Position numbers and translations under genes: made by a program. Below, in pieces: positions 1 through 64,000 of a stretch of 64,000 nt of DNA (the stretch's first letter is position 1; each line of letters starts with the position of its first letter). The stretch comes from Hyphomonadaceae bacterium (GTDB lineage: Bacteria; Pseudomonadota; Alphaproteobacteria; Caulobacterales; Aquidulcibacteraceae), in NCBI GenBank assembly GCA_019753175.1, contig JAIELK010000019.1:62001-126000 (forward strand), written 5' to 3'. Below the pieces are notes generated by a model that was not told the DNA's origin, searched no databases, and saw only the letters and a list, made by a program, of their open reading frames with translations.

Positions 1-208
1 CCATGAAAATCCAGGGGTGGAAGCCGAAGAATGCGCTGAGGTCAGCGGTTCGCGCTTCGAAGAAGCCGCCGATTTGAAATGTGAACAGCCCGATCGAGAA
101 CAGGAACACCGCGGCGAACACGTAGGCCGTCGGCGTGGTGACATAGGACAGCAGCTCGCGGCGGTAGATCGCAAGCATGCTGGCAAGGCCGGGGCGCTTG
201 GTTTTCAT
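1..208 (-). CDS. ABC-2 type transporter permease, N-terminal part (runs off the window)
   Basis: This is the first 69 codons of a membrane permease that continues beyond the left edge. It opens MKTKRPGLASML, followed by a YRREL motif and a hydrophobic helix (AYVFAAVFLFSIGLF), typical of the GldF/NosY-like ABC-2 permeases in which an amphipathic N-terminus precedes the first membrane span. The ATG overlaps the stop of the ATPase gene by four bases (ATGA), so the two are translationally coupled and should form one exporter. The substrate cannot be told from the sequence; relatives include gliding-motility and multidrug or antibiotic exporters. The family call rests on one helix plus the neighbour. 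Confidence 0.75.
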   Translation of the reverse strand, partial: MKTKRPGLASMLAIYRRELLSYVTTPTAYVFAAVFLFSIGLFTFQIGGFFEARTADLSAFFGFHPWIFM

Positions 209-927
209 ACGCGCTCCTCCTGGCGCGTCAGCGCCGCAAAGGCGCGTTCAAGATCCCCATGCTTTTCGATAAGCGCTTGCGGCGTCGCATCTGCGACGAT
301 TCGGCCCTGATCGATCACGATCGCCCGCGTGCACACTGCCTCCACCTCTTCCAGGCTGTGCGTCGAGATGATGAGCCCGCGCTCTTCACCGAGCTTCCGG
401 ATCAGGTCGCGCACGGCGTGGCGTTGGTTGGGATCGAGCCCGTCCGTGGGCTCGTCGAGAATAAGCAGCATGGGATCATGCAGCAGCGCCGCCGCGAGGC
501 CGACGCGTCGACGATAGCCCTTGGACAGCGTGTCGATCGGCCGGTCGATGCTGTCGCCGAGCCGGGCATCCTGTGCGGCGCGGCGAACCGCATGTCGCGC
601 CGCGGTCAGCGTCATGCCTCGCGCCTCCGCGACGAAGCGCAGAAAGCTCCATGGCGTCATCTCCCCGTAGAGAGGCGCGCCCTCCGGCAGATAGCCGACC
701 CGCTCTTGCGCCCGCCGCCGCTCTTGCACGACATCAATGTTGAAAACCTTGATCGCCCCATCGTCCGGCTCAAGATAGCCGGCGATCATGCGCATGGTCG
801 TCGTCTTGCCGGCGCCGTTAGGGCCTAAGAACCCCACGATTTCCCCGACATCGATGGAAAAGGTAACGCCGTCGACCGCGATGCGGCGCCCGAACGCCTT
901 TCGCAGTCCGTCGACTTGCAACAGCAT
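205..927 (-). CDS. ABC transporter ATP-binding protein (ABC-2 exporter type)
   Basis: This is a cytoplasmic ATPase of about 240 residues that powers the partner permease. Visible motifs are Walker A GPNGAGKTTT, the Q-loop region near VGYLPEGAPLYGEMT, an LSKGYRRRVGLA signature in place of LSGGQ, Walker B LLILDEPTDGLDP, and the H-loop STHS. The LSKGYRQR-type signature is characteristic of the CcmA/GldA exporter subfamily. The frame is open upstream to position 1026, but those 33 residues are low-complexity and do not resemble the family, so I start at the ATG whose product begins MLLQVDGLRKAFG. Its stop overlaps the permease start. Family call is firm; substrate is unknown. Confidence 0.9.
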   Translation of the reverse strand: MLLQVDGLRKAFGRRIAVDGVTFSIDVGEIVGFLGPNGAGKTTTMRMIAGYLEPDDGAIKVFNIDVVQERRRAQERVGYLPEGAPLYGEMTPWSFLRFVAEARGMTLTAARHAVRRAAQDARLGDSIDRPIDTLSKGYRRRVGLAAALLHDPMLLILDEPTDGLDPNQRHAVRDLIRKLGEERGLIISTHSLEEVEAVCTRAIVIDQGRIVADATPQALIEKHGDLERAFAALTRQEERV

Positions 928-1391
928 GTGGAGAACACCACCCCGGACCAAAAAACGAGCGCTGCTCTTAGGGTGATTTCCGGCGCTTTGCCACCCAAAA
1001 CCGGGCTCAAAAGCGAATCGCCGCACGCGATTCCAGCACCTCTTTAGAGAGTGCTAAGAGCCTCCGTCGCCCAGGGCGCCAGCCACAAGACCAGTCGCGC
1101 ATACGGCGCAATCAAACGCGCGCGCTTGAATCTACACGGCTTTCGCGTGCAATTTGCTATCCATGGTGAGAGTGAAGTGTGACCGGCCGAAGCGCGCACC
1201 CGGGGGGCTGGGGGGGCTGATGGATACCGGGAGCGGCAATTCTCCGGCCGGTCACAATGCTAAGCTTGCGCTTGCTTGCGGCGAGAGCAAGCAGAAAAGC
1301 AGGCGAAATGCCGACCTCATCCCATTTGTAATGATGGGTATGGTTGTGTTCGCAGTGCTTCCACAAGTTGTTCACAGTGCAACCGGGCGTC
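928..1391. other. Divergent intergenic region, no gene recognised
   Basis: These 464 bases separate the divergently transcribed ATPase and DUF2794 genes and should hold both promoters. Open frames here on both strands have no family resemblance and overlap each other antisense. The notable content is a 12-bp inverted repeat (1178-1189 and 1245-1256) enclosing two long G-runs. I could not identify a confident promoter hexamer pair. Confidence 0.6.
1178..1256. repeat. 12-bp inverted repeat enclosing G-runs
   Basis: TGTGACCGGCCG at 1178-1189 is the exact reverse complement of CGGCCGGTCACA at 1245-1256. The 55-base spacer carries runs of six and seven G separated by CT, then GGG, so on the + strand it has G-quadruplex potential inside a possible long-stem hairpin. 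It lies between two divergent genes. It could be a bivalent operator, a cruciform, or chance; the function is unknown. Confidence 0.5.
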
Positions 1392-1709
1392 ATGAACATG
1401 AGTTCAGGCAAAGTATTCTTTGAGCGCACTGAGTTCGACCGCTTGTTGCGCTTCTATGGCTACATGGTCGCCGCCGGCGAGTGGCGCGATTACGCGCTCG
1501 ATGCTCTCGCCGATCGGGCCGTATTCAGCGTCTATCGACGCGCCAGCGAGGCCCCGCTCTATCAGATCGAGAAACGTCCGGGCGAAACCCAGAAGCAAGG
1601 CGCCTACAGCGTTCGGGCCATGGACGGGCGCGTGCTTCGCCGCGGCCACGACCTTGAGCGAGTCCTTGCGGTGTTGTGGCCGGCGCGCGTGCAGGCCGTG
1701 TCAGACTAA
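1392..1709 (+). CDS. DUF2794 family protein
   Basis: This is a small cytoplasmic protein of 105 residues. The core FDRLLRFYGYMVAAGEWRDYA, continuing through RAVFSVYRRASEAPLY, IEKRPG and KQGAYSV to RGHDLERVL near the end, matches the alphaproteobacterial DUF2794 family, which is of unknown function. The family usually starts a few residues before the VFFER-type strand, so I place the start at the ATG at 1392 (another ATG follows at 1398) and not at 1344, which would add an unrelated Cys-rich tail. It ends just before a strong hairpin terminator. No partner gene is adjacent on the same strand. Confidence 0.85.
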   Translation: MNMSSGKVFFERTEFDRLLRFYGYMVAAGEWRDYALDALADRAVFSVYRRASEAPLYQIEKRPGETQKQGAYSVRAMDGRVLRRGHDLERVLAVLWPARVQAVSD

Positions 1710-1713
1710 CTAA

Positions 1714-1739
1714 AACGCCCCGGCTTTCGCCGGGGCGTT
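1714..1739. terminator. Bidirectional rho-independent terminator
   Basis: An 11-bp perfect stem (AACGCCCCGGC, loop TTTC, GCCGGGGCGTT) lies between the convergent DUF2794 and Bax-inhibitor-like genes. T-rich sequence follows on the minus strand (TTTTAGTT counting the end of the stem) and a weaker GGTTTAG on the plus strand, so it can serve both genes. Confidence 0.85.
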
Positions 1740-1765
1740 GGTTTAGCTCAGTTCCTCGCGCCCAC

Positions 1766-2518
1766 CTATTCGCGCGACGACAGCAGCGTCAGGAAGAACC
1801 GGAACAGGTTCACGAAGGTGATGTAGAGGTTCAGCGCGCCAAACGTGGTCGCGACCGACATCGCCCGTTGATCGCCGCCGATGTCGTAGTACATGTACTT
1901 CAGCTGCTGGGTTTCCCAGGCGGTGATGCCGGAGAACAGCAGCACGCCGACGATGCTGATGATGAACGAGAAGTTCTCGATCGGCACGCCGGTGAAGGCG
2001 GCGAAACCGAAATTCACCAGCGAGGCGATCACCAGGCCCCACACGCCCATGATCAGGAACGTGCCCCAACCGGAGAGGTCCTTCTTGGTCGTGTAGCCCC
2101 ACAGCGACAACGCGCCGAAGGTGGCCGATGTCACCAGGAACGCCTTGACAATGTCCATCATGCCGCCCGCGCGGCCGGCATACATCATCAGCGTCGCGCC
2201 GAGGCCGATGCCGATCAGGCCGACAATCGACCAATACAGCAGGTTCGCGCCCGTCGGCGACGGATTACGCATCGCGAACATCGAAATGAAGATCAGCGCC
2301 AGCGGGCCGAACATCACGACGTAGAGCATCGGCGTCATGAAGAAGAACTGCCGCAGCGGCTCGATCGCGACCGACGCATAGGCAAGGCCGGCCGAAACCG
2401 CCAAGCCGAGCGCCATCTTGTTATAAACGCCAAGCATGAAAGCCCGGAGCCCGGCGTCGACCGCCATGTCCGCGCGCCCGACCGGCGCGGAACGAGCGTG
2501 GGCGTGGTAGTCGCTCAT
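1766..2518 (-). CDS. Bax inhibitor-1/YccA family membrane protein
   Basis: This is an integral inner-membrane protein of 250 residues with about seven hydrophobic helices. The N-terminal RAFMLGVYNKMALGLAVSAG, central LLYWSIVGLIGIGLG and C-terminal LFSGITAWETQQLKYMYY followed by LNLYITFVNLFRFFL are hallmarks of bacterial BI-1/YccA/YbhL proteins. YccA is known as a modulator of the FtsH membrane protease, and BsYetJ is a pH-gated calcium leak channel; which activity applies here is unknown. A strong Shine-Dalgarno (AAGGAGGG) precedes the ATG. The gene faces the PBP1A gene across a 217-bp divergent promoter region. Confidence 0.93.
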   Translation of the reverse strand: MSDYHAHARSAPVGRADMAVDAGLRAFMLGVYNKMALGLAVSAGLAYASVAIEPLRQFFFMTPMLYVVMFGPLALIFISMFAMRNPSPTGANLLYWSIVGLIGIGLGATLMMYAGRAGGMMDIVKAFLVTSATFGALSLWGYTTKKDLSGWGTFLIMGVWGLVIASLVNFGFAAFTGVPIENFSFIISIVGVLLFSGITAWETQQLKYMYYDIGGDQRAMSVATTFGALNLYITFVNLFRFFLTLLSSRE

Positions 2519-2735
2519 TAACTCAACCCTCCTTGTCGCCTGAAAATCTAGTGCGACACTGCGTATATGGCTGCATCGCTGCGGCCTCGCAAGACGAACC
2601 GAAACATGGCGATGTTGCCGAAATGTGCCTGGAGCCCAGAAATAAATTTGCTAAATGAGCGCTATCGGTGCGGCGCTGGTCAAAACCCGGCTGCGGTACG
2701 AATCGCGCTAACAGCGCGGGCGGAGGATCAGCCGC

Positions 2736-5036
2736 TTGGTGGGTGACCAGGACGAGACCGGGCCGGGGCAAACGCCCGCGACGCCCACGGAGCCGGCGCA
2801 GTCGGCGGCTCCGGCTGAGCCGCCCCCCACAGGCGACGGCGAGATGGCGCGCGAGCACGGCGCGCCGGTGGAAGACCTGCCGCCGAACTACTTTCGCGCC
2901 GCCGGCGATCCGGTGGAGCCGGAGGACGCGCCCCCGCCGACGCGGCTGCAGCGCCTGAAAGCGCGCGCCGCCGAGTTCGCACGGCAGGCGCGCGCTGAGA
3001 TAGAGCCCAAGTGGGTGGCGTTCGCGGGTGCGGCAAGGGGCTTTGGAATCGAACTCTGGCGCAGATTGCGCGGCATCAAGCACCCACGCAGCGTGCGTGA
3101 AGCGGCCGTCTGGAGCGGGTGGCTTGCCGCCCTTGCCGCAACCGCCGCCATTGGTTTCTTCTTCTTTGTCACCTGGGGCATGCCCTCCACCGACGACCTC
3201 TGGGAGGCCCGCCAAGGGCAAAGCATCACCTTCCTTGACCGCAACGGTCACGTCATTCTGCGCGAGGGCGCCCAGAATGCGCCGCCGGTAGAGTTGGCGT
3301 CGCTGCCGCCTTATGTGCCGCAAGCGTTCATCGCCATTGAGGACCGCCGTTTCTACCAGCACCTTGGCGTCGACTTCGAAGGCATGATGCGCGCGGGCGC
3401 GGAGAACATTCGCGCCGGCCGGGTTGTGCAGGGCGGCTCCACCATCACGCAACAGCTGGCGAAGAACCTGTTCCTCACCAACGAACGCTCCTGGCGGCGC
3501 AAGGCGCAAGAGATCATGCTGGCGTTCTGGCTGGAAAGCCGCTTCACCAAGGAAGAAATTCTCGCGCTCTATCTAAGCCGCGTGTACTTCGGCGCCGGCG
3601 CCTACGGCATCGAAGCGGCGGCGGAGCGCTACTTCGACCGCCCAGCGCGCGAACTCACGCTGTTGCAGGCGGCCATGCTAGCGGGCCTCGTGAAAGCGCC
3701 GTCGCGCTTGAATCCTGCAAACCAGGACATCGCCGCCGCCCGCGACCGGGCCGAGGTCGTGCTGAGCGAAATGGTGGCGCTCGAATTCATCAGTCCTGCT
3801 GAGCGCGAAGCGGCGCTCCAGGAGGAACTTCGAGTCAGCCGGCGAAACCCGGCCGGTGTCTTGAGCTATTACAGGGACTGGATCGATCCGCTGCTCAACG
3901 ACGTGATTGGCCAGCAACGCGACGACTTCATCATCGAAACCACCATCGATATCGCGGCCCATCGCGCCGGCGCGGCTGCCGTCGAGGCCGTACTCGCCGA
4001 GCAAGGCGAAGCGCGCCGCGTCGGCCAAGCAGCGTTGGTCGCGGTTGATGACGAAGGCGGGGTTCGCGCGCTGATCGGCGGCCGTGACTATGACCAGAGC
4101 CAGTTCAATCGCGCCACCCAGGCCCGACGACAGCCCGGTTCGTCCTTCAAGTTCTTCATCTATCTCGCCGCGATGGAGAATGGGCTCACGCCGTGGAGCA
4201 TACGCGAAGACGCACCCGTCACAATTTCGATCCCTGGACAGCCGGACTGGAGCCCTGGCAATTATGAAGATGAGTTCCACGGCGCCGTGTCGCTCACCAG
4301 CGCCTTTGCCAACTCGTTCAATATGGTGGCCATCCGCATCAACAACGAGGTCGGCGGCGATCGCGTGATCGATGCGGCGCGCCGCCTGGGCGTCGCCTCA
4401 CCGCTGCACAATTACCATTCGCTGGCGCTTGGCGCACAAGAAGTGACGCTGCTCGAAATGGTGGCCGCATACGGCGCAATGGCGGCGGACGGATACCGCG
4501 TCGAGCCGCACGGCGTCACCCGCATCCGCCGCGCCAACAACGGCGAAACGATGTGGAGCTGGCGTCCTCAACACCGCGAACGCGTAATCGAGGAGCGGCC
4601 GTTCCGTTACATGAACATGCTCATGCGCCGCGTCGTCGATGCGGGCACCGGCACACGTGCGCGTATTCGCGGACGCGACGTCGGCGGCAAAACCGGCACC
4701 GGCAACGATTATCGCGATGCTTGGTTCGTCGGCTTCACCCCGGGCCTCGTCGCCGGCGTGTGGGTCGGGAACGACAATTTCACTACTACGGCGCGCGTCA
4801 CAGGCGGCTCGCTGCCGGCCGACATCTGGGCCCGCTTCATGCCGGTCGCCCTGCGGGACACGCCGGTGGTCGCCATGGAGATGCCGCGCGACGAAGACTA
4901 CGACGAGGGCTTGCCCGACCCCTCGCTGGAAGCCCTCACCGCGGTCGGCGCGCCGATCGGCGCAATAGTCGGACCGAAGCCGACGCCGCCGGACGACAAT
5001 CAGGATCGCTCGTTGGACTTCGGCCCCGAGGGCTAA
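2736..5036 (+). CDS. mrcA: Penicillin-binding protein 1A, bifunctional transglycosylase/transpeptidase
   Basis: This class A PBP polymerises lipid II glycan strands and crosslinks peptides in the periplasm. A proline-rich cytoplasmic tail of about 130 residues precedes a membrane anchor (about 130-150). The GT51 domain carries the catalytic Glu in IEDRRFYQH (about 201) and GGSTITQQLAKN. The transpeptidase domain has the nucleophile motif SSFK (about 468), SFN (about 527) and KTGTG (about 651). The start is non-ATG: TTG at 2736 lies nine bases after GGAGG, and a GTG follows at 2739. It is one of two PBP1A genes in the window; this one is shorter and has no clear OB insert. Its TAA shares bases with the stop of the convergent protease gene. 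Confidence 0.92.
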   Translation: MVGDQDETGPGQTPATPTEPAQSAAPAEPPPTGDGEMAREHGAPVEDLPPNYFRAAGDPVEPEDAPPPTRLQRLKARAAEFARQARAEIEPKWVAFAGAARGFGIELWRRLRGIKHPRSVREAAVWSGWLAALAATAAIGFFFFVTWGMPSTDDLWEARQGQSITFLDRNGHVILREGAQNAPPVELASLPPYVPQAFIAIEDRRFYQHLGVDFEGMMRAGAENIRAGRVVQGGSTITQQLAKNLFLTNERSWRRKAQEIMLAFWLESRFTKEEILALYLSRVYFGAGAYGIEAAAERYFDRPARELTLLQAAMLAGLVKAPSRLNPANQDIAAARDRAEVVLSEMVALEFISPAEREAALQEELRVSRRNPAGVLSYYRDWIDPLLNDVIGQQRDDFIIETTIDIAAHRAGAAAVEAVLAEQGEARRVGQAALVAVDDEGGVRALIGGRDYDQSQFNRATQARRQPGSSFKFFIYLAAMENGLTPWSIREDAPVTISIPGQPDWSPGNYEDEFHGAVSLTSAFANSFNMVAIRINNEVGGDRVIDAARRLGVASPLHNYHSLALGAQEVTLLEMVAAYGAMAADGYRVEPHGVTRIRRANNGETMWSWRPQHRERVIEERPFRYMNMLMRRVVDAGTGTRARIRGRDVGGKTGTGNDYRDAWFVGFTPGLVAGVWVGNDNFTTTARVTGGSLPADIWARFMPVALRDTPVVAMEMPRDEDYDEGLPDPSLEALTAVGAPIGAIVGPKPTPPDDNQDRSLDFGPEG

Positions 5037-5770
5037 CGGGCCAGGCCAACGGCGTGCAGCCCGCACCCGTGTTCCTGCAGCCAAACGCGGCCACGCTCGT
5101 AATCCCGAACGCAACAGCGCACGTGCCCCCAGAACCGGCGCGAATGGTTCATTTCCTTCAAGTGCGCCACTTCGTGCGCAGCGAGGTAGTCGAGCGCGAA
5201 AGGCGGCGCCAGCACGATGCGCCAGGCGAACGACAACACGCCCTCCACATTGCATGAGCCCCAGCGCGAGCGCAGTTCCTTCACTTGCAGACGCCGCGGG
5301 GTCACGCCGAGCGTGGCGGCATGCACCGCGACCCGCACGGCAAGATCTTGGCGCGCTTGATCCTTGAAGAAGCGCAAGAGCCGGGATTCGAAAAGCGCCG
5401 GATCGGGCGCAGGCGCAACGAGGCGCGGCACATCATCCGCCTCAATCCGCGGCGCGCCGCGCCCGTGCTCGTACATCAGCAGATGTGGAACCCCACGCAG
5501 CGGCACAACCGCGCCCGGAGCGAGCAGCACGCCCTGCGGCAGGCGCGCCAGCTCGCTTGCGATCCACCCGGCGCGCTCGGCGGCGAATTGCACGGCCTGT
5601 CTCAACGCCCGCCTCGACGGCGCCGTTGCAACGGCTTCGCGCCGCACGGGGTCGATGCGCACGGACACGCGCCGCGCGCGCCGGTTTACGACCAACTTCA
5701 CCGCAACGCGGCGACCATCGATCGTTTCGACTTCGGTATGTGTTGGCGCGTCACGCGAATCGATACGCAT
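5033..5770 (-). CDS. SprT-like zinc metallopeptidase (YgjP/DUF45, M48-like)
   Basis: This is a predicted soluble protein of 245 residues. It has the DUF45/YgjP signature: RRARRVSVRIDP near the N-terminus, LRSRWGSCN in the middle, and the zinc site AAHEVAHLKEMNHSRRFW (HExxH) near the C-terminus, with a downstream His in the NHS motif positioned as the third ligand. YgjP-type proteins are stand-alone wss/SprT-like metallopeptidases; the physiological substrate is not established. No signal peptide is visible. Its TAG and the TAA of the PBP1A gene overlap in the tetranucleotide CTAA at 5033-5036. Confidence 0.88.
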   Translation of the reverse strand: MRIDSRDAPTHTEVETIDGRRVAVKLVVNRRARRVSVRIDPVRREAVATAPSRRALRQAVQFAAERAGWIASELARLPQGVLLAPGAVVPLRGVPHLLMYEHGRGAPRIEADDVPRLVAPAPDPALFESRLLRFFKDQARQDLAVRVAVHAATLGVTPRRLQVKELRSRWGSCNVEGVLSFAWRIVLAPPFALDYLAAHEVAHLKEMNHSRRFWGHVRCCVRDYERGRVWLQEHGCGLHAVGLAR

Positions 5771-5834
5771 GCGTGCAGAGTCTCATAGCGCCGTGCGCGC
5801 CCCAAGGCTTGCGCGCTGCCCGTGCGGAATCGAA

Positions 5835-7136
5835 TCAATGGCTTTCGCCAACCAACCGCAGGCGTTGCCGCTGCAGCCGCGCGCGTGACGCCGCCGACTG
5901 AAATTCGCGCATGAAGCTCCGCACACGCGGATAAATCTCGGTGCGGAAGCGACGGCCGCTGAACACGCCGTAATGGCCGACGCCGGCCTGAATATAGTCT
6001 CGCTGCATGGCGTCTGGAATGTTGCTGCAAAGCGCGTGCGCCGCTTGCGTCTGGCCGATGCCGGAAATGTCGTCGTTTTCGCCTTCAATGGTCAGCAGCG
6101 CGGTGCGCGTGATCGCTTTCGGATCGACGCGCTCTCCGCGATGGAAAAATTCGCCGTTCGCGAGCGAATAGCGCTGAAACACGTCGACGAGCGTCTGCGT
6201 GTAAAATTCCTCGGTGAGATCCATGACCGCAAGATACTCGTCGTAGAACTCGCGATGCTTGTCAGCGCTGTCGCCATCGCCTTTGATCAGATTCTGAAAA
6301 TAGGAGTGATGCGCGTCGACGTGGCGAGACAGGTTCATGCCCATAAAACTGGCGAGTTGCAGAAAGCCAGGATAAACGCGACGGAACGCGCCGGGATAAA
6401 TGGCCGGCACGGTGTGGATCATGTTCTTCTGAAACCACTCGATGTCGCGCTGTTCAGCGAGCAGGTTGGGCGCCGTCGGCGACCTGCGCGCATCGATCGG
6501 CGAACCCATGATGGTCATGGTCGCCGGGGTGCAAGGATCGTCTTCTGCCGCCATCAGCGACACGGCCGCGAGCACGGCCGGGCCGGGTTGGCACACGGCG
6601 ACGATGTGCGTGTCAGGCCCGAGCGCGCGCAGCATGCCCAGCAGGTGGTCGACATAGTCGTTGAGATCGAAGCGCCCGGCCAACAGCGGCGCCATTCGCG
6701 CATCATTCCAATCGGTGATGTAAACGTCGTGCTCAGGCAGAAAGGCCTCGACCGTGCTGCGCAGCAAGGTCGCGTAGTGGCCTGACATCGGCGCCGCCAA
6801 CAGCACCGTTGGATCGGTCCGCTCGCCACGCGCCTCGCGAAGCGCACCGGGATCGCGCGCGAAGTGGATCATGTTGCACCAAGGCGTCGACCAAGCCACC
6901 GTCGGCGTGACCGGCACATCGATGCCCCCGACGCGAGTCGTCGGCAGCCGCCACTCTGGTTTCCGGTAGCGCCGCGTTACCGACTCGAACAAGTCGGACG
7001 CCGCCGCAGCAGCGCGCGCCATATCGGTGTTGGACAGCGGATTGAACGGCGAGCGCAGCACGCTGGCCTGCATCATCGCGGCGAAGCGCAACGGGGCCAT
7101 AGACAAGTGGCCCAACTCATAGAGTGAATAAAGCAT
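5835..7136 (-). CDS. phaZ: Intracellular polyhydroxybutyrate depolymerase
   Basis: This 433-residue enzyme mobilises stored PHB granules in the cytoplasm. It belongs to the PhaZ family with a catalytic Cys: the nucleophile elbow is VCQPGPAV, in place of the usual GxSxG lipase box. Further family blocks are LLAAPMSGHYATLLR, VYITDWNDAR, YVDHLLGML, MGSPIDAR, and GVGHYGVFSGRRF holding the catalytic His. The start is the ATG at 7136 (MLYSLYELGH), preceded by an AGAGG Shine-Dalgarno; an upstream in-frame ATG adds 12 residues not found in relatives. No PHB synthase or phasin gene is nearby. Confidence 0.9.
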   Translation of the reverse strand: MLYSLYELGHLSMAPLRFAAMMQASVLRSPFNPLSNTDMARAAAAASDLFESVTRRYRKPEWRLPTTRVGGIDVPVTPTVAWSTPWCNMIHFARDPGALREARGERTDPTVLLAAPMSGHYATLLRSTVEAFLPEHDVYITDWNDARMAPLLAGRFDLNDYVDHLLGMLRALGPDTHIVAVCQPGPAVLAAVSLMAAEDDPCTPATMTIMGSPIDARRSPTAPNLLAEQRDIEWFQKNMIHTVPAIYPGAFRRVYPGFLQLASFMGMNLSRHVDAHHSYFQNLIKGDGDSADKHREFYDEYLAVMDLTEEFYTQTLVDVFQRYSLANGEFFHRGERVDPKAITRTALLTIEGENDDISGIGQTQAAHALCSNIPDAMQRDYIQAGVGHYGVFSGRRFRTEIYPRVRSFMREFQSAASRARLQRQRLRLVGESH

Positions 7137-7263
7137 ACCGCCTCTTCGCTGCACTGCAGCAGAACTCCCCAAGCCCTAAGGATAGTGCCGACCTCGCGCT
7201 TTCCAACAAGCTAATGTCGCTTGGCGGGCGAGTTTGGCGCCACTCCATTGACTTGACGTAGCG

Positions 7264-7977
7264 TCAGCGTGTGCTGCGCTCCAGTCCAGCGGCGATGCAG
7301 GCCGAAATGGCGGTGGGCCCGGTCGCGACCATGGGGCTGCGGGGGTCGGCGGGATCGGCGCGCTGCATAGTCGGAATGATGGCCACGGTGCGCCAGTTGC
7401 CGTCGACAATGTAGAGCAGCGAAGAGTGGTCGACATTGTAGACGTTTGCGGCATCCCCCGTCCGGGCGGGCGCGCTGGCGGCGTACACTTGGAACGCCCG
7501 CTTCGCCGCATCGATCTGAGTATCGGACCCAGTCAGCCCGACCAGTCCCGCCGGGAAGCCCGATGTCTGCACATAGGCGCGCATCACCTCTGGCGTGTCG
7601 CGCGCCGGGTCAACGCTGACCAGGATCGTCTGCACGTCATAGCCGCCGGGCTGCGCCAGAGCCTCGGCAAGGGTGTACATCGTCGCCGGACAGACGTCCG
7701 GGCAGTGCGTGAAGCCAAAATAAAGCGCAGCGGGGGTGCCGGCGAAGTCAGCTTCCGTGACGCGGGCGCCATTGCCGTCAACGAGGTCGATGGGGCCGCC
7801 TACGCCATCGGCGTTTTCGAGAATGCAATTGCCCGGCGGGGCCAGCGCCGCTTGTTTTTCGGGGCCCCCGCGTCCCACCAGCAGCAGCGCCGCCGCAGCC
7901 ACCAGACCCGCTAGGCCGAGGGCCGGGATGATCGCGCCCGTAAGGGTTCGCCGGGGCTCTTGCACGGTGTCCTGCAT
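7264..7977 (-). CDS. SCO1/SenC family copper chaperone, thioredoxin fold
   Basis: This is a membrane-anchored periplasmic protein of 237 residues. An N-terminal helix (IIPALGLAGLVAAAALLLV) is followed by a thioredoxin-like domain with the copper-binding CPDVC motif (Cys92 and Cys96), SVDPARDTPEVM, and the distal His in VDHSSLLY (about 184). SCO proteins deliver copper to the CuA/CuB sites of cytochrome c oxidase. It is divergent from the regB gene with a gap of under 80 bases, reproducing the linkage between senC and the redox regulators known in Rhodobacter, where senC instead lies in an operon with regA. Confidence 0.93.
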   Translation of the reverse strand: MQDTVQEPRRTLTGAIIPALGLAGLVAAAALLLVGRGGPEKQAALAPPGNCILENADGVGGPIDLVDGNGARVTEADFAGTPAALYFGFTHCPDVCPATMYTLAEALAQPGGYDVQTILVSVDPARDTPEVMRAYVQTSGFPAGLVGLTGSDTQIDAAKRAFQVYAASAPARTGDAANVYNVDHSSLLYIVDGNWRTVAIIPTMQRADPADPRSPMVATGPTAISACIAAGLERSTR

Positions 7978-8055
7978 TCAGGCGAGCTAGGCGCTCAGCA
8001 CGACTTCGATCAAGGCGACGCAGGCGCGCAGGCGACGCCAAGTTGCATCTGTGTC

Positions 8056-9366
8056 ATGAAACCGCCGCTGATGTCCGAGCCGTCGCCCCTTCCCAGTTTC
8101 TGGTCGGCCGAGAGCCGCATCCGGTTGCGGACACTGATCCTGCTTCGGTGGTTGGCGATCCTCGGCCAGACCGCCGCGGTCGTGCTGGTTCGGTTCGGAC
8201 TGAACGTCGAGTTTCCAATCGAATGGGCTCTATTGCTGATCGCCGTGTCGGTGGCGCTTAATCTCGCGCTGGTCGCGACCCGTCGCTCGCAGGAACTGGC
8301 GCGGGAATGGGAAGCGGCCGCGCTGCTCGCGTACGATATCGTGCAACTCGCCGCGCTCTTGGCGCTCACCGGCGGGTTGCAGAATCCCTTCGTGTTTTTG
8401 TTCATCGCGCCCGTCGCGGTATCGGCGACGATCCTGCGTCCGACCATCACCGCCGTGCTGGCTACGCTCACGTTCGCATGCGTGGGCGTGATTTCGGTCT
8501 GGCGACTGCCTTTGCCGTGGCCGCACGGCTCGACCTTTGAAGTGCCGCAGCTCTACGAGTTGGGGATCGCGGCCGCCGTCCTCGTCGGCCTCGGCTTCAC
8601 CAGCGTTTACGCCTGGCGCGTCGCAGCGGAAGAAGAAAGGCTCAACATCGCGCTCGCCGCGGTGCAAGCCGTGCTGGCGCGGGAGCAGACGCTCTCCGCG
8701 CTCGGCGGCCTTGCAGCGGCCGCGGCCCATGAACTTGGCACGCCGCTCGCCACTATTCATCTCGTGGCCAAGGAAATGGCGCGCGACTTGAAACCCGGCG
8801 ACCCGCGCGCCGAAGACCTGCACTTGCTCGTCCAGCAAAGCGAGCGCTGCCGCGCCATCCTGGGTCAGCTCGCCGCCAACCGCGAGCAAAGCGACGTCAT
8901 GATCCAGCGCGCCCCAGTCCAGGCATTGCTGGAGGAAATCGCGGAACCCCACCAGGGCCTCGGCCCTGACATCGTCATCACCTCCCAGGGCGAAGGCGCG
9001 CTCGATGTGCGACGGATGCCCGAAATCGTGCACGCGCTCGGCGGTATCGTGGAAAACGCCGTGGGCTTTGCCCGCTCACGGGTCGACATTGAAGCTCGGT
9101 GGGATGCCGATAAGGTAGAGGTGACGGTCCGCGATGACGGTCCCGGCTTCGCGCCCGCGATCCTGAGTCGTTTGGGCGAACCTTACCTGACCGAGCGCGA
9201 CCGCGAAGGTATGGCCGGCGGCCTGGGACTCGGTTTCTTCATTTCGAAGACTCTGCTTGAACGCACCGGCGGCAAGCTCGACGTCCGCAATCGCCCACAG
9301 CCTGAACAGGGGGCGGTTGTCAGGACAGCTTGGCCGCGGGCGGCAATCGAAGCGCCAGCGCTTTGA
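8056..9366 (+). CDS. regB: Redox-responsive sensor histidine kinase RegB/PrrB/ActS
   Basis: This is an inner-membrane kinase of 436 residues controlling respiratory and energy-metabolism genes. Six or so membrane helices occupy the first 190 residues, with the quinone-site motif GGLQNPF at about 106-112. The H-box AAAAHELGTPLATI places the phosphorylated His at residue 225, and the redox Cys in SERCRAIL falls at residue 265. Both numbers agree with those reported for Rhodobacter RegB, supporting the ATG at 8056 (an ATG at 8071 is also possible). The ATPase domain shows ENAVGFA, DDGPGF and GGLGLGFFIS. regA follows 43 bases later. Confidence 0.93.
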   Translation: MKPPLMSEPSPLPSFWSAESRIRLRTLILLRWLAILGQTAAVVLVRFGLNVEFPIEWALLLIAVSVALNLALVATRRSQELAREWEAAALLAYDIVQLAALLALTGGLQNPFVFLFIAPVAVSATILRPTITAVLATLTFACVGVISVWRLPLPWPHGSTFEVPQLYELGIAAAVLVGLGFTSVYAWRVAAEEERLNIALAAVQAVLAREQTLSALGGLAAAAAHELGTPLATIHLVAKEMARDLKPGDPRAEDLHLLVQQSERCRAILGQLAANREQSDVMIQRAPVQALLEEIAEPHQGLGPDIVITSQGEGALDVRRMPEIVHALGGIVENAVGFARSRVDIEARWDADKVEVTVRDDGPGFAPAILSRLGEPYLTERDREGMAGGLGLGFFISKTLLERTGGKLDVRNRPQPEQGAVVRTAWPRAAIEAPAL

Positions 9367-9409
9367 TCTTGCGAGAATTGCTCTACGTATGAGAGAAAAG
9401 AGAGAAACC

Positions 9410-9955
9410 ATGACGCCTGCACCGTCAGAAGGCGAAAAATCGCTCCTCATTCTTGATGACGACGCCGCGTTTCGCACCCGACTGGCGCGCGCCTTGGAGC
9501 AGCGCGGCTTCGAGGTGACCGCTGTGGGCTCGGTCGCCGAAGCAACCGACGCCGCAGCGAAGGCGCCTCCCGCCTACGCCGTGCTCGATCTTCGTTTGGA
9601 GGATGGCTCCGGCCTGTCGGTCGTTGAAGCGCTGAACAAACATCGCGACGATTGCCGCGTGGTGATGCTGACGGGCTATGGCGCCATCGCCACCGCGGTC
9701 GCCGCGGTTAAGGCCGGCGCTATCGACTATCTTGCCAAGCCGGCCGACCCCGAGGACATCGTCAAGGCTTTGCTGGCTTCGCCCGACGACCGGCCAGAGC
9801 CCCCGGACAACCCAATGTCCGCCGACCGCATCCGCTGGGAGCACATCCAACGGGTCTATGAGCTTTGCGGCCACAACGTCTCGGAGACCGCGCGCCGTCT
9901 GAACATGCACCGGCGCACATTGCAGCGCATTTTGGCGAAACGCGCGCCGCGTTAG
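9410..9955 (+). CDS. regA: Response regulator RegA/PrrA/ActR, receiver plus Fis-type HTH
   Basis: This 181-residue DNA-binding regulator is the partner of the upstream kinase. The receiver domain has the acidic pair in LLILDDDAAF, the phosphoacceptor in VLDLRLEDGSG (Asp60), the Thr in MLTGYGAIATAV and the Lys in YLAKPAD. The C-terminal Fis-like helix-turn-helix SETARRLNMHRRTLQRIL is nearly invariant in RegA/PrrA. I chose the ATG at 9410, which gives the family's usual length; upstream ATGs overlap the kinase gene. It forms a two-gene operon with regB. Confidence 0.94.
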   Translation: MTPAPSEGEKSLLILDDDAAFRTRLARALEQRGFEVTAVGSVAEATDAAAKAPPAYAVLDLRLEDGSGLSVVEALNKHRDDCRVVMLTGYGAIATAVAAVKAGAIDYLAKPADPEDIVKALLASPDDRPEPPDNPMSADRIRWEHIQRVYELCGHNVSETARRLNMHRRTLQRILAKRAPR

Positions 9956-10000
9956 CCGGCTTTCGACATCGCTGCCTGTGCGTGCTAAGCGCCCGACGCC

Positions 10001-11248
10001 ATGACGAACGCCCAATCCCCGTTCCTGCGCGAGGTGATCGCGCGGGGGCAGTTCCACCAATGCACTGACCTCGAAGGCTTGGACCAAACCGCGATGGCGG
10101 GCGTCATTGGCTATATCGGCTTCGACATGACCGCGCCTTCGCTTCATGTCGGAAACCTCACCCAGATCATGTTCCTGCGCCGATTGCAGCGCGCGGGCGG
10201 AAAACCCATCGTGCTGCTCGGTGGAGGAACGACGCGCGTCGGCGACCCCTCCGGCAAGGAGGAAATGCGCCAGCTCTTGAGCGAGGAGCAAATCGTCGCG
10301 AACACCGCTTCTATCCGCGGCACGTTCGAGAAGTTCTTGAGCTTCGGTGCAGGCAAGAGCGACGCGATCCTGGTCGACAACGCCGAGTGGCTGCTGTCAC
10401 TCAATTATCTCGACTTCCTGCGCACGGTCGGCCGTCACATGTCGGTCAACCGCATGCTCGCCATGGACTCGGTGCGTCTGCGGCTCGAACGCGAACAGCC
10501 GATGAGCTTCATCGAGTTCAACTACATGGTCTTGCAGGCCTATGACTTCGTCGAGCTGCACCGCCGCTACGGCTGTAAGCTGCAGATGGGCGGCTCGGAT
10601 CAGTGGGGCAACATCGTCAACGGCGTCGAATTGGGCCGCCGGATGGACGGCGCAGAGCTGTTCGGCTTGACGCAACCGCTCATCACCACGGCGTCCGGCG
10701 CGAAGATGGGCAAGACGGCGCAAGGCGCTGTCTGGCTCAACGCCGACATGCTAAGCCCGTACGAATACTGGCAGTACTGGCGCAACGCCGAGGACGCCGA
10801 TATCGGACGTTTCCTCAAAATCTTCACCGATCTGCCGCTTGAAGAGATCGCCCGCCTTGAAGCGCTCAAGGGCGCCGAGATCAACGACGCGAAGAAGGTG
10901 CTCGCCACTGAAGCCACCGTGTTGCTGCATGGGCGCGAGCACGCGCTCCGAGCCGAGGAAGCGGCGCGCGCGACGTTCGAACAGGGCGCGCTCTCGGCGA
11001 ACCTGCCGACATACCCAGTCTCCGCCCAAGAGTTCTCGCAGGGATTGCGTGTCACCGCCGCGCTTGTCCGCGCCGAACTCGTCGCGTCCAATGGGGAAGC
11101 CAAGCGCCAGATCGCGCAAAGCTCCATACGGGTGAACGACGAATTGGTGGCCGACGAAATGGCGACGCTCTCGTCTGCGCATGTCCGCGATGGCGTGATC
11201 AAGCTTTCGCTTGGCAAGAAGAAGCATGCGCTGCTGCGCGTGCAGTGA
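10001..11248 (+). CDS. tyrS: Tyrosine--tRNA ligase
   Basis: This cytoplasmic class I aminoacyl-tRNA synthetase has 415 residues, the usual length. The HIGH motif appears as PSLHVGNL, the tyrosine pocket region as QAYDFVEL and [10 protein letters not shown], and the KMSKS loop as [14 protein letters not shown]. The C-terminal 60 residues form the S4 RNA-binding domain ([17 protein letters not shown]). Its TGA is directly followed by the reverse-strand TCA of the next gene, so the two convergent genes abut with no spacer. Confidence 0.97.
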
Positions 11249-14200
11249 TCACGGCAGCGCCGCTTGCTCCCGCTCGGCCGGGGCCAGCGCGCCTTGCTGT
11301 CCGCCCGCGGCCGGCTGCTCCGGCGGCGTCGCCTGCGGCTGACGCTCAGGGATCGGCTCAAAAATCCGCCGCAAAATGCCAGGCGTCAGCGCCGACACCG
11401 GATTGACGCCGACGCGGGGCGACTCTGCCGGTCCGTTGATCGAGTAGGTCATGCCGAACACGCCCTCGCCGCGCCGCGACACGATCAGATTGCCGAGCAA
11501 CGGGATCTCGCCGAGCATCGATAGATTAAGCGTTGGCGACGGCGCCACCACGCCGTCCACATCGAGATCGTTGCGTTCGATGTTGTAAGCGCCAGAAGCC
11601 GTGAGACCGAGCGATGGTCCGCGCATCGAGCCCTCGGTGAAGGAGAGCCTATCGTTGGCGTAGGCCATTTGCGCCTCCATCACCGAGAAACCGATGCCGT
11701 CGCCATTCAGCATCTCCACCAAGCCGGTGAGCGAACCAGCCGACGACAGCAACCGCGCCATCGCCGGCAGCCGCACGACCTCGAAGCCTTCCATGCGCAC
11801 GCTGAAGGTCGCCGACGATGGCGGCCCCAACCGCCAGACGCCATCCGCGCTGGCCCGTCCCCCGACCACATTCTCGGAACCGGTCAAAGCCGCCACAGCG
11901 AAGCCGGCATTGTCAGAGCGGAAGCGGATACGGCCTTGCGGGTCTTCGCTCCGAGGACCGAGCGCCAGCGAGAAGCCGCCATTGCCCGGCGTACGCCCGT
12001 CCACGATGAGGGTCGCCAACGCGCCCCGTTGCGTCGACATCGTCACACGCGCGTCGCTTAACGTGGCGTCGCCTCGCATCTTGAGCCGATCAACGATAAC
12101 GGTGGCGCGGAGCGGCGGCGCAACGCTCGCTGCTGTTTGCGGCTGAGCGGCCTGGCCCGCTTCACTGTCCATGAAGGGCGCAGCATCGAATAAAGCGCCG
12201 CGCACGGCCACGTCGAGACCGCCGTCCGCGGCGCGAACCGCGTTGACGCGCGCATCCGAGCGGCCTTCGATCACAAGCCGGGGGAAGTCCGCCTCGACAA
12301 TGCGCTGATCACGCGCCAGCACCACGCGTCCTTGCGCCAACAAACCGGCGCCGCGCGCATCGATGTCGGTAAAGGCCAGGCCGCCATCGCGTTGGCGTTC
12401 AACAGCAAAACGAGCCGAAGCCGGCGCGCCCGCCCGTTTCGTCCAAAACGACCAGGGCGACTCCACCGCCGCCGCCGTGAGATCGAGGTCGACACGCGCG
12501 TTATCGACATCGAAGCCGCGACCGCGCCCGGTCACCGTGACGCCGATGCGGCCCCGCGCGTGGCGTGCAATAGCGTAGCCGAGCCGTTCCAGATCGTTGG
12601 CGTCGAAATCGCCTGCTATCGTGTACTCGGAGTACCCAGCGCGGGCGCCGCGGCTGAGAGTCTCGGTCCAACGCACCTGCTCCAGCCGCGATTCACCGGC
12701 GCGTATCGGCCCGCTGACGGTCACCGCACGCTGATCGCCGCGCACGGACAATTGACCCTGAGAAACCGCGACACGCCGCGTGCTCATGTTGCCGGCGAAA
12801 TCCCGGATGGCGCCGTCGACGCGAAAGCGCCAATCCTCGCGCGGCACTTCCGACAGCATCGGCCGCTGAATCGTGAGATTGAAGCTTCCCCTGCCGCTCG
12901 CGCTCGCGATGTCGACAGGAATGCTCTCGCGCATGCCGATCGGCTCTTGCGCCAGAAGTTCAAGCAGATTGCGCGCATCGCCATCGACGCGCGCCGTGAT
13001 CGTCGCCATCGCCCCGCGCGGCTTCAGACGCGGCAGCTCCAAGCGCGCGTCGGCAACCGTGAGATTGTTGATCCGCGCGTTGGGCGCGTTCAGCACGAAA
13101 CTGTTACCGCGCAGAACCGCCGAGCCCCGCACATCGGTTACCGGCGACATTGTCTGGACGAAACGGAAAACCCCGCCTTCGACATTAAAATGAACGTCGA
13201 CCGCCTCTTGCCGGTACACTCCGGCGGCGACGTCTTGTGGGCGAATATCCAGGCGAACCTGTGTGTCAGTGACGCGGCCCGCTTCCAGGGCGCGCGCCAC
13301 GTAGGAGCGAGCCGCTTCGCCGAGCCCGATCGGCCACATCGCAATCGCCGCCGTGGCGTCGACGGGTCCCGTGACGGCGCCGACGAGTTCGACGCCCGGG
13401 TGTAGTCTGCGCTCGTCGCCGGCTTCGCCCCAATAGAGCCGTCCGGTGGCGTCCAGCACGCCATCGCCGATGCGGGCGCGAATTCGACTGAACCGGATCG
13501 AGCGCTCGGCGCTCACGATCGCGCCAGCGATATCCACTTGCGCCAGCGACACCGGACGCGGAAAGGCGCTCGGCACTTCGAGCGTCATCGACGGCAGCGC
13601 GATGCTGAAATTCGCGGGTTCATTGGGCGCGGCGCGCAGGATCGCCGAGACGTCACGCACCCGGAGTTCCCCGCGGATCCGCGTGCGGTCTCCGCCCAGC
13701 GCCAACTCGTCGATGATGAGTTCGTCGCTGGCTACGTCGTACCGGCCGCTGAAGCGTCCGCCGTCGATGCTCACGCGCTCGCCGGCCATCTCAACAGACC
13801 CGCGCCCAAGCACCGCTTCGCCTTCGAATCGATTGACGCCCGCGCGCCGGTCGAGGCCGATGGAAACAGTCGCGGACAACGGAGCGTCGAGACCCGCGAA
13901 AGGCCCAAGCGCAGCCGGCGAAAGCAATGCCCGCGGCTGAACGTTTTCAGCGCCGAACTCGACGATCGCGGCGCTGAAGCGGGTGTCGGTTGTGATGCGA
14001 AGATTTGCTGGCGCTGCGCCGTCGGCGCCTTCGAGCAACGCGTTGGCCGCCAGTTCAAGGGATCGGCCGCTGCGCTCCAATTCGAAATTCGCGCCGTGCG
14101 CGGTCCAACGTCCGCCGCCGCCCTGATCGATAATCGTCAGATCTGCATCGCGCACCGACAGCCCGCGTAAACCGCCGCCAGCGCCCACCGGACGGAAGGT

Positions 14201-14707
14201 TGCCGCCATGCTGTCGAGAATACGCACGACGCGCTGCTCAAGCGTCTCGTTCGGCGGCGGCGGGGGTATGATGATATCGGGCGGCGCGCCTTCCGGGCCA
14301 AACGCCACATGGACGGCGCCATCGATACGGCGGGTAAACGTCAACGCGCCACCGGTAAACTCGGCGCGCTCAAGCCGGATGCGGCCGACGAGCAAGGGCA
14401 ACACCGAAACCTCGATGCGCGCCTCGTCGGAACGGGAAAGCACGCCACCCCGACCGTCTTCGAACGTCACGTCGACCGCGCGCAATTCGAGCGCCCCGCG
14501 CGGCGCCCAAGCGAGTTCCACACGGTCCAGACCAACAGGGCGGCCCTCACGCGCCGCGCTGAATTCCTGCTGCATTTGCGCGCGCAGGAATCCGAGTTCG
14601 ATCGGGCCCTGGGAGAGCCGCCACCAAGCTATTCCTGCGCCGATCGCGATCGCCGCGACCAGACCCAGGACAATCTCGACCATGATTAGCGTCGAGCGGC
14701 GTATCAT
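11249..14707 (-). CDS. Giant AsmA/YhdP-like envelope protein (DUF3971, AsmA-like C-terminal)
   Basis: This 1152-residue protein has one N-terminal membrane helix (IMVEIVLGLVAAIAIGAGIAWW) and a very long periplasmic part rich in alternating beta strands, as expected for the repeating-beta-groove bridge proteins (AsmA, YhdP, TamB). The N-terminal GPIELGFLRAQMQQEF and the C-terminal block of repeated beta segments ending in PTLNLSMLGEIPLLGNLIV with GMTYSINGPAESPRVGVNPVSALTPGILRRIF match YhdP/DUF3971-type proteins. The family is linked to phospholipid transport between membranes. The tail is Gln/Ala/Pro-rich. Subfamily assignment is by eye. Confidence 0.8.
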   Translation of the reverse strand: MIRRSTLIMVEIVLGLVAAIAIGAGIAWWRLSQGPIELGFLRAQMQQEFSAAREGRPVGLDRVELAWAPRGALELRAVDVTFEDGRGGVLSRSDEARIEVSVLPLLVGRIRLERAEFTGGALTFTRRIDGAVHVAFGPEGAPPDIIIPPPPPNETLEQRVVRILDSMAATFRPVGAGGGLRGLSVRDADLTIIDQGGGGRWTAHGANFELERSGRSLELAANALLEGADGAAPANLRITTDTRFSAAIVEFGAENVQPRALLSPAALGPFAGLDAPLSATVSIGLDRRAGVNRFEGEAVLGRGSVEMAGERVSIDGGRFSGRYDVASDELIIDELALGGDRTRIRGELRVRDVSAILRAAPNEPANFSIALPSMTLEVPSAFPRPVSLAQVDIAGAIVSAERSIRFSRIRARIGDGVLDATGRLYWGEAGDERRLHPGVELVGAVTGPVDATAAIAMWPIGLGEAARSYVARALEAGRVTDTQVRLDIRPQDVAAGVYRQEAVDVHFNVEGGVFRFVQTMSPVTDVRGSAVLRGNSFVLNAPNARINNLTVADARLELPRLKPRGAMATITARVDGDARNLLELLAQEPIGMRESIPVDIASASGRGSFNLTIQRPMLSEVPREDWRFRVDGAIRDFAGNMSTRRVAVSQGQLSVRGDQRAVTVSGPIRAGESRLEQVRWTETLSRGARAGYSEYTIAGDFDANDLERLGYAIARHARGRIGVTVTGRGRGFDVDNARVDLDLTAAAVESPWSFWTKRAGAPASARFAVERQRDGGLAFTDIDARGAGLLAQGRVVLARDQRIVEADFPRLVIEGRSDARVNAVRAADGGLDVAVRGALFDAAPFMDSEAGQAAQPQTAASVAPPLRATVIVDRLKMRGDATLSDARVTMSTQRGALATLIVDGRTPGNGGFSLALGPRSEDPQGRIRFRSDNAGFAVAALTGSENVVGGRASADGVWRLGPPSSATFSVRMEGFEVVRLPAMARLLSSAGSLTGLVEMLNGDGIGFSVMEAQMAYANDRLSFTEGSMRGPSLGLTASGAYNIERNDLDVDGVVAPSPTLNLSMLGEIPLLGNLIVSRRGEGVFGMTYSINGPAESPRVGVNPVSALTPGILRRIFEPIPERQPQATPPEQPAAGGQQGALAPAEREQAALP

Positions 14708-14806
14708 CGCCTCACCTTCCGACGCCCCGCCGCGTTATCTAGCGCGCACGGGCATGCTAACGCAAAGGCCGTTTGCTGTCGGCCCGGCGACACTTCGGAG
14801 GCGTCA

Positions 14807-15277
14807 ATGAAGCAACTCAAACCCGGCGACCCCGCACCCCCGTTCGATCTGCCAACGGCCGGGGGCGGTCGCGTTAGCTTGGCCGACCTCAAGGGCAAGC
14901 GCGTCGTCCTCTACTTCTACCCGAAGGACGACACCCCCGGATGTACTCAACAAGCCCTAAACTTCACTGAAGCTCTGGACGATTTTGCGGCTGCGAACGC
15001 GGCCGTTGTGGGCGTTTCGCGCGACACCCCCGCGAAGCATGACAAGTTCGCCGCTAAGCACGGGTTGTCGATCCTTCTCGCGTCGGACGAGAGCGGGGCG
15101 GTTTGCGAGGCCTATGGCGTCTGGGTCGAAAAGAAGCTCTACGGGCGCACGTCGATGGGGATCGAGAGGTCCACCTTCCTCATCGACGCGAGGGGTCGAA
15201 TCAACCGCATCTGGCGCAAGGTCAAAGTGGCAGGCCATGTGGCCGAGGTGCTGGAATCCGTTAACGCGCGGCGCTGA
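14807..15277 (+). CDS. bcp: Bcp/PrxQ-type peroxiredoxin
   Basis: This 156-residue cytoplasmic thiol peroxidase reduces H2O2 and organic peroxides. The peroxidatic site is YPKDDTPGCTQQA with Cys46. In many Bcp proteins a resolving Cys lies five residues later; here that position is Leu (CTQQAL). The only other Cys is Cys100 in GAVCEAYGV, so the enzyme is either a 1-Cys type or uses a distant resolving residue. Further family motifs are VVGVSRDTPAKHDKFAAK and STFLIDARGRI. A GGAGGC ribosome site precedes the ATG. Confidence 0.92.
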   Translation: MKQLKPGDPAPPFDLPTAGGGRVSLADLKGKRVVLYFYPKDDTPGCTQQALNFTEALDDFAAANAAVVGVSRDTPAKHDKFAAKHGLSILLASDESGAVCEAYGVWVEKKLYGRTSMGIERSTFLIDARGRINRIWRKVKVAGHVAEVLESVNARR

Positions 15278-15464
15278 TTTGTCCCGATAATTTCGCCATC
15301 GACCACGTTTCGTTCACACGTTTCCGGAACAATACCGGGCTGATCGCTGAAATTCTCGTAAACAGCACAGCGGGGCTGTTGCAATTCACGGAGCTTTCAG
15401 GTTGGATCACGACGCGGACGGGGCTAACGTAAAGTAGTCAGCTAGTTAGTGGGCGGTGGCGGAC

Positions 15465-16685
15465 ATGAGCCAGTTCGGATCGCGAGCTCGAGCGTTTTTC
15501 GATCGCATCTTTCCTGAGCGGCAGATTTATCATCGCAGCGGCGGCACCGTGCGATACGTCTCGCTGTCTCCCAGCAAGCAGGCCATGCTGGCGCTCGGCG
15601 CAGTGGGTTTAGCCGGCTGGTGCGTATACGCGACCGGCAGCACCCTGGTTGAAGGGTCTGGGGCAAGCGCCACCAACGCTGAGATTGAGCGCGAACGGGC
15701 AAAGTACGACCGCTGGTTGAATGAGTCCCGCGCGCAGGCCGCCGCCTCCCAGGCGCTGCTGGAAGAGCGCACCCGCCAGTTCGACCGCGCCACCCAGGAG
15801 TTTGAGGCTCGCCACGAGGTTCTTCGCTCGCTGCTCGAATACGCCGGCGGCAACAGTATTCAATTGGCGGCCACCCGCCCGATCGAGCGCGACGGCGCTC
15901 GTATCATCATGGCCGCGTCCATTGATGAGGCCGAGCCGCGCCAATCGCGCGTTGTCTCCAACGACGCCTACCGCGTGACTACGGTGGGCTTCCGCGCCCG
16001 CGCTGAGCAGCTTGAGGTCGACCAAGAACAGACCCTCTCCGAGCTGGAAGACCAGGTCGTCGAGCGCAGCGAGTCGGTTCGCGGTGTTCTGCGGCTGACC
16101 GGGGTCAGCATGGCATCCGTGTCCGATGACGACGCCGCCCCGCTGGTGCCCCAGGATTTCGTGGCCTACCTCCGTGATAGCGGGCTCAATCCGGCTTTCG
16201 CTGATCGTGTCGCCCAGGTTGCGGCTCGGGTGACCGAGTCCCGCCGCCTCAGCGACATCGCCAACGCCACTCCGCTCGCGCCCCCCGTCGCGGTCGATTA
16301 TCGCGAAACTTCTGGCTACGGCCAGCGCATCGATCCCTTCAACGGGCGTCCGGCCTTCCACTCGGGCCTCGACCTTGCCGCCTTTGAGCGCGCGCCGGTG
16401 GTTGCCACCTCGCCCGGAACCGTTGTTTTCGCCGGTCCGCGCGCTGGGTACGGCTACACGGTGGAGATCGATCACGGACACGGCTTCCGTACCCGCTACG
16501 CGCACCTTCGCGACATCCATGTGGACCGCGGGGACGAGGTCGCCATCGGCCAGCGCATCGGCTCGATGGGCAGCACCGGTCGCAGCACCGCCACACATTT
16601 GCATTACGAGGTCTGGTTCCGCGGTCGCGCGGTGGATCCCGTTAACTTCTTAAGGGCAGGACGGCATGTTCACGAACAAGGGTAG
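15465..16685 (+). CDS. M23 family metallopeptidase (LytM/LmdC-like), membrane-anchored
   Basis: This is a predicted peptidoglycan endopeptidase of 406 residues. A basic N-terminus and one membrane helix (MLALGAVGLAGWCVYATGS) lead into a coiled-coil-like region (about 65-150) and a complete C-terminal M23 domain with zinc ligands in FHSGLDLA and HLHYEVW and a Tyr-His pair in TRYAHL. It overlaps the bactofilin gene by 20 bases; in Caulobacter such a bactofilin-linked M23 protein (LmdC) acts in localised wall synthesis. The ATG at 15465 or a GTG at 15456 could be the start. All active-site residues are present, so it should be catalytic. Confidence 0.87.
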   Translation: MSQFGSRARAFFDRIFPERQIYHRSGGTVRYVSLSPSKQAMLALGAVGLAGWCVYATGSTLVEGSGASATNAEIERERAKYDRWLNESRAQAAASQALLEERTRQFDRATQEFEARHEVLRSLLEYAGGNSIQLAATRPIERDGARIIMAASIDEAEPRQSRVVSNDAYRVTTVGFRARAEQLEVDQEQTLSELEDQVVERSESVRGVLRLTGVSMASVSDDDAAPLVPQDFVAYLRDSGLNPAFADRVAQVAARVTESRRLSDIANATPLAPPVAVDYRETSGYGQRIDPFNGRPAFHSGLDLAAFERAPVVATSPGTVVFAGPRAGYGYTVEIDHGHGFRTRYAHLRDIHVDRGDEVAIGQRIGSMGSTGRSTATHLHYEVWFRGRAVDPVNFLRAGRHVHEQG

Positions 16686-17202
16686 ACCAGATTCTCCAAT
16701 GCCGTCGTCGACACCGGATCCCATGACCCCAGCCCCGCGCAGACAGACCGGCCGAGCCGGGATCGCCTCCATCATCGCCAACGGTGTCAAGATCACGGGC
16801 ACGATCGATGCGGACGGCGCGGAAATCCAGGTCGATGGTGAGGTGGAAGGCAATGTCCGTGGCGGCTCCCTGACGGTCGGCGATACCGGCATGGTCAAGG
16901 GCGACGTCATTAGCGAAAGCGTAACCGTTCACGGCCGGGTTGAAGGCTCGGTGCGCGCGCGCAAGGTCATGCTCGCCCGCAATGCGCATGTGATCGGCGA
17001 CATTGTCCATCAATCTTTGTCTGTTGAAATGGGCGCCGTATTCGAAGGCCAGTGCCGCTACCTGCAGGACCCGCTGTCCGGGACCGCAGCGGCGTCGCCC
17101 GCCCCGGCCGCAAGCGCCGCGCCGCAGCCGCAGCGCAGCTTCGGCTCGGTGTTCGGCGAGCCGGGCGGCATGGGCGTGGTCGTCACGGGCACGTCCGGTT
17201 GA
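16666..17202 (+). CDS. Bactofilin, polymer-forming cytoskeletal protein
   Basis: This 178-residue protein has the bactofilin layout: a flexible Pro-rich N-terminus, a right-handed beta-helix core (about 35-135) built of short Gly/Val repeats such as IQVDGEVEGNVRGG and VTVHGRVEGSVRARKV, and an Ala/Pro-rich tail. Bactofilins polymerise without nucleotide on the inner face of the membrane and recruit wall enzymes. The start lies inside the M23 peptidase gene, so the two are translationally coupled and probably act together in local peptidoglycan remodelling. A strong terminator follows. Confidence 0.93.
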   Translation: MFTNKGRPDSPMPSSTPDPMTPAPRRQTGRAGIASIIANGVKITGTIDADGAEIQVDGEVEGNVRGGSLTVGDTGMVKGDVISESVTVHGRVEGSVRARKVMLARNAHVIGDIVHQSLSVEMGAVFEGQCRYLQDPLSGTAAASPAPAASAAPQPQRSFGSVFGEPGGMGVVVTGTSG

Positions 17203-17230
17203 GCAAGTTTTGGGTTGGAATAAGCACTTA

Positions 17231-17262
17231 AGGCCCGGCTTACCGCCGGGCCTTTTTCTTTT
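17231..17262 (+). terminator. Rho-independent terminator after the bactofilin gene
   Basis: A perfect 9-bp stem AGGCCCGGC / GCCGGGCCT with loop TTACC is followed by TTTTCTTTT. It ends the M23-bactofilin operon and lies just before the 3' end of the convergent prfB gene. Confidence 0.93.
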
Positions 17263-17268
17263 GCGCGC

Positions 17269-18400
17269 CTACTCGATATCCGCCACCTGGGTCTCACCCG
17301 CGCCGCTGACGCGAGCGGCAAGCGAAGCGGCCATGAACCGATCGAGGTCGCCATCGAGCACGCCCTGGGTGTCAGAGGTTTCGACGCCGGTGCGCAGGTC
17401 TTTGACCATCTGATACGGTTGCAGCACGTAGGAACGGATCTGCCGCCCCCAGCCGATTTCCGTCTTGGTGTCTTCAAGCGCCTGCGCCGCAGCCTCGCGC
17501 TTCTGCAGCTCAGCTTCGTAGAGGCGCGCGCGCAGCATGTCCCACGCCGCGGCGCGGTTCTTGTGCTGACTGCGCTCGGATTGGCAGGCAACGACGATGC
17601 CGGTCGGGATGTGCGTGAGTCGCACAGCCGAATCGGTCTTGTTGACGTGCTGACCGCCAGCGCCTGACGATCGGTAAGTGTCAGTGCGCACGTCTTTCTC
17701 GTTGATCTCAATGTCAATCGAGTCGTCAATCTTCGGATACACCCACACGCTGGCGAACGAGGTATGGCGGCGTGCGTTGGAATCGTAAGGGCTGATGCGC
17801 ACCAGACGATGAACGCCCGCTTCCGTCTTCAGCCAGCCATACGCGTTCTCGCCTTGCACCAGGATCGTCGCTGATTTGATGCCGGCCGTATCGCCGCCCT
17901 GCTCCTCCAGAAAATCAACCTTGAAGCCGCGCGCGTTGGCCCAGCGCGTGTACATCCGGAGCAGCATCTCCGCCCAGTCCTGGCTCTCCGTGCCGCCGGC
18001 GCCGGAGTTGAACTCAATGTAGGCGTCGTTGCCGTCCGCCTCTCCCGATAGCAACGCTTCGAGTTCCGCCTTTGCAGCGCGTTCTTGCACGCTTCTGAGG
18101 GTGGATTGCGCCTCGGCGATCAGGCTTTCGTCGCCCTCCGCTTCAGCCATTTCCGCCAGCTCGACGCTATCTCTGAGGTCGCGCTCGAGCATGGTGATGG
18201 CGCCCATCGATGCGTCAAGCTTGTTGCGCTCGCGCATGAGCTTTTGCGCTTTCTCAGGATCGTTCCAGAAGTCTGGACGCTCGGAGAGCGCCGTCAGTTC
18301 ATCGAGACGGACTTGAGCGCGGTCCCAGTCAAAGACGCCTCCGCAGCAAGGCGACCGCGGATTCGATCTGTTCAGCGAGAGCAGCAATTTCGGCGCGCAT
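17269..18400 (-). CDS. prfB: Peptide chain release factor 2, expressed by programmed +1 frameshift
   Basis: RF2 terminates translation at UGA and UAA. Translation starts at the ATG at 18400 ([20 protein letters not shown] ribosome site) and runs 23 codons to CTT followed by in-frame TGA at 18331-18329. Slipping +1 on CTT skips T18331 and continues as [12 protein letters not shown] in the main frame to 17269. The spliced coordinates are 18400-18332 joined to 18330-17269, giving 376 residues, the normal RF2 length. The product has the GGQ motif ([12 protein letters not shown]) and a stop-recognition loop [13 protein letters not shown], with SPY in place of SPF as I recall in other alphaproteobacteria. 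The main frame is open upstream of 18334, but that extension is meaningless. Confidence 0.95.
18328..18342 (-). promoter_or_regulatory. prfB programmed frameshift site
   Basis: Reading the minus strand, an internal Shine-Dalgarno GGAGG (18342-18338) is followed after exactly three bases (CGT) by CTT-TGA-C. This is the same architecture as the Escherichia coli RF2 site, where low RF2 makes ribosomes pause at UGA and slip +1, so RF2 controls its own synthesis. Confidence 0.93.
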
Positions 18401-18465
18401 GGGGTTTCCTTACCAATGGCGGAGTGCGACCAGGAATTAGAAAGGCGCGCTTGGGTTCTCAAGCC

Positions 18466-18494
18466 CCATTCGCCACCCACGACTCGCCATTCGC
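18466..18494. repeat. Short GC-rich dispersed repeat (copy 1)
   Basis: In the 94-base gap between the second PBP1A stop and prfB lies a unit that on the minus strand reads GGCGAATGGCGAGTCG then TGGGTGGCGAATGG. About two thirds or more of its positions match the segment starting at 34713 between pcm and surE. It may be a member of a dispersed REP-like family. Confidence 0.45.
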
Positions 18495-21065
18495 CTAGTA
18501 AAGCCCGCCAAGGTCTTCCGATTGTTGTTCTTCCTGTTGCGTTCGCGGGCGATCGCTCTCGCTGGGGCCAAAGACGCTTGACAACCCGGTCAGCACGCGC
18601 GGATCGATCGGGTCGGTGCCGCCAAACACGAACGGCGAGGACGCCACGTCGCGAGAAGGTTCGGTGTCCGGTCGAAACGCCTCCAGCACGGTTTGTGTCG
18701 TCGTTCCGCTCGGCAGCAGACCGGTCTGATAGTCGATCCGAACCAAGCGCACGCCGGCCGGAATGCGAAACGGCGTCGGCTGCGAGTTGCGCAGCGCCGC
18801 GCGCATGAAGTCGCGGAAGATCGGCGCGGCGATCCGGCCGCCGGTTTCTGCTTCACCCATGTCGCGCGGCGTGTCGAAGCCGGCCCAGACGCCGACAACG
18901 AGATCCGGCGAATAGCCGATGAACCATGCATCCTTGTAGTCGTTGGTGGTGCCAGTCTTGCCGCCCAGCGGAAATCCGAGTTCGGCGATGCTCGTGCCGG
19001 TGCCGCGCTGGACGACGCCTTCGGTCATCGAGACGATCTGATACGCCGTAATCGGATCGAGCACCTGCTGACGGGTGTCGGGCAGGCTCGGCGGCGCCTG
19101 GCGGCGCCATTCGGCCTGGCACTCCGCGCATTCGCGCTGATCGCGCCGGAACACCGAACGCCCGGTGCGATCTTGAATACGATCGATGATGATCGGCTGC
19201 ACCCACCGTCCGCCATTGACGAACATGCCGTAAGCCGTGGTCAGGCGCATCAAGCTGGTTTCGCCCGCGCCCAACGCCAACGCGAACACAGCTTGCGTGT
19301 TGTCGCCATAGACGCCGAGCCGGCGACCGTAATCCAGCACGCGGTCAGCGCCCATCTCATAGGCAACACGCGCGGTCATAGCGTTCCGCGACATCTCCAA
19401 CCCGCGGCGGAGCGTCGTCGGCCCATAATACTCGCGCGTGTAGTTTTCCGGCGACCAATTTGTGCCGTCGCCCGCCTCGATCGCCAGCGGCCCGTCGTCG
19501 ATGAGAGTCGCCGGTGTCAGCCCATAATCGAGCGCCGCCGCGTAAACGATCGGCTTGAACGCCGAGCCCGGCTGACGCATCGCCTGCGTCGCTCGGTTGA
19601 GGCCGCTGGCTTCGTTGAACGAATAGCCGCCGACCATCGCCAGAACACGGCCCGTGTGCGGATCCATCGCCACCAGCGCGCCTTGGATCTCCGGCACCTG
19701 CTTCAGCGCGTAACCGCCATTCGAACTGCGCTGCGCATAAACTATGGCGCCCGCCCTCAACGCACGTCCGCGCTCGCGACGCGCGCCCTGCGCCGCCCAT
19801 TGCGCGTCGTTGTTGGAAAGACGTCCGGTCTGACCGTTTTCATCGGTGAGCGTTACCGCGCCGTCCGCGACGCGTGTGACCATGGCTCGCACCCAACTCG
19901 ACAGTTGCGGCGGACGCGCGGCTTCGCGCAGCTGCGCCTGCACATCGCCAGCCGCGTCGCCTGCTGCAATCGGCCCACGCCAATCATGGCGACGATCGTA
20001 CTCCTCCAGGCCAGCGCGCAGAGCGCGCGCCGCGGCAAGCTGAAGGCGCGTGTCAATAGTGGAGCGAATTGAAAGTCCGCCGCGCAGCAGCGCATCGGCG
20101 CCGTATTGCTCCTGCACCTGGCGGCGCACTTCTTCGACGAAGTGAGACGCAGCAACGTACTCGTCGCCCGCAAGACGATCTTGCGTCACCAGCTCGGCCG
20201 CGCGCGCCTCAGTTGCCTGCTGTTCAGTAATGTACTCGCGTTCGAGCATGCGCCCGATCGCGTAATTGCGCCGATCGAGGGCGCGTTCGAGGTGGCGCGG
20301 CACTTGATAGTTCGCCGGCCCCTTCGGCAGAATGGCCAGATAAGCGGCCTCAGCGACAGTGAGCTCCGCCAAAGGTTTGTCGAAATAATTGAGCGAAGCC
20401 GCAGCGACGCCATAGGCTCGGTTGCCGAGATAGATCTGGTTCAGGTAAAGTTCGAGGATGCGATCCTTGTCGAGCACGCGCTCGATGCGCTGCGCCATCA
20501 AACCCTCGCGGAACTTGGTGTAGAGCGCGCAGAACAGGCCGCCGATGCCGCCTTCGCACTCCGCCGCTCGGCCAGTGAGCATGTTGCCGGCCACCTGCTG
20601 CGTGATGGTCGACGCGCCTTCGAGGCGGCGCCCGCTCAGTACGTTGCCGACGTTCGACAACATCGCCCGTGCCAAGCCGGCGTAATCGATGCCCGAGTGT
20701 TCGAAGAAGCGGGCGTCTTCCACCGCAACGAATGCATTCTTCACGTGGTCGGGCATCTGCTCGATCGGCACGAACACCCGCTGTTCTTCAGCGAATTCCG
20801 CGACCAGCGCGCCGTCGCCCGCGTGTACGCGGCTGGTGACTGGCGGCTGATAATCCTGAAGCTCTTCCAGGCTCGGCAGCCCTTGCAACGCAGCGATCAG
20901 AAAGCCGCCCACGGCCAGAACGCCGACACCGGCCAGCACCACCAGGCCCGTGAGAACGCGCCGCCAGATCGGGCCCTTCGAGGAGGGCCCTCCGCCGCTG
21001 CTGCGATCTTCGTAATCGCCGTCCCAACCGCGCCCGTATGAGCCGAAAGAGTCGTCGTCTCGCAT
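18495..21065 (-). CDS. mrcA: Penicillin-binding protein 1A with OB-type insert
   Basis: This is the larger of two class A PBPs here (856 residues). A short cytoplasmic Gly/Ser-rich tail precedes the membrane helix (about 37-60). The GT51 domain has VEDARFFEH (catalytic Glu about 116) and [12 protein letters not shown]. Between the two catalytic domains an extra beta-rich segment (around [18 protein letters not shown]) corresponds to the PCB_OB insert of true PBP1A. The transpeptidase motifs are SAFKP (about 502), SRN and KTGTTNDY (about 703). It converges on no gene; prfB lies downstream on the same strand, and the amidase gene lies upstream on the same strand with a 122-base gap. Confidence 0.94.
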
Positions 21066-21187
21066 TCCGCCCCGCTTTTCCGCGCGTGCTCTTGGAAGCC
21101 ACGGCCCTCGCCCCGCAATGGGGCGCGATTAAGGCCGAGGCCGCCGCCACTCTAGAACCTCTTCATGGGCCAGAAACAGCGCGGTTT

Positions 21188-22330
21188 TTAGGCGCGCGCC
21201 GCGTAGAGCTGCGGACCAGCGAAGTAGGCTTCCACAGCTTGCGCCATCGCTTCGGCCAGGTTTTCCCGCGCGCGCGGGTCGGATAGGCGACGCTCGTCGG
21301 TCGGATTACTCAGGAACCCGGTCTCAACCAGCACCGCTGGAACGTCCGGGGCCAGCAGCACGTAGAAGCCGGCGCTGCGATGGGTGTTGCGCAGCAACGG
21401 CGCAACCTGGGCCACGCGCGGGATCAGGGTCTGCGCGAACTGGGCCGAGCGATTGGTCGTTTCGCGCTGGTAAAGATCGACCAGAATGTCGTGCGCCAGT
21501 CCCGAACGCGGGGCGTCGCCGAGGTCGATATCCCAGTTCTGCGCTGTCATCATGGTCTGCGCGCGGTCCGCGCCACGCTCCGAGATCGTATAAACGGATG
21601 CGCCGTGCGCCTCCCGATTGGCGTGGGAGTCCGCATGAAGCGAAATGAACAGGTCCGCATTTTGGGCGCGGGCAAATCGGACGCGCTCTTCGAGCGGAAC
21701 AAACTGATCGGCGTCGCGGGTAAGCGCCACGCGGTAGCGGCCGCGCGCTTCCAGCGCCGTGCGCAGCTGTAGGGCCGCGTCCAAGACCACGTCCTTCTCG
21801 CGTACGCCAGTCGCGCCGATGGCGCCCGGATCCCGGCCGCCATGACCGGCGTCGACAACAATGGTGCGGCGCGGCGCATCGCGCCCGAGATATTCCCGCT
21901 GCGGCGAGACAACGGCCGGGGATGCCGGGGCCAAATCGAAGCTAAGCTCCGTGCGTCCAGCGAGTTCCTGCCGCACCACTTCGCCGGGTGCGCTCAAATC
22001 CAGCACGATACGGCCAGCGCCATCGGGTCGCTGCGCGTAGCGATAGCGCCGCACAAACCCCGCCCCAGGACCCTGGCCACTCGAACCGCCGGCAAGATCA
22101 AGTCGCGTGTTAGCCAAATCGACAACGAAACGATCTGGGGTTTCGAGGAAGAAGGCATTCACCGCCGCGCGACGGTCCATCGCAAGCAAGAGGCGCGCGC
22201 CGTCGCCTTCCGGCTGCAGCAGCACGCCGCGCAAGGCGGCGGGAACGCTGGCATGCGCGAAACCGCTCAACGCAACGCCGCCAAGCGTCGTCGCGCCGAA
22301 CAGCACGAGGGAACGGCGGTTTACCTTCAT
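21188..22330 (-). CDS. N-acetylmuramoyl-L-alanine amidase (AmiC-type, AMIN + Amidase_3)
   Basis: This is an exported zinc amidase of 380 residues that removes stem peptides from glycan strands during cell separation. The N-terminus is a signal with two Arg (KVNRRSLVLFG, then a hydrophobic stretch ending HAS), possibly a Tat signal. An AMIN-type domain follows (about 35-150), then Amidase_3 with VDAGHGGRDPG (Zn His), VREKDVVLDAA (Zn Glu), LFISLHADS (Zn His) and the catalytic Glu in LVETGFLSN. I chose the ATG at 22330 because GAGGCG precedes it; an ATG 21 bases upstream is weaker. The degenerate NlpD-like protein at 33091-34017 is a possible activator. Confidence 0.93.
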   Translation of the reverse strand: MKVNRRSLVLFGATTLGGVALSGFAHASVPAALRGVLLQPEGDGARLLLAMDRRAAVNAFFLETPDRFVVDLANTRLDLAGGSSGQGPGAGFVRRYRYAQRPDGAGRIVLDLSAPGEVVRQELAGRTELSFDLAPASPAVVSPQREYLGRDAPRRTIVVDAGHGGRDPGAIGATGVREKDVVLDAALQLRTALEARGRYRVALTRDADQFVPLEERVRFARAQNADLFISLHADSHANREAHGASVYTISERGADRAQTMMTAQNWDIDLGDAPRSGLAHDILVDLYQRETTNRSAQFAQTLIPRVAQVAPLLRNTHRSAGFYVLLAPDVPAVLVETGFLSNPTDERRLSDPRARENLAEAMAQAVEAYFAGPQLYAARA

Positions 22331-22453
22331 CGCCTCAAGCTTTACCAGCATCGGCTTGCTATCGAGTTGAAAAGGAAGGTGAAAGGTGCGTTAACGCTAC
22401 GGCGCCGCAGTGCTATGATGGCGCTCAGCGACAAACCAGCCGGTGGGAGAGCC

Positions 22454-23728
22454 ATGTATCGTCTGCTGCTTCTGCTCTGTTTTGCCCTGTGTCCCACCGC
22501 AGGGCTCGCCCAGGGCTTCGCGGGCTCCGCGGCGACCGCTTCTCAGGAGTTGCGGGCCATGTGCACCGCCGATGACGGTGCGCTCTGGGGCGTCCGCCTA
22601 TGCGGGCCGTTGATTGTCGTAGACCCCGCGACGCGCGCGGTCTGGGCCACCCAAGCGGACGCGGAAGGCGTGCTGCAACCCGGCAGCGACGACGGCGGCT
22701 GGACTGGCACTCTGCCGGCGGGTGTGACCGTCGCCAATACCGCCGTCGATTGGGGGGGCGTGAGATGGATCATGGTGCTCGCCCCACTCCCCGAACAGGC
22801 CGAAGAGCGGCGCGTACTGGTTGCGCATGAAGCCTGGCACCGTATCCAATCCGACATCGGCCTGCCCGCGCAGCCGGCCGACGCCGCCCATCTCGACACC
22901 GAAGAGGGCCGAAGGCTGCTACGGCTCGAAATGAGAGCGCTGTCGACCGCCCTGCTTTCGAACGGGCGCGCCCGCCGGGGCGCCGTTCGAGATGCGCTCC
23001 AGTTTAGGGCCTTCCGGATTTCGCGCTTCCCCGGCGCGGCGGCAGCGGAGGCATCGCTGGACCGGAACGAGGGGTTGGCTGCCTACACAGGCGTCAAGCT
23101 CGGCGCTGCCGCAACTCCTGACCTCTCAGCCGCACGCATCCTCGGCGATTTCGATCGCAATGACTCGTTCCCGCGCACGTACGCCTACGCCACCGGGCCC
23201 GCTTACGGCTTGCTCTTGGACGCCGCCAACCCGAATTGGCGCAGAACTCTGGGTGGTTATGCTCCGGCCGACCTGCTTGCCCAGTTCGCGCGGCCCGAAC
23301 GGGCCACCGCGGCGAGCATTCGCGTGATCTCCGAACGCTATTCCGGCGGCGCGATCGCCGCCGAGGAGCGCGCCCGCGCAGAGCGCCAGGAGGCGCGGAT
23401 CGACGCGCTTCGCCAGCGGTTCTCCGGCGCCCGGATCGAGATTCCTTTGCGACAGGCGCAAATGGAGTTCGATCCAAACCAGATTGTCCCCATCGAGGGG
23501 CTCGGCAATTACTACCAACGCGTAACGCTCCGTGACGCATGGGGCGAGCTTGCCGCCATCGATGGCGCAGTCATCTCGTCTGACTTTTCGCGCTTGATTG
23601 CCGCTGCGCCGGCACCGAGCGGGCTCTCCGGCCCCGGCTGGACTCTGACTTTGTTATCGGGATACCGTATTGATGGGCCTGACAGCGCGGGGGTCAGCCG
23701 GGTCTCTCCTGCCACTGGAACCAATTGA
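22454..23728 (+). CDS. Secreted protein of unknown function with HEAWH motif
   Basis: I do not recognise this 424-residue protein. A clear Sec signal peptide (MYRLLLLLCFALCPTAGLAQ) shows it is exported. A motif VAHEAWHRIQSD contains HEAWH (residues 125-129), which fits the HExxH zinc-peptidase pattern, followed by a Glu-rich stretch (DTEEGRRLLRLEMRAL) that could supply a third ligand. Two Cys near the N-terminus (CTADDGALWGVRLCG) could form a disulphide. The C-terminal third is Arg/Ala-rich, then beta-rich. The start has a GGGAG ribosome site. It is divergent from the amidase gene and sits 354 bases upstream of rne. A peptidase role is inference from the motif alone. Confidence 0.7.
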   Translation: MYRLLLLLCFALCPTAGLAQGFAGSAATASQELRAMCTADDGALWGVRLCGPLIVVDPATRAVWATQADAEGVLQPGSDDGGWTGTLPAGVTVANTAVDWGGVRWIMVLAPLPEQAEERRVLVAHEAWHRIQSDIGLPAQPADAAHLDTEEGRRLLRLEMRALSTALLSNGRARRGAVRDALQFRAFRISRFPGAAAAEASLDRNEGLAAYTGVKLGAAATPDLSAARILGDFDRNDSFPRTYAYATGPAYGLLLDAANPNWRRTLGGYAPADLLAQFARPERATAASIRVISERYSGGAIAAEERARAERQEARIDALRQRFSGARIEIPLRQAQMEFDPNQIVPIEGLGNYYQRVTLRDAWGELAAIDGAVISSDFSRLIAAAPAPSGLSGPGWTLTLLSGYRIDGPDSAGVSRVSPATGTN

Positions 23729-24082
23729 CTCGCCGCGCCCCTAAGCGGCTTCCTTTTCTCAACGAATTCATGCAAAGGTCCCCCATCGCCCGTACGGTCG
23801 TCAGGGAAACCGTCCCTGCCCGTCCGGCGCGCTCCTGCGACGACAGGCGTCAAGCCCCGCGGGCGGCGGTTCCCACGGAGAGCCGCGCCCGGTTTTGAGG
23901 CGATGACGACCTTAGCCTTTAGCGGGGGCGCTCAGCCGCCTTTGGGGCGGCATGGGAGTCCGCCATGATCCTGATCAGGGATCATCATTCTGTTCACCCC
24001 TTTCGTCGCCCCGCCGACCGGGAAGCGGCTGCATCCGCACGCCCAGGCGCACGTGCGCGCGACGCCTACGGAGCCTTCTTAA
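23729..24082 (+). promoter_or_regulatory. Long leader region of rne with hairpins
   Basis: No gene is seen in these 354 bases before RNase E. They contain a GCCGCC / GGCGGC hairpin (23935-23951, loop TTTGG) and a second hairpin ATGATCC / GGATCAT (23965-23985) whose loop includes TGATCA. In Escherichia coli the rne 5' leader is structured and lets RNase E degrade its own mRNA; a similar role here is plausible but unproven. Promoter hexamers were not identifiable. Confidence 0.4.
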
Positions 24083-26362
24083 ATGGCCAAGAAAATGCTG
24101 ATCGACGCCGCCCACCCGGAAGAGACCCGGGTGGCGGTGCTCGACGGAAACCGCGTTGAAGATTTCGATTTCGAGGTTCAGTCCAGAAAGCAGCTCAGAG
24201 GCAATATCTACCTGGCCAAGGTGACGCGCGTGGAGCCGTCGCTGCAAGCGGCCTTCGTTGAGTATGGCGGCAACCGCCACGGCTTCCTCGCCTTCTCGGA
24301 AATCCACCCCGACTATTACGCCATCCCGACGGCCGATCAGGAGAAGATCAAGGCCGAGCTGGCGGAAGCGGAAGCCAGCGCTGCGCTTGACGACGAGGAG
24401 GAAGACGAAGGCGCGGCCGAAGAGCGCCGCCGCCGTGTTCTGACGCGCCGGTATAAAATCCAAGAAGTCATCCGCCGCCGCCAAATCATGCTGATCCAGG
24501 TGGTGAAGGAAGAACGCGGCAATAAAGGCGCCGCGCTCACCACCTATCTCTCCCTTGCGGGCCGCTACTGCGTGCTGATGCCAAACACCGGCCGAGGCGG
24601 CGGCATCTCGCGCAAGATCACCCAAGCCACCGACCGCAAGCGGCTGAAGAAGGTCGCGTCTGAACTCGAAGTCCCGCAAGGCATGGGGCTGATCGTGCGC
24701 ACCGCCGGCGCCAAGCGGACGAAGACAGAGATCAAGCGCGACTACGAGTACTTGATGCGCGCCTGGGAGACCATCCGCGACGATACGCTGAAATCTATCG
24801 CGCCAGCGCTGATCTACGAGGAGAGCTCGCTGGTGAAGCGCGCCATCCGCGATCTTTACGACAAAGACGTCGACGAAGTGATCGTCGATGGCGAAGACGC
24901 CTACAAGGAGGCGAAGGACTTCGTCCGCATGCTCATGCCTTCGCACGCCAAGCGCGTGCACTTGTGGAAGGACCCCACTCCGATCTTCGCCAAGCACGGC
25001 GTCGAGAAGCAGTTGGAGTCGATCTATTCGCCGATCGTGCACCTGAAGAGCGGCGGCTACATCGTCATCAACCAGGCTGAAGCGCTGGTGGCGATCGACG
25101 TCAATTCGGGCCGCGCCACCCGCGAGCGCAATATCGAGCAGACGGCGCTCAAGACCAATCTTGAAGCCGCCGACGAAGCGGCGCGGCAGATGCGACTGCG
25201 CGATCTGGCCGGTCTGATCGTCATCGACTTCATCGACATGGAGGAGAACAAGAACGATCGCTCCGTCGAAAAGCGGATGAAGGAAAATCTCCGCTTTGAC
25301 CGCGCGCGCGTGCAAATGGGAAAGATTTCCGGCTTTGGCTTGCTGGAATTGTCGCGACAGCGCCGCCGCACCGGCGTGCTCGAGGGAACGAGCCACGTCT
25401 GTCCACACTGCCAAGGCGCGGGTCGCGTGCGCTCGATCGAGTCCGCCGCCCTGGCGTTGTTGCGCGCCTTGGATGAGGCGTGCGCCAAACAAAAGCATCG
25501 AAGCGTCGAGGCGCGCACCGCACCCGATGTCGCGCTCTATCTGCTGAATGAGAAGCGCGACGCGCTGGCGGCGATCGAAGATGCGCGCCACGTGCGGCTG
25601 CGCGTACTGGCCGCGCCGGGCATGAACGCCGGCGACTTCGAGATCAATATCGGCCCCGATCTGAGTGAAGAAGAGGCTCTTGAGGTCGAAGAAGCGGCCG
25701 CAGCCCGCGGCTCGCGCCGGCCGCCAGTCCAGGAAGAAATCGAGACCGACGTCGAGGAAGAGGCTGAAGTCGAGGCGGACGAAGAGGACGCCGCCATCGC
25801 TAGCACGGTCGACGCTGATGGCGACCGGCGCGGACGCAGGCGCAGAGGCCGGCGCGGCGGCCGCCGCCGGCGGGAAGACGAAGACGTCTCCGAAGTCGTG
25901 GCCGATGGCGGCGAAGAGGAAACGCCGGCGCCCAAAATGCAGTCTGAGCGCGCCGACCGCGGCGGCAGAGCCGGTAAGCGCCGGCGCCGCGGCCGTGGCC
26001 GTGGCCGGCGCGTGTATGAAGTCGACGGCGGCGAATGGCTGGACTTCGTCGGATCCGATCTGAAGCACCTGTCGCCACGGCCTGAACGGCCATTGCGCGA
26101 GAATGCGCCTCAGCCGGCGCCGGAAGAAGCGGAAGCGCCAGAGGAAGCGCCCGCGCCCACGCGGGTAGAGGTGGCGCCCGTGAGAACGGCGGAACCGGTG
26201 ATGCCGGCGTTGGCGGCAGTCGCATCAAACGACGATGCGCCCCTGCCGGTCTCGGCCTTGGCGTCCGCAGCGACCGAATCCGCAACGCTCTACGAACCCG
26301 ACCAAGAACGACGTGAGAAGTTCTTCATGCGCCTCTCGCGCTGGGCGAAGAAGGGCGAGTAA
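24083..26362 (+). CDS. rne: Ribonuclease E
   Basis: This endoribonuclease of 759 residues organises the RNA degradosome. The catalytic half (about 1-480) contains the S1 domain (GNIYLAKVTRVEPSLQAAFVEYGGNRHGFL) with an acidic insert (LDDEEEDEGAAEE), the 5' sensor, the DNase I-like active site (AIDVNSGR and IDFIDMEE supply the catalytic Asp residues) and the zinc-link CPHCQGAGRVRS. The C-terminal part is a low-complexity acidic/basic scaffold: a Glu-rich stretch, Arg-rich clusters (RRGRRRRGRRGGRRRR), then a Pro/Ala/Glu-rich segment, ending in a short helix FFMRLSRWAKKGE. The Arg-rich clusters probably bind RNA. The acidic S1 insert is typical of alphaproteobacterial RNase E. Confidence 0.96.
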   Translation: MAKKMLIDAAHPEETRVAVLDGNRVEDFDFEVQSRKQLRGNIYLAKVTRVEPSLQAAFVEYGGNRHGFLAFSEIHPDYYAIPTADQEKIKAELAEAEASAALDDEEEDEGAAEERRRRVLTRRYKIQEVIRRRQIMLIQVVKEERGNKGAALTTYLSLAGRYCVLMPNTGRGGGISRKITQATDRKRLKKVASELEVPQGMGLIVRTAGAKRTKTEIKRDYEYLMRAWETIRDDTLKSIAPALIYEESSLVKRAIRDLYDKDVDEVIVDGEDAYKEAKDFVRMLMPSHAKRVHLWKDPTPIFAKHGVEKQLESIYSPIVHLKSGGYIVINQAEALVAIDVNSGRATRERNIEQTALKTNLEAADEAARQMRLRDLAGLIVIDFIDMEENKNDRSVEKRMKENLRFDRARVQMGKISGFGLLELSRQRRRTGVLEGTSHVCPHCQGAGRVRSIESAALALLRALDEACAKQKHRSVEARTAPDVALYLLNEKRDALAAIEDARHVRLRVLAAPGMNAGDFEINIGPDLSEEEALEVEEAAAARGSRRPPVQEEIETDVEEEAEVEADEEDAAIASTVDADGDRRGRRRRGRRGGRRRREDEDVSEVVADGGEEETPAPKMQSERADRGGRAGKRRRRGRGRGRRVYEVDGGEWLDFVGSDLKHLSPRPERPLRENAPQPAPEEAEAPEEAPAPTRVEVAPVRTAEPVMPALAAVASNDDAPLPVSALASAATESATLYEPDQERREKFFMRLSRWAKKGE

Positions 26363-26442
26363 GTTCGACGCGTCGTATAGCCTTGTTGCCGCCCAAAAGC
26401 GGCGCTTCAACAAAGGCTGCTCGAACGCACGAAGGAGCGGTC

Positions 26443-27849
26443 ATGACCGCATCGGCTCTGAGATCTCTTGTCGCCCGCGCAGCGACGGCGTTTGCCGCCG
26501 CCGCGATGCTGATGCTGTGCGCTGCGCCCGCGGCCTTCGCGCAAGGCTTGATTCGCGACGCCGAGATCGAGGACACGCTGCGCGCCTACACCAATCCGCT
26601 GCTCGAGGCCGCAGGGCTCAACCCGAACGACGTCGACATCTACATCGTCAACGACCCGTCGATTAACGCGTTCGTTTCCGGCGGCCAGAACATATTTGTC
26701 CATACCGGCCTCATCTTGGCTGCGGACGAACCGAACGAACTGATCGGCGTGCTCGCACATGAAACAGGTCACATTTCTGGCGGCCACTTGGCTCGATCAC
26801 GCGAAGCGATGAACCGGTCAATGACGCCGATGCTGATTTCGATCGGACTTGGCGTGCTTGCAATCGCGGCGGGCGCACCCGATGCAGGCGCAGCGCTGAT
26901 CTCGGGCTCGCAGGCATTCGGGATGGCGAACTTCGTGCAGCACACCCAAGCGCAGGAGAGCGCCGCCGACCAGGCCGCCGTTGAGTACTTGGAGGCAACC
27001 GGCCAATCCGGACGCGGGCTCATCAGCTTCTTCAACGAGAACATCCGTCCGTACGAATTCATGGTTCGCCGCGCGCCGCCGTGGATGATGACGCACCCCT
27101 TCTCCTCCGACCGGGTTGAATCGCTGCGCCGCCGCGTCGAAGGCGGCGCTCACTTGGGCGCAACGGATTCGCCGGAGAATATTCGCCGCTTCCAGTTCAT
27201 GCAGGCCAAGCTTGTCGGCTTCATACAAAGCCAAGGGCAAACGCTCGCACGCTATCCGGTTAGCGATCGTTCCGCGCCCGCGCGCTACGCGCGCGCTGTT
27301 GCCTATTATCGCGTCTCGGACTTGCCGCGTGCGCGCGCGGAGCTTGAGTCGCTGATCGCCGAGGAGCCGGGCAACCCATACTACCAGGAACTCATGGGGC
27401 AGATTTTGTTCGAGAACGGCCGGGCTGAGGAATCGATCGCCTACCACCAACGGTCGATCGAACTGGCGCCTGGCCAACCCTTGCTCGAGATCAACTTGGC
27501 GCGGGCGTTGAACGCCGCGCGCGGCCGCTCGGGCGCAGGCGAAGCGGTCGCGCTTCTGCAGCGAGCGGTCGCCCGCGAACCCGACAACGCCTTCGCTTGG
27601 CGCGAATTGGCCCAGTCTCGTGATCTCCTCGGCGAAGAGGCCTTGGCCCAACTCGCCTCCGCGGAACAAAACTTCGCCATGGGCGACTATGCCGCCGCTG
27701 TCAGCTTTGCCGAGCGCGCACGGCGCACGTTGCCGCGCAACACCCCATCCTTCCAGCGCGCCAACGACATCGTCTTGTTCGCCGGCAACGAAATGCGCGA
27801 ACGCGCCGCCCGCGAAAACGGGCGCCGCGGCTTGAGCATCACGCACTAA
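26443..27849 (+). CDS. Periplasmic M48 metalloprotease with TPR repeats (BepA-like)
   Basis: This is an exported zinc protease of 468 residues, with a signal peptide ending AAPAAFAQG. The M48 domain carries HETGHISGGHL (HExxH from residue 106) and the third ligand in QESAADQAAVEYL. The C-terminal half has TPR units (about 290-440: ARYARAVAYYRVSDLPRARA and similar). BepA of E. coli has the same layout and monitors outer-membrane protein assembly. The GGAG just before the ATG at 26443 fixes the start. It is followed after 14 bases by the DsbA-like gene, so the two may be cotranscribed as an envelope-quality pair. Confidence 0.93.
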   Translation: MTASALRSLVARAATAFAAAAMLMLCAAPAAFAQGLIRDAEIEDTLRAYTNPLLEAAGLNPNDVDIYIVNDPSINAFVSGGQNIFVHTGLILAADEPNELIGVLAHETGHISGGHLARSREAMNRSMTPMLISIGLGVLAIAAGAPDAGAALISGSQAFGMANFVQHTQAQESAADQAAVEYLEATGQSGRGLISFFNENIRPYEFMVRRAPPWMMTHPFSSDRVESLRRRVEGGAHLGATDSPENIRRFQFMQAKLVGFIQSQGQTLARYPVSDRSAPARYARAVAYYRVSDLPRARAELESLIAEEPGNPYYQELMGQILFENGRAEESIAYHQRSIELAPGQPLLEINLARALNAARGRSGAGEAVALLQRAVAREPDNAFAWRELAQSRDLLGEEALAQLASAEQNFAMGDYAAAVSFAERARRTLPRNTPSFQRANDIVLFAGNEMRERAARENGRRGLSITH

Positions 27850-27863
27850 GCGGAGGCATCATC

Positions 27864-28589
27864 GTGGTTGCACACATCGCGCGAGCTTGTCTTTGCGCCA
27901 TAGCGGCGTTGTTCATGCTGCCGCCGCCGGCGGCGGCGCAAACATTCAATGCGCAGGAACAAGCCGAAATTCGCGCGGTCGTCCGCGAGTATCTCGTGAA
28001 CAATCCCGACGTGCTGCGCGAAGCCTTGGAAGCGCTGCAAGAGCGCGCCGAAGGCGAGCGCTGGCAACGGATGAAGTCCGACCCCCGCGACTTCTCCATC
28101 GGCCCGGCCGACGCGCCGATCGTGATCGTCGAGTTTTTCGACTATCGCTGCGGGTTCTGTCATGCGGCGCTCGAGTGGGTGAGCGACATTGCCCGCACCC
28201 GCAATGACGTGCGCATCGTGTTGAAGGAATTTCCCATCCTCAGCGAGGAGTCGATGGAGGCGGCGCGCGCGGCGATCGCTTCGATGCCGCAAGGCCGCTA
28301 CTGGGCGTTCCATCGCGCGCTAATGGAATTCCGCGGCGAGCTGACCTCGGCGAGGATCGATGAGATCGCACGCCAGTCCGGCATTGACGTTCCTCGCATG
28401 CGCCGCGCCATGAATGACCCGAATGTCATCCGACTGCTTGAGGACAACCGCGCACTCGCGATCGACATGAACAACCAGGCGACGCCTCTGTTCGTGATCA
28501 ATGGCGAGCCAATAGCCGGTTTCGACCCGGAGCGGTTGAATGCGCGTTTGCGCGCGGTCACGCGCGAAGTGCGCCAGGCGCAACGTTAG
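27864..28589 (+). CDS. DsbA/Com1-like thiol-disulfide oxidoreductase
   Basis: This is an exported thioredoxin-fold protein of 241 residues, with a signal peptide ending PPPAAAQT. An N-terminal helical extension (EIRAVVREYLVNNPDVLREAL) of the Com1 type precedes the fold. The redox motif is YRCGFCH (Cys96 and Cys99), and the cis-Pro loop is ATPLFVING. The start is GTG at 27864 after GCGGAGG. Such proteins in alphaproteobacteria oxidise or isomerise periplasmic disulphides. Its TAG shares bases with the stop of the convergent synthase gene (TTAG at 28586-28589). Confidence 0.92.
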   Translation: MVAHIARACLCAIAALFMLPPPAAAQTFNAQEQAEIRAVVREYLVNNPDVLREALEALQERAEGERWQRMKSDPRDFSIGPADAPIVIVEFFDYRCGFCHAALEWVSDIARTRNDVRIVLKEFPILSEESMEAARAAIASMPQGRYWAFHRALMEFRGELTSARIDEIARQSGIDVPRMRRAMNDPNVIRLLEDNRALAIDMNNQATPLFVINGEPIAGFDPERLNARLRAVTREVRQAQR

Positions 28590-29293
28590 AGACGCCCGGT
28601 CGCTGCGGCGGCGACAAGTCGGAGCTGACGGCGAAGCAACGGGACCGCTCGCTGCCCACGGCTGAACGCGCGTAAGTAAAGAGGCGTGAGGCACAACTGC
28701 CCCAATGCCGGGAACAGCGAGGAAGGCAGAGCCGGCGCCCCGCGCGCTTCAGCGTAGGCGTTGCGCGTGCGCAGCAGCCCTTGCGCCGCGTCGCCCGGCA
28801 GCAAGCTCGCGCGCCCCGCAAGGAAGCACTCAACGTAGCCCCAGGCGCGCGCCGCTGTGCGGACGAATGCATCGTCGAGTTGCGCGCGTGCGTCGGCCGC
28901 AGCCGCAGCGATCCTGATGATCGGAACATGACTTCGCTCGATCAGCGCGTCGGCGTCGTCCCAGCACGCAAGAGCGGGCGCAATCCACGCAGCGGTCGCC
29001 TCAATCAACCGGGGCCAGACATCCGGCAGGGTGGACGCATGGCGCGCATACGCGCTCAGCGCAGGGTGCTGCTCTGCTTGTTCACCGGCGTGGAGCGCCG
29101 CCAATGCGTCGCGCCACCAGGCGAGACGGATAGCGCCGAGGTTCGCCTCTTTCACCAGCCAAGGAATGCGCGCGATCTCGTGCGCTACCGCGTAAACGGC
29201 GACCAGCCGCTCGCGCGCCGGGGGCGGCGCGAAGCGGCTGGCCAGCCATCGGTCCTCGTCGACGCGACGAACGAGGGACTCGAGTTCGTTCAG
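28586..29293 (-). CDS. Squalene/phytoene synthase family protein with apparent CTG start
   Basis: The product shows the core of the isoprenoid-synthase-like family: VRRVDEDRWLASRFAPPPARERLVAVYAVAHEIARI followed by LGAIRLAWWRDAL. The usual Asp-rich DxxxD pairs of true squalene synthases are not evident, so it may resemble the NDUFAF6 group of complex I assembly factors. Between the upstream stop in this frame region and the conserved start of the domain there is no ATG, GTG or TTG. The frame begins sensibly at CTG 29293-29291, which forms CTGA with the stop of the upstream gene, the same geometry as ATGA coupling. That yields 235 residues. ATT two codons earlier is the only other candidate. 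Confidence 0.75.
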   Translation of the reverse strand: MNELESLVRRVDEDRWLASRFAPPPARERLVAVYAVAHEIARIPWLVKEANLGAIRLAWWRDALAALHAGEQAEQHPALSAYARHASTLPDVWPRLIEATAAWIAPALACWDDADALIERSHVPIIRIAAAAADARAQLDDAFVRTAARAWGYVECFLAGRASLLPGDAAQGLLRTRNAYAEARGAPALPSSLFPALGQLCLTPLYLRAFSRGQRAVPLLRRQLRLVAAAATGRL

Positions 29294-29919
29294 AACAATG
29301 TGCTCGCGCCCGTCATCGCCACCAACATAGGCACGGAAAGCAACGTGTTGGTGCGGGAGAACAGCATCGCTGTCTTGGCGTGGCCGGCCTTCACGTCCGC
29401 GGCGAGATCGGGGAATTTGTTGTCGATGTTCAGCGCGCGCTGTTGGTTCGGCCAGATCACGAACCAGACATTGATGAACATGACGATCGCGAGCCACATG
29501 CCGATGCCAATGAAAATGTGCTTCGGCACGGCAAAGGCCGGATCGTCGGCGGCGCCGAAGGTCAGCGCTTGCACCAGATAGCCTTGATTGATCGCCAGCA
29601 AGAGGCCGGTGATCAGCGTCAGCATGGCGCCCCATCGGAACCAGAAGAGCGCCGCCGGCGCGATCACCTTACCGATCGCCGGCTTTTGCTCGTCGGGGAT
29701 CTTCGGCATGTTCGGGATCTGGGTGAAATTGAAATAGTAGAGGTGGCCGATCCACATGATGCCGACGAGCACATGGCTCCAGCGCAGCGCCGCCTCCCAG
29801 AATGCGGTATCGCCGAACGAATAGCCCCCGACGGGCATCGCAAAGTAGATGAGAAACAGCACGCCGACCGCAAGCGCGGTCCACGCGACGTACCGAATGT
29901 TTGCCAAGAACGCAGCCAT
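29290..29919 (-). CDS. PuuD-like membrane protein (urate oxidase N-terminal domain)
   Basis: This integral membrane protein has 209 residues and about five helices. Conserved pieces such as WEAALRWSHVLVGIMWIGHLYYFNFTQIP and FWFRWGAMLTLITGLLL match the N-terminal membrane domain of PuuD-type urate hydroxylases (Urate_ox_N). Full PuuD has about 400 residues with a C-terminal cytochrome c domain, which is absent here with no CXXCH motif in the gene or downstream. The His residues in the helices could bind haem. No purine-catabolism gene is near. It is translationally coupled (CTGA) to the synthase-family gene, so a respiratory-membrane role is as likely as urate oxidation. Confidence 0.75.
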   Translation of the reverse strand: MAAFLANIRYVAWTALAVGVLFLIYFAMPVGGYSFGDTAFWEAALRWSHVLVGIMWIGHLYYFNFTQIPNMPKIPDEQKPAIGKVIAPAALFWFRWGAMLTLITGLLLAINQGYLVQALTFGAADDPAFAVPKHIFIGIGMWLAIVMFINVWFVIWPNQQRALNIDNKFPDLAADVKAGHAKTAMLFSRTNTLLSVPMLVAMTGASTLF

Positions 29920-29946
29920 GCCCTCTTCCTCCCGGCGCCGCCGCTC

Positions 29947-30984
29947 TCAGGGAGCGGTTTGCGGCGTCACCCGTGTTTCACCTTCCCGGCCCCGCTTAAC
30001 TCCCCAAATGAGAATCGCGGGCGCCGCCACATAAAGCGACGAATAAGTGCCGACAATAATGCCGAAAATCATCGCGATCGCGAAGCCCTCAAGCGCTTCG
30101 CCGCCAAAATAGTATAGGCCCACAAGGGCGAACAGCGCTGTCGAACCCGTGATGATCGTGCGCGAGAGTGTCTCGTTCAGCGACAAATCCACCAACTCGG
30201 GCAGGGGCATTTTCTTGTATTTGCGGAGGTTCTCGCGCAACCGGTCGTACACAACGACAGTGTCGTTGATCGAGTAGCCGATGATGGTCAGCAAGGCGGC
30301 GATGATGGTGAGGTTGAATTCCAAACGAAAGATCGAGAACAGGCCAAGCGTGAGGATCACGTCGTGCAACAGCGCCATGATGGCGCCCGCGCCGAACTGC
30401 CACTCGAACCGAAACCAGATGTAGATCAGCATCAGCAGCATCGCCAGACCCAGGGCGATCAGGCCGCCGGAGAACAGCTCCTCTGAGACGCGCCCGCTCA
30501 CAACGTCCACATTGATGATGCGCGCGCCATCGCCGATCTGAGGCAACGCACTGCGCAATTCCTCGACCACTTGCGAGCCGCCTTCTGTGGCCTCGAAATT
30601 GATGATCGCGCAGTAGGGCGGGGAATCCGTGGGCCTGCAGGCCGTGCCCTGCACCTCCACACCCCCCTCCTGGAGACGGCCGCCAAGAGCACGCAAGTCG
30701 CCGAGGTCGATTGGCGAAGGCGATTCGATCAGAATGGAGCTACCGCCCCGGAAGTCGATACCGAGGTCAAAGCCATGCTCCATGATCGAGCCGATCCGCG
30801 CCAACGGGCTGCCCTCGCTCTCCTGGTAGATCGCGACCGGATTTTCCCGGAGTCCGCCCGTGAACATCGAGACTAGCGACGCCCCGACCGCAGCGATCGA
30901 GAAAGAGGCGGCGAAGACGGCGAACTTCACGTAGGTGAAGTTCGTCTTCTTCGGCAGCAGACGGATCAGCGGCCACCAGGACAT
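29947..30984 (-). CDS. secF: Protein translocase subunit SecF
   Basis: This inner-membrane partner of SecD has 345 residues and uses the proton motive force to complete export through SecYEG. It has six helices; the first (FAVFAASFSIAAVGASLVSM) precedes the periplasmic domain with FDLGIDFRGGSSILIE, and the C-terminal half contains the conserved FEWQFGAGAIMALLHDVILTLGLFSI and IGYSINDTVVVYDRLREN. It ends with a short cytoplasmic basic tail. It follows secD by nine bases in the yajC-secD-secF operon. Confidence 0.96.
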   Translation of the reverse strand: MSWWPLIRLLPKKTNFTYVKFAVFAASFSIAAVGASLVSMFTGGLRENPVAIYQESEGSPLARIGSIMEHGFDLGIDFRGGSSILIESPSPIDLGDLRALGGRLQEGGVEVQGTACRPTDSPPYCAIINFEATEGGSQVVEELRSALPQIGDGARIINVDVVSGRVSEELFSGGLIALGLAMLLMLIYIWFRFEWQFGAGAIMALLHDVILTLGLFSIFRLEFNLTIIAALLTIIGYSINDTVVVYDRLRENLRKYKKMPLPELVDLSLNETLSRTIITGSTALFALVGLYYFGGEALEGFAIAMIFGIIVGTYSSLYVAAPAILIWGVKRGREGETRVTPQTAP

Positions 30985-30993
30985 GGTCGTTTC

Positions 30994-32586
30994 CTAAATC
31001 GGCAAAGTCTTTGGGCGGCTCCAGCGGAACCACCAGGCGACAAGAATCTGCGTCACCAGCACGGCGGTGAACACCGAGGTGATGACGCCAATGGAAAGCG
31101 TCCAGGCGAAGCCGCGCACCGGCCCTGCGCCGAACTGGAAGAGGATCATCGCCGCGAGAATTGTTGTGAGGTTGGCGTCGATGATGGTGATCATCGCGCG
31201 GTTAAATCCCGCGTCTATCGCCAAGGCGGGACCTCGGCCCGCCTGCGCCTCCTCGCGCATTCTTTCATAGATGAGCACATTGGCGTCAACGGCCATTGCG
31301 ATGGTGAGGATCAAGCCGGCGATGCCGGGAAGCGTCAGGGCGGCACCGATCAGCGACATGGCTGCGATGATCAGCACGCCATTCACCACCAAGGCCACGC
31401 ACGCGAAGATGCCGAAAAGACCGTACGCGAGCAGCATGAAGCCCACCGTCACGGCCACGGCGACAAGAGACGCAACAGCGCCAGAGTCGATGGCATCCTG
31501 CCCGAGGCTCGCGCTCACCGTGCGTTCGTCGATGATGTTGAGCGGCGCCGGCAACGCGCCCGCGTTCAGCATCACCGCCAACTCGCGCGCGCTTTCGAGC
31601 GTGAAATTGCCCGAGATCTGGCCTGACCCGCCGCAGATCGGCTCGTTTATGGTGGGCGCCGTCAGCACCTGGTTGTCGAGCAGAATGGCGAAGCGGTCTC
31701 CCGTGAAGTCGCGGGTGATGCGGCAGAATATCCGCGCGCCCTCGCTGTCGAGTTGGAAGCTCAGCACCCACTCGCCGGTTTGCGCATCGGTTGAGGGGCT
31801 TGCCCGCACCAAGCGCTCGCCCGTGAACCGCGGCCGGCGCTCCACTACATCGGCGCGGTCACCGACTCCGGGATAGGGCTGCACGACCATCGCGCCGGGC
31901 GGAGTCAGGCCGCTCGCAGCTTCTTCCGGGCTGACTTCGCGCACCATGTGAAAGGTCATCAGCGCGGTCTGGCCGATGCGATCCTTGAGTTGCTCCGGGT
32001 TTGAAACGCCGGGCGCTTGCACCACGATCCGCTGATCGCCCTGGCGTTGGATCGAGACTTCGCTGGTGCCGGTAGGGTCGATGCGGCGTCGGATGACTTC
32101 GATCGATTGCTGCGCGGCCTGGCGGCTCAAGTCGCGCAAATAGACCGGCGTCGGCCGCGCTTCGATCAGGCCGTCTTCGCCTTCGGACAGCGTGTAGATA
32201 TCGGTGGCGCCCGTCACGCGCGAGCGCGTGACGTCACGCAGCGCCTCGCGCGCCTGTTCCATTTGCGTCGCATCCACGAGGCGGATGCGCGCAGCGTCGC
32301 CGACGACCCCGCGCCCGGTGTAGCGGATCTCCGCTTCGCGCAGCCGCGACGCCATCTGGTCGGCGACATTGTCGAGATACTGGCGGCGGAGCGTCTCGAC
32401 ATCGACTTCCAGCAGCAATTGCGAGCCGCCCTGCAAGTCGAGACCCAGATTGATCCCCTGCTTCGGCATGAAGTCCGGCCAGCTCTCGCGTGTCCGCTCG
32501 GAGATGAAATTGGGCAGCGCCCACACTATCCCCAGCACCGCGACCACGGCGACAAGGATGATCCGCCAACGCGCGACTTGCAGCAT
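30994..32586 (-). CDS. secD: Protein translocase subunit SecD
   Basis: This 530-residue membrane protein forms the SecDF motor with SecF. Helix 1 (RIILVAVVAVLGIVWALPN) is followed by the large periplasmic P1 region starting GINLGLDLQGGSQLLLEVD, then five helices with the family block AMAVDANVLIYERMREE, whose Asp is part of the proton path, and AGFNRAMITIIDANLTTILAA. Five bases separate it from yajC, indicating one transcript. Confidence 0.97.
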   Translation of the reverse strand: MLQVARWRIILVAVVAVLGIVWALPNFISERTRESWPDFMPKQGINLGLDLQGGSQLLLEVDVETLRRQYLDNVADQMASRLREAEIRYTGRGVVGDAARIRLVDATQMEQAREALRDVTRSRVTGATDIYTLSEGEDGLIEARPTPVYLRDLSRQAAQQSIEVIRRRIDPTGTSEVSIQRQGDQRIVVQAPGVSNPEQLKDRIGQTALMTFHMVREVSPEEAASGLTPPGAMVVQPYPGVGDRADVVERRPRFTGERLVRASPSTDAQTGEWVLSFQLDSEGARIFCRITRDFTGDRFAILLDNQVLTAPTINEPICGGSGQISGNFTLESARELAVMLNAGALPAPLNIIDERTVSASLGQDAIDSGAVASLVAVAVTVGFMLLAYGLFGIFACVALVVNGVLIIAAMSLIGAALTLPGIAGLILTIAMAVDANVLIYERMREEAQAGRGPALAIDAGFNRAMITIIDANLTTILAAMILFQFGAGPVRGFAWTLSIGVITSVFTAVLVTQILVAWWFRWSRPKTLPI

Positions 32587-32591
32587 CAGCG

Positions 32592-32945
32592 CTAGCTCGC
32601 AGGCTTGGAATCGTTGGCTGGCGCGGGATCGGTCTTCGAGCGCACTTCGGCGATCGTTCCCCGCACCACGCGCACGTCAACGTTCGGCGCGAGTTCGACG
32701 CGCACCTCGTCATCGGCCACCGACTTGATCTTGCCGATAAAGCCGCCCGACGTCACCACCACGTCCCCGCGCTTCAGGTCCGCGACCATCTGCAGGTGGC
32801 GCTTGCGCGCCTGCTGCTGCGGACGGATCAGCAGAAAATAAAACACCACAAACACCAGCAGCAGCGGCAGCAGCTGCATGAACACGCCGGCCATCGGGTC
32901 GCCGCCAGCGGGCGCGGCCGCAGCATAAGCAGGAGAAATGAACAT
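32592..32945 (-). CDS. yajC: Preprotein translocase subunit YajC
   Basis: This small SecDF-associated membrane protein has 117 residues. A single helix (VFMQLLPLLLVFVVFYFLLI) is followed by RPQQQARKRHLQMVADLKRGDVVVTSGGFIGKI, the family signature, and an acidic/polar cytoplasmic tail. I chose the ATG at 32945 because GAGG lies seven bases upstream; an ATG four codons earlier is less likely. It is the first gene of the yajC-secD-secF cluster. Confidence 0.95.
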   Translation of the reverse strand: MFISPAYAAAAPAGGDPMAGVFMQLLPLLLVFVVFYFLLIRPQQQARKRHLQMVADLKRGDVVVTSGGFIGKIKSVADDEVRVELAPNVDVRVVRGTIAEVRSKTDPAPANDSKPAS

Positions 32946-33090
32946 TGAGCCTCGCAAGATACGGCGCGGAAGCCGCTTTCGGCGCGGAACGCCCTTTCGG
33001 CCCCCGCCCCGCGAAGGCCGGGACTATATCGCCGGTCGCCGCCTTTTCAATCCGATGACAGCGCCTGTCTTGGGGTGTTTGGCCGCAGCG

Positions 33091-34017
33091 TCAATCCAAT
33101 CCAAGCAGCGGCGCGGGGTCAACCGCCGACGCCCCCTGGCGCACCTGAAACAGGAGCCGCGCCCCACCATCGGAGCGTGGCCCGAGTTCCGCGATCGCGC
33201 CGCCCGCACGGACGCGCTCGCCCACGCGCACCAGGAGACGCTGATTGTAGCCATAGGCGGTGACGTAATTGTCGGCGTGCCGGATCAGCACCAGCGCGCC
33301 ATAGGCCGGTAGATCATCGCCGGCATAGACCACCTCACCGTCGGCGGCGGCGCGTACGGTCTCGCCGACGCGACCGCTAATCTCGATCCCATCGCGCCGC
33401 TCACCACCCGGTTGCGCGCCGAAGCGGGAGATGACGCCGCCCTCGACCGGCATGCGAAACCGCCCGCTGCGCGTTGGTCGCGGCGGCGCTTCGCTGGCTG
33501 GCGCGAGCGCCGCTGACGCGGACCCCGCTGTTGCAGGCAGCGCGATGCGATCACCCCGACGCGGTTGGTGGGAGTCAGGCAGCCGATTGAACAGAAGCAG
33601 CGACCGCCGGTCCATGCTGTAGCGATCGGCGATCGTCGCCATGGTTTCGCCGCGCGTGACAGTGTGGATACGCGGACGCGGCAGCTGGACGGCGCGTCCC
33701 GGGATCAGCGCATACGGCGGTTCGAGGCCATTGTGCGCGATCAGCGCCAACAGCGGAATCTGGTAGCGCGTCGCGATGTCGTGCAGCGACTCACCCTCGG
33801 CGACGCGGTGCGTGCGCGGAAGGCGTGTCGGATGGTAGGGCTGCACCTCTTCGGGGCGCAGCGCATAGGCGGCCAGCGCGGTGTCCTGACCCGCCACGGC
33901 GCTGGGGATCGTTTGCGTGCCGCTCGGCGCGCGTGCGCCGCCATACGCAATCGGCGCCGGCTGCGTCGAAGCACAACCAGCCGCCAGCACCGCAGCCAGA
34001 AGCAGCGCACGCGCCAT
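33091..34017 (-). CDS. NlpD/EnvC-like lipoprotein: two LysM domains and a degenerate M23 domain
   Basis: This is a predicted lipoprotein of 308 residues with lipobox LAAGC. Two LysM modules (HRVAEGESLHDIATRY and HTVTRGETMATIADRY) bind peptidoglycan. The C-terminal LytM fold has lost its zinc ligands: the first site reads RRDGIEISG where active enzymes have HxGxD, and the second reads ARLLFQVRQ in place of HLHFEVR. NlpD and EnvC are similarly inactive and act by activating amidases, so the amidase at 21188-22330 is a possible client. The order surE-pcm-nlpD matches E. coli. A TTG at 34053 could add 12 residues. Confidence 0.87.
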   Translation of the reverse strand: MARALLLAAVLAAGCASTQPAPIAYGGARAPSGTQTIPSAVAGQDTALAAYALRPEEVQPYHPTRLPRTHRVAEGESLHDIATRYQIPLLALIAHNGLEPPYALIPGRAVQLPRPRIHTVTRGETMATIADRYSMDRRSLLLFNRLPDSHQPRRGDRIALPATAGSASAALAPASEAPPRPTRSGRFRMPVEGGVISRFGAQPGGERRDGIEISGRVGETVRAAADGEVVYAGDDLPAYGALVLIRHADNYVTAYGYNQRLLVRVGERVRAGGAIAELGPRSDGGARLLFQVRQGASAVDPAPLLGLD

Positions 34018-34054
34018 TCGCGCAGTGTCGCCTGGAATCGGCGCGACACGCAAT

Positions 34055-34702
34055 TCAGCCGTCGTCGGATTCCTCAGCAGGCGGGTTGACCGCTCCGCTC
34101 TCTAACGGCGCCAGCTTGATGGGGCCGAGGTCTTCTCGCTCTCCGTTCCGATACCGAACCAAGCGCTGTGTGTCGGCGTCGCCGACCGGCGCCAACAGCA
34201 CGCCGTCCGGCTTCAATTGTGCAAGCAGCGCGTCTGGTAACTCGGCCACGGCGGCGTTGAGAACGATGCGGTCATACGGCGCGTCGTCCTCCCAACCTCC
34301 GGCGCCATCGGCGGTATGCGCGAACACGCGCATCAGCCGCGCCATGCCAAAGCGACCGCGCGCATCCGCGATCAAATCGCTCCAGCGATCCAAGGTCACC
34401 ACTTTGTAGGCCAGCGACGCAATCACGGCGGCCTGGAAGCCCGAGCCAGTCCCGACTTCGAGGATCGTCTCGCGCTCTTGCGGCTGCAGCGCAGTGAGTA
34501 CGCGCCCAATCACCGAAGGCTTCGTCATCATCTGGCCGTGCGCGAGCGGGAGTGCGACATCGTCAAGTGCGAGCGCGGAGAGATGCGCCGGTGCGTACTG
34601 CTCGCGCGGCGTCCGTTCGAGCGCGGACAGAATGCGCGCGTCGGTGACCCCAGCCTGGCGCATCTCCAGCACAAAACGCATCAGTCGCGCGGGATCGCTC
34701 AT
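34055..34702 (-). CDS. pcm: Protein-L-isoaspartate O-methyltransferase
   Basis: This cytoplasmic repair enzyme has 215 residues and methylates isoaspartyl residues in aged proteins using S-adenosylmethionine. Family motifs are VTDARILSALERTPREQYAP, ALPLAHGQMMTKPSVIGRVL, the SAM-binding VGTGSGFQAAVIA, and YDRIVLNAAVAELPDALLAQL, with NAAVAELP in place of the usual TAAAPxIP. I start at the ATG at 34702 (MSDPARLMRFV); the open frame reaches further upstream only through repeat-like sequence. It lies downstream of surE, the classical pairing. Confidence 0.93.
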   Translation of the reverse strand: MSDPARLMRFVLEMRQAGVTDARILSALERTPREQYAPAHLSALALDDVALPLAHGQMMTKPSVIGRVLTALQPQERETILEVGTGSGFQAAVIASLAYKVVTLDRWSDLIADARGRFGMARLMRVFAHTADGAGGWEDDAPYDRIVLNAAVAELPDALLAQLKPDGVLLAPVGDADTQRLVRYRNGEREDLGPIKLAPLESGAVNPPAEESDDG

Positions 34703-34711
34703 CGGGGCAAA

Positions 34712-34792
34712 CGGCGGATGGCGAGTGGCGCGTGGCGATCTGGGCAGTTGTTCGAACGCGGCTCCATTCGCCATTCCCTATTCGCTATTCGC
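34712..34792. repeat. Palindromic repeat unit between surE and pcm (copy 2)
   Basis: The left arm contains GGATGGCGAGTGGCG then CGTGGCGA (34716-34738). The right arm contains CATTCGCCATTCCC then TATTCGCTATTCGC (34765-34792), roughly the inverse of the left. The right arm runs through the last codons and stop of surE, so its C-terminus (ANSE) is encoded by the repeat. The left arm resembles the unit at 18466-18494 on the opposite strand. It may form a hairpin in the surE-pcm transcript. Confidence 0.45.
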
Positions 34793-35572
34793 TTGTTTCG
34801 GCGGCGCACCGCCCAGCACGCCCCTGAGCGACGCCACCGTCTCCATGTGCGTCAAATCGATGTGCAGCGGCGTCACCGAAATGCGGCCCTCATAGATGGC
34901 GCGCAAATCCGTGCCTTCGGGTGGATTCGACAGCTTGCCGTGGAAACCAAGCCAGAAGTACGAGCCGCCGCGCAGATCGGTGCGACGGTCGGCGTAGATG
35001 ATGTGCTGGTCGCGTCGCCCTTGCGTCGTCGTTTCCACGGCCTGCACCTCCTCCGGCAGCACATCCGGGAAGTTCACGTTCATCAGCACGTCTTTCGGCC
35101 AACCATGTTTCAGCAGCTGGCCGACGACGCCTGGTCCATAAGTCTCCGCTGTCTCCCACGGGATCGGTGCTTCTTCACCGCGAAAGCCGCGCGCCTGGCT
35201 GAGCGCGATCGCGGGAATGCCAAGCTGCATGCCCTGCATGGCGCCGGCGATGGTGCCGGAGAAGGTCACGTCTTCGGCGATGTTCTGGCCGCGATTGACC
35301 CCTGAGAGCACAAGGTCGGGCGCACCACCTTCGATCAGGTGCTCGACACCGAGCAGCACGCAGTCGGTCGGCGTGCCGGAGATGGCGAAACGCTTTGGCC
35401 CTGCCTGGCGCGCCCGGATCGGCGCCGTCAGCGTCAGCGCGCGCGAAGCGCCCGACTGCTCACTCTCGGGCGCGATGACCCAAACGTCGTCGCTGAACTG
35501 CCGCGCGATCTTCTCCAACACCGCAAGGCCGGTGGCGTGGATGCCGTCGTCATTGGTGCAGAGGATGCGCAT
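34778..35572 (-). CDS. surE: 5'/3'-nucleotidase SurE
   Basis: This cytoplasmic metal-dependent phosphatase acts on nucleoside monophosphates and has 264 residues. The metal site is [11 protein letters not shown] (two Asp), followed by [25 protein letters not shown] and [26 protein letters not shown], all characteristic. The last residues and stop codon lie inside a repeat unit shared with another site in the window. It is followed on the same strand by pcm. Confidence 0.96.
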
Positions 35573-35617
35573 GGAAGCGCCCGCTTAGCGCGGGGGGCGC
35601 TCGCTGTCACGCCGGTG

Positions 35618-36022
35618 CTATTTCCAGGCGCCGATGATCGCGCCGCCGACCGCTGCGGTGGCGAACTGGTGCAGCGTGTCGATCGCGAACACCGTCTCGC
35701 CGCCCGCTGGCGAGTAAACGTAGCCGTAGAACACCACCGCGACCATGAAGAAGAGCGCCATCAACAGGCCGGTCTCGGCGCCGCCCCACCAACCGGGCTT
35801 GTTGCGCCACTTGATGACGAGCGACAGGCCGATGGCGATCAGGAACGGAATGATGAAGCCGAGCGGCATCTTGCTCATGCCGCTTTGGAGTTCTGCTTCG
35901 CTCCAGCCGGTCGCCGCGACCCAAGTCGCCTCGAAGATCACGCCGTAGAACACAAACCCGATCAAATAGATCGCGACGGCCGCAACCAGGATCGCGAGCG
36001 CATTGTGGCCCATCACCTTCAT
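35618..36022 (-). CDS. DUF1761-like small membrane protein
   Basis: This 134-residue protein has four hydrophobic helices (ALAILVAAVAIYLIGFVFYG; LGFIIPFLIAIGLSLVI; GLLMALFFMVAVVFYGYVY; a C-terminal Ala/Gly-rich helix). The spacing and the FYGVIF and W-containing loop after helix 1 resemble DUF1761, a family of unknown function. A strong ribosome site (GGGAGGAAG) precedes the ATG. The neighbours give no hint of role. Confidence 0.65.
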   Translation of the reverse strand: MKVMGHNALAILVAAVAIYLIGFVFYGVIFEATWVAATGWSEAELQSGMSKMPLGFIIPFLIAIGLSLVIKWRNKPGWWGGAETGLLMALFFMVAVVFYGYVYSPAGGETVFAIDTLHQFATAAVGGAIIGAWK

Positions 36023-36104
36023 AACTTCCTCCCTCAGCGGCCTTTGCGGCCGCCCCTATGGAGATCAGTTTATCAGAGTCCCGGGCAAGGCCAGCGCTTT
36101 GCGA

Positions 36105-36470
36105 CTAGCGGCAGTCGAGCGCCCAGATGTCATAGGTGGGATGGTCGAGCGCGCTGAGGCTTGGGCTCGAAGCGAACAGCCAGCCATGAAAGACCTCGCG
36201 CCGTGGGCTTTCCTGGCCTTCGCGCGCGGGCGGCTGGTCGAACACCTCGACATAAATCCGCACTTCCGGCGTCTCTTCCGGCGCGCTCTTGGAACATGCA
36301 CGCGCGATCACCTCTAGCGAACCCACGCGCGCAGGACGGCCGATCGTGAGGGTGTAATCGCTAGCGTGTCCAGTCACCTTGTCGAGACCGCGAATAACGG
36401 CGCGCTGCGCGAATGCGGGCGTCGTGACCGCTACCAGAAAGGCGATGGTTGTGACGAAAGTGCGGATCAT
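36105..36470 (-). CDS. DUF2155 family secreted protein
   Basis: This is an exported protein of 121 residues with a signal peptide ending TTPAFAQ. The body, with LDKVTGHASDYTLTIG, GSLEVIARACSK, PEVRIYVEVFDQ and VFHGWLFASSPSLSALDHPTYDIWALDC, is a clear match to DUF2155, a conserved alphaproteobacterial family of unknown function. Two Cys (in ARACSK and LDC) could form a disulphide. Its start overlaps the stop of the mlaD-like gene (ATGA), so it is cotranscribed with mlaD and the NDUFA12 gene. Confidence 0.88.
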   Translation of the reverse strand: MIRTFVTTIAFLVAVTTPAFAQRAVIRGLDKVTGHASDYTLTIGRPARVGSLEVIARACSKSAPEETPEVRIYVEVFDQPPAREGQESPRREVFHGWLFASSPSLSALDHPTYDIWALDCR

Positions 36471-36940
36471 GGGGCGCTCGCCTCATTCGGCGCGCCGCTT
36501 TGTCCCTGGTTTTGCGTGAAGCTCGCCAGCAAGGTCAGGAAGTCCACGGCCGGTTGTGTGTTTGGTATCTCCGAGCCGGGAGCAAGAACATCAAATCCTG
36601 TCGGTTCGATGGCAATGAATGCCCCACCCAACAGACCGTCCGTGGCGATGCGGGCCGTAGAATCGGCCCCGATTTGCACGCCATCCGCCACTGTGAGGGT
36701 GAGCTCGGCCATGTACGTCTGCGGATCGAGCCTGATCTCGCGCACGACGCCGACCTTGACGCCAGAGACCCGGACATCCGAACCGACGGCGATGCTGCCC
36801 ACGTTCTGGAATCTGGCTTTCAACTCGTAGCCGCCGGGCCCAGTGCTGCCGGCATGGCTTGCCGCAAACGCGAAGAAAACACCTGCAACGACCACGACGA
36901 TGGCGCCGACGATGGTCTCGCCCCAGCGCTCCCAATTCAT
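36467..36940 (-). CDS. mlaD: MlaD-type MCE-domain protein
   Basis: This is an inner-membrane-anchored periplasmic MCE protein of 157 residues. Helix 1 (ETIVGAIVVVVAGVFFAFAAS) precedes one MCE domain: GGYELKARFQNVGSIAVGSDVRVSGVKVG and DSTARIATDGLLGGAFIAIEP. MlaD hexamers carry phospholipids in the Mla pathway that maintains outer-membrane asymmetry. No mlaE, mlaF or mlaC lies here; the gene sits between NDUFA12 and DUF2155 and overlaps both starts by four bases. The ATG at 36940 is chosen because upstream sequence belongs to the NDUFA12 gene in another frame. Confidence 0.9.
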   Translation of the reverse strand: MNWERWGETIVGAIVVVVAGVFFAFAASHAGSTGPGGYELKARFQNVGSIAVGSDVRVSGVKVGVVREIRLDPQTYMAELTLTVADGVQIGADSTARIATDGLLGGAFIAIEPTGFDVLAPGSEIPNTQPAVDFLTLLASFTQNQGQSGAPNEASAP

Positions 36941-37335
36941 GGCGTCTGCTCCGGTGTCCAGGCTTGGTAGTCGGAGGTGGCGGCCGCACGCTGACCGCCC
37001 CGTGCGAGCGACCCCTTCGGTCGATAAGCGCGCACGGTGCCGGTCATGTTCGGCACATGCGCCTTCTCCCAGGGTTGGCGCTTCAGCGGCTGCTCGGTCG
37101 GCGGTGCATCGACGATGTAATGCAGCCAAGCGTGCCAGTCGGGCGGCACCCGAGACGCTTCGGCCAGTCCGTTGTAAATCACGTAACGGCGCTTGCGGCC
37201 CTCGATGCTCGGGCGGCGCTCTTCGAAATAGCGGTTGCCTTGCTCATCGCGTCCGACCAGCGACGCGCGGCGGCCAATGTCGAACAGCGCCCCAGCGCTC
37301 GCCCCATTCCACCAAGTAAAAAGCCACTTGAACAT
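36937..37335 (-). CDS. NADH:ubiquinone oxidoreductase accessory subunit NDUFA12 (B17.2)
   Basis: This is a supernumerary subunit of alphaproteobacterial and mitochondrial complex I, with 132 residues. Family blocks are LVGRDEQGNRYFEE, RRYVIYNG, EASRVPPDWHAWLHYIVD, and WEKAHVPNMTGTVRAYRPKGSL. The start at 37335 (MFKWLFTWWN) gives the normal length. It is first in a three-gene overlapping operon with mlaD and DUF2155; the core nuo genes are elsewhere. Confidence 0.95.
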   Translation of the reverse strand: MFKWLFTWWNGASAGALFDIGRRASLVGRDEQGNRYFEERRPSIEGRKRRYVIYNGLAEASRVPPDWHAWLHYIVDAPPTEQPLKRQPWEKAHVPNMTGTVRAYRPKGSLARGGQRAAATSDYQAWTPEQTP

Positions 37336-37517
37336 CGTGAGCCTGATTCCGCGACCGCCAATCACCCGCCTCGGCGGCGCGAATATGGCGAACGAGCCGT
37401 GGCCCGTCTAGTGCAGCTGCGAAACAATATCTTGGGATAAATAGTGCATCCGCACCACAAGATGTTGATGCGTGCGCGAAGCATCCCTACTCTGTGGCGG
37501 TTCCAGTGGAGGCCCGC

Positions 37518-40118
37518 ATGGCCGGGGATGAAGCCAACGACATCGATAACGCGGACAGCGTGGCGCTAGACGCGCCCGAAGCCTGGTCGCCGGCGATGGC
37601 CCAGGCCGCAGCCGACGCGGGCCTCGTGCTGGAAACGGCGACTGGGCCGAGCATCCGAGCAGCGATCGTCCGGCTCGCGGTGAAGCTCGCGGAGTGTGCT
37701 GACGACCCCGGCCTGGCGGGCACCCTCGGGGAGCATTTGGCGGCCGGCCGGATTGGCTTTGACCCACCGCTGATTAGCGCGACCATGCACGGGGGAGCGT
37801 CAGCTGCGTCGGCCGCCCTCATGGCGTGGCCCGACACCCGCCCGCTTGAAATGGCGGCCTTGGCTGAAGCGCAAGCGCACCTTGCCTCCGGTGTGCGGCT
37901 TGGCATTGCGGGCACGCCATCTTCCGCTGCGCTCGACGCGCTCGACGCCGCCGCGCGCCTGCTGGATCCTGACGGACGCGCTGGCGCCGCCGTCCTGGTG
38001 CGCTCACCGGACGACACCTTGGCGGCGGATGAGGTCGCACGCACGCGCGCCACTGTCGCGCTCACCGCAGGAGCGCGCACATTGGATGCAGCGCTTGCCG
38101 AACTCGCCATCGAAGCGGTGCGCAGCGGCCTGAACCCGGATAATGGCGGCGTGCGCCGCAAGGCCGCCATCGCGCGTCTGGCCGGCGCGCCTGACGCCGA
38201 CATTGTCGCCGCGCTCTCGGGGAGCGTGTCACGCTCCGCATACAATGCTGCTCTCGATGCGGGCGCAGCCGCCCATCGCACCCGCATTTGTATCGCCACC
38301 GTGCAACCAAGCGCGCACGCGCGCTCGGCGCCGTTGCACGCCGCGATCGATCCCACCGGCGCTGCCGCGGGCGATGCGCCCTGTAGCGTGATCGCTGCGT
38401 CGATAGCGCTGCCGCGCTTTCACGCCTCAGTGTTCGACAGCGAGGCGTTGAGCGAGACGGTGCGCTTGCTCGCTCGCACACTGGATGCCGCGCCCGTCAG
38501 CGGTCCTCGCGCGATCGTCATTCGTCTTGAGGGACTTGGCGCGCTGCTCATGCGCACGGGTCTAGCTTACGACAGCGACGCCGCGCGCAGGCACGCCGCT
38601 TCGATCGCGGCCACCGCGCAAACGGCGCTGCGCAACGCCAAAACACGGGCTAAGGCGACGATCGTGTTCGCCAGCGACGTCGCCAGCGCGCGTCGCCTAG
38701 GGCTGTCGGCGACAAGTCTTGCGCCGCTGCCAAGCGCGGTCGCTTTCGGCGAGCGCTCAGGGGGAGGCTTTGGCCACCTGCTTAGCGCTGATGCGCGCTG
38801 CGGTCTTGCCGCTCTGGGGTACAGCGATGACGCCATTGCCGCGATCGCCAAGCATGTCGAAGGGCGCCGTACGCTCAAGGGCGCGCCGGGTGTAAACCTC
38901 GAACGCTTGGAAAAACTCGGCCTTACCGAGCCCGCGCTCGAAGCCATCGAGGAAGCCGCGGCCGACGCCTTTAACTTGCGCGCGGCGGTGCATCCGCTGG
39001 TGATTGGGCGCGAGCTTTGCGAAGATGTCTTGAAACTGCCCTCCGATGTCGCGACCGGCAAACGAGGCGACCTCTTGATGACGCTAGGCTTCAGCGCCGA
39101 CGATGTCGCGGCTGCGGAAGCCTATTGTATGGGCGCAGCCGACCTGAACGGCGCCTCAGCGCTGAAACCCGAACACGCTGCGGTGTTCGCGAACGCCGAC
39201 GACATCGCGCCTGACGCCCTTATCGCTATGGCGGCCGCGCTCAAACCTCACGCGCGCACGACGCTGCGCCTGACGCTTGGCGTCGAGGCCAGCAAGCGCC
39301 GCGACGCTCTGCTCGTCGCAGCGCGCGATGCAGGGGCGGCGTTGATCCAGATCGAGGCTACCGCGCCGCCGATCTCGCTCTCGCTCGCGTCGCTGGACGA
39401 AGAACCGCCGGCCCCTGTGTCGCCGACTGCCCCTGCGCTGATAGCGGACGCGCCCAGCCCCCCGCAGCGCCGCCGCCTGCCCGATCGCCGCAAGGGCTAC
39501 ATCCAGAAGTCGACGGTTGGCGGCCACAAAGTGTATCTGCACACCGGCGAATATGACGACGGCGCGCTCGGCGAGATCTTCATCGACCTGCACAAGGAAG
39601 GCGCGGCCTTCCGCTCGCTGATGAACAATTTCGCGATTTCGATCTCTATTGGCCTGCAATATGGGGTGCCGCTCGAAGATTACTGCGACGCGTTCCTGTT
39701 CACGCGGTTTGAACCGGCCGGCGAAGTAAAGGGCAACGAAACCATTCGCCACGCCACCTCGATCCTGGACTACATCTTCCGCGAATTGGCGGTGAGCTAT
39801 CTCGGTCGCGCCGATCTCGCGCAGATGGATCCCTTCGACGCGCGCGGCGATGGATTGTCGAAGCGCGCCATCGACGCCGAGAGCGCCATGCGACTTATTT
39901 CGCGTGGCTTCTCACGCGGCGCTGCGCCCGACAACTTGGTTGTGCTCCGTCCCAAGACGGTCGCAGAGAGCATACAGGAACGGCGCGAGGTGAAAACGCC
40001 ACGCGCGACGACCTCCGTTTATCGCAACGAACCCTGCAGCGCATGCGGTCATTTCACTGTGCAACAGGACGGCGCCTGCGCTGCCTGCGGCGCGAAGGGA
40101 CAAGCCAAGGGCGGCTGA
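37518..40118 (+). CDS. Degenerate class II (NrdJ-like) ribonucleotide reductase paralogue with intact C-terminal module
   Basis: This 866-residue protein keeps the C-terminal NrdJ module almost unchanged (about 650-800: [67 protein letters not shown]). Residues about 288-620 follow the second half of the RNR barrel but with the catalytic sequence eroded: [13 protein letters not shown] stands where NrdJ has [26 protein letters not shown] where it has CGAMTLEGAPHLK, and the NPCSE and KTINMP motifs are missing. The first 280 residues are Ala-rich and unaligned. The tail has CSACG and CAACG zinc-type pairs but lacks the terminal redox Cys pair. A GGAGG site supports the ATG at 37518. It is probably not a reductase; a regulatory or DNA-metabolism role is inference. 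Confidence 0.8.
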
Positions 40119-40276
40119 GCATCGAGCGGCTCATTCCACCTTCCACGTCACGGCGGCGTCCCATCTCGGCGCGGCGGCGTAACGCCCTGCGTCGAGATCG
40201 CGCCAAACGTTGCCGTGCAGCGATTTCGCGGCCGGGGCATACGGCTCGCTTGACGTTGTCGGCTGCACGTAGCGCC

Positions 40277-41500
40277 CTAACCTCTCGTATTCGGCAATCG
40301 TGAGCCGCGCTGACGCGCTGGCTCCGCGTTGTTGTCGGGGTGCTGCACAAACTTTACCACCTGAAGAATATTCGATTCCAGCCTGCAGCCTGGCGTCGAA
40401 CCACTCAGCTGTTCAACCCGCCACGTCCCGATGACGCGCTCGATCGCCCTGCTGAACGCATGCGAGCCTGCCTGCGCGGCAACCTCGTGATGAGCGATCT
40501 GGCCATCTGCGCCGATTCGAAAGAACAGAACCACCGTCGCGACTTCGGTAGATCGCGGGTACTCAGGCATCCGGCCCGGTGCAACGCGAATTAGACATCG
40601 CGGCCGGGTCAGATCGAGAGGCCGCCCGAGTTCGCGAAGCCCGTCCGCATCACCCTGCGCCTCTGCAGACGAAGGCGGCACTTCCAGTCCGTCCGCCGAT
40701 AGCTTCGATTCTAGAGCATGCCGCCAGGCGAGCGCTTCAGCATACGTGCGCTGTGCGAGTGTCAGCTGCAAAGTCGGCGATTCAATCTGCGACATGGGGC
40801 GAAGTGTGCGCTCGGCCTGGCTCAATAACGCATGCGCCGCATGCGCTTCGCCTTCATCGATCCGACTGCCATCCGCCAGTTCCGCCAGGATGATCGACAC
40901 GGCCTCCAATGTTCGCGCCCGTGCAAGCCCGTACTCTTCACCAAGTTCTGAACCAGCGGGGTTTGCGCCGGCAAGCGCCCAAGCACGACGCGATGTCGCA
41001 AACTCCCGCCTGGACAGCGACCAGTTCCCAAGTTGAATCGCCGCCGCATAAAGATCGTGCTCTGGGAACGCTTGCGTCTCGCTGAAGAGCAATTCCTCCA
41101 TACGTCTCGCCGCCGCTTCACCAGCAGGCGAGTCCGAAGCCGCCCCGAGCGTGGCGCGCATGAGGATAAGTTCAGTGTAGGCGGCATCCACGCTTTGGGC
41201 GCCGGCGCGTGCAAGATCCCAGGCGCGCTGCGCCGCTGGCTGAGCCAAGCTGGGGCGTCCCGCTTGGAGCTCGGCTGAGGCGAGATTGAGCGCAAGAACC
41301 GCTGTACGCCCTCCGCCGCCGTCCCGAGTCTCTGACGCCGACAACGCAGCACGCGCTTCAACAACCGCAGTGTCGATATCTCCGCGCTCCAGCGCCGCCA
41401 CATAGGCGCGATAGTGCTGCATCACAGTATTAGTTTGAGCGGGGGCGTCCGCTACCCAACAAACGGCGAACAGAACCACAACGGCGAATAACCAACGCAT
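40277..41500 (-). CDS. Exported helical-repeat protein with TonB-C-like C-terminal domain
   Basis: I do not recognise a named family. The 407-residue product has a signal peptide ending DAPAQT and an alpha-helical repeat region (about 25-270) that looks TPR-like, for example HYRAYVAALERGDIDTAVVEARAAL. The last third, with PEYPRSTEVATVVLFFRIGADGQIAHHEV, FSRAIERVIGTWRV and a Cys pair, resembles the TonB/energy-transducer C-terminal fold seen in stand-alone periplasmic proteins. The start at 41500 has a GGAG six bases upstream. It could scaffold or sense envelope components. No linked operon partner is evident; it lies between the RNR-like gene (convergent) and aspS. Confidence 0.65.
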   Translation of the reverse strand: MRWLFAVVVLFAVCWVADAPAQTNTVMQHYRAYVAALERGDIDTAVVEARAALSASETRDGGGGRTAVLALNLASAELQAGRPSLAQPAAQRAWDLARAGAQSVDAAYTELILMRATLGAASDSPAGEAAARRMEELLFSETQAFPEHDLYAAAIQLGNWSLSRREFATSRRAWALAGANPAGSELGEEYGLARARTLEAVSIILAELADGSRIDEGEAHAAHALLSQAERTLRPMSQIESPTLQLTLAQRTYAEALAWRHALESKLSADGLEVPPSSAEAQGDADGLRELGRPLDLTRPRCLIRVAPGRMPEYPRSTEVATVVLFFRIGADGQIAHHEVAAQAGSHAFSRAIERVIGTWRVEQLSGSTPGCRLESNILQVVKFVQHPDNNAEPARQRGSRLPNTRG

Positions 41501-41581
41501 GGACGGCTCCACCCAAGTGCGGCTTTATGTACCGCACAAGCATGAACGCCGCAACCAAGGGTATGTACGCCGGTTCTCTCC

Positions 41582-43372
41582 CTAATCCAGCACGCGAATA
41601 TGCAGCTCCTTCAGCTGCTTCGCCGTCACTTCGCCCGGCGCGTTCATCATCAGGTCTTGCGCTTGCTGATTGAACGGGAACACGATCACTTCGCGGATGT
41701 TGTCGACGCCGGCGAGCAGCATGACGATGCGGTCGACCCCGGGCGCGGAGCCTCCGTGCGGGGGCGCGCCGAAGCGGAAAGCGTTGAGCATGCCGCCGAA
41801 CTTTTCCTCCACCACCTCGCGGCCATAACCGGCGATCTCGAACGCCTTGATCATGATCTCGGGCTTGTGGTTGCGGATCGCGCCGGAGGACAGCTCCACG
41901 CCGTTGCAGACAATGTCGTACTGGAAGGCGGTGATCTTCTCGATGGTCGCGCGGTCGCCCGCATCGAGCTTCAGAAACGCCTCGTGATCGTAGTTCGGCA
42001 TCGAGAACGGGTTGTGCGAGAAGTCGATCTTCTTTTCTTCCTCACTCCATTCGTACATCGGGAAATCGACGATCCAGCAGAACGCGAACTGGTCCTTGTC
42101 GGCGAGGTTCAGCTCATCGGCGACCTTGTTGCGCGCGAGGCCGGCGAATTTGTAGAACACGCTAGGATCGCCGGCGACGAAAAACGCGGCGTCGCCGACC
42201 TTCAAGCCAAGCTGATCGCGCAGCGCGTTCGCTTTTTCCGCGCCGATATTCTTGGCGATGGGCCCGGCGCCGCCTTCTTCGCCCTCGCGCCAGAAAATGT
42301 AGCCGAGCCCCGGTTGGCCTTCGCTTTGCGCCCATGAGTTCATCTTATCGCAAAACGCGCGCGAGCCGCCGTTCGGCGCCGGCACGGCCCACACCGCCGC
42401 GCCCGGCTTTTCCAGAATGCGCGCGAACAACCCAAAGCCGCCGCCGCGGAAATGGTCGCTGACATCTTGCAACACCAACGGGTTGCGCAGATCGGGTTTA
42501 TCGGAGCCGTACTTGGCGATGCTCTCAGCGTACGGAATGCGCGGAAACGAACCCGCCTTGGTGACGCGCTTGCCCGCGCCGAATTCCTCGAACACGCCGG
42601 CGAGCACGGGCTCAATCGCGTTAAACACGTCTTCCTGGGTGACGAAGCTCATCTCGAAATCAAGCTGATAAAACTCGCCGGGGCTGCGATCAGCGCGGGC
42701 GTCCTCGTCGCGGAAGCAGGGCGCGATCTGAAAATATTTGTCGAAGCCCGCCACCATCAAGAGCTGTTTGAATTGCTGCGGGGCCTGCGGCAGCGCGTAG
42801 AATTTCCCCGGGTGCAGCCGCGACGGCACCAGAAAATCGCGCGCACCTTCGGGGCTCGACGCAGTCAGGATCGGGGTTTGAAATTCTGTGAAGCCCTGCG
42901 CGATCATGCGTCGGCGCAAACTCGCGATCACTTGGCTGCGCAAGAGAATGCTCTTGTGCAGCTTCTCGCGGCGCAAATCCAGAAACCGATATTTGAGCCG
43001 AATGTCCTCGGGATAGTCCGGCTCGCCGAACACCGGCAGCGGCAATTCCTCGGCTGCGCCCAGCACTTCCAGCGCATTCGCCTGCACTTCGATGCCGCCG
43101 GTGGGCAAGTTTGGGTTCACCGTTTCCGTGGTGCGCTCGACCACTTTGCCGTCAATGCGGATCACACTCTCGGCGCGCAGACGCTCCGCCGCCGCGAACG
43201 CTGCGCTCGACGGCGCAATAACGATTTGCGTCAGCCCAAAATTGTCGCGCAGGTCGATGAAGAGCAGCCCGCCATGGTCGCGCTTGCGATGCACCCAGCC
43301 AGACAAACGCACCGACGCGCCGGCATCGGCGGGGCGAAGCTGCCCACAAGTGTGGGTGCGGTAGGCGTGCAT
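41582..43372 (-). CDS. aspS: Aspartate--tRNA ligase
   Basis: This is a class II synthetase of 596 residues, bacterial type. The N-terminal OB domain shows [23 protein letters not shown], the catalytic core shows [40 protein letters not shown] and [25 protein letters not shown], and motif 3 is [22 protein letters not shown]. The GAD insertion domain is present in the middle. The start is ATG 43372 after TGGAGCTC. Such bacterial-type enzymes may be non-discriminating and also charge tRNA-Asn; the sequence alone does not settle this. Confidence 0.96.
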
Positions 43373-43455
43373 TTTGAGCTCCAGACTGAAGCGCGGGGTA
43401 GCGCATGGGCGCGCCCTGCTTGTCAAGGCAGGGCGCCGCATAGCATCGTTCCGCC

Positions 43456-45252
43456 ATGACGCAGACAGTTCGCATTGGCGGCGCTGGCGGGTTTTTGGGC
43501 GACAGCTCCACCGCCGCGCCGCAGCTTTTGCCGCATGTCGACTATTTGGTGCTGGATTATCTGGCCGAGGCGACGCTGTCGCTGATCGGGCGGGCGCAGC
43601 GCAAGAACCCGGCGGCGGGCTATGCCGGGGATTTCACGGAATGGGTGTGGAGGGACAATCTGCGCGACCTCAAAGCGCGCGGCGTTAGAATCGTCACCAA
43701 TGCCGGAGCGCTCGATCCGCGCGCGTGCCGGGCGCGCATGCAGACGATTGCCGCCGAAGCCGGGCTTTCGTTCAAGATCGCCATCGTTGAGGGCGACGAT
43801 CTGCGTCCGCGCCTGGGCGAACTTACCGGCGCGCGCGAGATCGATACCGGTGCGCCCTATCCGCAAGCGTCCGAAGTGCTGTCCGCCAATGCCTATTTCG
43901 GCGCGCAGCCGATTGTTGCAGCACTTGCGGCGGGCGCCGATGTGGTCATCACCGGGCGCGTCGTCGATTCCGCGCTGGCGCTGGCGCCGCTGGCATACGA
44001 ATTCGGCTGGCGCTTCGATGAATATGACAAGCTCGCCATGGGCTCGCTGTGCGGACACGTGCTTGAATGCGGCGCGCAGGCGACGGGCGGGCTGTTCACC
44101 GATTGGGAACAGGTGCCCGATTGGGCCCATATCGGCTATCCGATCGCCACCTGCGACGCCGATGGCGGCTTCGTCATCAGCAAACCGCCGAACACGGGCG
44201 GGCTGGTGTCGCCGGCCACGGTGGCCGAGCAGATCGTGTACGAAATCGGCGACCCGCAATCCTATGCGCTGCCGGACGTGATTTGCGACTTCTCGCATGT
44301 GCGCGTCGAAGCGCTCGACGGCGAGCGCGTGCGCGTGAGCGGGGCCAGAGGCCGCGCGCCGAGCGGGCTCTACAAGGTGTGCACCACCTATCAGGACGGC
44401 TGGCGCCTGATTGCTCTGGCGCCGGTGGTGGGACGCGATGCGGCGCGCAAAGCCGTGCGCCAGGCCGAGGCGGTGCTGACCCGCGTCGAGGAAATGCTGC
44501 GGGCGAAAAACATCGCCCCGTTCCGCGCCAAGCGCATCGAGCCGCTCGGCGCGGAAACCACCTATGGCGCACAGGCGCGCACGGGGAACACGCGCGAGAT
44601 CGCGTGCAGGATCGGCGTCGAGCACGACGATCCGGACGCGTTCCGCTATCTGATGCGCGAGATCGAAAGCCCGGCGACCTCAATGTCGGTGGGCACAACA
44701 GGCTGGTTCGGCGCGCGCCCTGCGCCCGCGCCGGTGATGCGGGTGTTCTCAAGCATGATCGAACGCGCGCGCGTCCCCGCTTTCGTTGATCTTGACGGCG
44801 CGCGCAGCGAGCATGCGCCGTTGGCGACCTCCGGGTCTTCGCCGCCTGAGCCCATCCCCGCCGGCGAGGGCGCCGAGCCCGATCCGGCCTGGCCGCGCGC
44901 GCCGCTGATCGCCCTCGCCTGGGCGCGCTCCGGCGACAAGGGCGACGCCTTCAATATCGGCGTGATCGCGCGCCATCCCGAGTTCTTGCCCTACATCCGC
45001 GCCGCACTGAGCGAAGACGCGGTCAAGGCTTTCTTCGCGCACGAATTCGAAGGCGCCGCCGCGCCCTCGGTGACGCGCTACGAATTGCCCGGACTGAACG
45101 GGCTCAACTTCCACCTGAAGCAAAGCCTCGGCGGCGGGCAGATGGGAACCCTGCGCCTCGACGCGCTCGCCAAAGGCAAGGCGCAGCAACTGCTGGATTT
45201 CGAGGTGCCCGTACTGCCGGAGGTTCTCGCCCGGCTACCGTCTAAGCACTGA
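43456..45252 (+). CDS. AtuA/DUF1446 family protein (acyclic terpene or acyl-CoA catabolism)
   Basis: This is a cytoplasmic protein of 598 residues. The N-terminal DUF1446 domain (about 3-450) contains [42 protein letters not shown] and [21 protein letters not shown]-terminal AtuA-like ferredoxin-fold domain (about 495-595) contains [27 protein letters not shown]. The two-domain arrangement matches AtuA of the acyclic-terpene pathway, whose biochemical role is not settled, but no carboxylase subunits (AtuC/F) are near, so a general acyl-CoA catabolic role is equally possible. It is divergent from aspS and followed by tRNA-Val on the other strand. Confidence 0.87.
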
Positions 45253-45257
45253 AACCG

Positions 45258-45332
<75 letters not shown>

Positions 45333-45451
45333 GGTAGGCCGGTGACGGCCCAGGTCCGAAGGGCGCGGACCATGATGTGCCGCCTCGCCTGCGTCAAGGC
45401 GGGTTGACGGCGCCCCACGAAACTGCGCAATTGCGAACCGTTCGCAACTAC

Positions 45452-45465
45452 GGAGAGCCACTCTG
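45452..45465 (+). promoter_or_regulatory. Ribosome binding site deciding a CTG start
   Basis: GGAGAG begins at 45452 and the CTG codon follows at 45463-45465, with seven bases after GGAG. No ATG, GTG or TTG occurs in this frame between the preceding stop (45373-45375) and the ATG at 45529 after the lipobox Cys. The spacing supports CTG; ATT at 45466 is the alternative. Confidence 0.6.
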
Positions 45466-46497
45466 ATTCCGCCCCTTAGCCGCCGGAGCTTCGCGCTCGG
45501 CGCATCGGCAGCCGCGCTGGCTGCCTGTATGCAGCCAAACGACGCCCAAGTCGTGAACGTCTACTCGGCGCGCCACTACGATGCCGACCGGCGTCTGTAC
45601 GCCGCGTTCGAGGACGCGACTGGCGTGGCGGTGCGGGTGCTGCCGGCCAATGCCGAGCAATTGCTGGAGCGGCTGCGCGTCGAGGGTGACGCCACCGAGG
45701 CTGATCTCATCGTCGCCGCCGACGCCGGCAATCTCTGGCGCATGAAGGAAGCCGGTCTGCTGCGAAACACGACCACGCCGGCGCTCGAACAAGGCGTGCC
45801 GGCGCGCTTGCGCGACCCCAACGGCGCCTATTGGGGGTTCAGCAAACGCGCGCGCGTCATCATCTACCGCAAGGATGCGGTGCAGCCGGAGGAAGTCGCC
45901 TCGTTCGACGACCTGGCGCGCCCGCGCTTTCGCAGCCAGATCGTCGCGCGCAGCTCCACCAACGTGTATCAGCTTTCGATGCTCGCCGCGCGCATCGAGC
46001 GGCTCGGGCCCGATAATGCGCGCGCCTGGGCAAGCGGGGTGCGCGCCAATTTTGCGCGCGATCCGCGCGGCAATGACACCGACCAGATCAAGGCGGTCGC
46101 CGCCGGCGAGGCGCAGGCGACACTCTGCAACCACTATTATTTTTTCCGACTGATGCGCTCGGAAGACGGCGCCGATCGCGAAGCTGTGTCGAAGGTCGGG
46201 TTGATCTTGCCGGACCAAGCGGGTGCGGGAACACACGTCAACATCTCTGGCGCTGGCGTCGCCACGCATGCGAAGCGGCCGGAGCGCGCGGTGCAATTGC
46301 TGGAATACTTGGTAAGCGATGCGGCGCAAGCGCTGCTGGCGCCGCTCAATGACGAGTTTCCGATCCGTCCCGGCGTGCCGGCCGCGCCTGAATTGGCCGC
46401 GCTCGGCGCCTTCAAGGAAGAAGAGGTTGCGCTTGACGCGCTCGGTCGGCGTCAAGCCGAAGCAGCGCGCATTTATGAGGAAGCCGGCTGGCGGTGA
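45463..46497 (+). CDS. Ferric iron ABC transporter substrate-binding lipoprotein (FbpA-like), apparent CTG start
   Basis: This is a predicted iron-binding protein of 344 residues. Reading from CTG 45463 gives a leader IPPLSRRSFALGASAAALAAC, with a twin-Arg motif (SRRSFALG) and lipobox LAAC, so it should be a Tat-exported lipoprotein. Starting at the later ATG (45529) would delete the whole leader. The mature part has VNVYSARHYDADRRLYAAFE, LWRMKEAGLLR, SSTNVYQLSMLAA and CNHYYFFRLM, whose adjacent Tyr residues match the ferric site of FbpA. It overlaps the permease gene by four bases and belongs to an fbpABC-type operon. Confidence 0.85.
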   Translation: MIPPLSRRSFALGASAAALAACMQPNDAQVVNVYSARHYDADRRLYAAFEDATGVAVRVLPANAEQLLERLRVEGDATEADLIVAADAGNLWRMKEAGLLRNTTTPALEQGVPARLRDPNGAYWGFSKRARVIIYRKDAVQPEEVASFDDLARPRFRSQIVARSSTNVYQLSMLAARIERLGPDNARAWASGVRANFARDPRGNDTDQIKAVAAGEAQATLCNHYYFFRLMRSEDGADREAVSKVGLILPDQAGAGTHVNISGAGVATHAKRPERAVQLLEYLVSDAAQALLAPLNDEFPIRPGVPAAPELAALGAFKEEEVALDALGRRQAEAARIYEEAGWR

Positions 46498-48104
46498 CCG
46501 CGCTCGACCCGACGACCGCTTCGCTCGAAAGCGCAACGCCCCAGTCTGTGGCGCGAGCGCGCCGCTTGAAACTACGCTTGGACGGCGTAACGGCGGGCGC
46601 GGCGATCGCTGCGATCATCTGTGCGGCGCCAGCGTTCGCCGTTTTGGTTCTGGCCCTATGGCCGAGCGACAACGCCGCCGCGTTCGGCGGCGCGCTGCTG
46701 CGCGACGGCGCCGTCGGCACACTGCTGCTGGTCGTGTTCGGCGGCGGCGGCGCCATAGCACTCGGCGCCATCGCGGCCTGGCTCGTCGCCGCGTGCGCGT
46801 TTCCGGGGCGAAGGCTGTTGGCGTGGCTGCTGGTGCTGCCGCTTGCCGCGCCGTCCTACGTGCTTGCTTACGCTTACGCCGGCATGACCTGGGCGGGTGG
46901 CGCGAGCCCCGTTGCGTTGACCGGGATCCCAGGTGCGGCATTTGTCTATGCGGTCGGACTCTATCCTTATGTCTATCTCGCCGCCTCTGCTGCGTTTGCG
47001 CGACGATCATCGTCCGCTATCGAAGCGGCGCGCACGCTTGGCGCCAAGCCGCTGGATGTGTTCTGGCGCGCGGCGCTGCCGCTGGCGCGTCCGGCAATCG
47101 CCGCGGGCGGCGCGCTGGCGCTGATGGAAATCGCCGCCGACTACGGCGCGGCGCATCACTTCGGACTGACGACTCTCTCAACGGCCGTGTTCCGCGCCTG
47201 GTACGCGCACGGCGAGCCGCAGGCGGCGCTGCAGATTGCAAGCGCGTTGCTGGCGGCGGCGCTGGTGCTGCTGTGGATCGAGCGCAGCGCGCGCGGACGC
47301 GCATCCTACGCCGGCGGCTTGACGCGCGCGCACGACACCGGCCGCTACGCCCTCTCGCCGGTTGCGGGGATCGCCGCCGCGAGCTTCTGCACGGGGTTGG
47401 TGGTGTTTGGCGCGGCGCTGCCATTGGCGTGGCTCGCACGCTTGGCGCTCTTGCACGGCCAAGTCGAAGACATACTCGAACCTTTGGGCAATTCTATCCT
47501 CTTGGCCATGGGCGGCGCGGCCGTGACGCTCGTGTTCGCGACAATCATCGCGGTGGTCGCGCGACGCGCCGGCGCTATCGGACGCATCGGCGCTTACGCC
47601 GCTGGGCTGGGTTACGCCGCACCCGGCGCGGTGATCGCGCTCGGCGCGCTGGCGCTGTTCGGCCTCGCCCGAGACGCGGGCTGGATTAGCGGCCTCAGCG
47701 CCGCGCTCGCGCTGACCGCGCTTGTCTGGGCTTATGCGGCGCGCTTCGCCGCAGCCGGCGTGCAACCCATCGACGCAGGCCTTACGCGGCTCTCTAAGGG
47801 CATCGACGCCGCCGCACGCACGCTGGGCGCCAATGCTTGGCGGCGCCTTGCTCGCATCGATGCGCCGATCGCCGCGCCCAGCCTCGCCGCTGCGGGCCTC
47901 ATTCTGTTCGTGGAAATACTCAAGGAGCTGCCGGCGACTCTGATCCTGCGTCCGTTCGATTTCGACACGCTTGCTGTGCGCGCGTACGCCTATGCAAGCG
48001 ACGAACGCCTGCTCGAAGCGGCTGCGCCGGCGCTGCTGATTTTCGTGGCGGGTTTGCTACCTATGCTGCTGCTCACACGCGGCGTGCTCAAGAGCGCGCG
48101 ATGA
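46494..48104 (+). CDS. Ferric iron ABC transporter permease (FbpB-like, fused two-module)
   Basis: This inner-membrane permease has 536 residues and about twelve helices. Two copies of the EAA-type loop are visible: IEAARTLGAKPLDVFWRAALPLARP in the first half and IDAAARTLGANAWRRLARIDAPIAAP in the second. This is the usual single-chain FbpB/SfuB architecture. The start is GTG at 46494, sharing GTGA with the stop of the binding-protein gene; the stop shares ATGA with the ATPase gene. Confidence 0.92.
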   Translation: MTALDPTTASLESATPQSVARARRLKLRLDGVTAGAAIAAIICAAPAFAVLVLALWPSDNAAAFGGALLRDGAVGTLLLVVFGGGGAIALGAIAAWLVAACAFPGRRLLAWLLVLPLAAPSYVLAYAYAGMTWAGGASPVALTGIPGAAFVYAVGLYPYVYLAASAAFARRSSSAIEAARTLGAKPLDVFWRAALPLARPAIAAGGALALMEIAADYGAAHHFGLTTLSTAVFRAWYAHGEPQAALQIASALLAAALVLLWIERSARGRASYAGGLTRAHDTGRYALSPVAGIAAASFCTGLVVFGAALPLAWLARLALLHGQVEDILEPLGNSILLAMGGAAVTLVFATIIAVVARRAGAIGRIGAYAAGLGYAAPGAVIALGALALFGLARDAGWISGLSAALALTALVWAYAARFAAAGVQPIDAGLTRLSKGIDAAARTLGANAWRRLARIDAPIAAPSLAAAGLILFVEILKELPATLILRPFDFDTLAVRAYAYASDERLLEAAAPALLIFVAGLLPMLLLTRGVLKSAR

Positions 48105-49117
48105 GCGACATCGTGATCCGAGATGTTCGCCGCTGCTACGGCCTCGCGCACGCGCTGGATGGCGTGAGCTTCACGGCGGACGCCGGCAAGGTTCTTGCGT
48201 TGCTTGGGCCCTCCGGCTCCGGCAAATCGACGGTCCTGCGTCTCATAGCGGGACTGGAGCCCGTCGACGCCGGGAGCATTCGCGTCGGCGACGAACTGCT
48301 TTCTTCGCCGCAGCACACCCTGCCGGCGGAGGCGCGCCGCATCGGCGTGGTGTTCCAGGACTATGCGCTGTTCCCGCACTTGACCGCTGCGGAAAACGTG
48401 GCGTTCGGACTTGCGGGCCTGCCACGCACGGAGCGCGAGCAAAGCGCGCTAAATTGGTTGGATCGGGTCGGACTGAAACGACGCGCCGGCGCTTACCCGC
48501 ACGAGCTGTCGGGGGGCGAACAACAACGGGTGGCGCTGGCGCGAGCGCTGGCGCCAACGCCGCGCGCGGTGCTGCTTGACGAACCCTTCTCCGGGCTCGA
48601 CAGCGTGCTGCGCGCAGAGCTACGCGACGCGACGTTGCAAACGCTGGCGGAAGCAAAGATCACCACGCTGTTCGTAACCCACGACGCCGAGGACGCGCTG
48701 CAGGCGGCCGACAAGCTGGTGCTGTTGAAGGCTGGGCGCGTGTTGCAGGAGGCGGCGCCACGCCACGCCTACGACGCGCCCGCTTCGCTTGAGGTCGCAG
48801 CAGCGCTCGGCCCGATCAACGTGTTCGCTGGACGCGTGCTGAACGGGGCGGCAGCAACGCCGTTCGGCACTGTGTTCACTCCACACTTGCCCGAGGGTGC
48901 GCCGGTTCAAGTTGCAGTGCGCGCCGAAGCCCTCCGCCTCACACCAGGCTCACAGGCGCGCGTGTTGAGCGTACGACCGCACGGCGCGCACGACCTCGTG
49001 CGAATCGAAGCGAACGGCGGGGCATGGCGCGTGTTGACACCGGCGCGAACGCCCTTGGGGGAGCGTGTTGACGTGACGCTCGATCCAGCGGGCGCCTTTG
49101 TTTTCCAAGCAGATTAG
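48101..49117 (+). CDS. Ferric iron ABC transporter ATP-binding protein (FbpC-like)
   Basis: This is a cytoplasmic ATPase of 338 residues. Motifs are Walker A GPSGSGKST, Q-loop VFQDYALFPHLTAAENV, signature LSGGEQQRVALARAL, Walker B AVLLDEPFSGLD and H-loop FVTHD. The C-terminal TOBE-like domain (about 240-338) is typical of the FbpC/PotA branch. It completes the three-gene importer. Its TAG overlaps the stop of the convergent methyltransferase gene (TTAG, 49114-49117). Confidence 0.93.
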   Translation: MSDIVIRDVRRCYGLAHALDGVSFTADAGKVLALLGPSGSGKSTVLRLIAGLEPVDAGSIRVGDELLSSPQHTLPAEARRIGVVFQDYALFPHLTAAENVAFGLAGLPRTEREQSALNWLDRVGLKRRAGAYPHELSGGEQQRVALARALAPTPRAVLLDEPFSGLDSVLRAELRDATLQTLAEAKITTLFVTHDAEDALQAADKLVLLKAGRVLQEAAPRHAYDAPASLEVAAALGPINVFAGRVLNGAAATPFGTVFTPHLPEGAPVQVAVRAEALRLTPGSQARVLSVRPHGAHDLVRIEANGGAWRVLTPARTPLGERVDVTLDPAGAFVFQAD

Positions 49118-50193
49118 GTCGCGCCTTGCTTGCGCTTTTGCCCGTTTTCGGCAAGCACGCGCGCAATCACTTCGGCAGAGTTGTCGTCGCGAACGCGCCG
49201 GGCCCGAGCCTCCTCCGGGCTTTCTGCTTCGCGCGGCCGGTCGGGCGCCTCCATCGTCCCAGGCTTGCGCAGCGTGAAACGGCGGCGTTCGAGCCGGCGC
49301 TGCGTCAAGAGCGTCATGCGTGCGCGCCAAGCTTCGACTTCCCAGGCAAGCTCACGCGCGGTGAGAACGTCGAGGTCGCCAGCATCGGCGAGCCGCTCGC
49401 TCAAACGCTTGAAGCCGTCCTTGGCGGCGGTCAGGAAGGGCTCGGTGAGATCGTCATCGGCTTCAATCGAGAAACCAACATCAATGAAGAACTGCCGCAG
49501 GTCGCCGTGTGCGCGGATGTGCGGCTCGGCGAACGACGACGCGAAAGCCGTAGCGAGCGCCCGCGTCGGTAGGCCGGTATAGGACTCGACCAGCGCACAG
49601 GCGCCCGGCTTCAAAGACTTCATGAGCTGCTGAACCAAGTGCGGCGGATAACTGCAATAGGCGAAGTCATCCACACTCAGGATCGCGTCGAAACGGTTCG
49701 GCGTGAACACATGCGCTTCAAGATCGATGCGAGTCACGCTCACCTTGGCGTCGAGCTTCGAGGTAGCCACGCCGCGCCTGAGCGCGTCGATGGTCTCCTC
49801 GCGCCACTCGAACGCCTCGATGCGCCCTGGATGCGCCCGCGCAATCACCTTGATCGGCCCGACGACGCCGGGGCCGAGCAACGCGAGCACGCCATCGGGC
49901 GTCAAGCCTGTAGCGGCGGGATCGAACGCATCGGTTTCCAGAATCGGCCGCACATGATCGTCGCCCCAGAGCAAGGACAGTGCTGCGAGTCGAGGCGGCA
50001 GTTCGAAGGGTGGTGCATCGAAGAGGGCGTCGTCAGCGCCCTCGGTGCGGTCGTTGGCGGCGACGAGCTGCGCTTCAATCTCGGCCGCCGCGGCGGTTTC
50101 GTCGAACGCCTCGCCTTCCCACCAAGCGGCGAAGCGCGCGCGCATCAGCGCGAGCTTTCGCTTGTCGAGCAGGGTCTTGAGGGCGACGGCCAT
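49114..50193 (-). CDS. SAM-dependent methyltransferase-like protein
   Basis: This predicted cytoplasmic protein has 359 residues. The central part has a Rossmann-like pattern: LALLGPGVVGPIKVIARAHPGRIEAFEW, then VSVTRIDLEAHVFTPNRFDAILSVDDFAYCS and SLKPGACALVESYTG, consistent with a class I methyltransferase, but the SAM-binding glycine motif is not canonical. The N-terminal 70 residues and the charged C-terminal tail (MTLLTQRRLERRRF, then a Glu/Arg-rich end) are not recognised. Substrate unknown. Confidence 0.6.
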   Translation of the reverse strand: MAVALKTLLDKRKLALMRARFAAWWEGEAFDETAAAAEIEAQLVAANDRTEGADDALFDAPPFELPPRLAALSLLWGDDHVRPILETDAFDPAATGLTPDGVLALLGPGVVGPIKVIARAHPGRIEAFEWREETIDALRRGVATSKLDAKVSVTRIDLEAHVFTPNRFDAILSVDDFAYCSYPPHLVQQLMKSLKPGACALVESYTGLPTRALATAFASSFAEPHIRAHGDLRQFFIDVGFSIEADDDLTEPFLTAAKDGFKRLSERLADAGDLDVLTARELAWEVEAWRARMTLLTQRRLERRRFTLRKPGTMEAPDRPREAESPEEARARRVRDDNSAEVIARVLAENGQKRKQGAT

Positions 50194-50219
50194 GGCCCCG
50201 CCAGCTTAAGCGAATCCCG

Positions 50220-51236
50220 TTAACGATTTGCTTGGGCGGGCGGAATGAGCGGCGGGGCCTGCGATGGCAGGGGCGCGGTGGGGTCCTCCAGGAACGCCAG
50301 AATATCGGCGAAGACCACCTCGCGCTGCGTGTCTCGTAAGAGCCAATGGAAGCCGTTCTCGTAAAGTGCGGTGCGCGCGCTTGCAGGCAAGCGGCGCGCG
50401 GCGGTTTCAGCCGAACGGCGCGGAATGATGTCGTCACGCGCGCCAACCAGGAACAACACGTCGCCGGTGAGATTTGGCGCGCGGGCGGTGGCGCGCTCCA
50501 TCAGGGTGACAAGGCCGTAAACGGCGTCGATGCGGGTAGACCAGATCATGTTTGGATCGCGCGAGGCGCGGATGAGCGCTTCGCGATTATCCGTCGACAC
50601 GCGCGGGCGCATGTTGCGGGTCGGCTTCACCGGCTGCCACGGGAAGGTGTGCGCACTGACCCAGAGCGTCAGCGCGTAGGCGTCGGGCAGCGTCGACCAA
50701 CCCCAAACGCCGGGCGCCACCAGCAACACGCGATCGACCGCGGGGGCGTTCTCGGCGCCTAGCGTCGCCATTACCGTCGCCGCGCCCATGCTGTCGCCCA
50801 TAACGGCGATGCGTGCGCCGGGGTGCGCGCGGCGCGCCACCACGACGGCAGTGCGTAGATCCTCGGTGATCAGCCGCTCGCCGCCCCAAACGCCGCGCCG
50901 CGGCGAACGGCCGAAGCCGCGCGCGTCATAGGCGTAAAGGGCGACGCCGCGCTCTGCGAACCACGGACCGGCGAGATAGAACGCATTGGCGTAATCGTTC
51001 ATGCCGTGCAGCGCGACGATCACCGTAGAAGGCTGTCGCCCGTCCGGCGGCAGCCAGGCAGAGAGCCCGAGCGCGGTCCCGTCGAACGACACAAATCGCT
51101 CGCCGGCGGCATCGAAGTGCGGGCCGACAAAATCCGAAAGCGGGCTTCGCGCGCGCTGTACGGTTGGCACGCACGCGGCGAGCGCGAGCGCAGCGAGGCA
51201 CATCAGCACACGTCCCCATTTCGGCATGATGCTCAT
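50220..51236 (-). CDS. Lipoprotein alpha/beta hydrolase (monoacylglycerol lipase-like)
   Basis: This is a predicted lipoprotein of 338 residues with lipobox LAAC after a short signal (MSIMPKWGRVLMCLAALAL). The hydrolase core has VIVALHGMNDYANAF (oxyanion), the nucleophile elbow MGDSMGAATVM, the acid in LFLVGARDDIIP, and the His in ENGFHWLLRD. It resembles lysophospholipase/monoacylglycerol lipases of the Hydrolase_4 group. The start overlaps the uracil-DNA glycosylase stop (ATGA), so the two are cotranscribed. Confidence 0.87.
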   Translation of the reverse strand: MSIMPKWGRVLMCLAALALAACVPTVQRARSPLSDFVGPHFDAAGERFVSFDGTALGLSAWLPPDGRQPSTVIVALHGMNDYANAFYLAGPWFAERGVALYAYDARGFGRSPRRGVWGGERLITEDLRTAVVVARRAHPGARIAVMGDSMGAATVMATLGAENAPAVDRVLLVAPGVWGWSTLPDAYALTLWVSAHTFPWQPVKPTRNMRPRVSTDNREALIRASRDPNMIWSTRIDAVYGLVTLMERATARAPNLTGDVLFLVGARDDIIPRRSAETAARRLPASARTALYENGFHWLLRDTQREVVFADILAFLEDPTAPLPSQAPPLIPPAQANR

Positions 51237-51817
51237 GGCTTCAGCACCTCCCCCACCCGACGCCGCAGCGCCGGGACTAGCTCGGTTTCGAACCACCGAT
51301 TTCGCTTGAGCCAAGCGCTATTGCGCCACGAGGGATGGGGCAAGGGCACAATCGTTGGCGGATAGCCGCGCCAGCCTTTCACTGTCTCCGACACTGTCAG
51401 CTTCACCGCATCCTTCAGATGGTAGCGCTGTGCATAATGGCCGACGAGCAGCGTCAAACGCACGTTCGTCAGAAGGGGCAGCAGGCGCGGACGCCACATC
51501 GGTGCACACTCCGGCCGCGGCGGGAGATCGGCGCCGTTCACCGTGCCAGGGTAGCAGAAGCCCATCGCCGCGACGGCGACGTTGCGTTTGTCGTAGAAAC
51601 GGGCGCGATCGATGCCCATCCACTCGCGCAGCCGGTCGCCGGAGGGATCGTTCCAGGGAACGCCGGTTTCGTGCACGCGCCGGCCCGGCGCCTGCCCTAC
51701 GATCAGGATGCGTGCGTCGGCCTGCACCCACACCACCGGGCGCGGTTCGTGCGGCAACCGCTCGGCACAATGCCTGCAGGCCCGGATTGCGTCGACTACC
51801 GCCTCCAAACTGTCCAT
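51233..51817 (-). CDS. Uracil-DNA glycosylase family protein, probable 4Fe-4S type
   Basis: This cytoplasmic protein has 194 residues. Motif A is ILIVGQAPGRRVHETGVPWND, motif B is PLPHPSWRN, and four Cys (CRHC near the N-terminus, FCYPG and PECAP in the middle) match the iron-sulphur ligands of family 4/5-type UDGs. It would excise uracil or related damage from DNA. The sequence of motif A (GQAPG) differs from the canonical GEGPG of family 4, so the exact subfamily is open. Confidence 0.85.
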   Translation of the reverse strand: MDSLEAVVDAIRACRHCAERLPHEPRPVVWVQADARILIVGQAPGRRVHETGVPWNDPSGDRLREWMGIDRARFYDKRNVAVAAMGFCYPGTVNGADLPPRPECAPMWRPRLLPLLTNVRLTLLVGHYAQRYHLKDAVKLTVSETVKGWRGYPPTIVPLPHPSWRNSAWLKRNRWFETELVPALRRRVGEVLKP

Positions 51818-51976
51818 GGCGGCGATGCTTTGCGATGACCGCCCGGGGCCGTCCAGACCCTATGCGCCGCATTCGCTGCATTCTGAGAGGCCCGTTCAAG
51901 TTGCGCTCAGGAGGCGCGCGCTAATCATCGACCCATGAAGCGCGATGAGGGCGCGTCAGGAACTGGGAGCACCACA

Positions 51977-52474
51977 ATGAACCGTATCGTTACCGCCACA
52001 GCCGCTTTCGCCGCGATGGCCTGCTTTGCCCTCGAAGCGTCGGCGCAAAACCGCACCGTCGTCAGCCAGTGGGGCCGTGACAATGGCGCCGCCTCGGTGC
52101 AGCAAGGCCGAGATAACCGCGCCAATATCGACCAGAGTGGCCGCAGCCACTACGCGCGCGCCATCCAAGACGGCCGCCGCAACTTCCTGCGGATGCAGCA
52201 AGGCGGTACGCGCAACGAGGCCGTGACCGAGCAATATGGCGACGACAACCTCGCCGTCACCGGTCAAGATGGGCGTCGCCTGAACTCGCGCATCTATCAG
52301 TCTGGCTACGGCAACGTCGCCGGCGTCGCGCAGATTGGCAACGGCAGCCGCGCCACGACCGACCAGGTCGGCGTCGACAACACCTCGGCGATCATCCAGG
52401 TCGGCAACAATCAGAACGCCAATGTCACTCAGCGCGGCACCGGCAACATCACCGTCGTTGTGCAAGGCGAGTAA
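51977..52474 (+). CDS. Curlin-repeat functional amyloid protein (CsgA/CsgB-like)
   Basis: This is an exported protein of 165 residues with a signal peptide ending LEASAQN. The mature part is about a dozen tandem half-repeats of 10-12 residues with the curlin spacing of Gln, Gly and Asn: for example SVQQGRDNRANIDQSG, AVTEQYGDDNLAV, VAQIGNGSRAT and NANVTQRGTGN. These fold into a beta-solenoid that polymerises as curli-like fibre. The sequence is shorter and more Arg/Asp-rich than E. coli CsgA, so it could be major or nucleator subunit. A terminator-like hairpin and a CsgH-like gene follow; csgG, csgE and csgF are not in the window. Confidence 0.9.
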   Translation: MNRIVTATAAFAAMACFALEASAQNRTVVSQWGRDNGAASVQQGRDNRANIDQSGRSHYARAIQDGRRNFLRMQQGGTRNEAVTEQYGDDNLAVTGQDGRRLNSRIYQSGYGNVAGVAQIGNGSRATTDQVGVDNTSAIIQVGNNQNANVTQRGTGNITVVVQGE

Positions 52475-52493
52475 CGTCCACGAGCCTTGTGTT

Positions 52494-52535
52494 GCGGAAG
52501 GGCGCCCCTCCCCCCAGCGCCCTTCCGCTCTTTTT
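52494..52535 (+). terminator. Strong intra-operon hairpin terminator or attenuator
   Basis: A perfect 12-bp stem GCGGAAGGGCGC / GCGCCCTTCCGC with an 11-base C-rich loop is followed by TCTTTTT. It lies 20 bases after the curlin stop and ends 18 bases before the next ATG, so it should make the curlin message more abundant than the csgH-like message. Confidence 0.9.
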
Positions 52536-52553
52536 CCTCAAATGGAGGTTACG

Positions 52554-53003
52554 ATGAACAAAATCGTCCTCGCCGTGGCGGCTCTCGTCGCCGCAACCGC
52601 TTGCGGCGCTGCAGCGCGTAGCGAACAAGCCTCGCCTCTCGCATCCACCGCCGCGGCCGCTGCTTACAGCGTTGAAGCGACACCAGCCGAGGCGCCCGTG
52701 CAGGTGACAGTCGCACCGATAGAGTGCGCCATTCGCACCGTCCGCACCGCCGACGGCGTGCGCTTCGATGCGATCGCCGACGGCTTTGCGCCAATCTCCG
52801 GGCAATACGAGTTCGTGCTGACCAAAACCGATGCGGCCGGCTCGTCCGACATTGTCCAAGGCGGTGATTTCAGTCTGGCGCCAGGCCAGCGTGAAATGCT
52901 CGGTAGCGCTGAACTCAGCTTGGATCGCGGCGCACGCTATCGCGCCCGCTTGGTGCTGAGCGACGCCGAGGGCGAACTCTGCCGCAGCGTGCGGCGCTCA
53001 TAG
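52554..53003 (+). CDS. csgH: CsgH-like curli assembly chaperone
   Basis: This is an exported protein of 149 residues (signal or lipobox-like N-terminus: MNKIVLAVAALVAATACG). The C-terminal Ig-like domain with IECAIRTVRTADGVRFDAI, GQYEFVLTKTDAAGSSDIVQGGDF and LVLSDAEGELC matches CsgH, an alphaproteobacterial inhibitor of premature amyloid formation. The two Cys probably pair. GGAGG precedes the ATG. Position directly after a curlin gene supports the call. Confidence 0.85.
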   Translation: MNKIVLAVAALVAATACGAAARSEQASPLASTAAAAAYSVEATPAEAPVQVTVAPIECAIRTVRTADGVRFDAIADGFAPISGQYEFVLTKTDAAGSSDIVQGGDFSLAPGQREMLGSAELSLDRGARYRARLVLSDAEGELCRSVRRS

Positions 53004-53100
53004 GCACGCGCTGCGTCGCTCCCGGATTGGTCGCGTAAGCGCCCAGTCCGGGAATGGGTGGGTGATCGCGTCTCGCCATGAACGCATCGCTGTGCTTGAA

Positions 53101-53117
53101 GCTCCCCCAGGGGGAGC
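53101..53117. promoter_or_regulatory. Palindrome overlapping the ribosome site of the CE15-like gene
   Basis: GCTCCCCCAGGGGGAGC is a perfect odd-length palindrome whose right half (GGGGGAG) is the Shine-Dalgarno for the ATG at 53121. In mRNA it could fold and mask the ribosome site, or at DNA level be an operator. A regulatory effect is inference. Confidence 0.45.
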
Positions 53118-53120
53118 ATC

Positions 53121-54380
53121 ATGCGTTGGATCGGACTCGGCCTCGTCATCGCCCTGATCGCCGGCCTGCTGGTGGGTTGTTCCACCATGCTGCCCGTGGT
53201 GAAACTCGATCCCGCGCAAGCGCCGCCCGCGCCGCCCTCTGTGCTGGGCGCATACGGCCCCGACCCGGAAGTCACCAGTATCGAAGACTGGGAAACGCGG
53301 CGCGCGCCGTTGTTGCGCCGGGCGTTTGCCGAACACGTGTACGGCCCATACCCGCAACACGTCGCGCCGGCGCGGTTGATTCTCAGCGAGCCAGTTGGCG
53401 TCCCGGAACTCGATGCACTGGCGATGGTGGAGCAATGGAGTGTCGGTGTCGGCAGCGAAGATCGCCCCTTGCACTTCAACATGCTTGTGGTGCTGCCGCG
53501 CAGCGATCGGCCAGTTCCGCTCGTCATCATGCAGACCTTCTGCGGCAATCGCGCCGCTCTCCGCGACCCGCCCGACACCGTAGCCGGGCCGCTGACCCCC
53601 GCATTTCCGGCCTGTGACGATCGCTGGATGTTTCCGCTGATCGAAGGTGTGTTTGGCCGCTACATCAACGGCCCGCCGTTCGAGGACTTGCTGGAACGCG
53701 GTTACGGCGTCGCCTTGTACTATGCCGGCGATATCGTCGCAGACGAGCCTGAAGTCGCGCGCGGCAACCTTGCGCAGCTCTATGGCGATGAGGCCGAGAA
53801 CGCCGGGGCCATCGCCGCTTGGGCGTGGCTGTACAGCCAAGCGTACGATGTGCTCGCAGCCGACGCCCGCGTCGATGCGGGTCGGGTCGCGATCTGGGGT
53901 CATTCGCGCAACGGCAAATCTGCACTGCTTGCGGGCGCCATGGATCGCAGGTTTGCCGCCATCATATCGCATCAGTCCGGTCGTGGCGGCGCTTCACTCA
54001 ATCGCAGCGACGCGGGTGAAGGCGCCACCGGCATGATGGAAGAATATCCGCACTGGTTCCCGCCTGCCTACGTGCGAGCGACCGACAGCCACGCGATGCT
54101 CGATCAGCATCAACTCATCGCGCTGATCGCGCCGCGACCGCTATTGCTGGGAAATGCGACACGCGACGCCTGGGCTGATCCGCTCGGCGCTTGGGTCGCA
54201 GCGCAAGCCGCCGACCAGGTGTACGATCTCTATGGCGTCGAAGGCTTGGCCGGCACGGACATGCGCGCCCCCAACCACGCGGGGCGTATCGCCTTCTACG
54301 CCCGTTCGGGCCTGCATGGCGTCTCGACCGCGGATTGGCGGGTATTTCTCGACTTTTTGGACGCGCATTTGGATCGGTGA
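53121..54380 (+). CDS. CE15-like glucuronoyl esterase lipoprotein
   Basis: This is a predicted lipoprotein of 419 residues with lipobox LVGC after MRWIGLGLVIALIAGL. The hydrolase core matches carbohydrate esterase family 15: nucleophile motif GHSRNGKSAL (Ser262), then AIISHQSGRGGASLNRS, and a C-terminal catalytic His region (LIAPRPLLLGNATRDAW and APNHAGRIAFYARSG). CE15 enzymes cleave the ester between lignin and glucuronic acid of xylan, though many bacterial members act on other substrates. No xylanase genes are near. Confidence 0.83.
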   Translation: MRWIGLGLVIALIAGLLVGCSTMLPVVKLDPAQAPPAPPSVLGAYGPDPEVTSIEDWETRRAPLLRRAFAEHVYGPYPQHVAPARLILSEPVGVPELDALAMVEQWSVGVGSEDRPLHFNMLVVLPRSDRPVPLVIMQTFCGNRAALRDPPDTVAGPLTPAFPACDDRWMFPLIEGVFGRYINGPPFEDLLERGYGVALYYAGDIVADEPEVARGNLAQLYGDEAENAGAIAAWAWLYSQAYDVLAADARVDAGRVAIWGHSRNGKSALLAGAMDRRFAAIISHQSGRGGASLNRSDAGEGATGMMEEYPHWFPPAYVRATDSHAMLDQHQLIALIAPRPLLLGNATRDAWADPLGAWVAAQAADQVYDLYGVEGLAGTDMRAPNHAGRIAFYARSGLHGVSTADWRVFLDFLDAHLDR

Positions 54381-54420
54381 GACTCTTTGTCGAGAACGTG
54401 CGCGGCGCCCAGTCGGGGGC

Positions 54421-55146
54421 TCACCGACTCGCGAAATACAAAAACTCTTGGTTCCCGTCGCCGCCGAGAATGGGCGATGCAATTGCATCGACGCGTGTGA
54501 AGCCGTGAAGCCCATCGAGCGCAGCAATTGCAGCTTCCGCCGCTTCACGCGCACGCGTCTCGCTTAACACGCCGCCCTTGCGCGCGCCTGGCCCTGCCTC
54601 GAACTGAGGCTTGATCAGCGCGATCAGCTCGGCCTGAGGCGAGGCAAGCGACAGCGGAACATCAAGCGCCTTGGCCGCCCCGATGAAGCTTACGTCGCAT
54701 ACGATCAGAGACGGCAGGTCAGGGACATGATCACGCGTCAGCGCCCGCGCATCGGTGCGTTCCAACATCACGACACGGGGATCGTCGCGCAAAGAGGGAT
54801 GCATCTGGCCGTGGCCGACATCAACGGCGTAGACGCGATTTGCCCCGCGGTTCAGGAGCACCTCCGTAAAGCCGCCGGTCGAGGCGCCGATGTCGAGACA
54901 CGTGCGTCCGCCAGGGTCGACGCCAAAAACATCGAGCGCGTGCGCCAGCTTCACGCCGCCGCGCGACACCCAGGGATGCGGCGGCGCCACCTCCAGCGAT
55001 GCCTCTGCGTCGACGAGATCGGACGCGCGTGCGACGACCGCGCCGTTCGCTCGCACGCCGCCAGCGGCGATCGCCGCCTGCGCCTTGGCGCGGCTTTCGA
55101 CCAGCCCCTTCGTAAGCAGCAGCAAATCGGCGCGCATCCTCGTCAT
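54421..55146 (-). CDS. tlyA: TlyA family rRNA 2'-O-methyltransferase / hemolysin-like protein
   Basis: This cytoplasmic protein has 241 residues. An S4 RNA-binding domain (RADLLLLTKGLVESRAKAQAAIAAGGVRANG) precedes an FtsJ-type methyltransferase domain with PWVSRGGVKLAHAL, CLDIGASTGGFTEVLL (SAM site), VDVGHGQMHPSLR and LPSLIVCDVSFI. In mycobacteria TlyA methylates 16S and 23S rRNA. The start is the ATG at 55146 or 55137. The gene is antisense to the region upstream of the amidase. Confidence 0.92.
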   Translation of the reverse strand: MTRMRADLLLLTKGLVESRAKAQAAIAAGGVRANGAVVARASDLVDAEASLEVAPPHPWVSRGGVKLAHALDVFGVDPGGRTCLDIGASTGGFTEVLLNRGANRVYAVDVGHGQMHPSLRDDPRVVMLERTDARALTRDHVPDLPSLIVCDVSFIGAAKALDVPLSLASPQAELIALIKPQFEAGPGARKGGVLSETRAREAAEAAIAALDGLHGFTRVDAIASPILGGDGNQEFLYFASR

Positions 55147-55242
55147 GGGGCTCGCTCTGACCGGTCCCTGCCGCGAAGGCAAGCGCTTGCTCTCACCGGC
55201 AATTGGCCGCAAATGACGGGACAAACACATAAGGGGAAGCGC

Positions 55243-56730
55243 ATGAACGAAGGGCTCTCGCGTCGGGCGTTGATGGCAACAAGCGCCGCCGCCGCCGGGC
55301 TGGCCGCCGCCTGCCAGCCGCGCGGCGATTCTAGCGATGCTTTGGGCGCGCTCGACGCGACGGGCGTCGCCGCCGCGGTCCGTGCTGGCGACATCACCGC
55401 GATTGAAGCGCTCGAAGCGGCGATTGCGCGCGCTGAGCGGGTCAATGGCGAACTCAACTTCATCGCCGCGCCGACTTACGATGACGCGCGCGAGCGTGCG
55501 GCGCAGACACTGGCGGGGCCCTTTGCCGGCGTGCCCACCCTAATCAAGGACCTGATGCCGGTTGTCGGCCAACCCACGCGCTATGGCTGCCGCGCCTTCG
55601 CCAACAATATCGCCGACGCGCAGCCGCCTTTCATGGACGCCGTGCTCGCATCGGGCCTGGTGTCCTTCGGCAAGTCGACGACGCCGGAGTTTGGGCTGAC
55701 GGCGACAACCGAACCCCTGCTCGGCGGCGCCACCAAGAACCCATGGGACGTGACGCGCTCGTGCGGCGGCTCGTCAGGGGGTGCGGCTGTCGCCGTGGCG
55801 GCGCGAGTCGTGCCGATGGCGCATGCCAGCGATGGCGGCGGCTCGATCCGCATCCCGGCATCATGCAACGCCGTGTTCGGGCTCAAACCATCGCGTAATC
55901 GCACCCAGCCGGTGCCAGGCGATACGGAAGCCCTGCCGATCTCTGTCAATGGGTGCGTCAGCCTGAGCGTGCGCGACAGCGCCGCGTTTCTCGCGGTGGT
56001 GGAACGCAGCGGCGATGGCGCGGCGTTCGCACCGGTCGGCGTGGTCGAAGGACCGAACACGCAGCGCCTGCGCATCGCGCTCAACGTGCCCGATTTCCGC
56101 GGCCGCGAACCCGATCCGGAAGTCCGCGCCGCGACCGAAGCTGCGGCGGAGCTCTGCCGTTCGCTTGGCCACGACGTGCGGGAAGCGCGGCCGGACCTCG
56201 ACGGCGAGCAATTCTCGCGCGACTTCATCCTGCTCTGGGCCGAAGGCGCAGCGCAGGTGGTCAGCTTGGTGCAGGCGAACGCGGGCGGCGCGCCGCTCGA
56301 CCAATTGCTGGAGCCGCTGACACTCGACTTGGCGCGCCATTACCAAGAGCAAGGGCCGCAAGCGCTCGCTGCCGCGATCCGCCGCTTGCGCGACGTGGAA
56401 GCACGCTATGCGGCGTTTTTCAGCGATGTCGACGTGCTGCTTTCCCCCGTGGTGTCGAAGCCGCCGCTGCCGCTGGGCGAAATTGCGCCGACGCTGGGCA
56501 TGGCCGAAGGCTTCGCGCGGGTGACCGATTATGTGGGCTACACGCCGCTGCAGAATGTTGCCGGCGCGCCGGCGATGAGCGTGCCGCTTGGCTGGTCGCA
56601 GGGCGGGCTGCCGATTGGCATCCAGTTCGCCGCCGCGCCCGGTCGCGAACGCATGCTGCTGGAGCTGGCCTACGAGTTGGAGCGGGCCCAGCCGTGGGCC
56701 GGTCGGGCTCCATCGGTTCGCGCCGCATGA
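55243..56730 (+). CDS. Exported amidase-signature enzyme (probable Tat lipoprotein)
   Basis: This is a 495-residue serine hydrolase with the Ser-Ser-Lys triad: Lys in TLIKDLMPV, cis-Ser in GGSSGG and nucleophile Ser in GGGSIRIPAS. The N-terminus has a twin-Arg motif and lipobox (LSRRALMATSAAAAGLAAAC), so it acts outside the cytoplasm, unlike the GatA amidase. Substrate (amide, ester or peptide) is unknown. An AAGGGGAAG site precedes the ATG at 55243; the frame upstream is open only because it is antisense to tlyA. Confidence 0.9.
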   Translation: MNEGLSRRALMATSAAAAGLAAACQPRGDSSDALGALDATGVAAAVRAGDITAIEALEAAIARAERVNGELNFIAAPTYDDARERAAQTLAGPFAGVPTLIKDLMPVVGQPTRYGCRAFANNIADAQPPFMDAVLASGLVSFGKSTTPEFGLTATTEPLLGGATKNPWDVTRSCGGSSGGAAVAVAARVVPMAHASDGGGSIRIPASCNAVFGLKPSRNRTQPVPGDTEALPISVNGCVSLSVRDSAAFLAVVERSGDGAAFAPVGVVEGPNTQRLRIALNVPDFRGREPDPEVRAATEAAAELCRSLGHDVREARPDLDGEQFSRDFILLWAEGAAQVVSLVQANAGGAPLDQLLEPLTLDLARHYQEQGPQALAAAIRRLRDVEARYAAFFSDVDVLLSPVVSKPPLPLGEIAPTLGMAEGFARVTDYVGYTPLQNVAGAPAMSVPLGWSQGGLPIGIQFAAAPGRERMLLELAYELERAQPWAGRAPSVRAA

Positions 56731-56774
56731 ACCGCCTCCACACTCCCGCCCTCATTGCTGGGTAGCGCACACCC

Positions 56775-57173
56775 ATGGTGTTACGCGTCATCGGATGCGC
56801 TCTTTTGGCCGCCGGTCTGCTGACCGCGCCCGCGCTTGCACAGCAACAACAACCCGCTGCACCGCCGCAACAGCGGGGCGAGGAATGGTATCGCGGCCAG
56901 CTGGTCGAGCTGTCCGAAATTCTAGGCGGCGCGCACTATCTGCGGATCCTTTGCGAGGGCCGCGACAACCAGCGCTGGCGCAATTACATGCGCGGCGTGA
57001 TCGACCGCGAACAGCGTTACAACGCGCTCTTGGTCGAAGGTTTCAACCGCGGCTATCGCACCGAAGAAGCGCGCTTTCCCGTCTGCGACATCACCACCCA
57101 GCAGATGGAGGCAGAGCTGCGCGCGCGCGGCCTGCGCGTCGCGCAAGCCTTGAGCGCCAGATACGCGGAGTGA
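56775..57173 (+). CDS. TIGR02301 family exported protein
   Basis: This is a 132-residue exported protein with a signal peptide ending APALAQQ. The body LSEILGGAHYLRILCEG, WRNYMRGVIDREQ and NALLVEGFNRGYR with a final Cys (FPVCD) matches TIGR02301, an alphaproteobacterial family of unknown function. Its stop overlaps the next gene's ATG (TGATG), showing coupling. Confidence 0.82.
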   Translation: MVLRVIGCALLAAGLLTAPALAQQQQPAAPPQQRGEEWYRGQLVELSEILGGAHYLRILCEGRDNQRWRNYMRGVIDREQRYNALLVEGFNRGYRTEEARFPVCDITTQQMEAELRARGLRVAQALSARYAE

Positions 57174-57397
57174 TGATGAGCGATTTGAAGCACCGGGCGC
57201 TCGAACTAATTATCAATGCTTGGGAACAGGCTTTGGCCGAAGGCGCGGCGCCTGAAGAGGTGGCGTCGGTGTCGATCTACGCCGCGCTCGCCGACATGGT
57301 CGACCGCTTTGGCGAAACGCCGGTGGCGGAGTTCTGCACGACATTGCCCGAGCGCGTGCGCGCTGGTGAGTTCACGTTGCGGACGCCCGCCCCTTAG
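57173..57397 (+). CDS. Small conserved-looking protein of 74 residues, unknown function
   Basis: I do not recognise a family. The product is MMSDLKHRALELII, then two helices (NAWEQALAEG and VASVSIYAALADMVDRFG) and a C-terminal TTLPERVRAGEF. It has no signal peptide and looks like a soluble helical protein. The ATG overlaps the TIGR02301 stop (a second ATG is at 57176). Its 3' end overlaps the convergent HExxH gene by 26 bases. It may be missed by annotation pipelines because of its size. Confidence 0.6.
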   Translation: MMSDLKHRALELIINAWEQALAEGAAPEEVASVSIYAALADMVDRFGETPVAEFCTTLPERVRAGEFTLRTPAP

Positions 57398-57851
57398 ATC
57401 GCGCCGCCCAAATCTGTTCCAGCCAATCACGCGGCGGCATGCCGTCTTCGTGCATGTCGGCGCGCGACAAGAATAGATGTCGCGCAATCTCGGCCTGGCG
57501 CTCAATGTTGTAGTGCGTGAGCTTCAGCCCAAGCTCAGCCTTGTAGCGATACGCCTTTCGTCCCAGCGCGCTGAGTTTGCTCGCTGCCAGCACCACGCCG
57601 CGCTCAGCCTGCCAGACATGCATGAGCTCGTGCACAAACCAACCCTGCTCGTCTAGGTCAGTGTCCGCAAAGTCGCGCGCGGCGCGCCAGCGTGAGAACC
57701 AGATCGTGCGCCCGAGCGGCACCATGGCGGCGAAGGTCAAGGGCGGCCCTTGCGCCACCCGCACGCGCGGCCAGTCGATCTCATCGTCGAACACGCCACG
57801 GCCGAGCGCGACTTCGCCATCTGTCAGAGGGCGTCGCTCCCAAAGCGTCAT
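57372..57851 (-). CDS. Putative HExxH metal-binding protein (DUF4157/Vgr-related-like)
   Basis: This is a soluble protein of 159 residues. Key features are MTLWERRPLTDGEVALGRGVFDDEIDWPRVRV near the start and WFVHELMHVWQAERG, whose HELMH fits the zinc-peptidase pattern and resembles short DUF4157-like or Vgr-related proteins. No signal peptide. The start at 57851 is uncertain; an ATG at 57869 gives six more residues and neither has a clear ribosome site. A peptidase role is unproven. Confidence 0.65.
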   Translation of the reverse strand: MTLWERRPLTDGEVALGRGVFDDEIDWPRVRVAQGPPLTFAAMVPLGRTIWFSRWRAARDFADTDLDEQGWFVHELMHVWQAERGVVLAASKLSALGRKAYRYKAELGLKLTHYNIERQAEIARHLFLSRADMHEDGMPPRDWLEQIWAARSKGRASAT

Positions 57852-57904
57852 GCGGTTGCGGCCATGCATACGTGCAATATGGCCGCGCGAGGGGGACGAA
57901 AAAA

Positions 57905-57935
57905 GAGCGGCCCGGCGGGGGGCGCCGGGCCGCTC
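57905..57935 (-). terminator. Rho-independent terminator of the tandem-repeat gene
   Basis: On the minus strand, a perfect 13-bp stem (GAGCGGCCCGGCG / CGCCGGGCCGCTC, loop CCCCC) is followed by six T. It lies 38 bases after the stop of the repeat protein gene and before the start of the HExxH gene on the same strand. Confidence 0.93.
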
Positions 57936-57972
57936 GAGCGGCGCGCGCTGGGGACGCGCGACCTGGAGGAAG

Positions 57973-58812
57973 TCAGGGCGTGCGGTCGATCTCGTATTCG
58001 CCGGTCTGGGTGCGGGTCTCGCCGTTGCGCCCAGTGACGGAGCGATTGATAACGCCGGTTCCGTCTCCATTGCCGATACGCTCATAATCGATCGAGCGGG
58101 TCGTGCCGTCGGCATAGGTAATGTCGCGCTCGCGGATCGCGCTGTTTTCGGTGCGGGTGCGCGAAGCGTCCCAGCTGGTCTGCCCGCCGTTGCGGTTGGT
58201 GACGAGGCCCTGCGACGTACAAGTTCCTGCGTCGCAGCTTCCGGTCGAGGCGCGGGTGATCGACGTGCCGTCCTCAAACGTCGCTGACGAGTTGACGCTA
58301 CGCACGCCGTCTTCGCGGGAGATATTGCGCTGATAATCGATCTGGCCGTGATTGCTGGTGTTGATGTCGCCGGTCAGCGTGCGGCCGTTCTCGGTGCGGG
58401 TGCGGGTGAAGTCGCCGGTCTGCACGCGCGTTTCGCCGTTGCGGCCGGTGACCTCGCGGCTGGCGGAGTACGTGCCCCGCCCGGTGCGCAGCACATCGGT
58501 GTCGAGCGTGCGCTGCGTGCCGTCGTTGAAGATGGTGGTGCGGTCGCGGGTGTAGACGCCCTCCCGGCGATTCCAGTTCTGCTCGTCATGCACGGTGCGC
58601 TGGCCGCCATTCGGCCCTGTAATCGTCGCGTCGCGCGTGCGCTGGCCGCGTTGGCGCACGGTCGAGGCTTCGCCCTGATAGGTTCCGCGCGCAGTCTCGA
58701 CCGAGCCGCGGGCGCGGCGTTCGCGCGCATCGGCGTCGCCTGCAATAGCGACGACCGGCAACGCGATCAAAGCAACGGCCGCCAACGCGGCCAGTTTTGT
58801 GGTTCTTGACAT
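57973..58812 (-). CDS. Secreted tandem-repeat protein rich in Arg, Thr and Asn
   Basis: I do not recognise a named family. This is a 279-residue exported protein with a signal peptide ending VVAIAGDADA. The mature chain is built from loose repeats of about 20-25 residues around the pattern TGRNGETRxQTG and DGTxRT, for example EVTGRNGETRVQTGDF and SVTGRNGETRTQTGEYE. It is very polar (Arg, Thr, Asn, Gly), with one CDAGTC segment that could form a loop disulphide. It could be a beta-solenoid surface or matrix protein. GAGGG precedes the ATG. Confidence 0.7.
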   Translation of the reverse strand: MSRTTKLAALAAVALIALPVVAIAGDADARERRARGSVETARGTYQGEASTVRQRGQRTRDATITGPNGGQRTVHDEQNWNRREGVYTRDRTTIFNDGTQRTLDTDVLRTGRGTYSASREVTGRNGETRVQTGDFTRTRTENGRTLTGDINTSNHGQIDYQRNISREDGVRSVNSSATFEDGTSITRASTGSCDAGTCTSQGLVTNRNGGQTSWDASRTRTENSAIRERDITYADGTTRSIDYERIGNGDGTGVINRSVTGRNGETRTQTGEYEIDRTP

Positions 58813-58901
58813 GACGTCCCTCGTGTTCGTTCCCTTGCCCCCAGACAAACGGGCGTCTCGCCAAATCCCGTCGCGACAATTTGCATGAATTGCCGTAAAC
58901 C

Positions 58902-59417
<516 letters not shown>

Positions 59418-59471
59418 GACGCCAGTCGGCTTCTGAAGCGGACATGGCGGTCTCGATGGTAAAGGGGTTGC

Positions 59472-59768
59472 ATGAACGCCGAGACCAAAATTCCAGTCCG
59501 GCTTACGGATGCGGAAGTTCTCTTGCTCAGTGCGATAGCCAACATGCCGCCTGCGCTTGCGAGGTTGTCCCGCGAAGCCGCTCCGCAAGGTCGCGAACTC
59601 GCGCTCACCCTTGATGAAATTGATGATATAGTGGAGCGGCTACGCGATGAAGTCGTTCATTCGGGTTTTGATGCTGATTACGCGCTCAACGCGCGTGGTC
59701 GCATTCTTGAAGGTCTGGCCGACAGACTATTCTCGCACTTCTTGATGTCGAGACCGCAACAAGGCTGA
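59472..59768 (+). CDS. Small hypothetical protein of 98 residues
   Basis: I do not recognise a family. The product is acidic and helical (LTDAEVLLLSAIANMPPALARL, LALTLDEIDDIVERLRDEVV). AAGGGG lies a few bases upstream of the ATG, supporting real translation. It follows the macro-domain gene by 54 bases and could share its transcript, or be separate. Confidence 0.55.
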   Translation: MNAETKIPVRLTDAEVLLLSAIANMPPALARLSREAAPQGRELALTLDEIDDIVERLRDEVVHSGFDADYALNARGRILEGLADRLFSHFLMSRPQQG

Positions 59769-59822
59769 TGTCTGTTCCCGGCGATACACAGAAAAAGCTG
59801 CGATTTCACCTAGCGTTGTCCC

Positions 59823-60866
59823 CTACCCCGCGACGCACCCAAATCGCCACTCCAGCGTCTCTCCCGCATGGAACGGCACGATCTCGGCGCCCGCCGCGCC
59901 GATGCGTGCCGGCACGGCTTGCGGCGCGCGTTCGAGCGTGATGCGTTGCTCGTTGAGCGGCAGGCCATAGAAGCGCGGGCCGAACTCCGAGGCGAAAGCT
60001 TCAAGCCGGTCGAGCGCGCCCTCTTCCTCGAACACCTTGGCGTAGCTCTCGAGTGCATGCGGCGCGTTGAAAATACCGGCGCAGCCGCAGGCCGATTCCT
60101 TGGCGCCGATCGCGTGCGGCGCTGAGTCCGTGCCGAGGAAAAATTTCGGCGAACCCGACACCGCGGCCTTGCGCAGCGCCAGGCGATGATGCTCGCGCTT
60201 CGCCACCGGCAGACAATAGAAGTGCGGACGGATGCCGCCCTCGAACATGGCGTTGCGATTGAAGTCGAGGTGATGCGGCGTGATCGTCGCCGCCAATGTG
60301 GCCGGGCCCTCGCCCAAGAAGGCGGCGGCTTCCGCCGTGGTGATGTGCTCCAGCACGATCTTGAGCGCGGGGAAGTCGGCGATCAGCCTCGACAGGATGC
60401 GCTCGATGAACACGGCTTCGCGGTCGAAAATGTCGACGTGTTTGTCCGTCACCTCGCCGTGCAGCAGAAGCGGCATGCCGATGCGCTGCATCGTCTCCAA
60501 CACCGGATAGATGTTGCGTATGTCGGTGACGCCGTGGCTGGAATTGGTGGTGGCATGCGCGGGATAGAGCTTGCACGCCGTGAACACGCCGTTTGCGAAC
60601 CCGCGTTCGACCTCGGCGGTGTCGATGTCGTCAGTAAGATAACAGGTCATCAGCGGCGTGAAGGAGAGCCCCGGCTCCAGCGCGGCGACAATCCGCGCCC
60701 GGTACGCCTCAGCCGCCGCGACCGTAGTGACCGGCGGGTCAAGGTTCGGCATCACGATCGCACGCGCGAACTGGCGTGCGGTGTAGGCGACGACGGCTGC
60801 CAGCATTGGCCCGTCGCGCAGATGCACATGCCAGTCGTCGGGCCTGCGCATCTCCAGCCTGCTCAT
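59823..60866 (-). CDS. pyrC: Dihydroorotase (class II)
   Basis: This pyrimidine-biosynthesis enzyme has 347 residues. Zinc site [11 protein letters not shown] near the start, the carbamylated Lys in [14 protein letters not shown], His in LLLHGEV and [11 protein letters not shown], and Asp in LGTDSAPH are all in place. The start at 60866 overlaps the glycosyltransferase stop (ATGA). The family is E. coli PyrC-like. Confidence 0.95.
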
Positions 60867-61798
60867 CTCCAGCCTCCGGCATTGAGCAGGTCGAGCGCGG
60901 CCGCTTCCACTGCGTCGGTGCTGACATCGCGCATCGCGGCCCCGGAATCCAGGTCGGCGGCCGCGAACGCCTCTTCGAAGCGGCGCCCGCGCAACGCTCG
61001 CGCCCGGGGACCATAGGGCGCGCGCACGCGCTCGTCGGTGGGGCCGAACAGGGTCAGCGTCGGCGCACCGGCGGCGGCGGCGATGTGGGTGAGCGCATTG
61101 TCGTTGCCGATGACCAGCGTGGCGCGCTCCATCAGGGCGCCCGCGGCGAGGAGATCGAGCCCCTCCCCCAAGTCGGTGGCTTGGACGCCGTCGGCATCCA
61201 AGCTTCGCGCGATCGCTTCGGTTACGGGGGCGTCGCGCGCAGCCGCGCCGATCACCGCGATCGCGGCCTCGGCGAGCGGCCCGTCGATCAAGCGCCGCGC
61301 CACCGCGGCGAACCGCTCGCACGGCCAGCGCTTGGTTTCCGAGACGCCGCCCGGCGCCAAGACCAAGAGCGGCGCGCCAACGGCAGGCGCGTACCTTTCA
61401 GCCGCCAAGCGCGCGTCCGCATCCAGCCAGAGCGTCGGCGCGAGGGCTCGCGCAGCGCCGACAGCCTCAGCCCATTCCTCGGCACGGTGCCTTAGTACCG
61501 CGCCTGCACGCCGCGCCACGCGGCGGCGCGCCGGAAACACGCGCCCAGCCCAGTCACGGCGCCCGTCGATGACGATGTCGTAGGCCTCGCCCTGAAGCAG
61601 CGCCGATAGGCCCGCCGTGGCGGCGCGGCGTTCCTCCAGCCACTCAGTTCGCGCTGGGGCGGCGCGGAACAGTGGCGCGGCTTCATCGCCAGCGGCGACG
61701 GTCAGGCGGTCGCCCGCCTCCAAGATGTGGCCGAGCGCGCCAGTCGCCAGAACCGTTTCGCCAAGATCGCCGGGCGCGAGGAACAGAACCGAAGCCAT
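60863..61798 (-). CDS. Glycosyltransferase family 9 (heptosyltransferase-like)
   Basis: This 311-residue GT-B enzyme has an N-terminal [17 protein letters not shown] acceptor region and C-terminal donor region with [55 protein letters not shown], characteristic of GT9 heptosyltransferases. It may add sugars to lipopolysaccharide core. Cotranscribed with pyrC by four-base overlap. Confidence 0.87.
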
Positions 61799-61883
61799 TC
61801 GCCGCGATAAGGCGCATGCCCGGTAAACGGGGGGTCAACGCGCTGCTTGCGGTGGGACGCGGCGGCGTCCATCTCAATGCGGC

Positions 61884-62711
61884 ATGACCGCGGCCCATCG
61901 ACTCCAGCGCACGTTGATCGAGGTGACCGGCCCCGATGCGCGGGCCTTCTTGGAGAACCTGCTGACGCAGGACTTGGAGCGGCTGGATGAAGCGGGCGTG
62001 CTCTATGCAGCGCTCTTGAGCCCGCAGGGCAAGCTCATCGCCGACATGTTTTTGTGGGCGCGCGCGCAAGGCGGCGCTCTGCTCGATGTCGACCCCGCGC
62101 GCGGCGCCGACCTCCTGCGCCGGCTCTCAATGTATAAGCTGCGTGCAAACGCAGTGCTTGCCGATGTCAGCGAAACGCACGCGGTCTTCGCTAGCGACAG
62201 CGCCATCGACGGCGCCCGACCCGATCCGCGTCTTGCAGCCATTGGTTGGCGCCAGCTTGATGCGCACAGCAATGCGCGGAGCGGCGATGACGCCTATCGC
62301 GCGCGCCTGCTCGCGCTCGGCGTGCCCGATCTCGCCCGCGACGCCGCGCCGGAGGAGGTGTTTGCGCTTGAAGCCCTGCTCGAAGAGCTGAACGCCGTCG
62401 CCTTCCACAAGGGCTGCTTCGTCGGGCAAGAAAACGTCAGCCGGATGAAACGGCGCGCGACGACCCGCAAGAAGTTCTGTCCCGTGGCGTTCGAGGGCCC
62501 AGCGCCGCCCTTTGGCGCGCCGATCCTGGCCGGCGACGCCGAGATCGGGACCGTCCGCAGCGGCCGAACGGGCCGGGCGATGGCCTTGCTGCGCTTGGAC
62601 CGGGCTCTCGCCGCGGAGGTGTTGACCGCTGGCGGCCGCGAGGTCCGCCTTGATCCGCCGGCATGGCTCCTGCTCCCACAACCCACGGCGACCGCTGACC
62701 GGGCCGATTGA
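61884..62711 (+). CDS. ygfZ: YgfZ/GcvT-domain folate-binding Fe-S maintenance protein
   Basis: This is a 275-residue folate-binding protein involved in repair or assembly of iron-sulphur enzymes. The signature KGCFVGQENVSRMK is intact, with a GcvT-like fold around it (VTGPDARAFLENLLTQDLERL, ALLSPQGKLIADMFLW). It is divergent from the glycosyltransferase gene and precedes the KAS III gene by 65 bases. Confidence 0.93.
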   Translation: MTAAHRLQRTLIEVTGPDARAFLENLLTQDLERLDEAGVLYAALLSPQGKLIADMFLWARAQGGALLDVDPARGADLLRRLSMYKLRANAVLADVSETHAVFASDSAIDGARPDPRLAAIGWRQLDAHSNARSGDDAYRARLLALGVPDLARDAAPEEVFALEALLEELNAVAFHKGCFVGQENVSRMKRRATTRKKFCPVAFEGPAPPFGAPILAGDAEIGTVRSGRTGRAMALLRLDRALAAEVLTAGGREVRLDPPAWLLLPQPTATADRAD

Positions 62712-62776
62712 CGCCCCCTGGCCCCCGGGTCTAACGCGAACGCCCTGACCCCCTGAGAGTGGCGCGAGGGAACACA

Positions 62777-63895
62777 TTGAGCGTCGTCATATCCGCGACC
62801 GGGCTTTGGACGCCGTCCAATTCCATCACCAACGAGGAGCTGGTCGCCTCCTACAATGCCTTTGTGGAGCGGCATAACGCCGAGCACGCGACCGAAATCG
62901 CGGCGGGCTTGACGCCGCCGCTGCAGCTCTCAAGCGTCGAGTTCATCGAGAAGGCCTCTGGCATCAAGCACCGCTATGTGCTCGATAAGAAGGGCTCGCT
63001 CGATGTCGACCGCATGGTCCCGATCATCCCCGAGCGTCCCAACGACCAGATTTCGCTGATGGCGGAAGTTGCGGTCAAGGCGGCCACGCAGGCGCTCGAA
63101 CGCGCCGGCCGCGATGCCGCCGATGTCGACGCTGTGATCTGCTCGTGCTCGTCGCTGCAACGGCCCTATCCGGCGTTGGCGATCGAAGTGCAGCAGGCGC
63201 TTGGCGCCGGCGGTTTCGGCTATGACATGAACGTCGCGTGTTCGTCGGCGACGTTTGCGATCCAGAACGCGACCGACATCGTGCGCGCTGGCCACGCCCG
63301 CTCGGTGCTGGTGGTCAATCCAGAGCTCTGCACGGGGCATCTGAACTTCCGCGATCGCGAGACGCACTTCATTTTCGGCGACGCCGCCGTCGCTGTGCTG
63401 GTCGAGCGCGCGGAGATCGCCCCTGCCGGCGCCTGGGCGATCCTGGGCACCAAGCTCAAGACACAATTCTCCAACAACATCCGCAACAATTTCGGCTTCC
63501 TCAATCGGTGTGATGAGGCTCACCGCGACGATCCCGACAAGCTGATCACGCAACAGGGCCGCAAGGTGTTCAAGGAAGTGGTGCCGCTGGTGTCGGACAT
63601 GATCCTGCAGCACATGTCGGAGCTTGGGCTAAAGCCAGCCGACATGCGCCGGCTTTGGCTGCACCAGGCCAATTCCAACATGAATCGCCTGATCGCCGAG
63701 CGCGTGCTCGGTCACGAAGCCAGCCAGGACGAAGCGCCCACGGTGCTCGACCAATACGGAAACACCGCCGGCGCCGGCTCGATCATCGCCTTCCATCTGC
63801 ACTCAAGCGATCTCAGGGCAGGCGACAAGGGTCTCATCTGCTCGTTCGGCGCGGGCTACAGCGCGGGAAGCATTTTCGTTCAAAAGGCGGCTTGA
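62777..63895 (+). CDS. 3-oxoacyl-ACP synthase III family protein (FabH-like)
   Basis: This 372-residue condensing enzyme has the catalytic Cys in NVACSSATFAIQ (Cys155), His in WLHQANSNMNRL and the NTAGAGS asparagine motif, the full Cys-His-Asn triad. It is longer than canonical FabH (about 320) with extra N-terminal insertion, so it could act in a specialised fatty-acid or polyketide step. The start is TTG 62777 after GAGGG; a GTG at 62759 is an alternative. Confidence 0.9.
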   Translation: MSVVISATGLWTPSNSITNEELVASYNAFVERHNAEHATEIAAGLTPPLQLSSVEFIEKASGIKHRYVLDKKGSLDVDRMVPIIPERPNDQISLMAEVAVKAATQALERAGRDAADVDAVICSCSSLQRPYPALAIEVQQALGAGGFGYDMNVACSSATFAIQNATDIVRAGHARSVLVVNPELCTGHLNFRDRETHFIFGDAAVAVLVERAEIAPAGAWAILGTKLKTQFSNNIRNNFGFLNRCDEAHRDDPDKLITQQGRKVFKEVVPLVSDMILQHMSELGLKPADMRRLWLHQANSNMNRLIAERVLGHEASQDEAPTVLDQYGNTAGAGSIIAFHLHSSDLRAGDKGLICSFGAGYSAGSIFVQKAA

Positions 63896-63899
63896 GCGC

Positions 63900-64000
63900 T
63901 CAGAGCCCCTCAGCCGCCAGCCATTCGATGCCGTCGGCCGACATCATGAACACCGCCGCCTGCTGCGGCTTGGCCCCAACCGCCGCAAAGAAACGCTGCG
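63900..64000 (-). CDS. C-terminal end of an unidentified gene (runs off the window)
   Basis: The minus strand has an open frame from the right edge to a TGA at 63902-63900. The last residues read RFFAAVGAKPQQAAVFMMS and then ADGIEWLAAEGL. Only about 33 residues are visible, too few to name. It is convergent with the KAS III gene, four bases beyond its stop. Confidence 0.55.
   Translation of the reverse strand, partial: QRFFAAVGAKPQQAAVFMMSADGIEWLAAEGL

Follow-up and report, generated by a model that had tools for sequence, protein, structure and literature searches.

A degenerate class II ribonucleotide reductase gene with a conserved TSCPD module in Alphaproteobacteria

Background

The closest described relatives of the gene reported here are class II ribonucleotide reductases (RNRs). 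According to the available text on the NrdJ of Stackebrandtia nassauensis, dATP or dGTP makes this enzyme assemble into oligomers in a CRD-dependent manner, and the C-terminal cysteines of the same domain serve electron transfer (PMC5704485). In split class II RNRs, the NrdJb chain carries an IscU-like and zinc-finger module apart from the working barrel, and the IscU-like fold of this TSCPD module is reported there from predictions (PMC9669993, accessible part). In the accessible texts on NrdR, this protein is described to bind best to two boxes with spacers of ~14-17 bp (PMC12051234), and its binding to depend on a conserved C/G pair in each box (PMC9110341). For Caulobacter crescentus, the available portions of two papers call CCNA_01966 NrdJ or vitamin B12-dependent RNR (PMC6538847, PMC5869019), and one of them lists dNTP production among the uses of B12, with NrdJ named (PMC6538847). 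The same transcript is found among the RNAs co-purifying with the stress sRNA GsrN, with 11.3 in its row (PMC5869019, accessible part). In searches of the open-licence literature, supplements excluded, no description of a class II RNR pseudoenzyme or of an orphan TSCPD module was found in the accessible texts.

The gene described here shares with alphaproteobacterial NrdJ (family NF005736) its locus, the TSCPD domain, a helical insertion and the RNR layout, but it lacks the radical cysteine, PTGT, KTxNxP and the terminal cysteine pair, and falls far under the family cut-off. Its tail has the same domains as NrdJb of the Pseudomonas aeruginosa type. Unlike NrdJb, however, it has no terminal redox pair and keeps four of six tail cysteines, its module remains attached to a dead barrel, and no NrdJa partner was found in 9 of 13 genomes checked. 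The Stackebrandtia domain corresponds to the TSCPD domain studied here by published description, not by sequence comparison, and the latter differs from it in having neither a working barrel beside it nor the terminal cysteines.

Results

Within the window, i.e. the whole stretch of 64,000 nucleotides that was analysed, the gene is a single ORF of 874 amino acids running from GTG 37494 to 40118 on the forward strand, and residue numbers are counted from this GTG. The ATG at 37518 (Met-9) is a likelier start than GTG 37494, because Met-9 hardly varies across an alignment of 44 rows; for all rows but this one, the start was assigned by a first-ATG rule, which favours this result. The degenerate class II RNR, called pseudo-NrdJ below, is hence placed at 37518..40118 (+) on the basis of ORF, domain and family scores and Met-9, with GTG 37494 as the alternative start. 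The divergent genes upstream are DUF2155, MlaD and NDUFA12 (36937..37365, -), all confirmed by Pfam, and aspS, encoding aspartyl-tRNA synthetase, lies downstream (41582..43441, -). A 411-aa ORF between pseudo-nrdJ and aspS (40277-41512, -) has a sub-threshold TPR match only.

The TSCPD domain (PF12637) was recognised at residues 672-766 with 37 bits (cut-off 22.8), and the RNR barrel at residues 302-380 by a weak match that passes its cut-off (27.1 bits vs 23.9), while the class II RNR equivalog NF005736 gave 354.4 bits and fails at a cut-off of 1737. The first-pass annotation had taken the gene for a class II RNR derivative without catalytic motifs, and alignment with L063, an intact NrdJ of 1238 aa from the order, bears this out: the NPCSE-bearing block with the radical cysteine is deleted, and neither PTGT nor KTxNxP is left. 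The final redox cysteine pair is likewise absent, as had been claimed, with the correction that the zinc cysteines C848, C851, C862 and C865 are kept in a zinc-ribbon-like CxxC...CxxC (residues 847-868; 40032..40097, +; alignment and motif count). The near-identity to a working NrdJ that had been ascribed to the last 200-odd residues holds for a core of ~125 residues (TSCPD core, residues 654-778; 39453..39827, +; delimited by Pfam, alignment, selection and identity), which is ~80% identical to intact NrdJ; it does not extend to the C-terminal 225 residues as a whole, which are 50% identical to L063. Between core and zinc ribbon, a conserved SxGFxR...NLxxL motif (residues 801-818; 39894..39947, +; alignment) is kept in part in a stand-alone protein of SAR11 that is described below.

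The same pattern is seen among relatives. Over 95 rows, PC[SG]E, PTGT and the terminal [ST][ST]GC are each present in 27/27 intact and 0/68 degenerate rows, TGE[YF] of TSCPD is present in 27/27 and 67/68, and the zinc CxxC...CxxC in 27/27 and 58/68, respectively. Six of the degenerate rows are incomplete, owing to a contig end (L108), the start rule (L092) or locus ends (L126, L128, L129 and L133). The full frames of the latter four (L243, L241, L242 and L244) and of L092 lack the barrel motifs too, which leaves L108 as the sole incomplete row without a full-frame check. The barrel is eroded, and its length varies between families of degenerate genes. Judged from these sequences, the redox tail appears to follow catalysis and to be lost with it, and the TSCPD module does not.

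The AlphaFold2 model of the protein has a mean pLDDT of 81.7, with values >90 across most of residues 21-620 and ten-residue means of 54-79 for residues 671-780. The first 280 residues had been described as unaligned; they do align poorly by sequence but are not disordered, with block means of 74-98 for residues 21-280. In Foldseek, the top three matches are Rhodobacter class II RNR (best E = 1e-15, 846 columns), and the remaining 47 of the 50 matches listed are RNR large chains. The R. sphaeroides structures 7b9p/7b9q are the top PDB match both by fold and, through the helical insertion, by sequence (residues 402-569; 38697..39200, +; phmmer against their residues 681-848, 62.8 bits). They differ from the protein, however, in that identity is ~15%, TM just 0.44-0.46 and rmsd 8-10 A over the whole model, and in that the catalytic residues are missing from the latter. 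The model thus has the RNR barrel layout, though its TM to the best match is only 0.46, and Pfam, alignment, AlphaFold2 and Foldseek together delimit a barrel-like region without catalytic loops at residues 22-625 (37557..39368, +). Because of the high pLDDT and the RNR matches, the model indicates, for this family, a folded pseudoenzyme with RNR layout rather than debris.

NDUFA12 was found at 55 of 77 loci scanned, several of the misses having short flanks; a smaller separate scan of the same neighbourhood covered 20 loci. Among the 38 degenerate loci scanned in the order it is present at 37, and the one miss (L108) lies at a contig end. Next to intact genes it was found in 6/7 cases in family f5, 3/8 in f4 and 5/12 in other orders, and aspS was found at two further intact f4 loci without NDUFA12. 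It is also present at 3/3 SAR11 loci scanned and at the locus of one genome outside the order (G262). The gene is therefore, by its sequence context, an in-situ orthologue at the nrdJ locus, since it adjoins NDUFA12 where relatives hold intact nrdJ, and the term 'paralogue' used at first has to be given up.

Selection was examined in 26 of the 27 f1 sequences (several genera, 325 pairs). Mean identity and pN/pS are 0.89 and 0.151 in the TSCPD region, 0.50 and 0.596 in residues 10-300, and 0.57 and 0.518 in the helical insertion. The closest pairs weigh more, because most pairs are almost saturated at synonymous sites. In 13 of the 14 closest pairs omega is lower in TSCPD (0.045-0.26) than in residues 10-300 (0.13-0.80), the exception being G024/G007 (0.23 vs 0.14), and since omega is <1 in residues 10-300 of the closest pairs, the N-terminal part is also under selection. 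Purifying selection is hence present when the two parts are taken separately, and it acts hardest on the TSCPD core. Within the order, degenerate copies (57 rows) share a mean TSCPD identity of 0.812 with one another and intact copies (15 rows) one of 0.803, against 0.760 between the two sets. Moreover, the core is more conserved than aspS, relative to the window, in 5/5 groups that allowed the two to be measured (for instance, 0.833 vs 0.648 in f2 and 0.68 vs 0.576 in SAR11), and in two SAR11 genera with genomes of 1.2-1.3 Mb, 100/115 core residues are identical as against 366/480 for aspS. Equal conservation of TSCPD in degenerate and intact copies, above that of aspS, argues that the gene is not decaying. 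The loss of catalytic residues combined with purifying selection is what we took to mark a pseudoenzyme, and at the level of sequence both appear here.

Degenerate copies are widespread. At a threshold of 1e-30, NF005736 has matches in 239 of the 249 genomes of the order; 50 of the 239 reach the cut-off and 58 have E = 0 (43/43 in f5 and 15 in f4). The weak matches put degenerate copies in up to 181/249 genomes (f1, f2, f3 and part of f4); all sequences read among these are degenerate, a few of the 181 may be other RNRs, and one (G026) has no TSCPD match. In a class-wide sample, 168/241 genomes match NF005736 and 144 pass its cut-off. Outside the order, TSCPD without barrel motifs was found in 10 of 17 weak- or partial-match genomes checked (G262, G273, G284, G327, G328, G371, G408, G419, G473 and G483). 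One of them, G284 (L241), has a full-length NrdJ layout in which NPCSE, PTGT and the zinc tail are lost and TSCPD is intact, and judged by this sequence it looks like an intermediate resembling an early stage of decay. The converse was seen in the f4 genome G209 (L247), where an intact class II barrel with an STGCS redox tail has its TSCPD deleted, and no TSCPD was found elsewhere in that genome.

In three further genomes (G327, G408 and G473), a stand-alone TSCPD protein of ~275 aa lies between NDUFA12 and aspS. A scan of named genomes with one such protein confirmed 574 relatives, and the best 80 of these are all Pelagibacterales (SAR11) records, including Candidatus Pelagibacter ubique, with 81-99% identity, a range set by taking the best. 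These SAR11 proteins (L131, L161-L240) have a conserved N-terminal segment of ~55 aa, for which Pfam gave no match in the one protein scanned. As a fusion clue the segment was rejected, being matched in 1/115 alphaproteobacterial genomes, itself SAR11. In a draw of 299 genomes across the phylum, the share of other classes in which is not given, the module was present in 95, all of one class. The best TSCPD tree has at least seven changes between intact and degenerate (bootstrap 6-8). The number of independent losses is nevertheless uncertain, because strongly supported branches force just two such changes. The tree places SAR11 inside the order, which is probably long-branch attraction. By their sequences, the barrel has been lost in several lineages and, conversely, the module from an intact enzyme in one genome.

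Promoters were scored against a 16-letter consensus that we take to be the NrdR box, a pair being accepted at a score of at least 20 of 32 with the published spacing and the C/G pair required. Such predicted pairs occur in 21/26 degenerate f1 promoters, including that of the window, in which box 1 (AAACAATATCTTGGGA; 37422..37437, +) and box 2 (CCACAAGATGTTGATG; 37455..37470, +) score 22 of 32 with a 17-bp spacer, inside the published range. Among the 25 other f1 promoters, 20 have the paired boxes, at a distance of 33 bp in 17, 32 in two and 31 in one. Dinucleotide shuffles gave 0.0 and random real windows 0/862, and three alternative spacing ranges gave 1, 2 and 2 of 26 f1 promoters. The nrdA promoter of the same genome carries a pair with spacing and score equal to those at pseudo-nrdJ; its nrdB scores 19, and none was found at the fetched locus of its second class II enzyme, NrdJ/Z (see below). 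The nrdA/nrdB loci of relatives score 20-25 in 7/8 cases and show no pair in one, the position of the boxes relative to the start being unchecked in L250, L255 and L261. In the other families, pairs were found in 1/12 f3, 0/8 f2, 0/10 degenerate f4 and 0/8 intact f4 genes, in 2/7 intact f5 genes, in 6/12 intact nrdJ genes of other orders, and in 0/80 SAR11 genes, i.e. at background level. Without the C/G rule and at a threshold of 21, the counts are 16/27 in f1, 5/12 in f3 and 2/8 in f2. The predicted boxes sit in a region shared with the divergent NDUFA12. An ATP-cone in an NrdR-sized frame (151-240 aa) was present in 33/35 genomes checked. Co-regulation of pseudo-nrdJ with nrdA by NrdR is therefore a prediction from these sites. 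LexA boxes were also tried and rejected, showing no excess over shuffles. CtrA-like TTAAN7TTAA sites with two mismatches occur in 34/56 degenerate f1-f4 promoters vs 15.4 in mononucleotide shuffles.

Full-length RNRs were expected elsewhere in the genome and were found there: an intact 755-aa NrdJ/Z with its own TSCPD (569.7 bits, cut-off 399.95; contig C15, L049 2571-4838, -) and a 624-aa class I NrdA (1027.5 bits, cut-off 620; L050 2356-4230, +), as well as NrdB. Besides NrdA and NrdJ/Z, the genome has no separate NrdJa-type chain, and its NrdA gave no ATP-cone match. Across the class sample, NrdB is present in 13/13 degenerate genomes vs 56/147 with an E = 0 NrdJ match (Fisher p = 8.8e-6, kinship ignored) and in 55/81 others; that is, within these 241 genomes barrels were lost only where a class I RNR is present. 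Within the order, NrdB occurs in 245/249 genomes, and since these include the intact f5, its presence alone cannot explain the loss there. A second intact class II enzyme is no general explanation either, because none was found in 9 of 13 genomes checked, where the barrel matches beyond the degenerate gene are a ~640-aa NrdA alone. Some NrdB-bearing genomes have no module match at all (in f14, for example, none in the rows listed, with NrdB in G265, G365 and G435), so the job of the module seems dispensable in some lineages. The idea that the module stands in, in trans, for the ATP-cone of NrdA found no support in its distribution, because in f4 g11 and f14 neither the module nor a cone-bearing NrdA was found.

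Discussion

Three findings had been named beforehand as speaking against the first-pass annotation: an intact active site, no other RNR in the genome, and no selection. Instead, the structural model has the RNR layout only, without the catalytic motifs; the genome encodes complete RNRs; and purifying selection was detected. The original observation is thus confirmed and its interpretation supported, and we consider it highly probable that the gene is a functional, non-catalytic RNR derivative. Of the functions then guessed at (dNTP-pool sensor, RNR inhibitor or partner in DNA repair), the link to RNR control gains support from the predicted NrdR boxes, and none is proven. Recurrent loss of the barrel with the tail kept in many relatives suggests a second job for the tail.

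The present pseudo-nrdJ would be the ancestral class II RNR gene of the lineage. The supply of dNTPs may have been taken over by class I NrdAB (here together with a second class II enzyme), and the barrel would have shed the radical-Cys loop, the substrate motifs and the redox tail to become a folded pseudoenzyme, whereas the TSCPD module, reported as IscU-like, would have been retained for a second, non-catalytic job. By analogy with Stackebrandtia NrdJ, the module may be a dNTP-linked regulatory scaffold that assembles on purine deoxynucleotides, because, of the two described roles of the domain, just purine-dNTP oligomerisation could survive here. Such a scaffold might act in trans on whichever RNR remains, with the cone-less NrdAB as the likeliest candidate, a partner that we name only tentatively. 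We give a probability of roughly 0.45 to the reading that the gene encodes a pseudoenzyme of RNR origin, retained because TSCPD has a non-catalytic, dNTP-linked job in trans on the remaining RNR.

A different job for the module, unrelated to RNR or dNTPs, is a possibility to be taken seriously if somewhat doubtful: TSCPD may be, for instance, a nucleic-acid-binding domain or an IscU/SufE-like sulfur/metal scaffold that joined NrdJ long ago and outlives it. SAR11 holds the module alone, with a new N-terminus and without an NrdR box pair, an IscU-like fold is reported (PMC9669993, accessible part), and SufE/IscU-type chains rank first in Foldseek for the SAR11 protein. These matches, however, all have E >0.5 and come from a low-confidence model (pLDDT 52.3) that is not interpretable outside the core, and the box pairs of f1 would tie the gene to the RNR regulon. 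Electron delivery to another RNR of the cell, by redox chemistry or in the manner of NrdJb, is improbable. The four zinc-type cysteines and the domains shared with NrdJb (PMC9669993, accessible part) would suit such a partner, but the terminal redox pair is missing from all 68 degenerate rows and the zinc motif from ten of them, both intact large subunits of the genome own C-terminal cysteines, and most genomes checked (9/13) have no NrdJa-type chain to serve.

Random decay with the 3' end kept by chance, for which the eroded barrel of differing length and single in-match stops listed in two degenerate genomes (G114 and G252) might be cited, is very improbable, as the rest of the listed matches are long open frames, pN/pS is low in TSCPD (0.15) and <1 elsewhere too, and TSCPD is conserved beyond aspS and kept even in the 1.2-1.3-Mb genomes of SAR11. 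Least probable, and close to negligible, is continued class II RNR activity from an active site that has diverged. The best Foldseek match would allow it, but the radical-Cys loop is deleted, PTGT, KTxNxP and the redox tail are gone, and the family score reaches 354.4 of 1737 bits. We favour the dNTP-linked pseudoenzyme acting in trans.

Conclusions

These genomes represent a natural separation experiment that has been run both ways: several lineages lost the barrel and retained the module, and one genome did the opposite. At about even odds, alphaproteobacterial NrdJ is a two-job protein, in which an old dNTP-linked job of TSCPD, independent of RNR class, outlives discarded barrels, with SAR11 at the end of the path, where a dNTP-control protein would stand alone at the former nrdJ locus. 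The second function of the domain could be tested directly in Caulobacter, and SAR11 gives a target too. The control genome of Caulobacter vibrioides matches NF005736 at 1e-30 and stays under its cut-off. Family f3 we infer to be the Caulobacteraceae, and from evidence other than its own sequence we infer that CCNA_01966 is very probably a pseudo-NrdJ. If this is true, the B12-dependent dNTP synthesis ascribed to the 'NrdJ' of Caulobacter would be non-existent, and annotations as 'vitamin B12-dependent RNR' in the order would overstate the use of B12.
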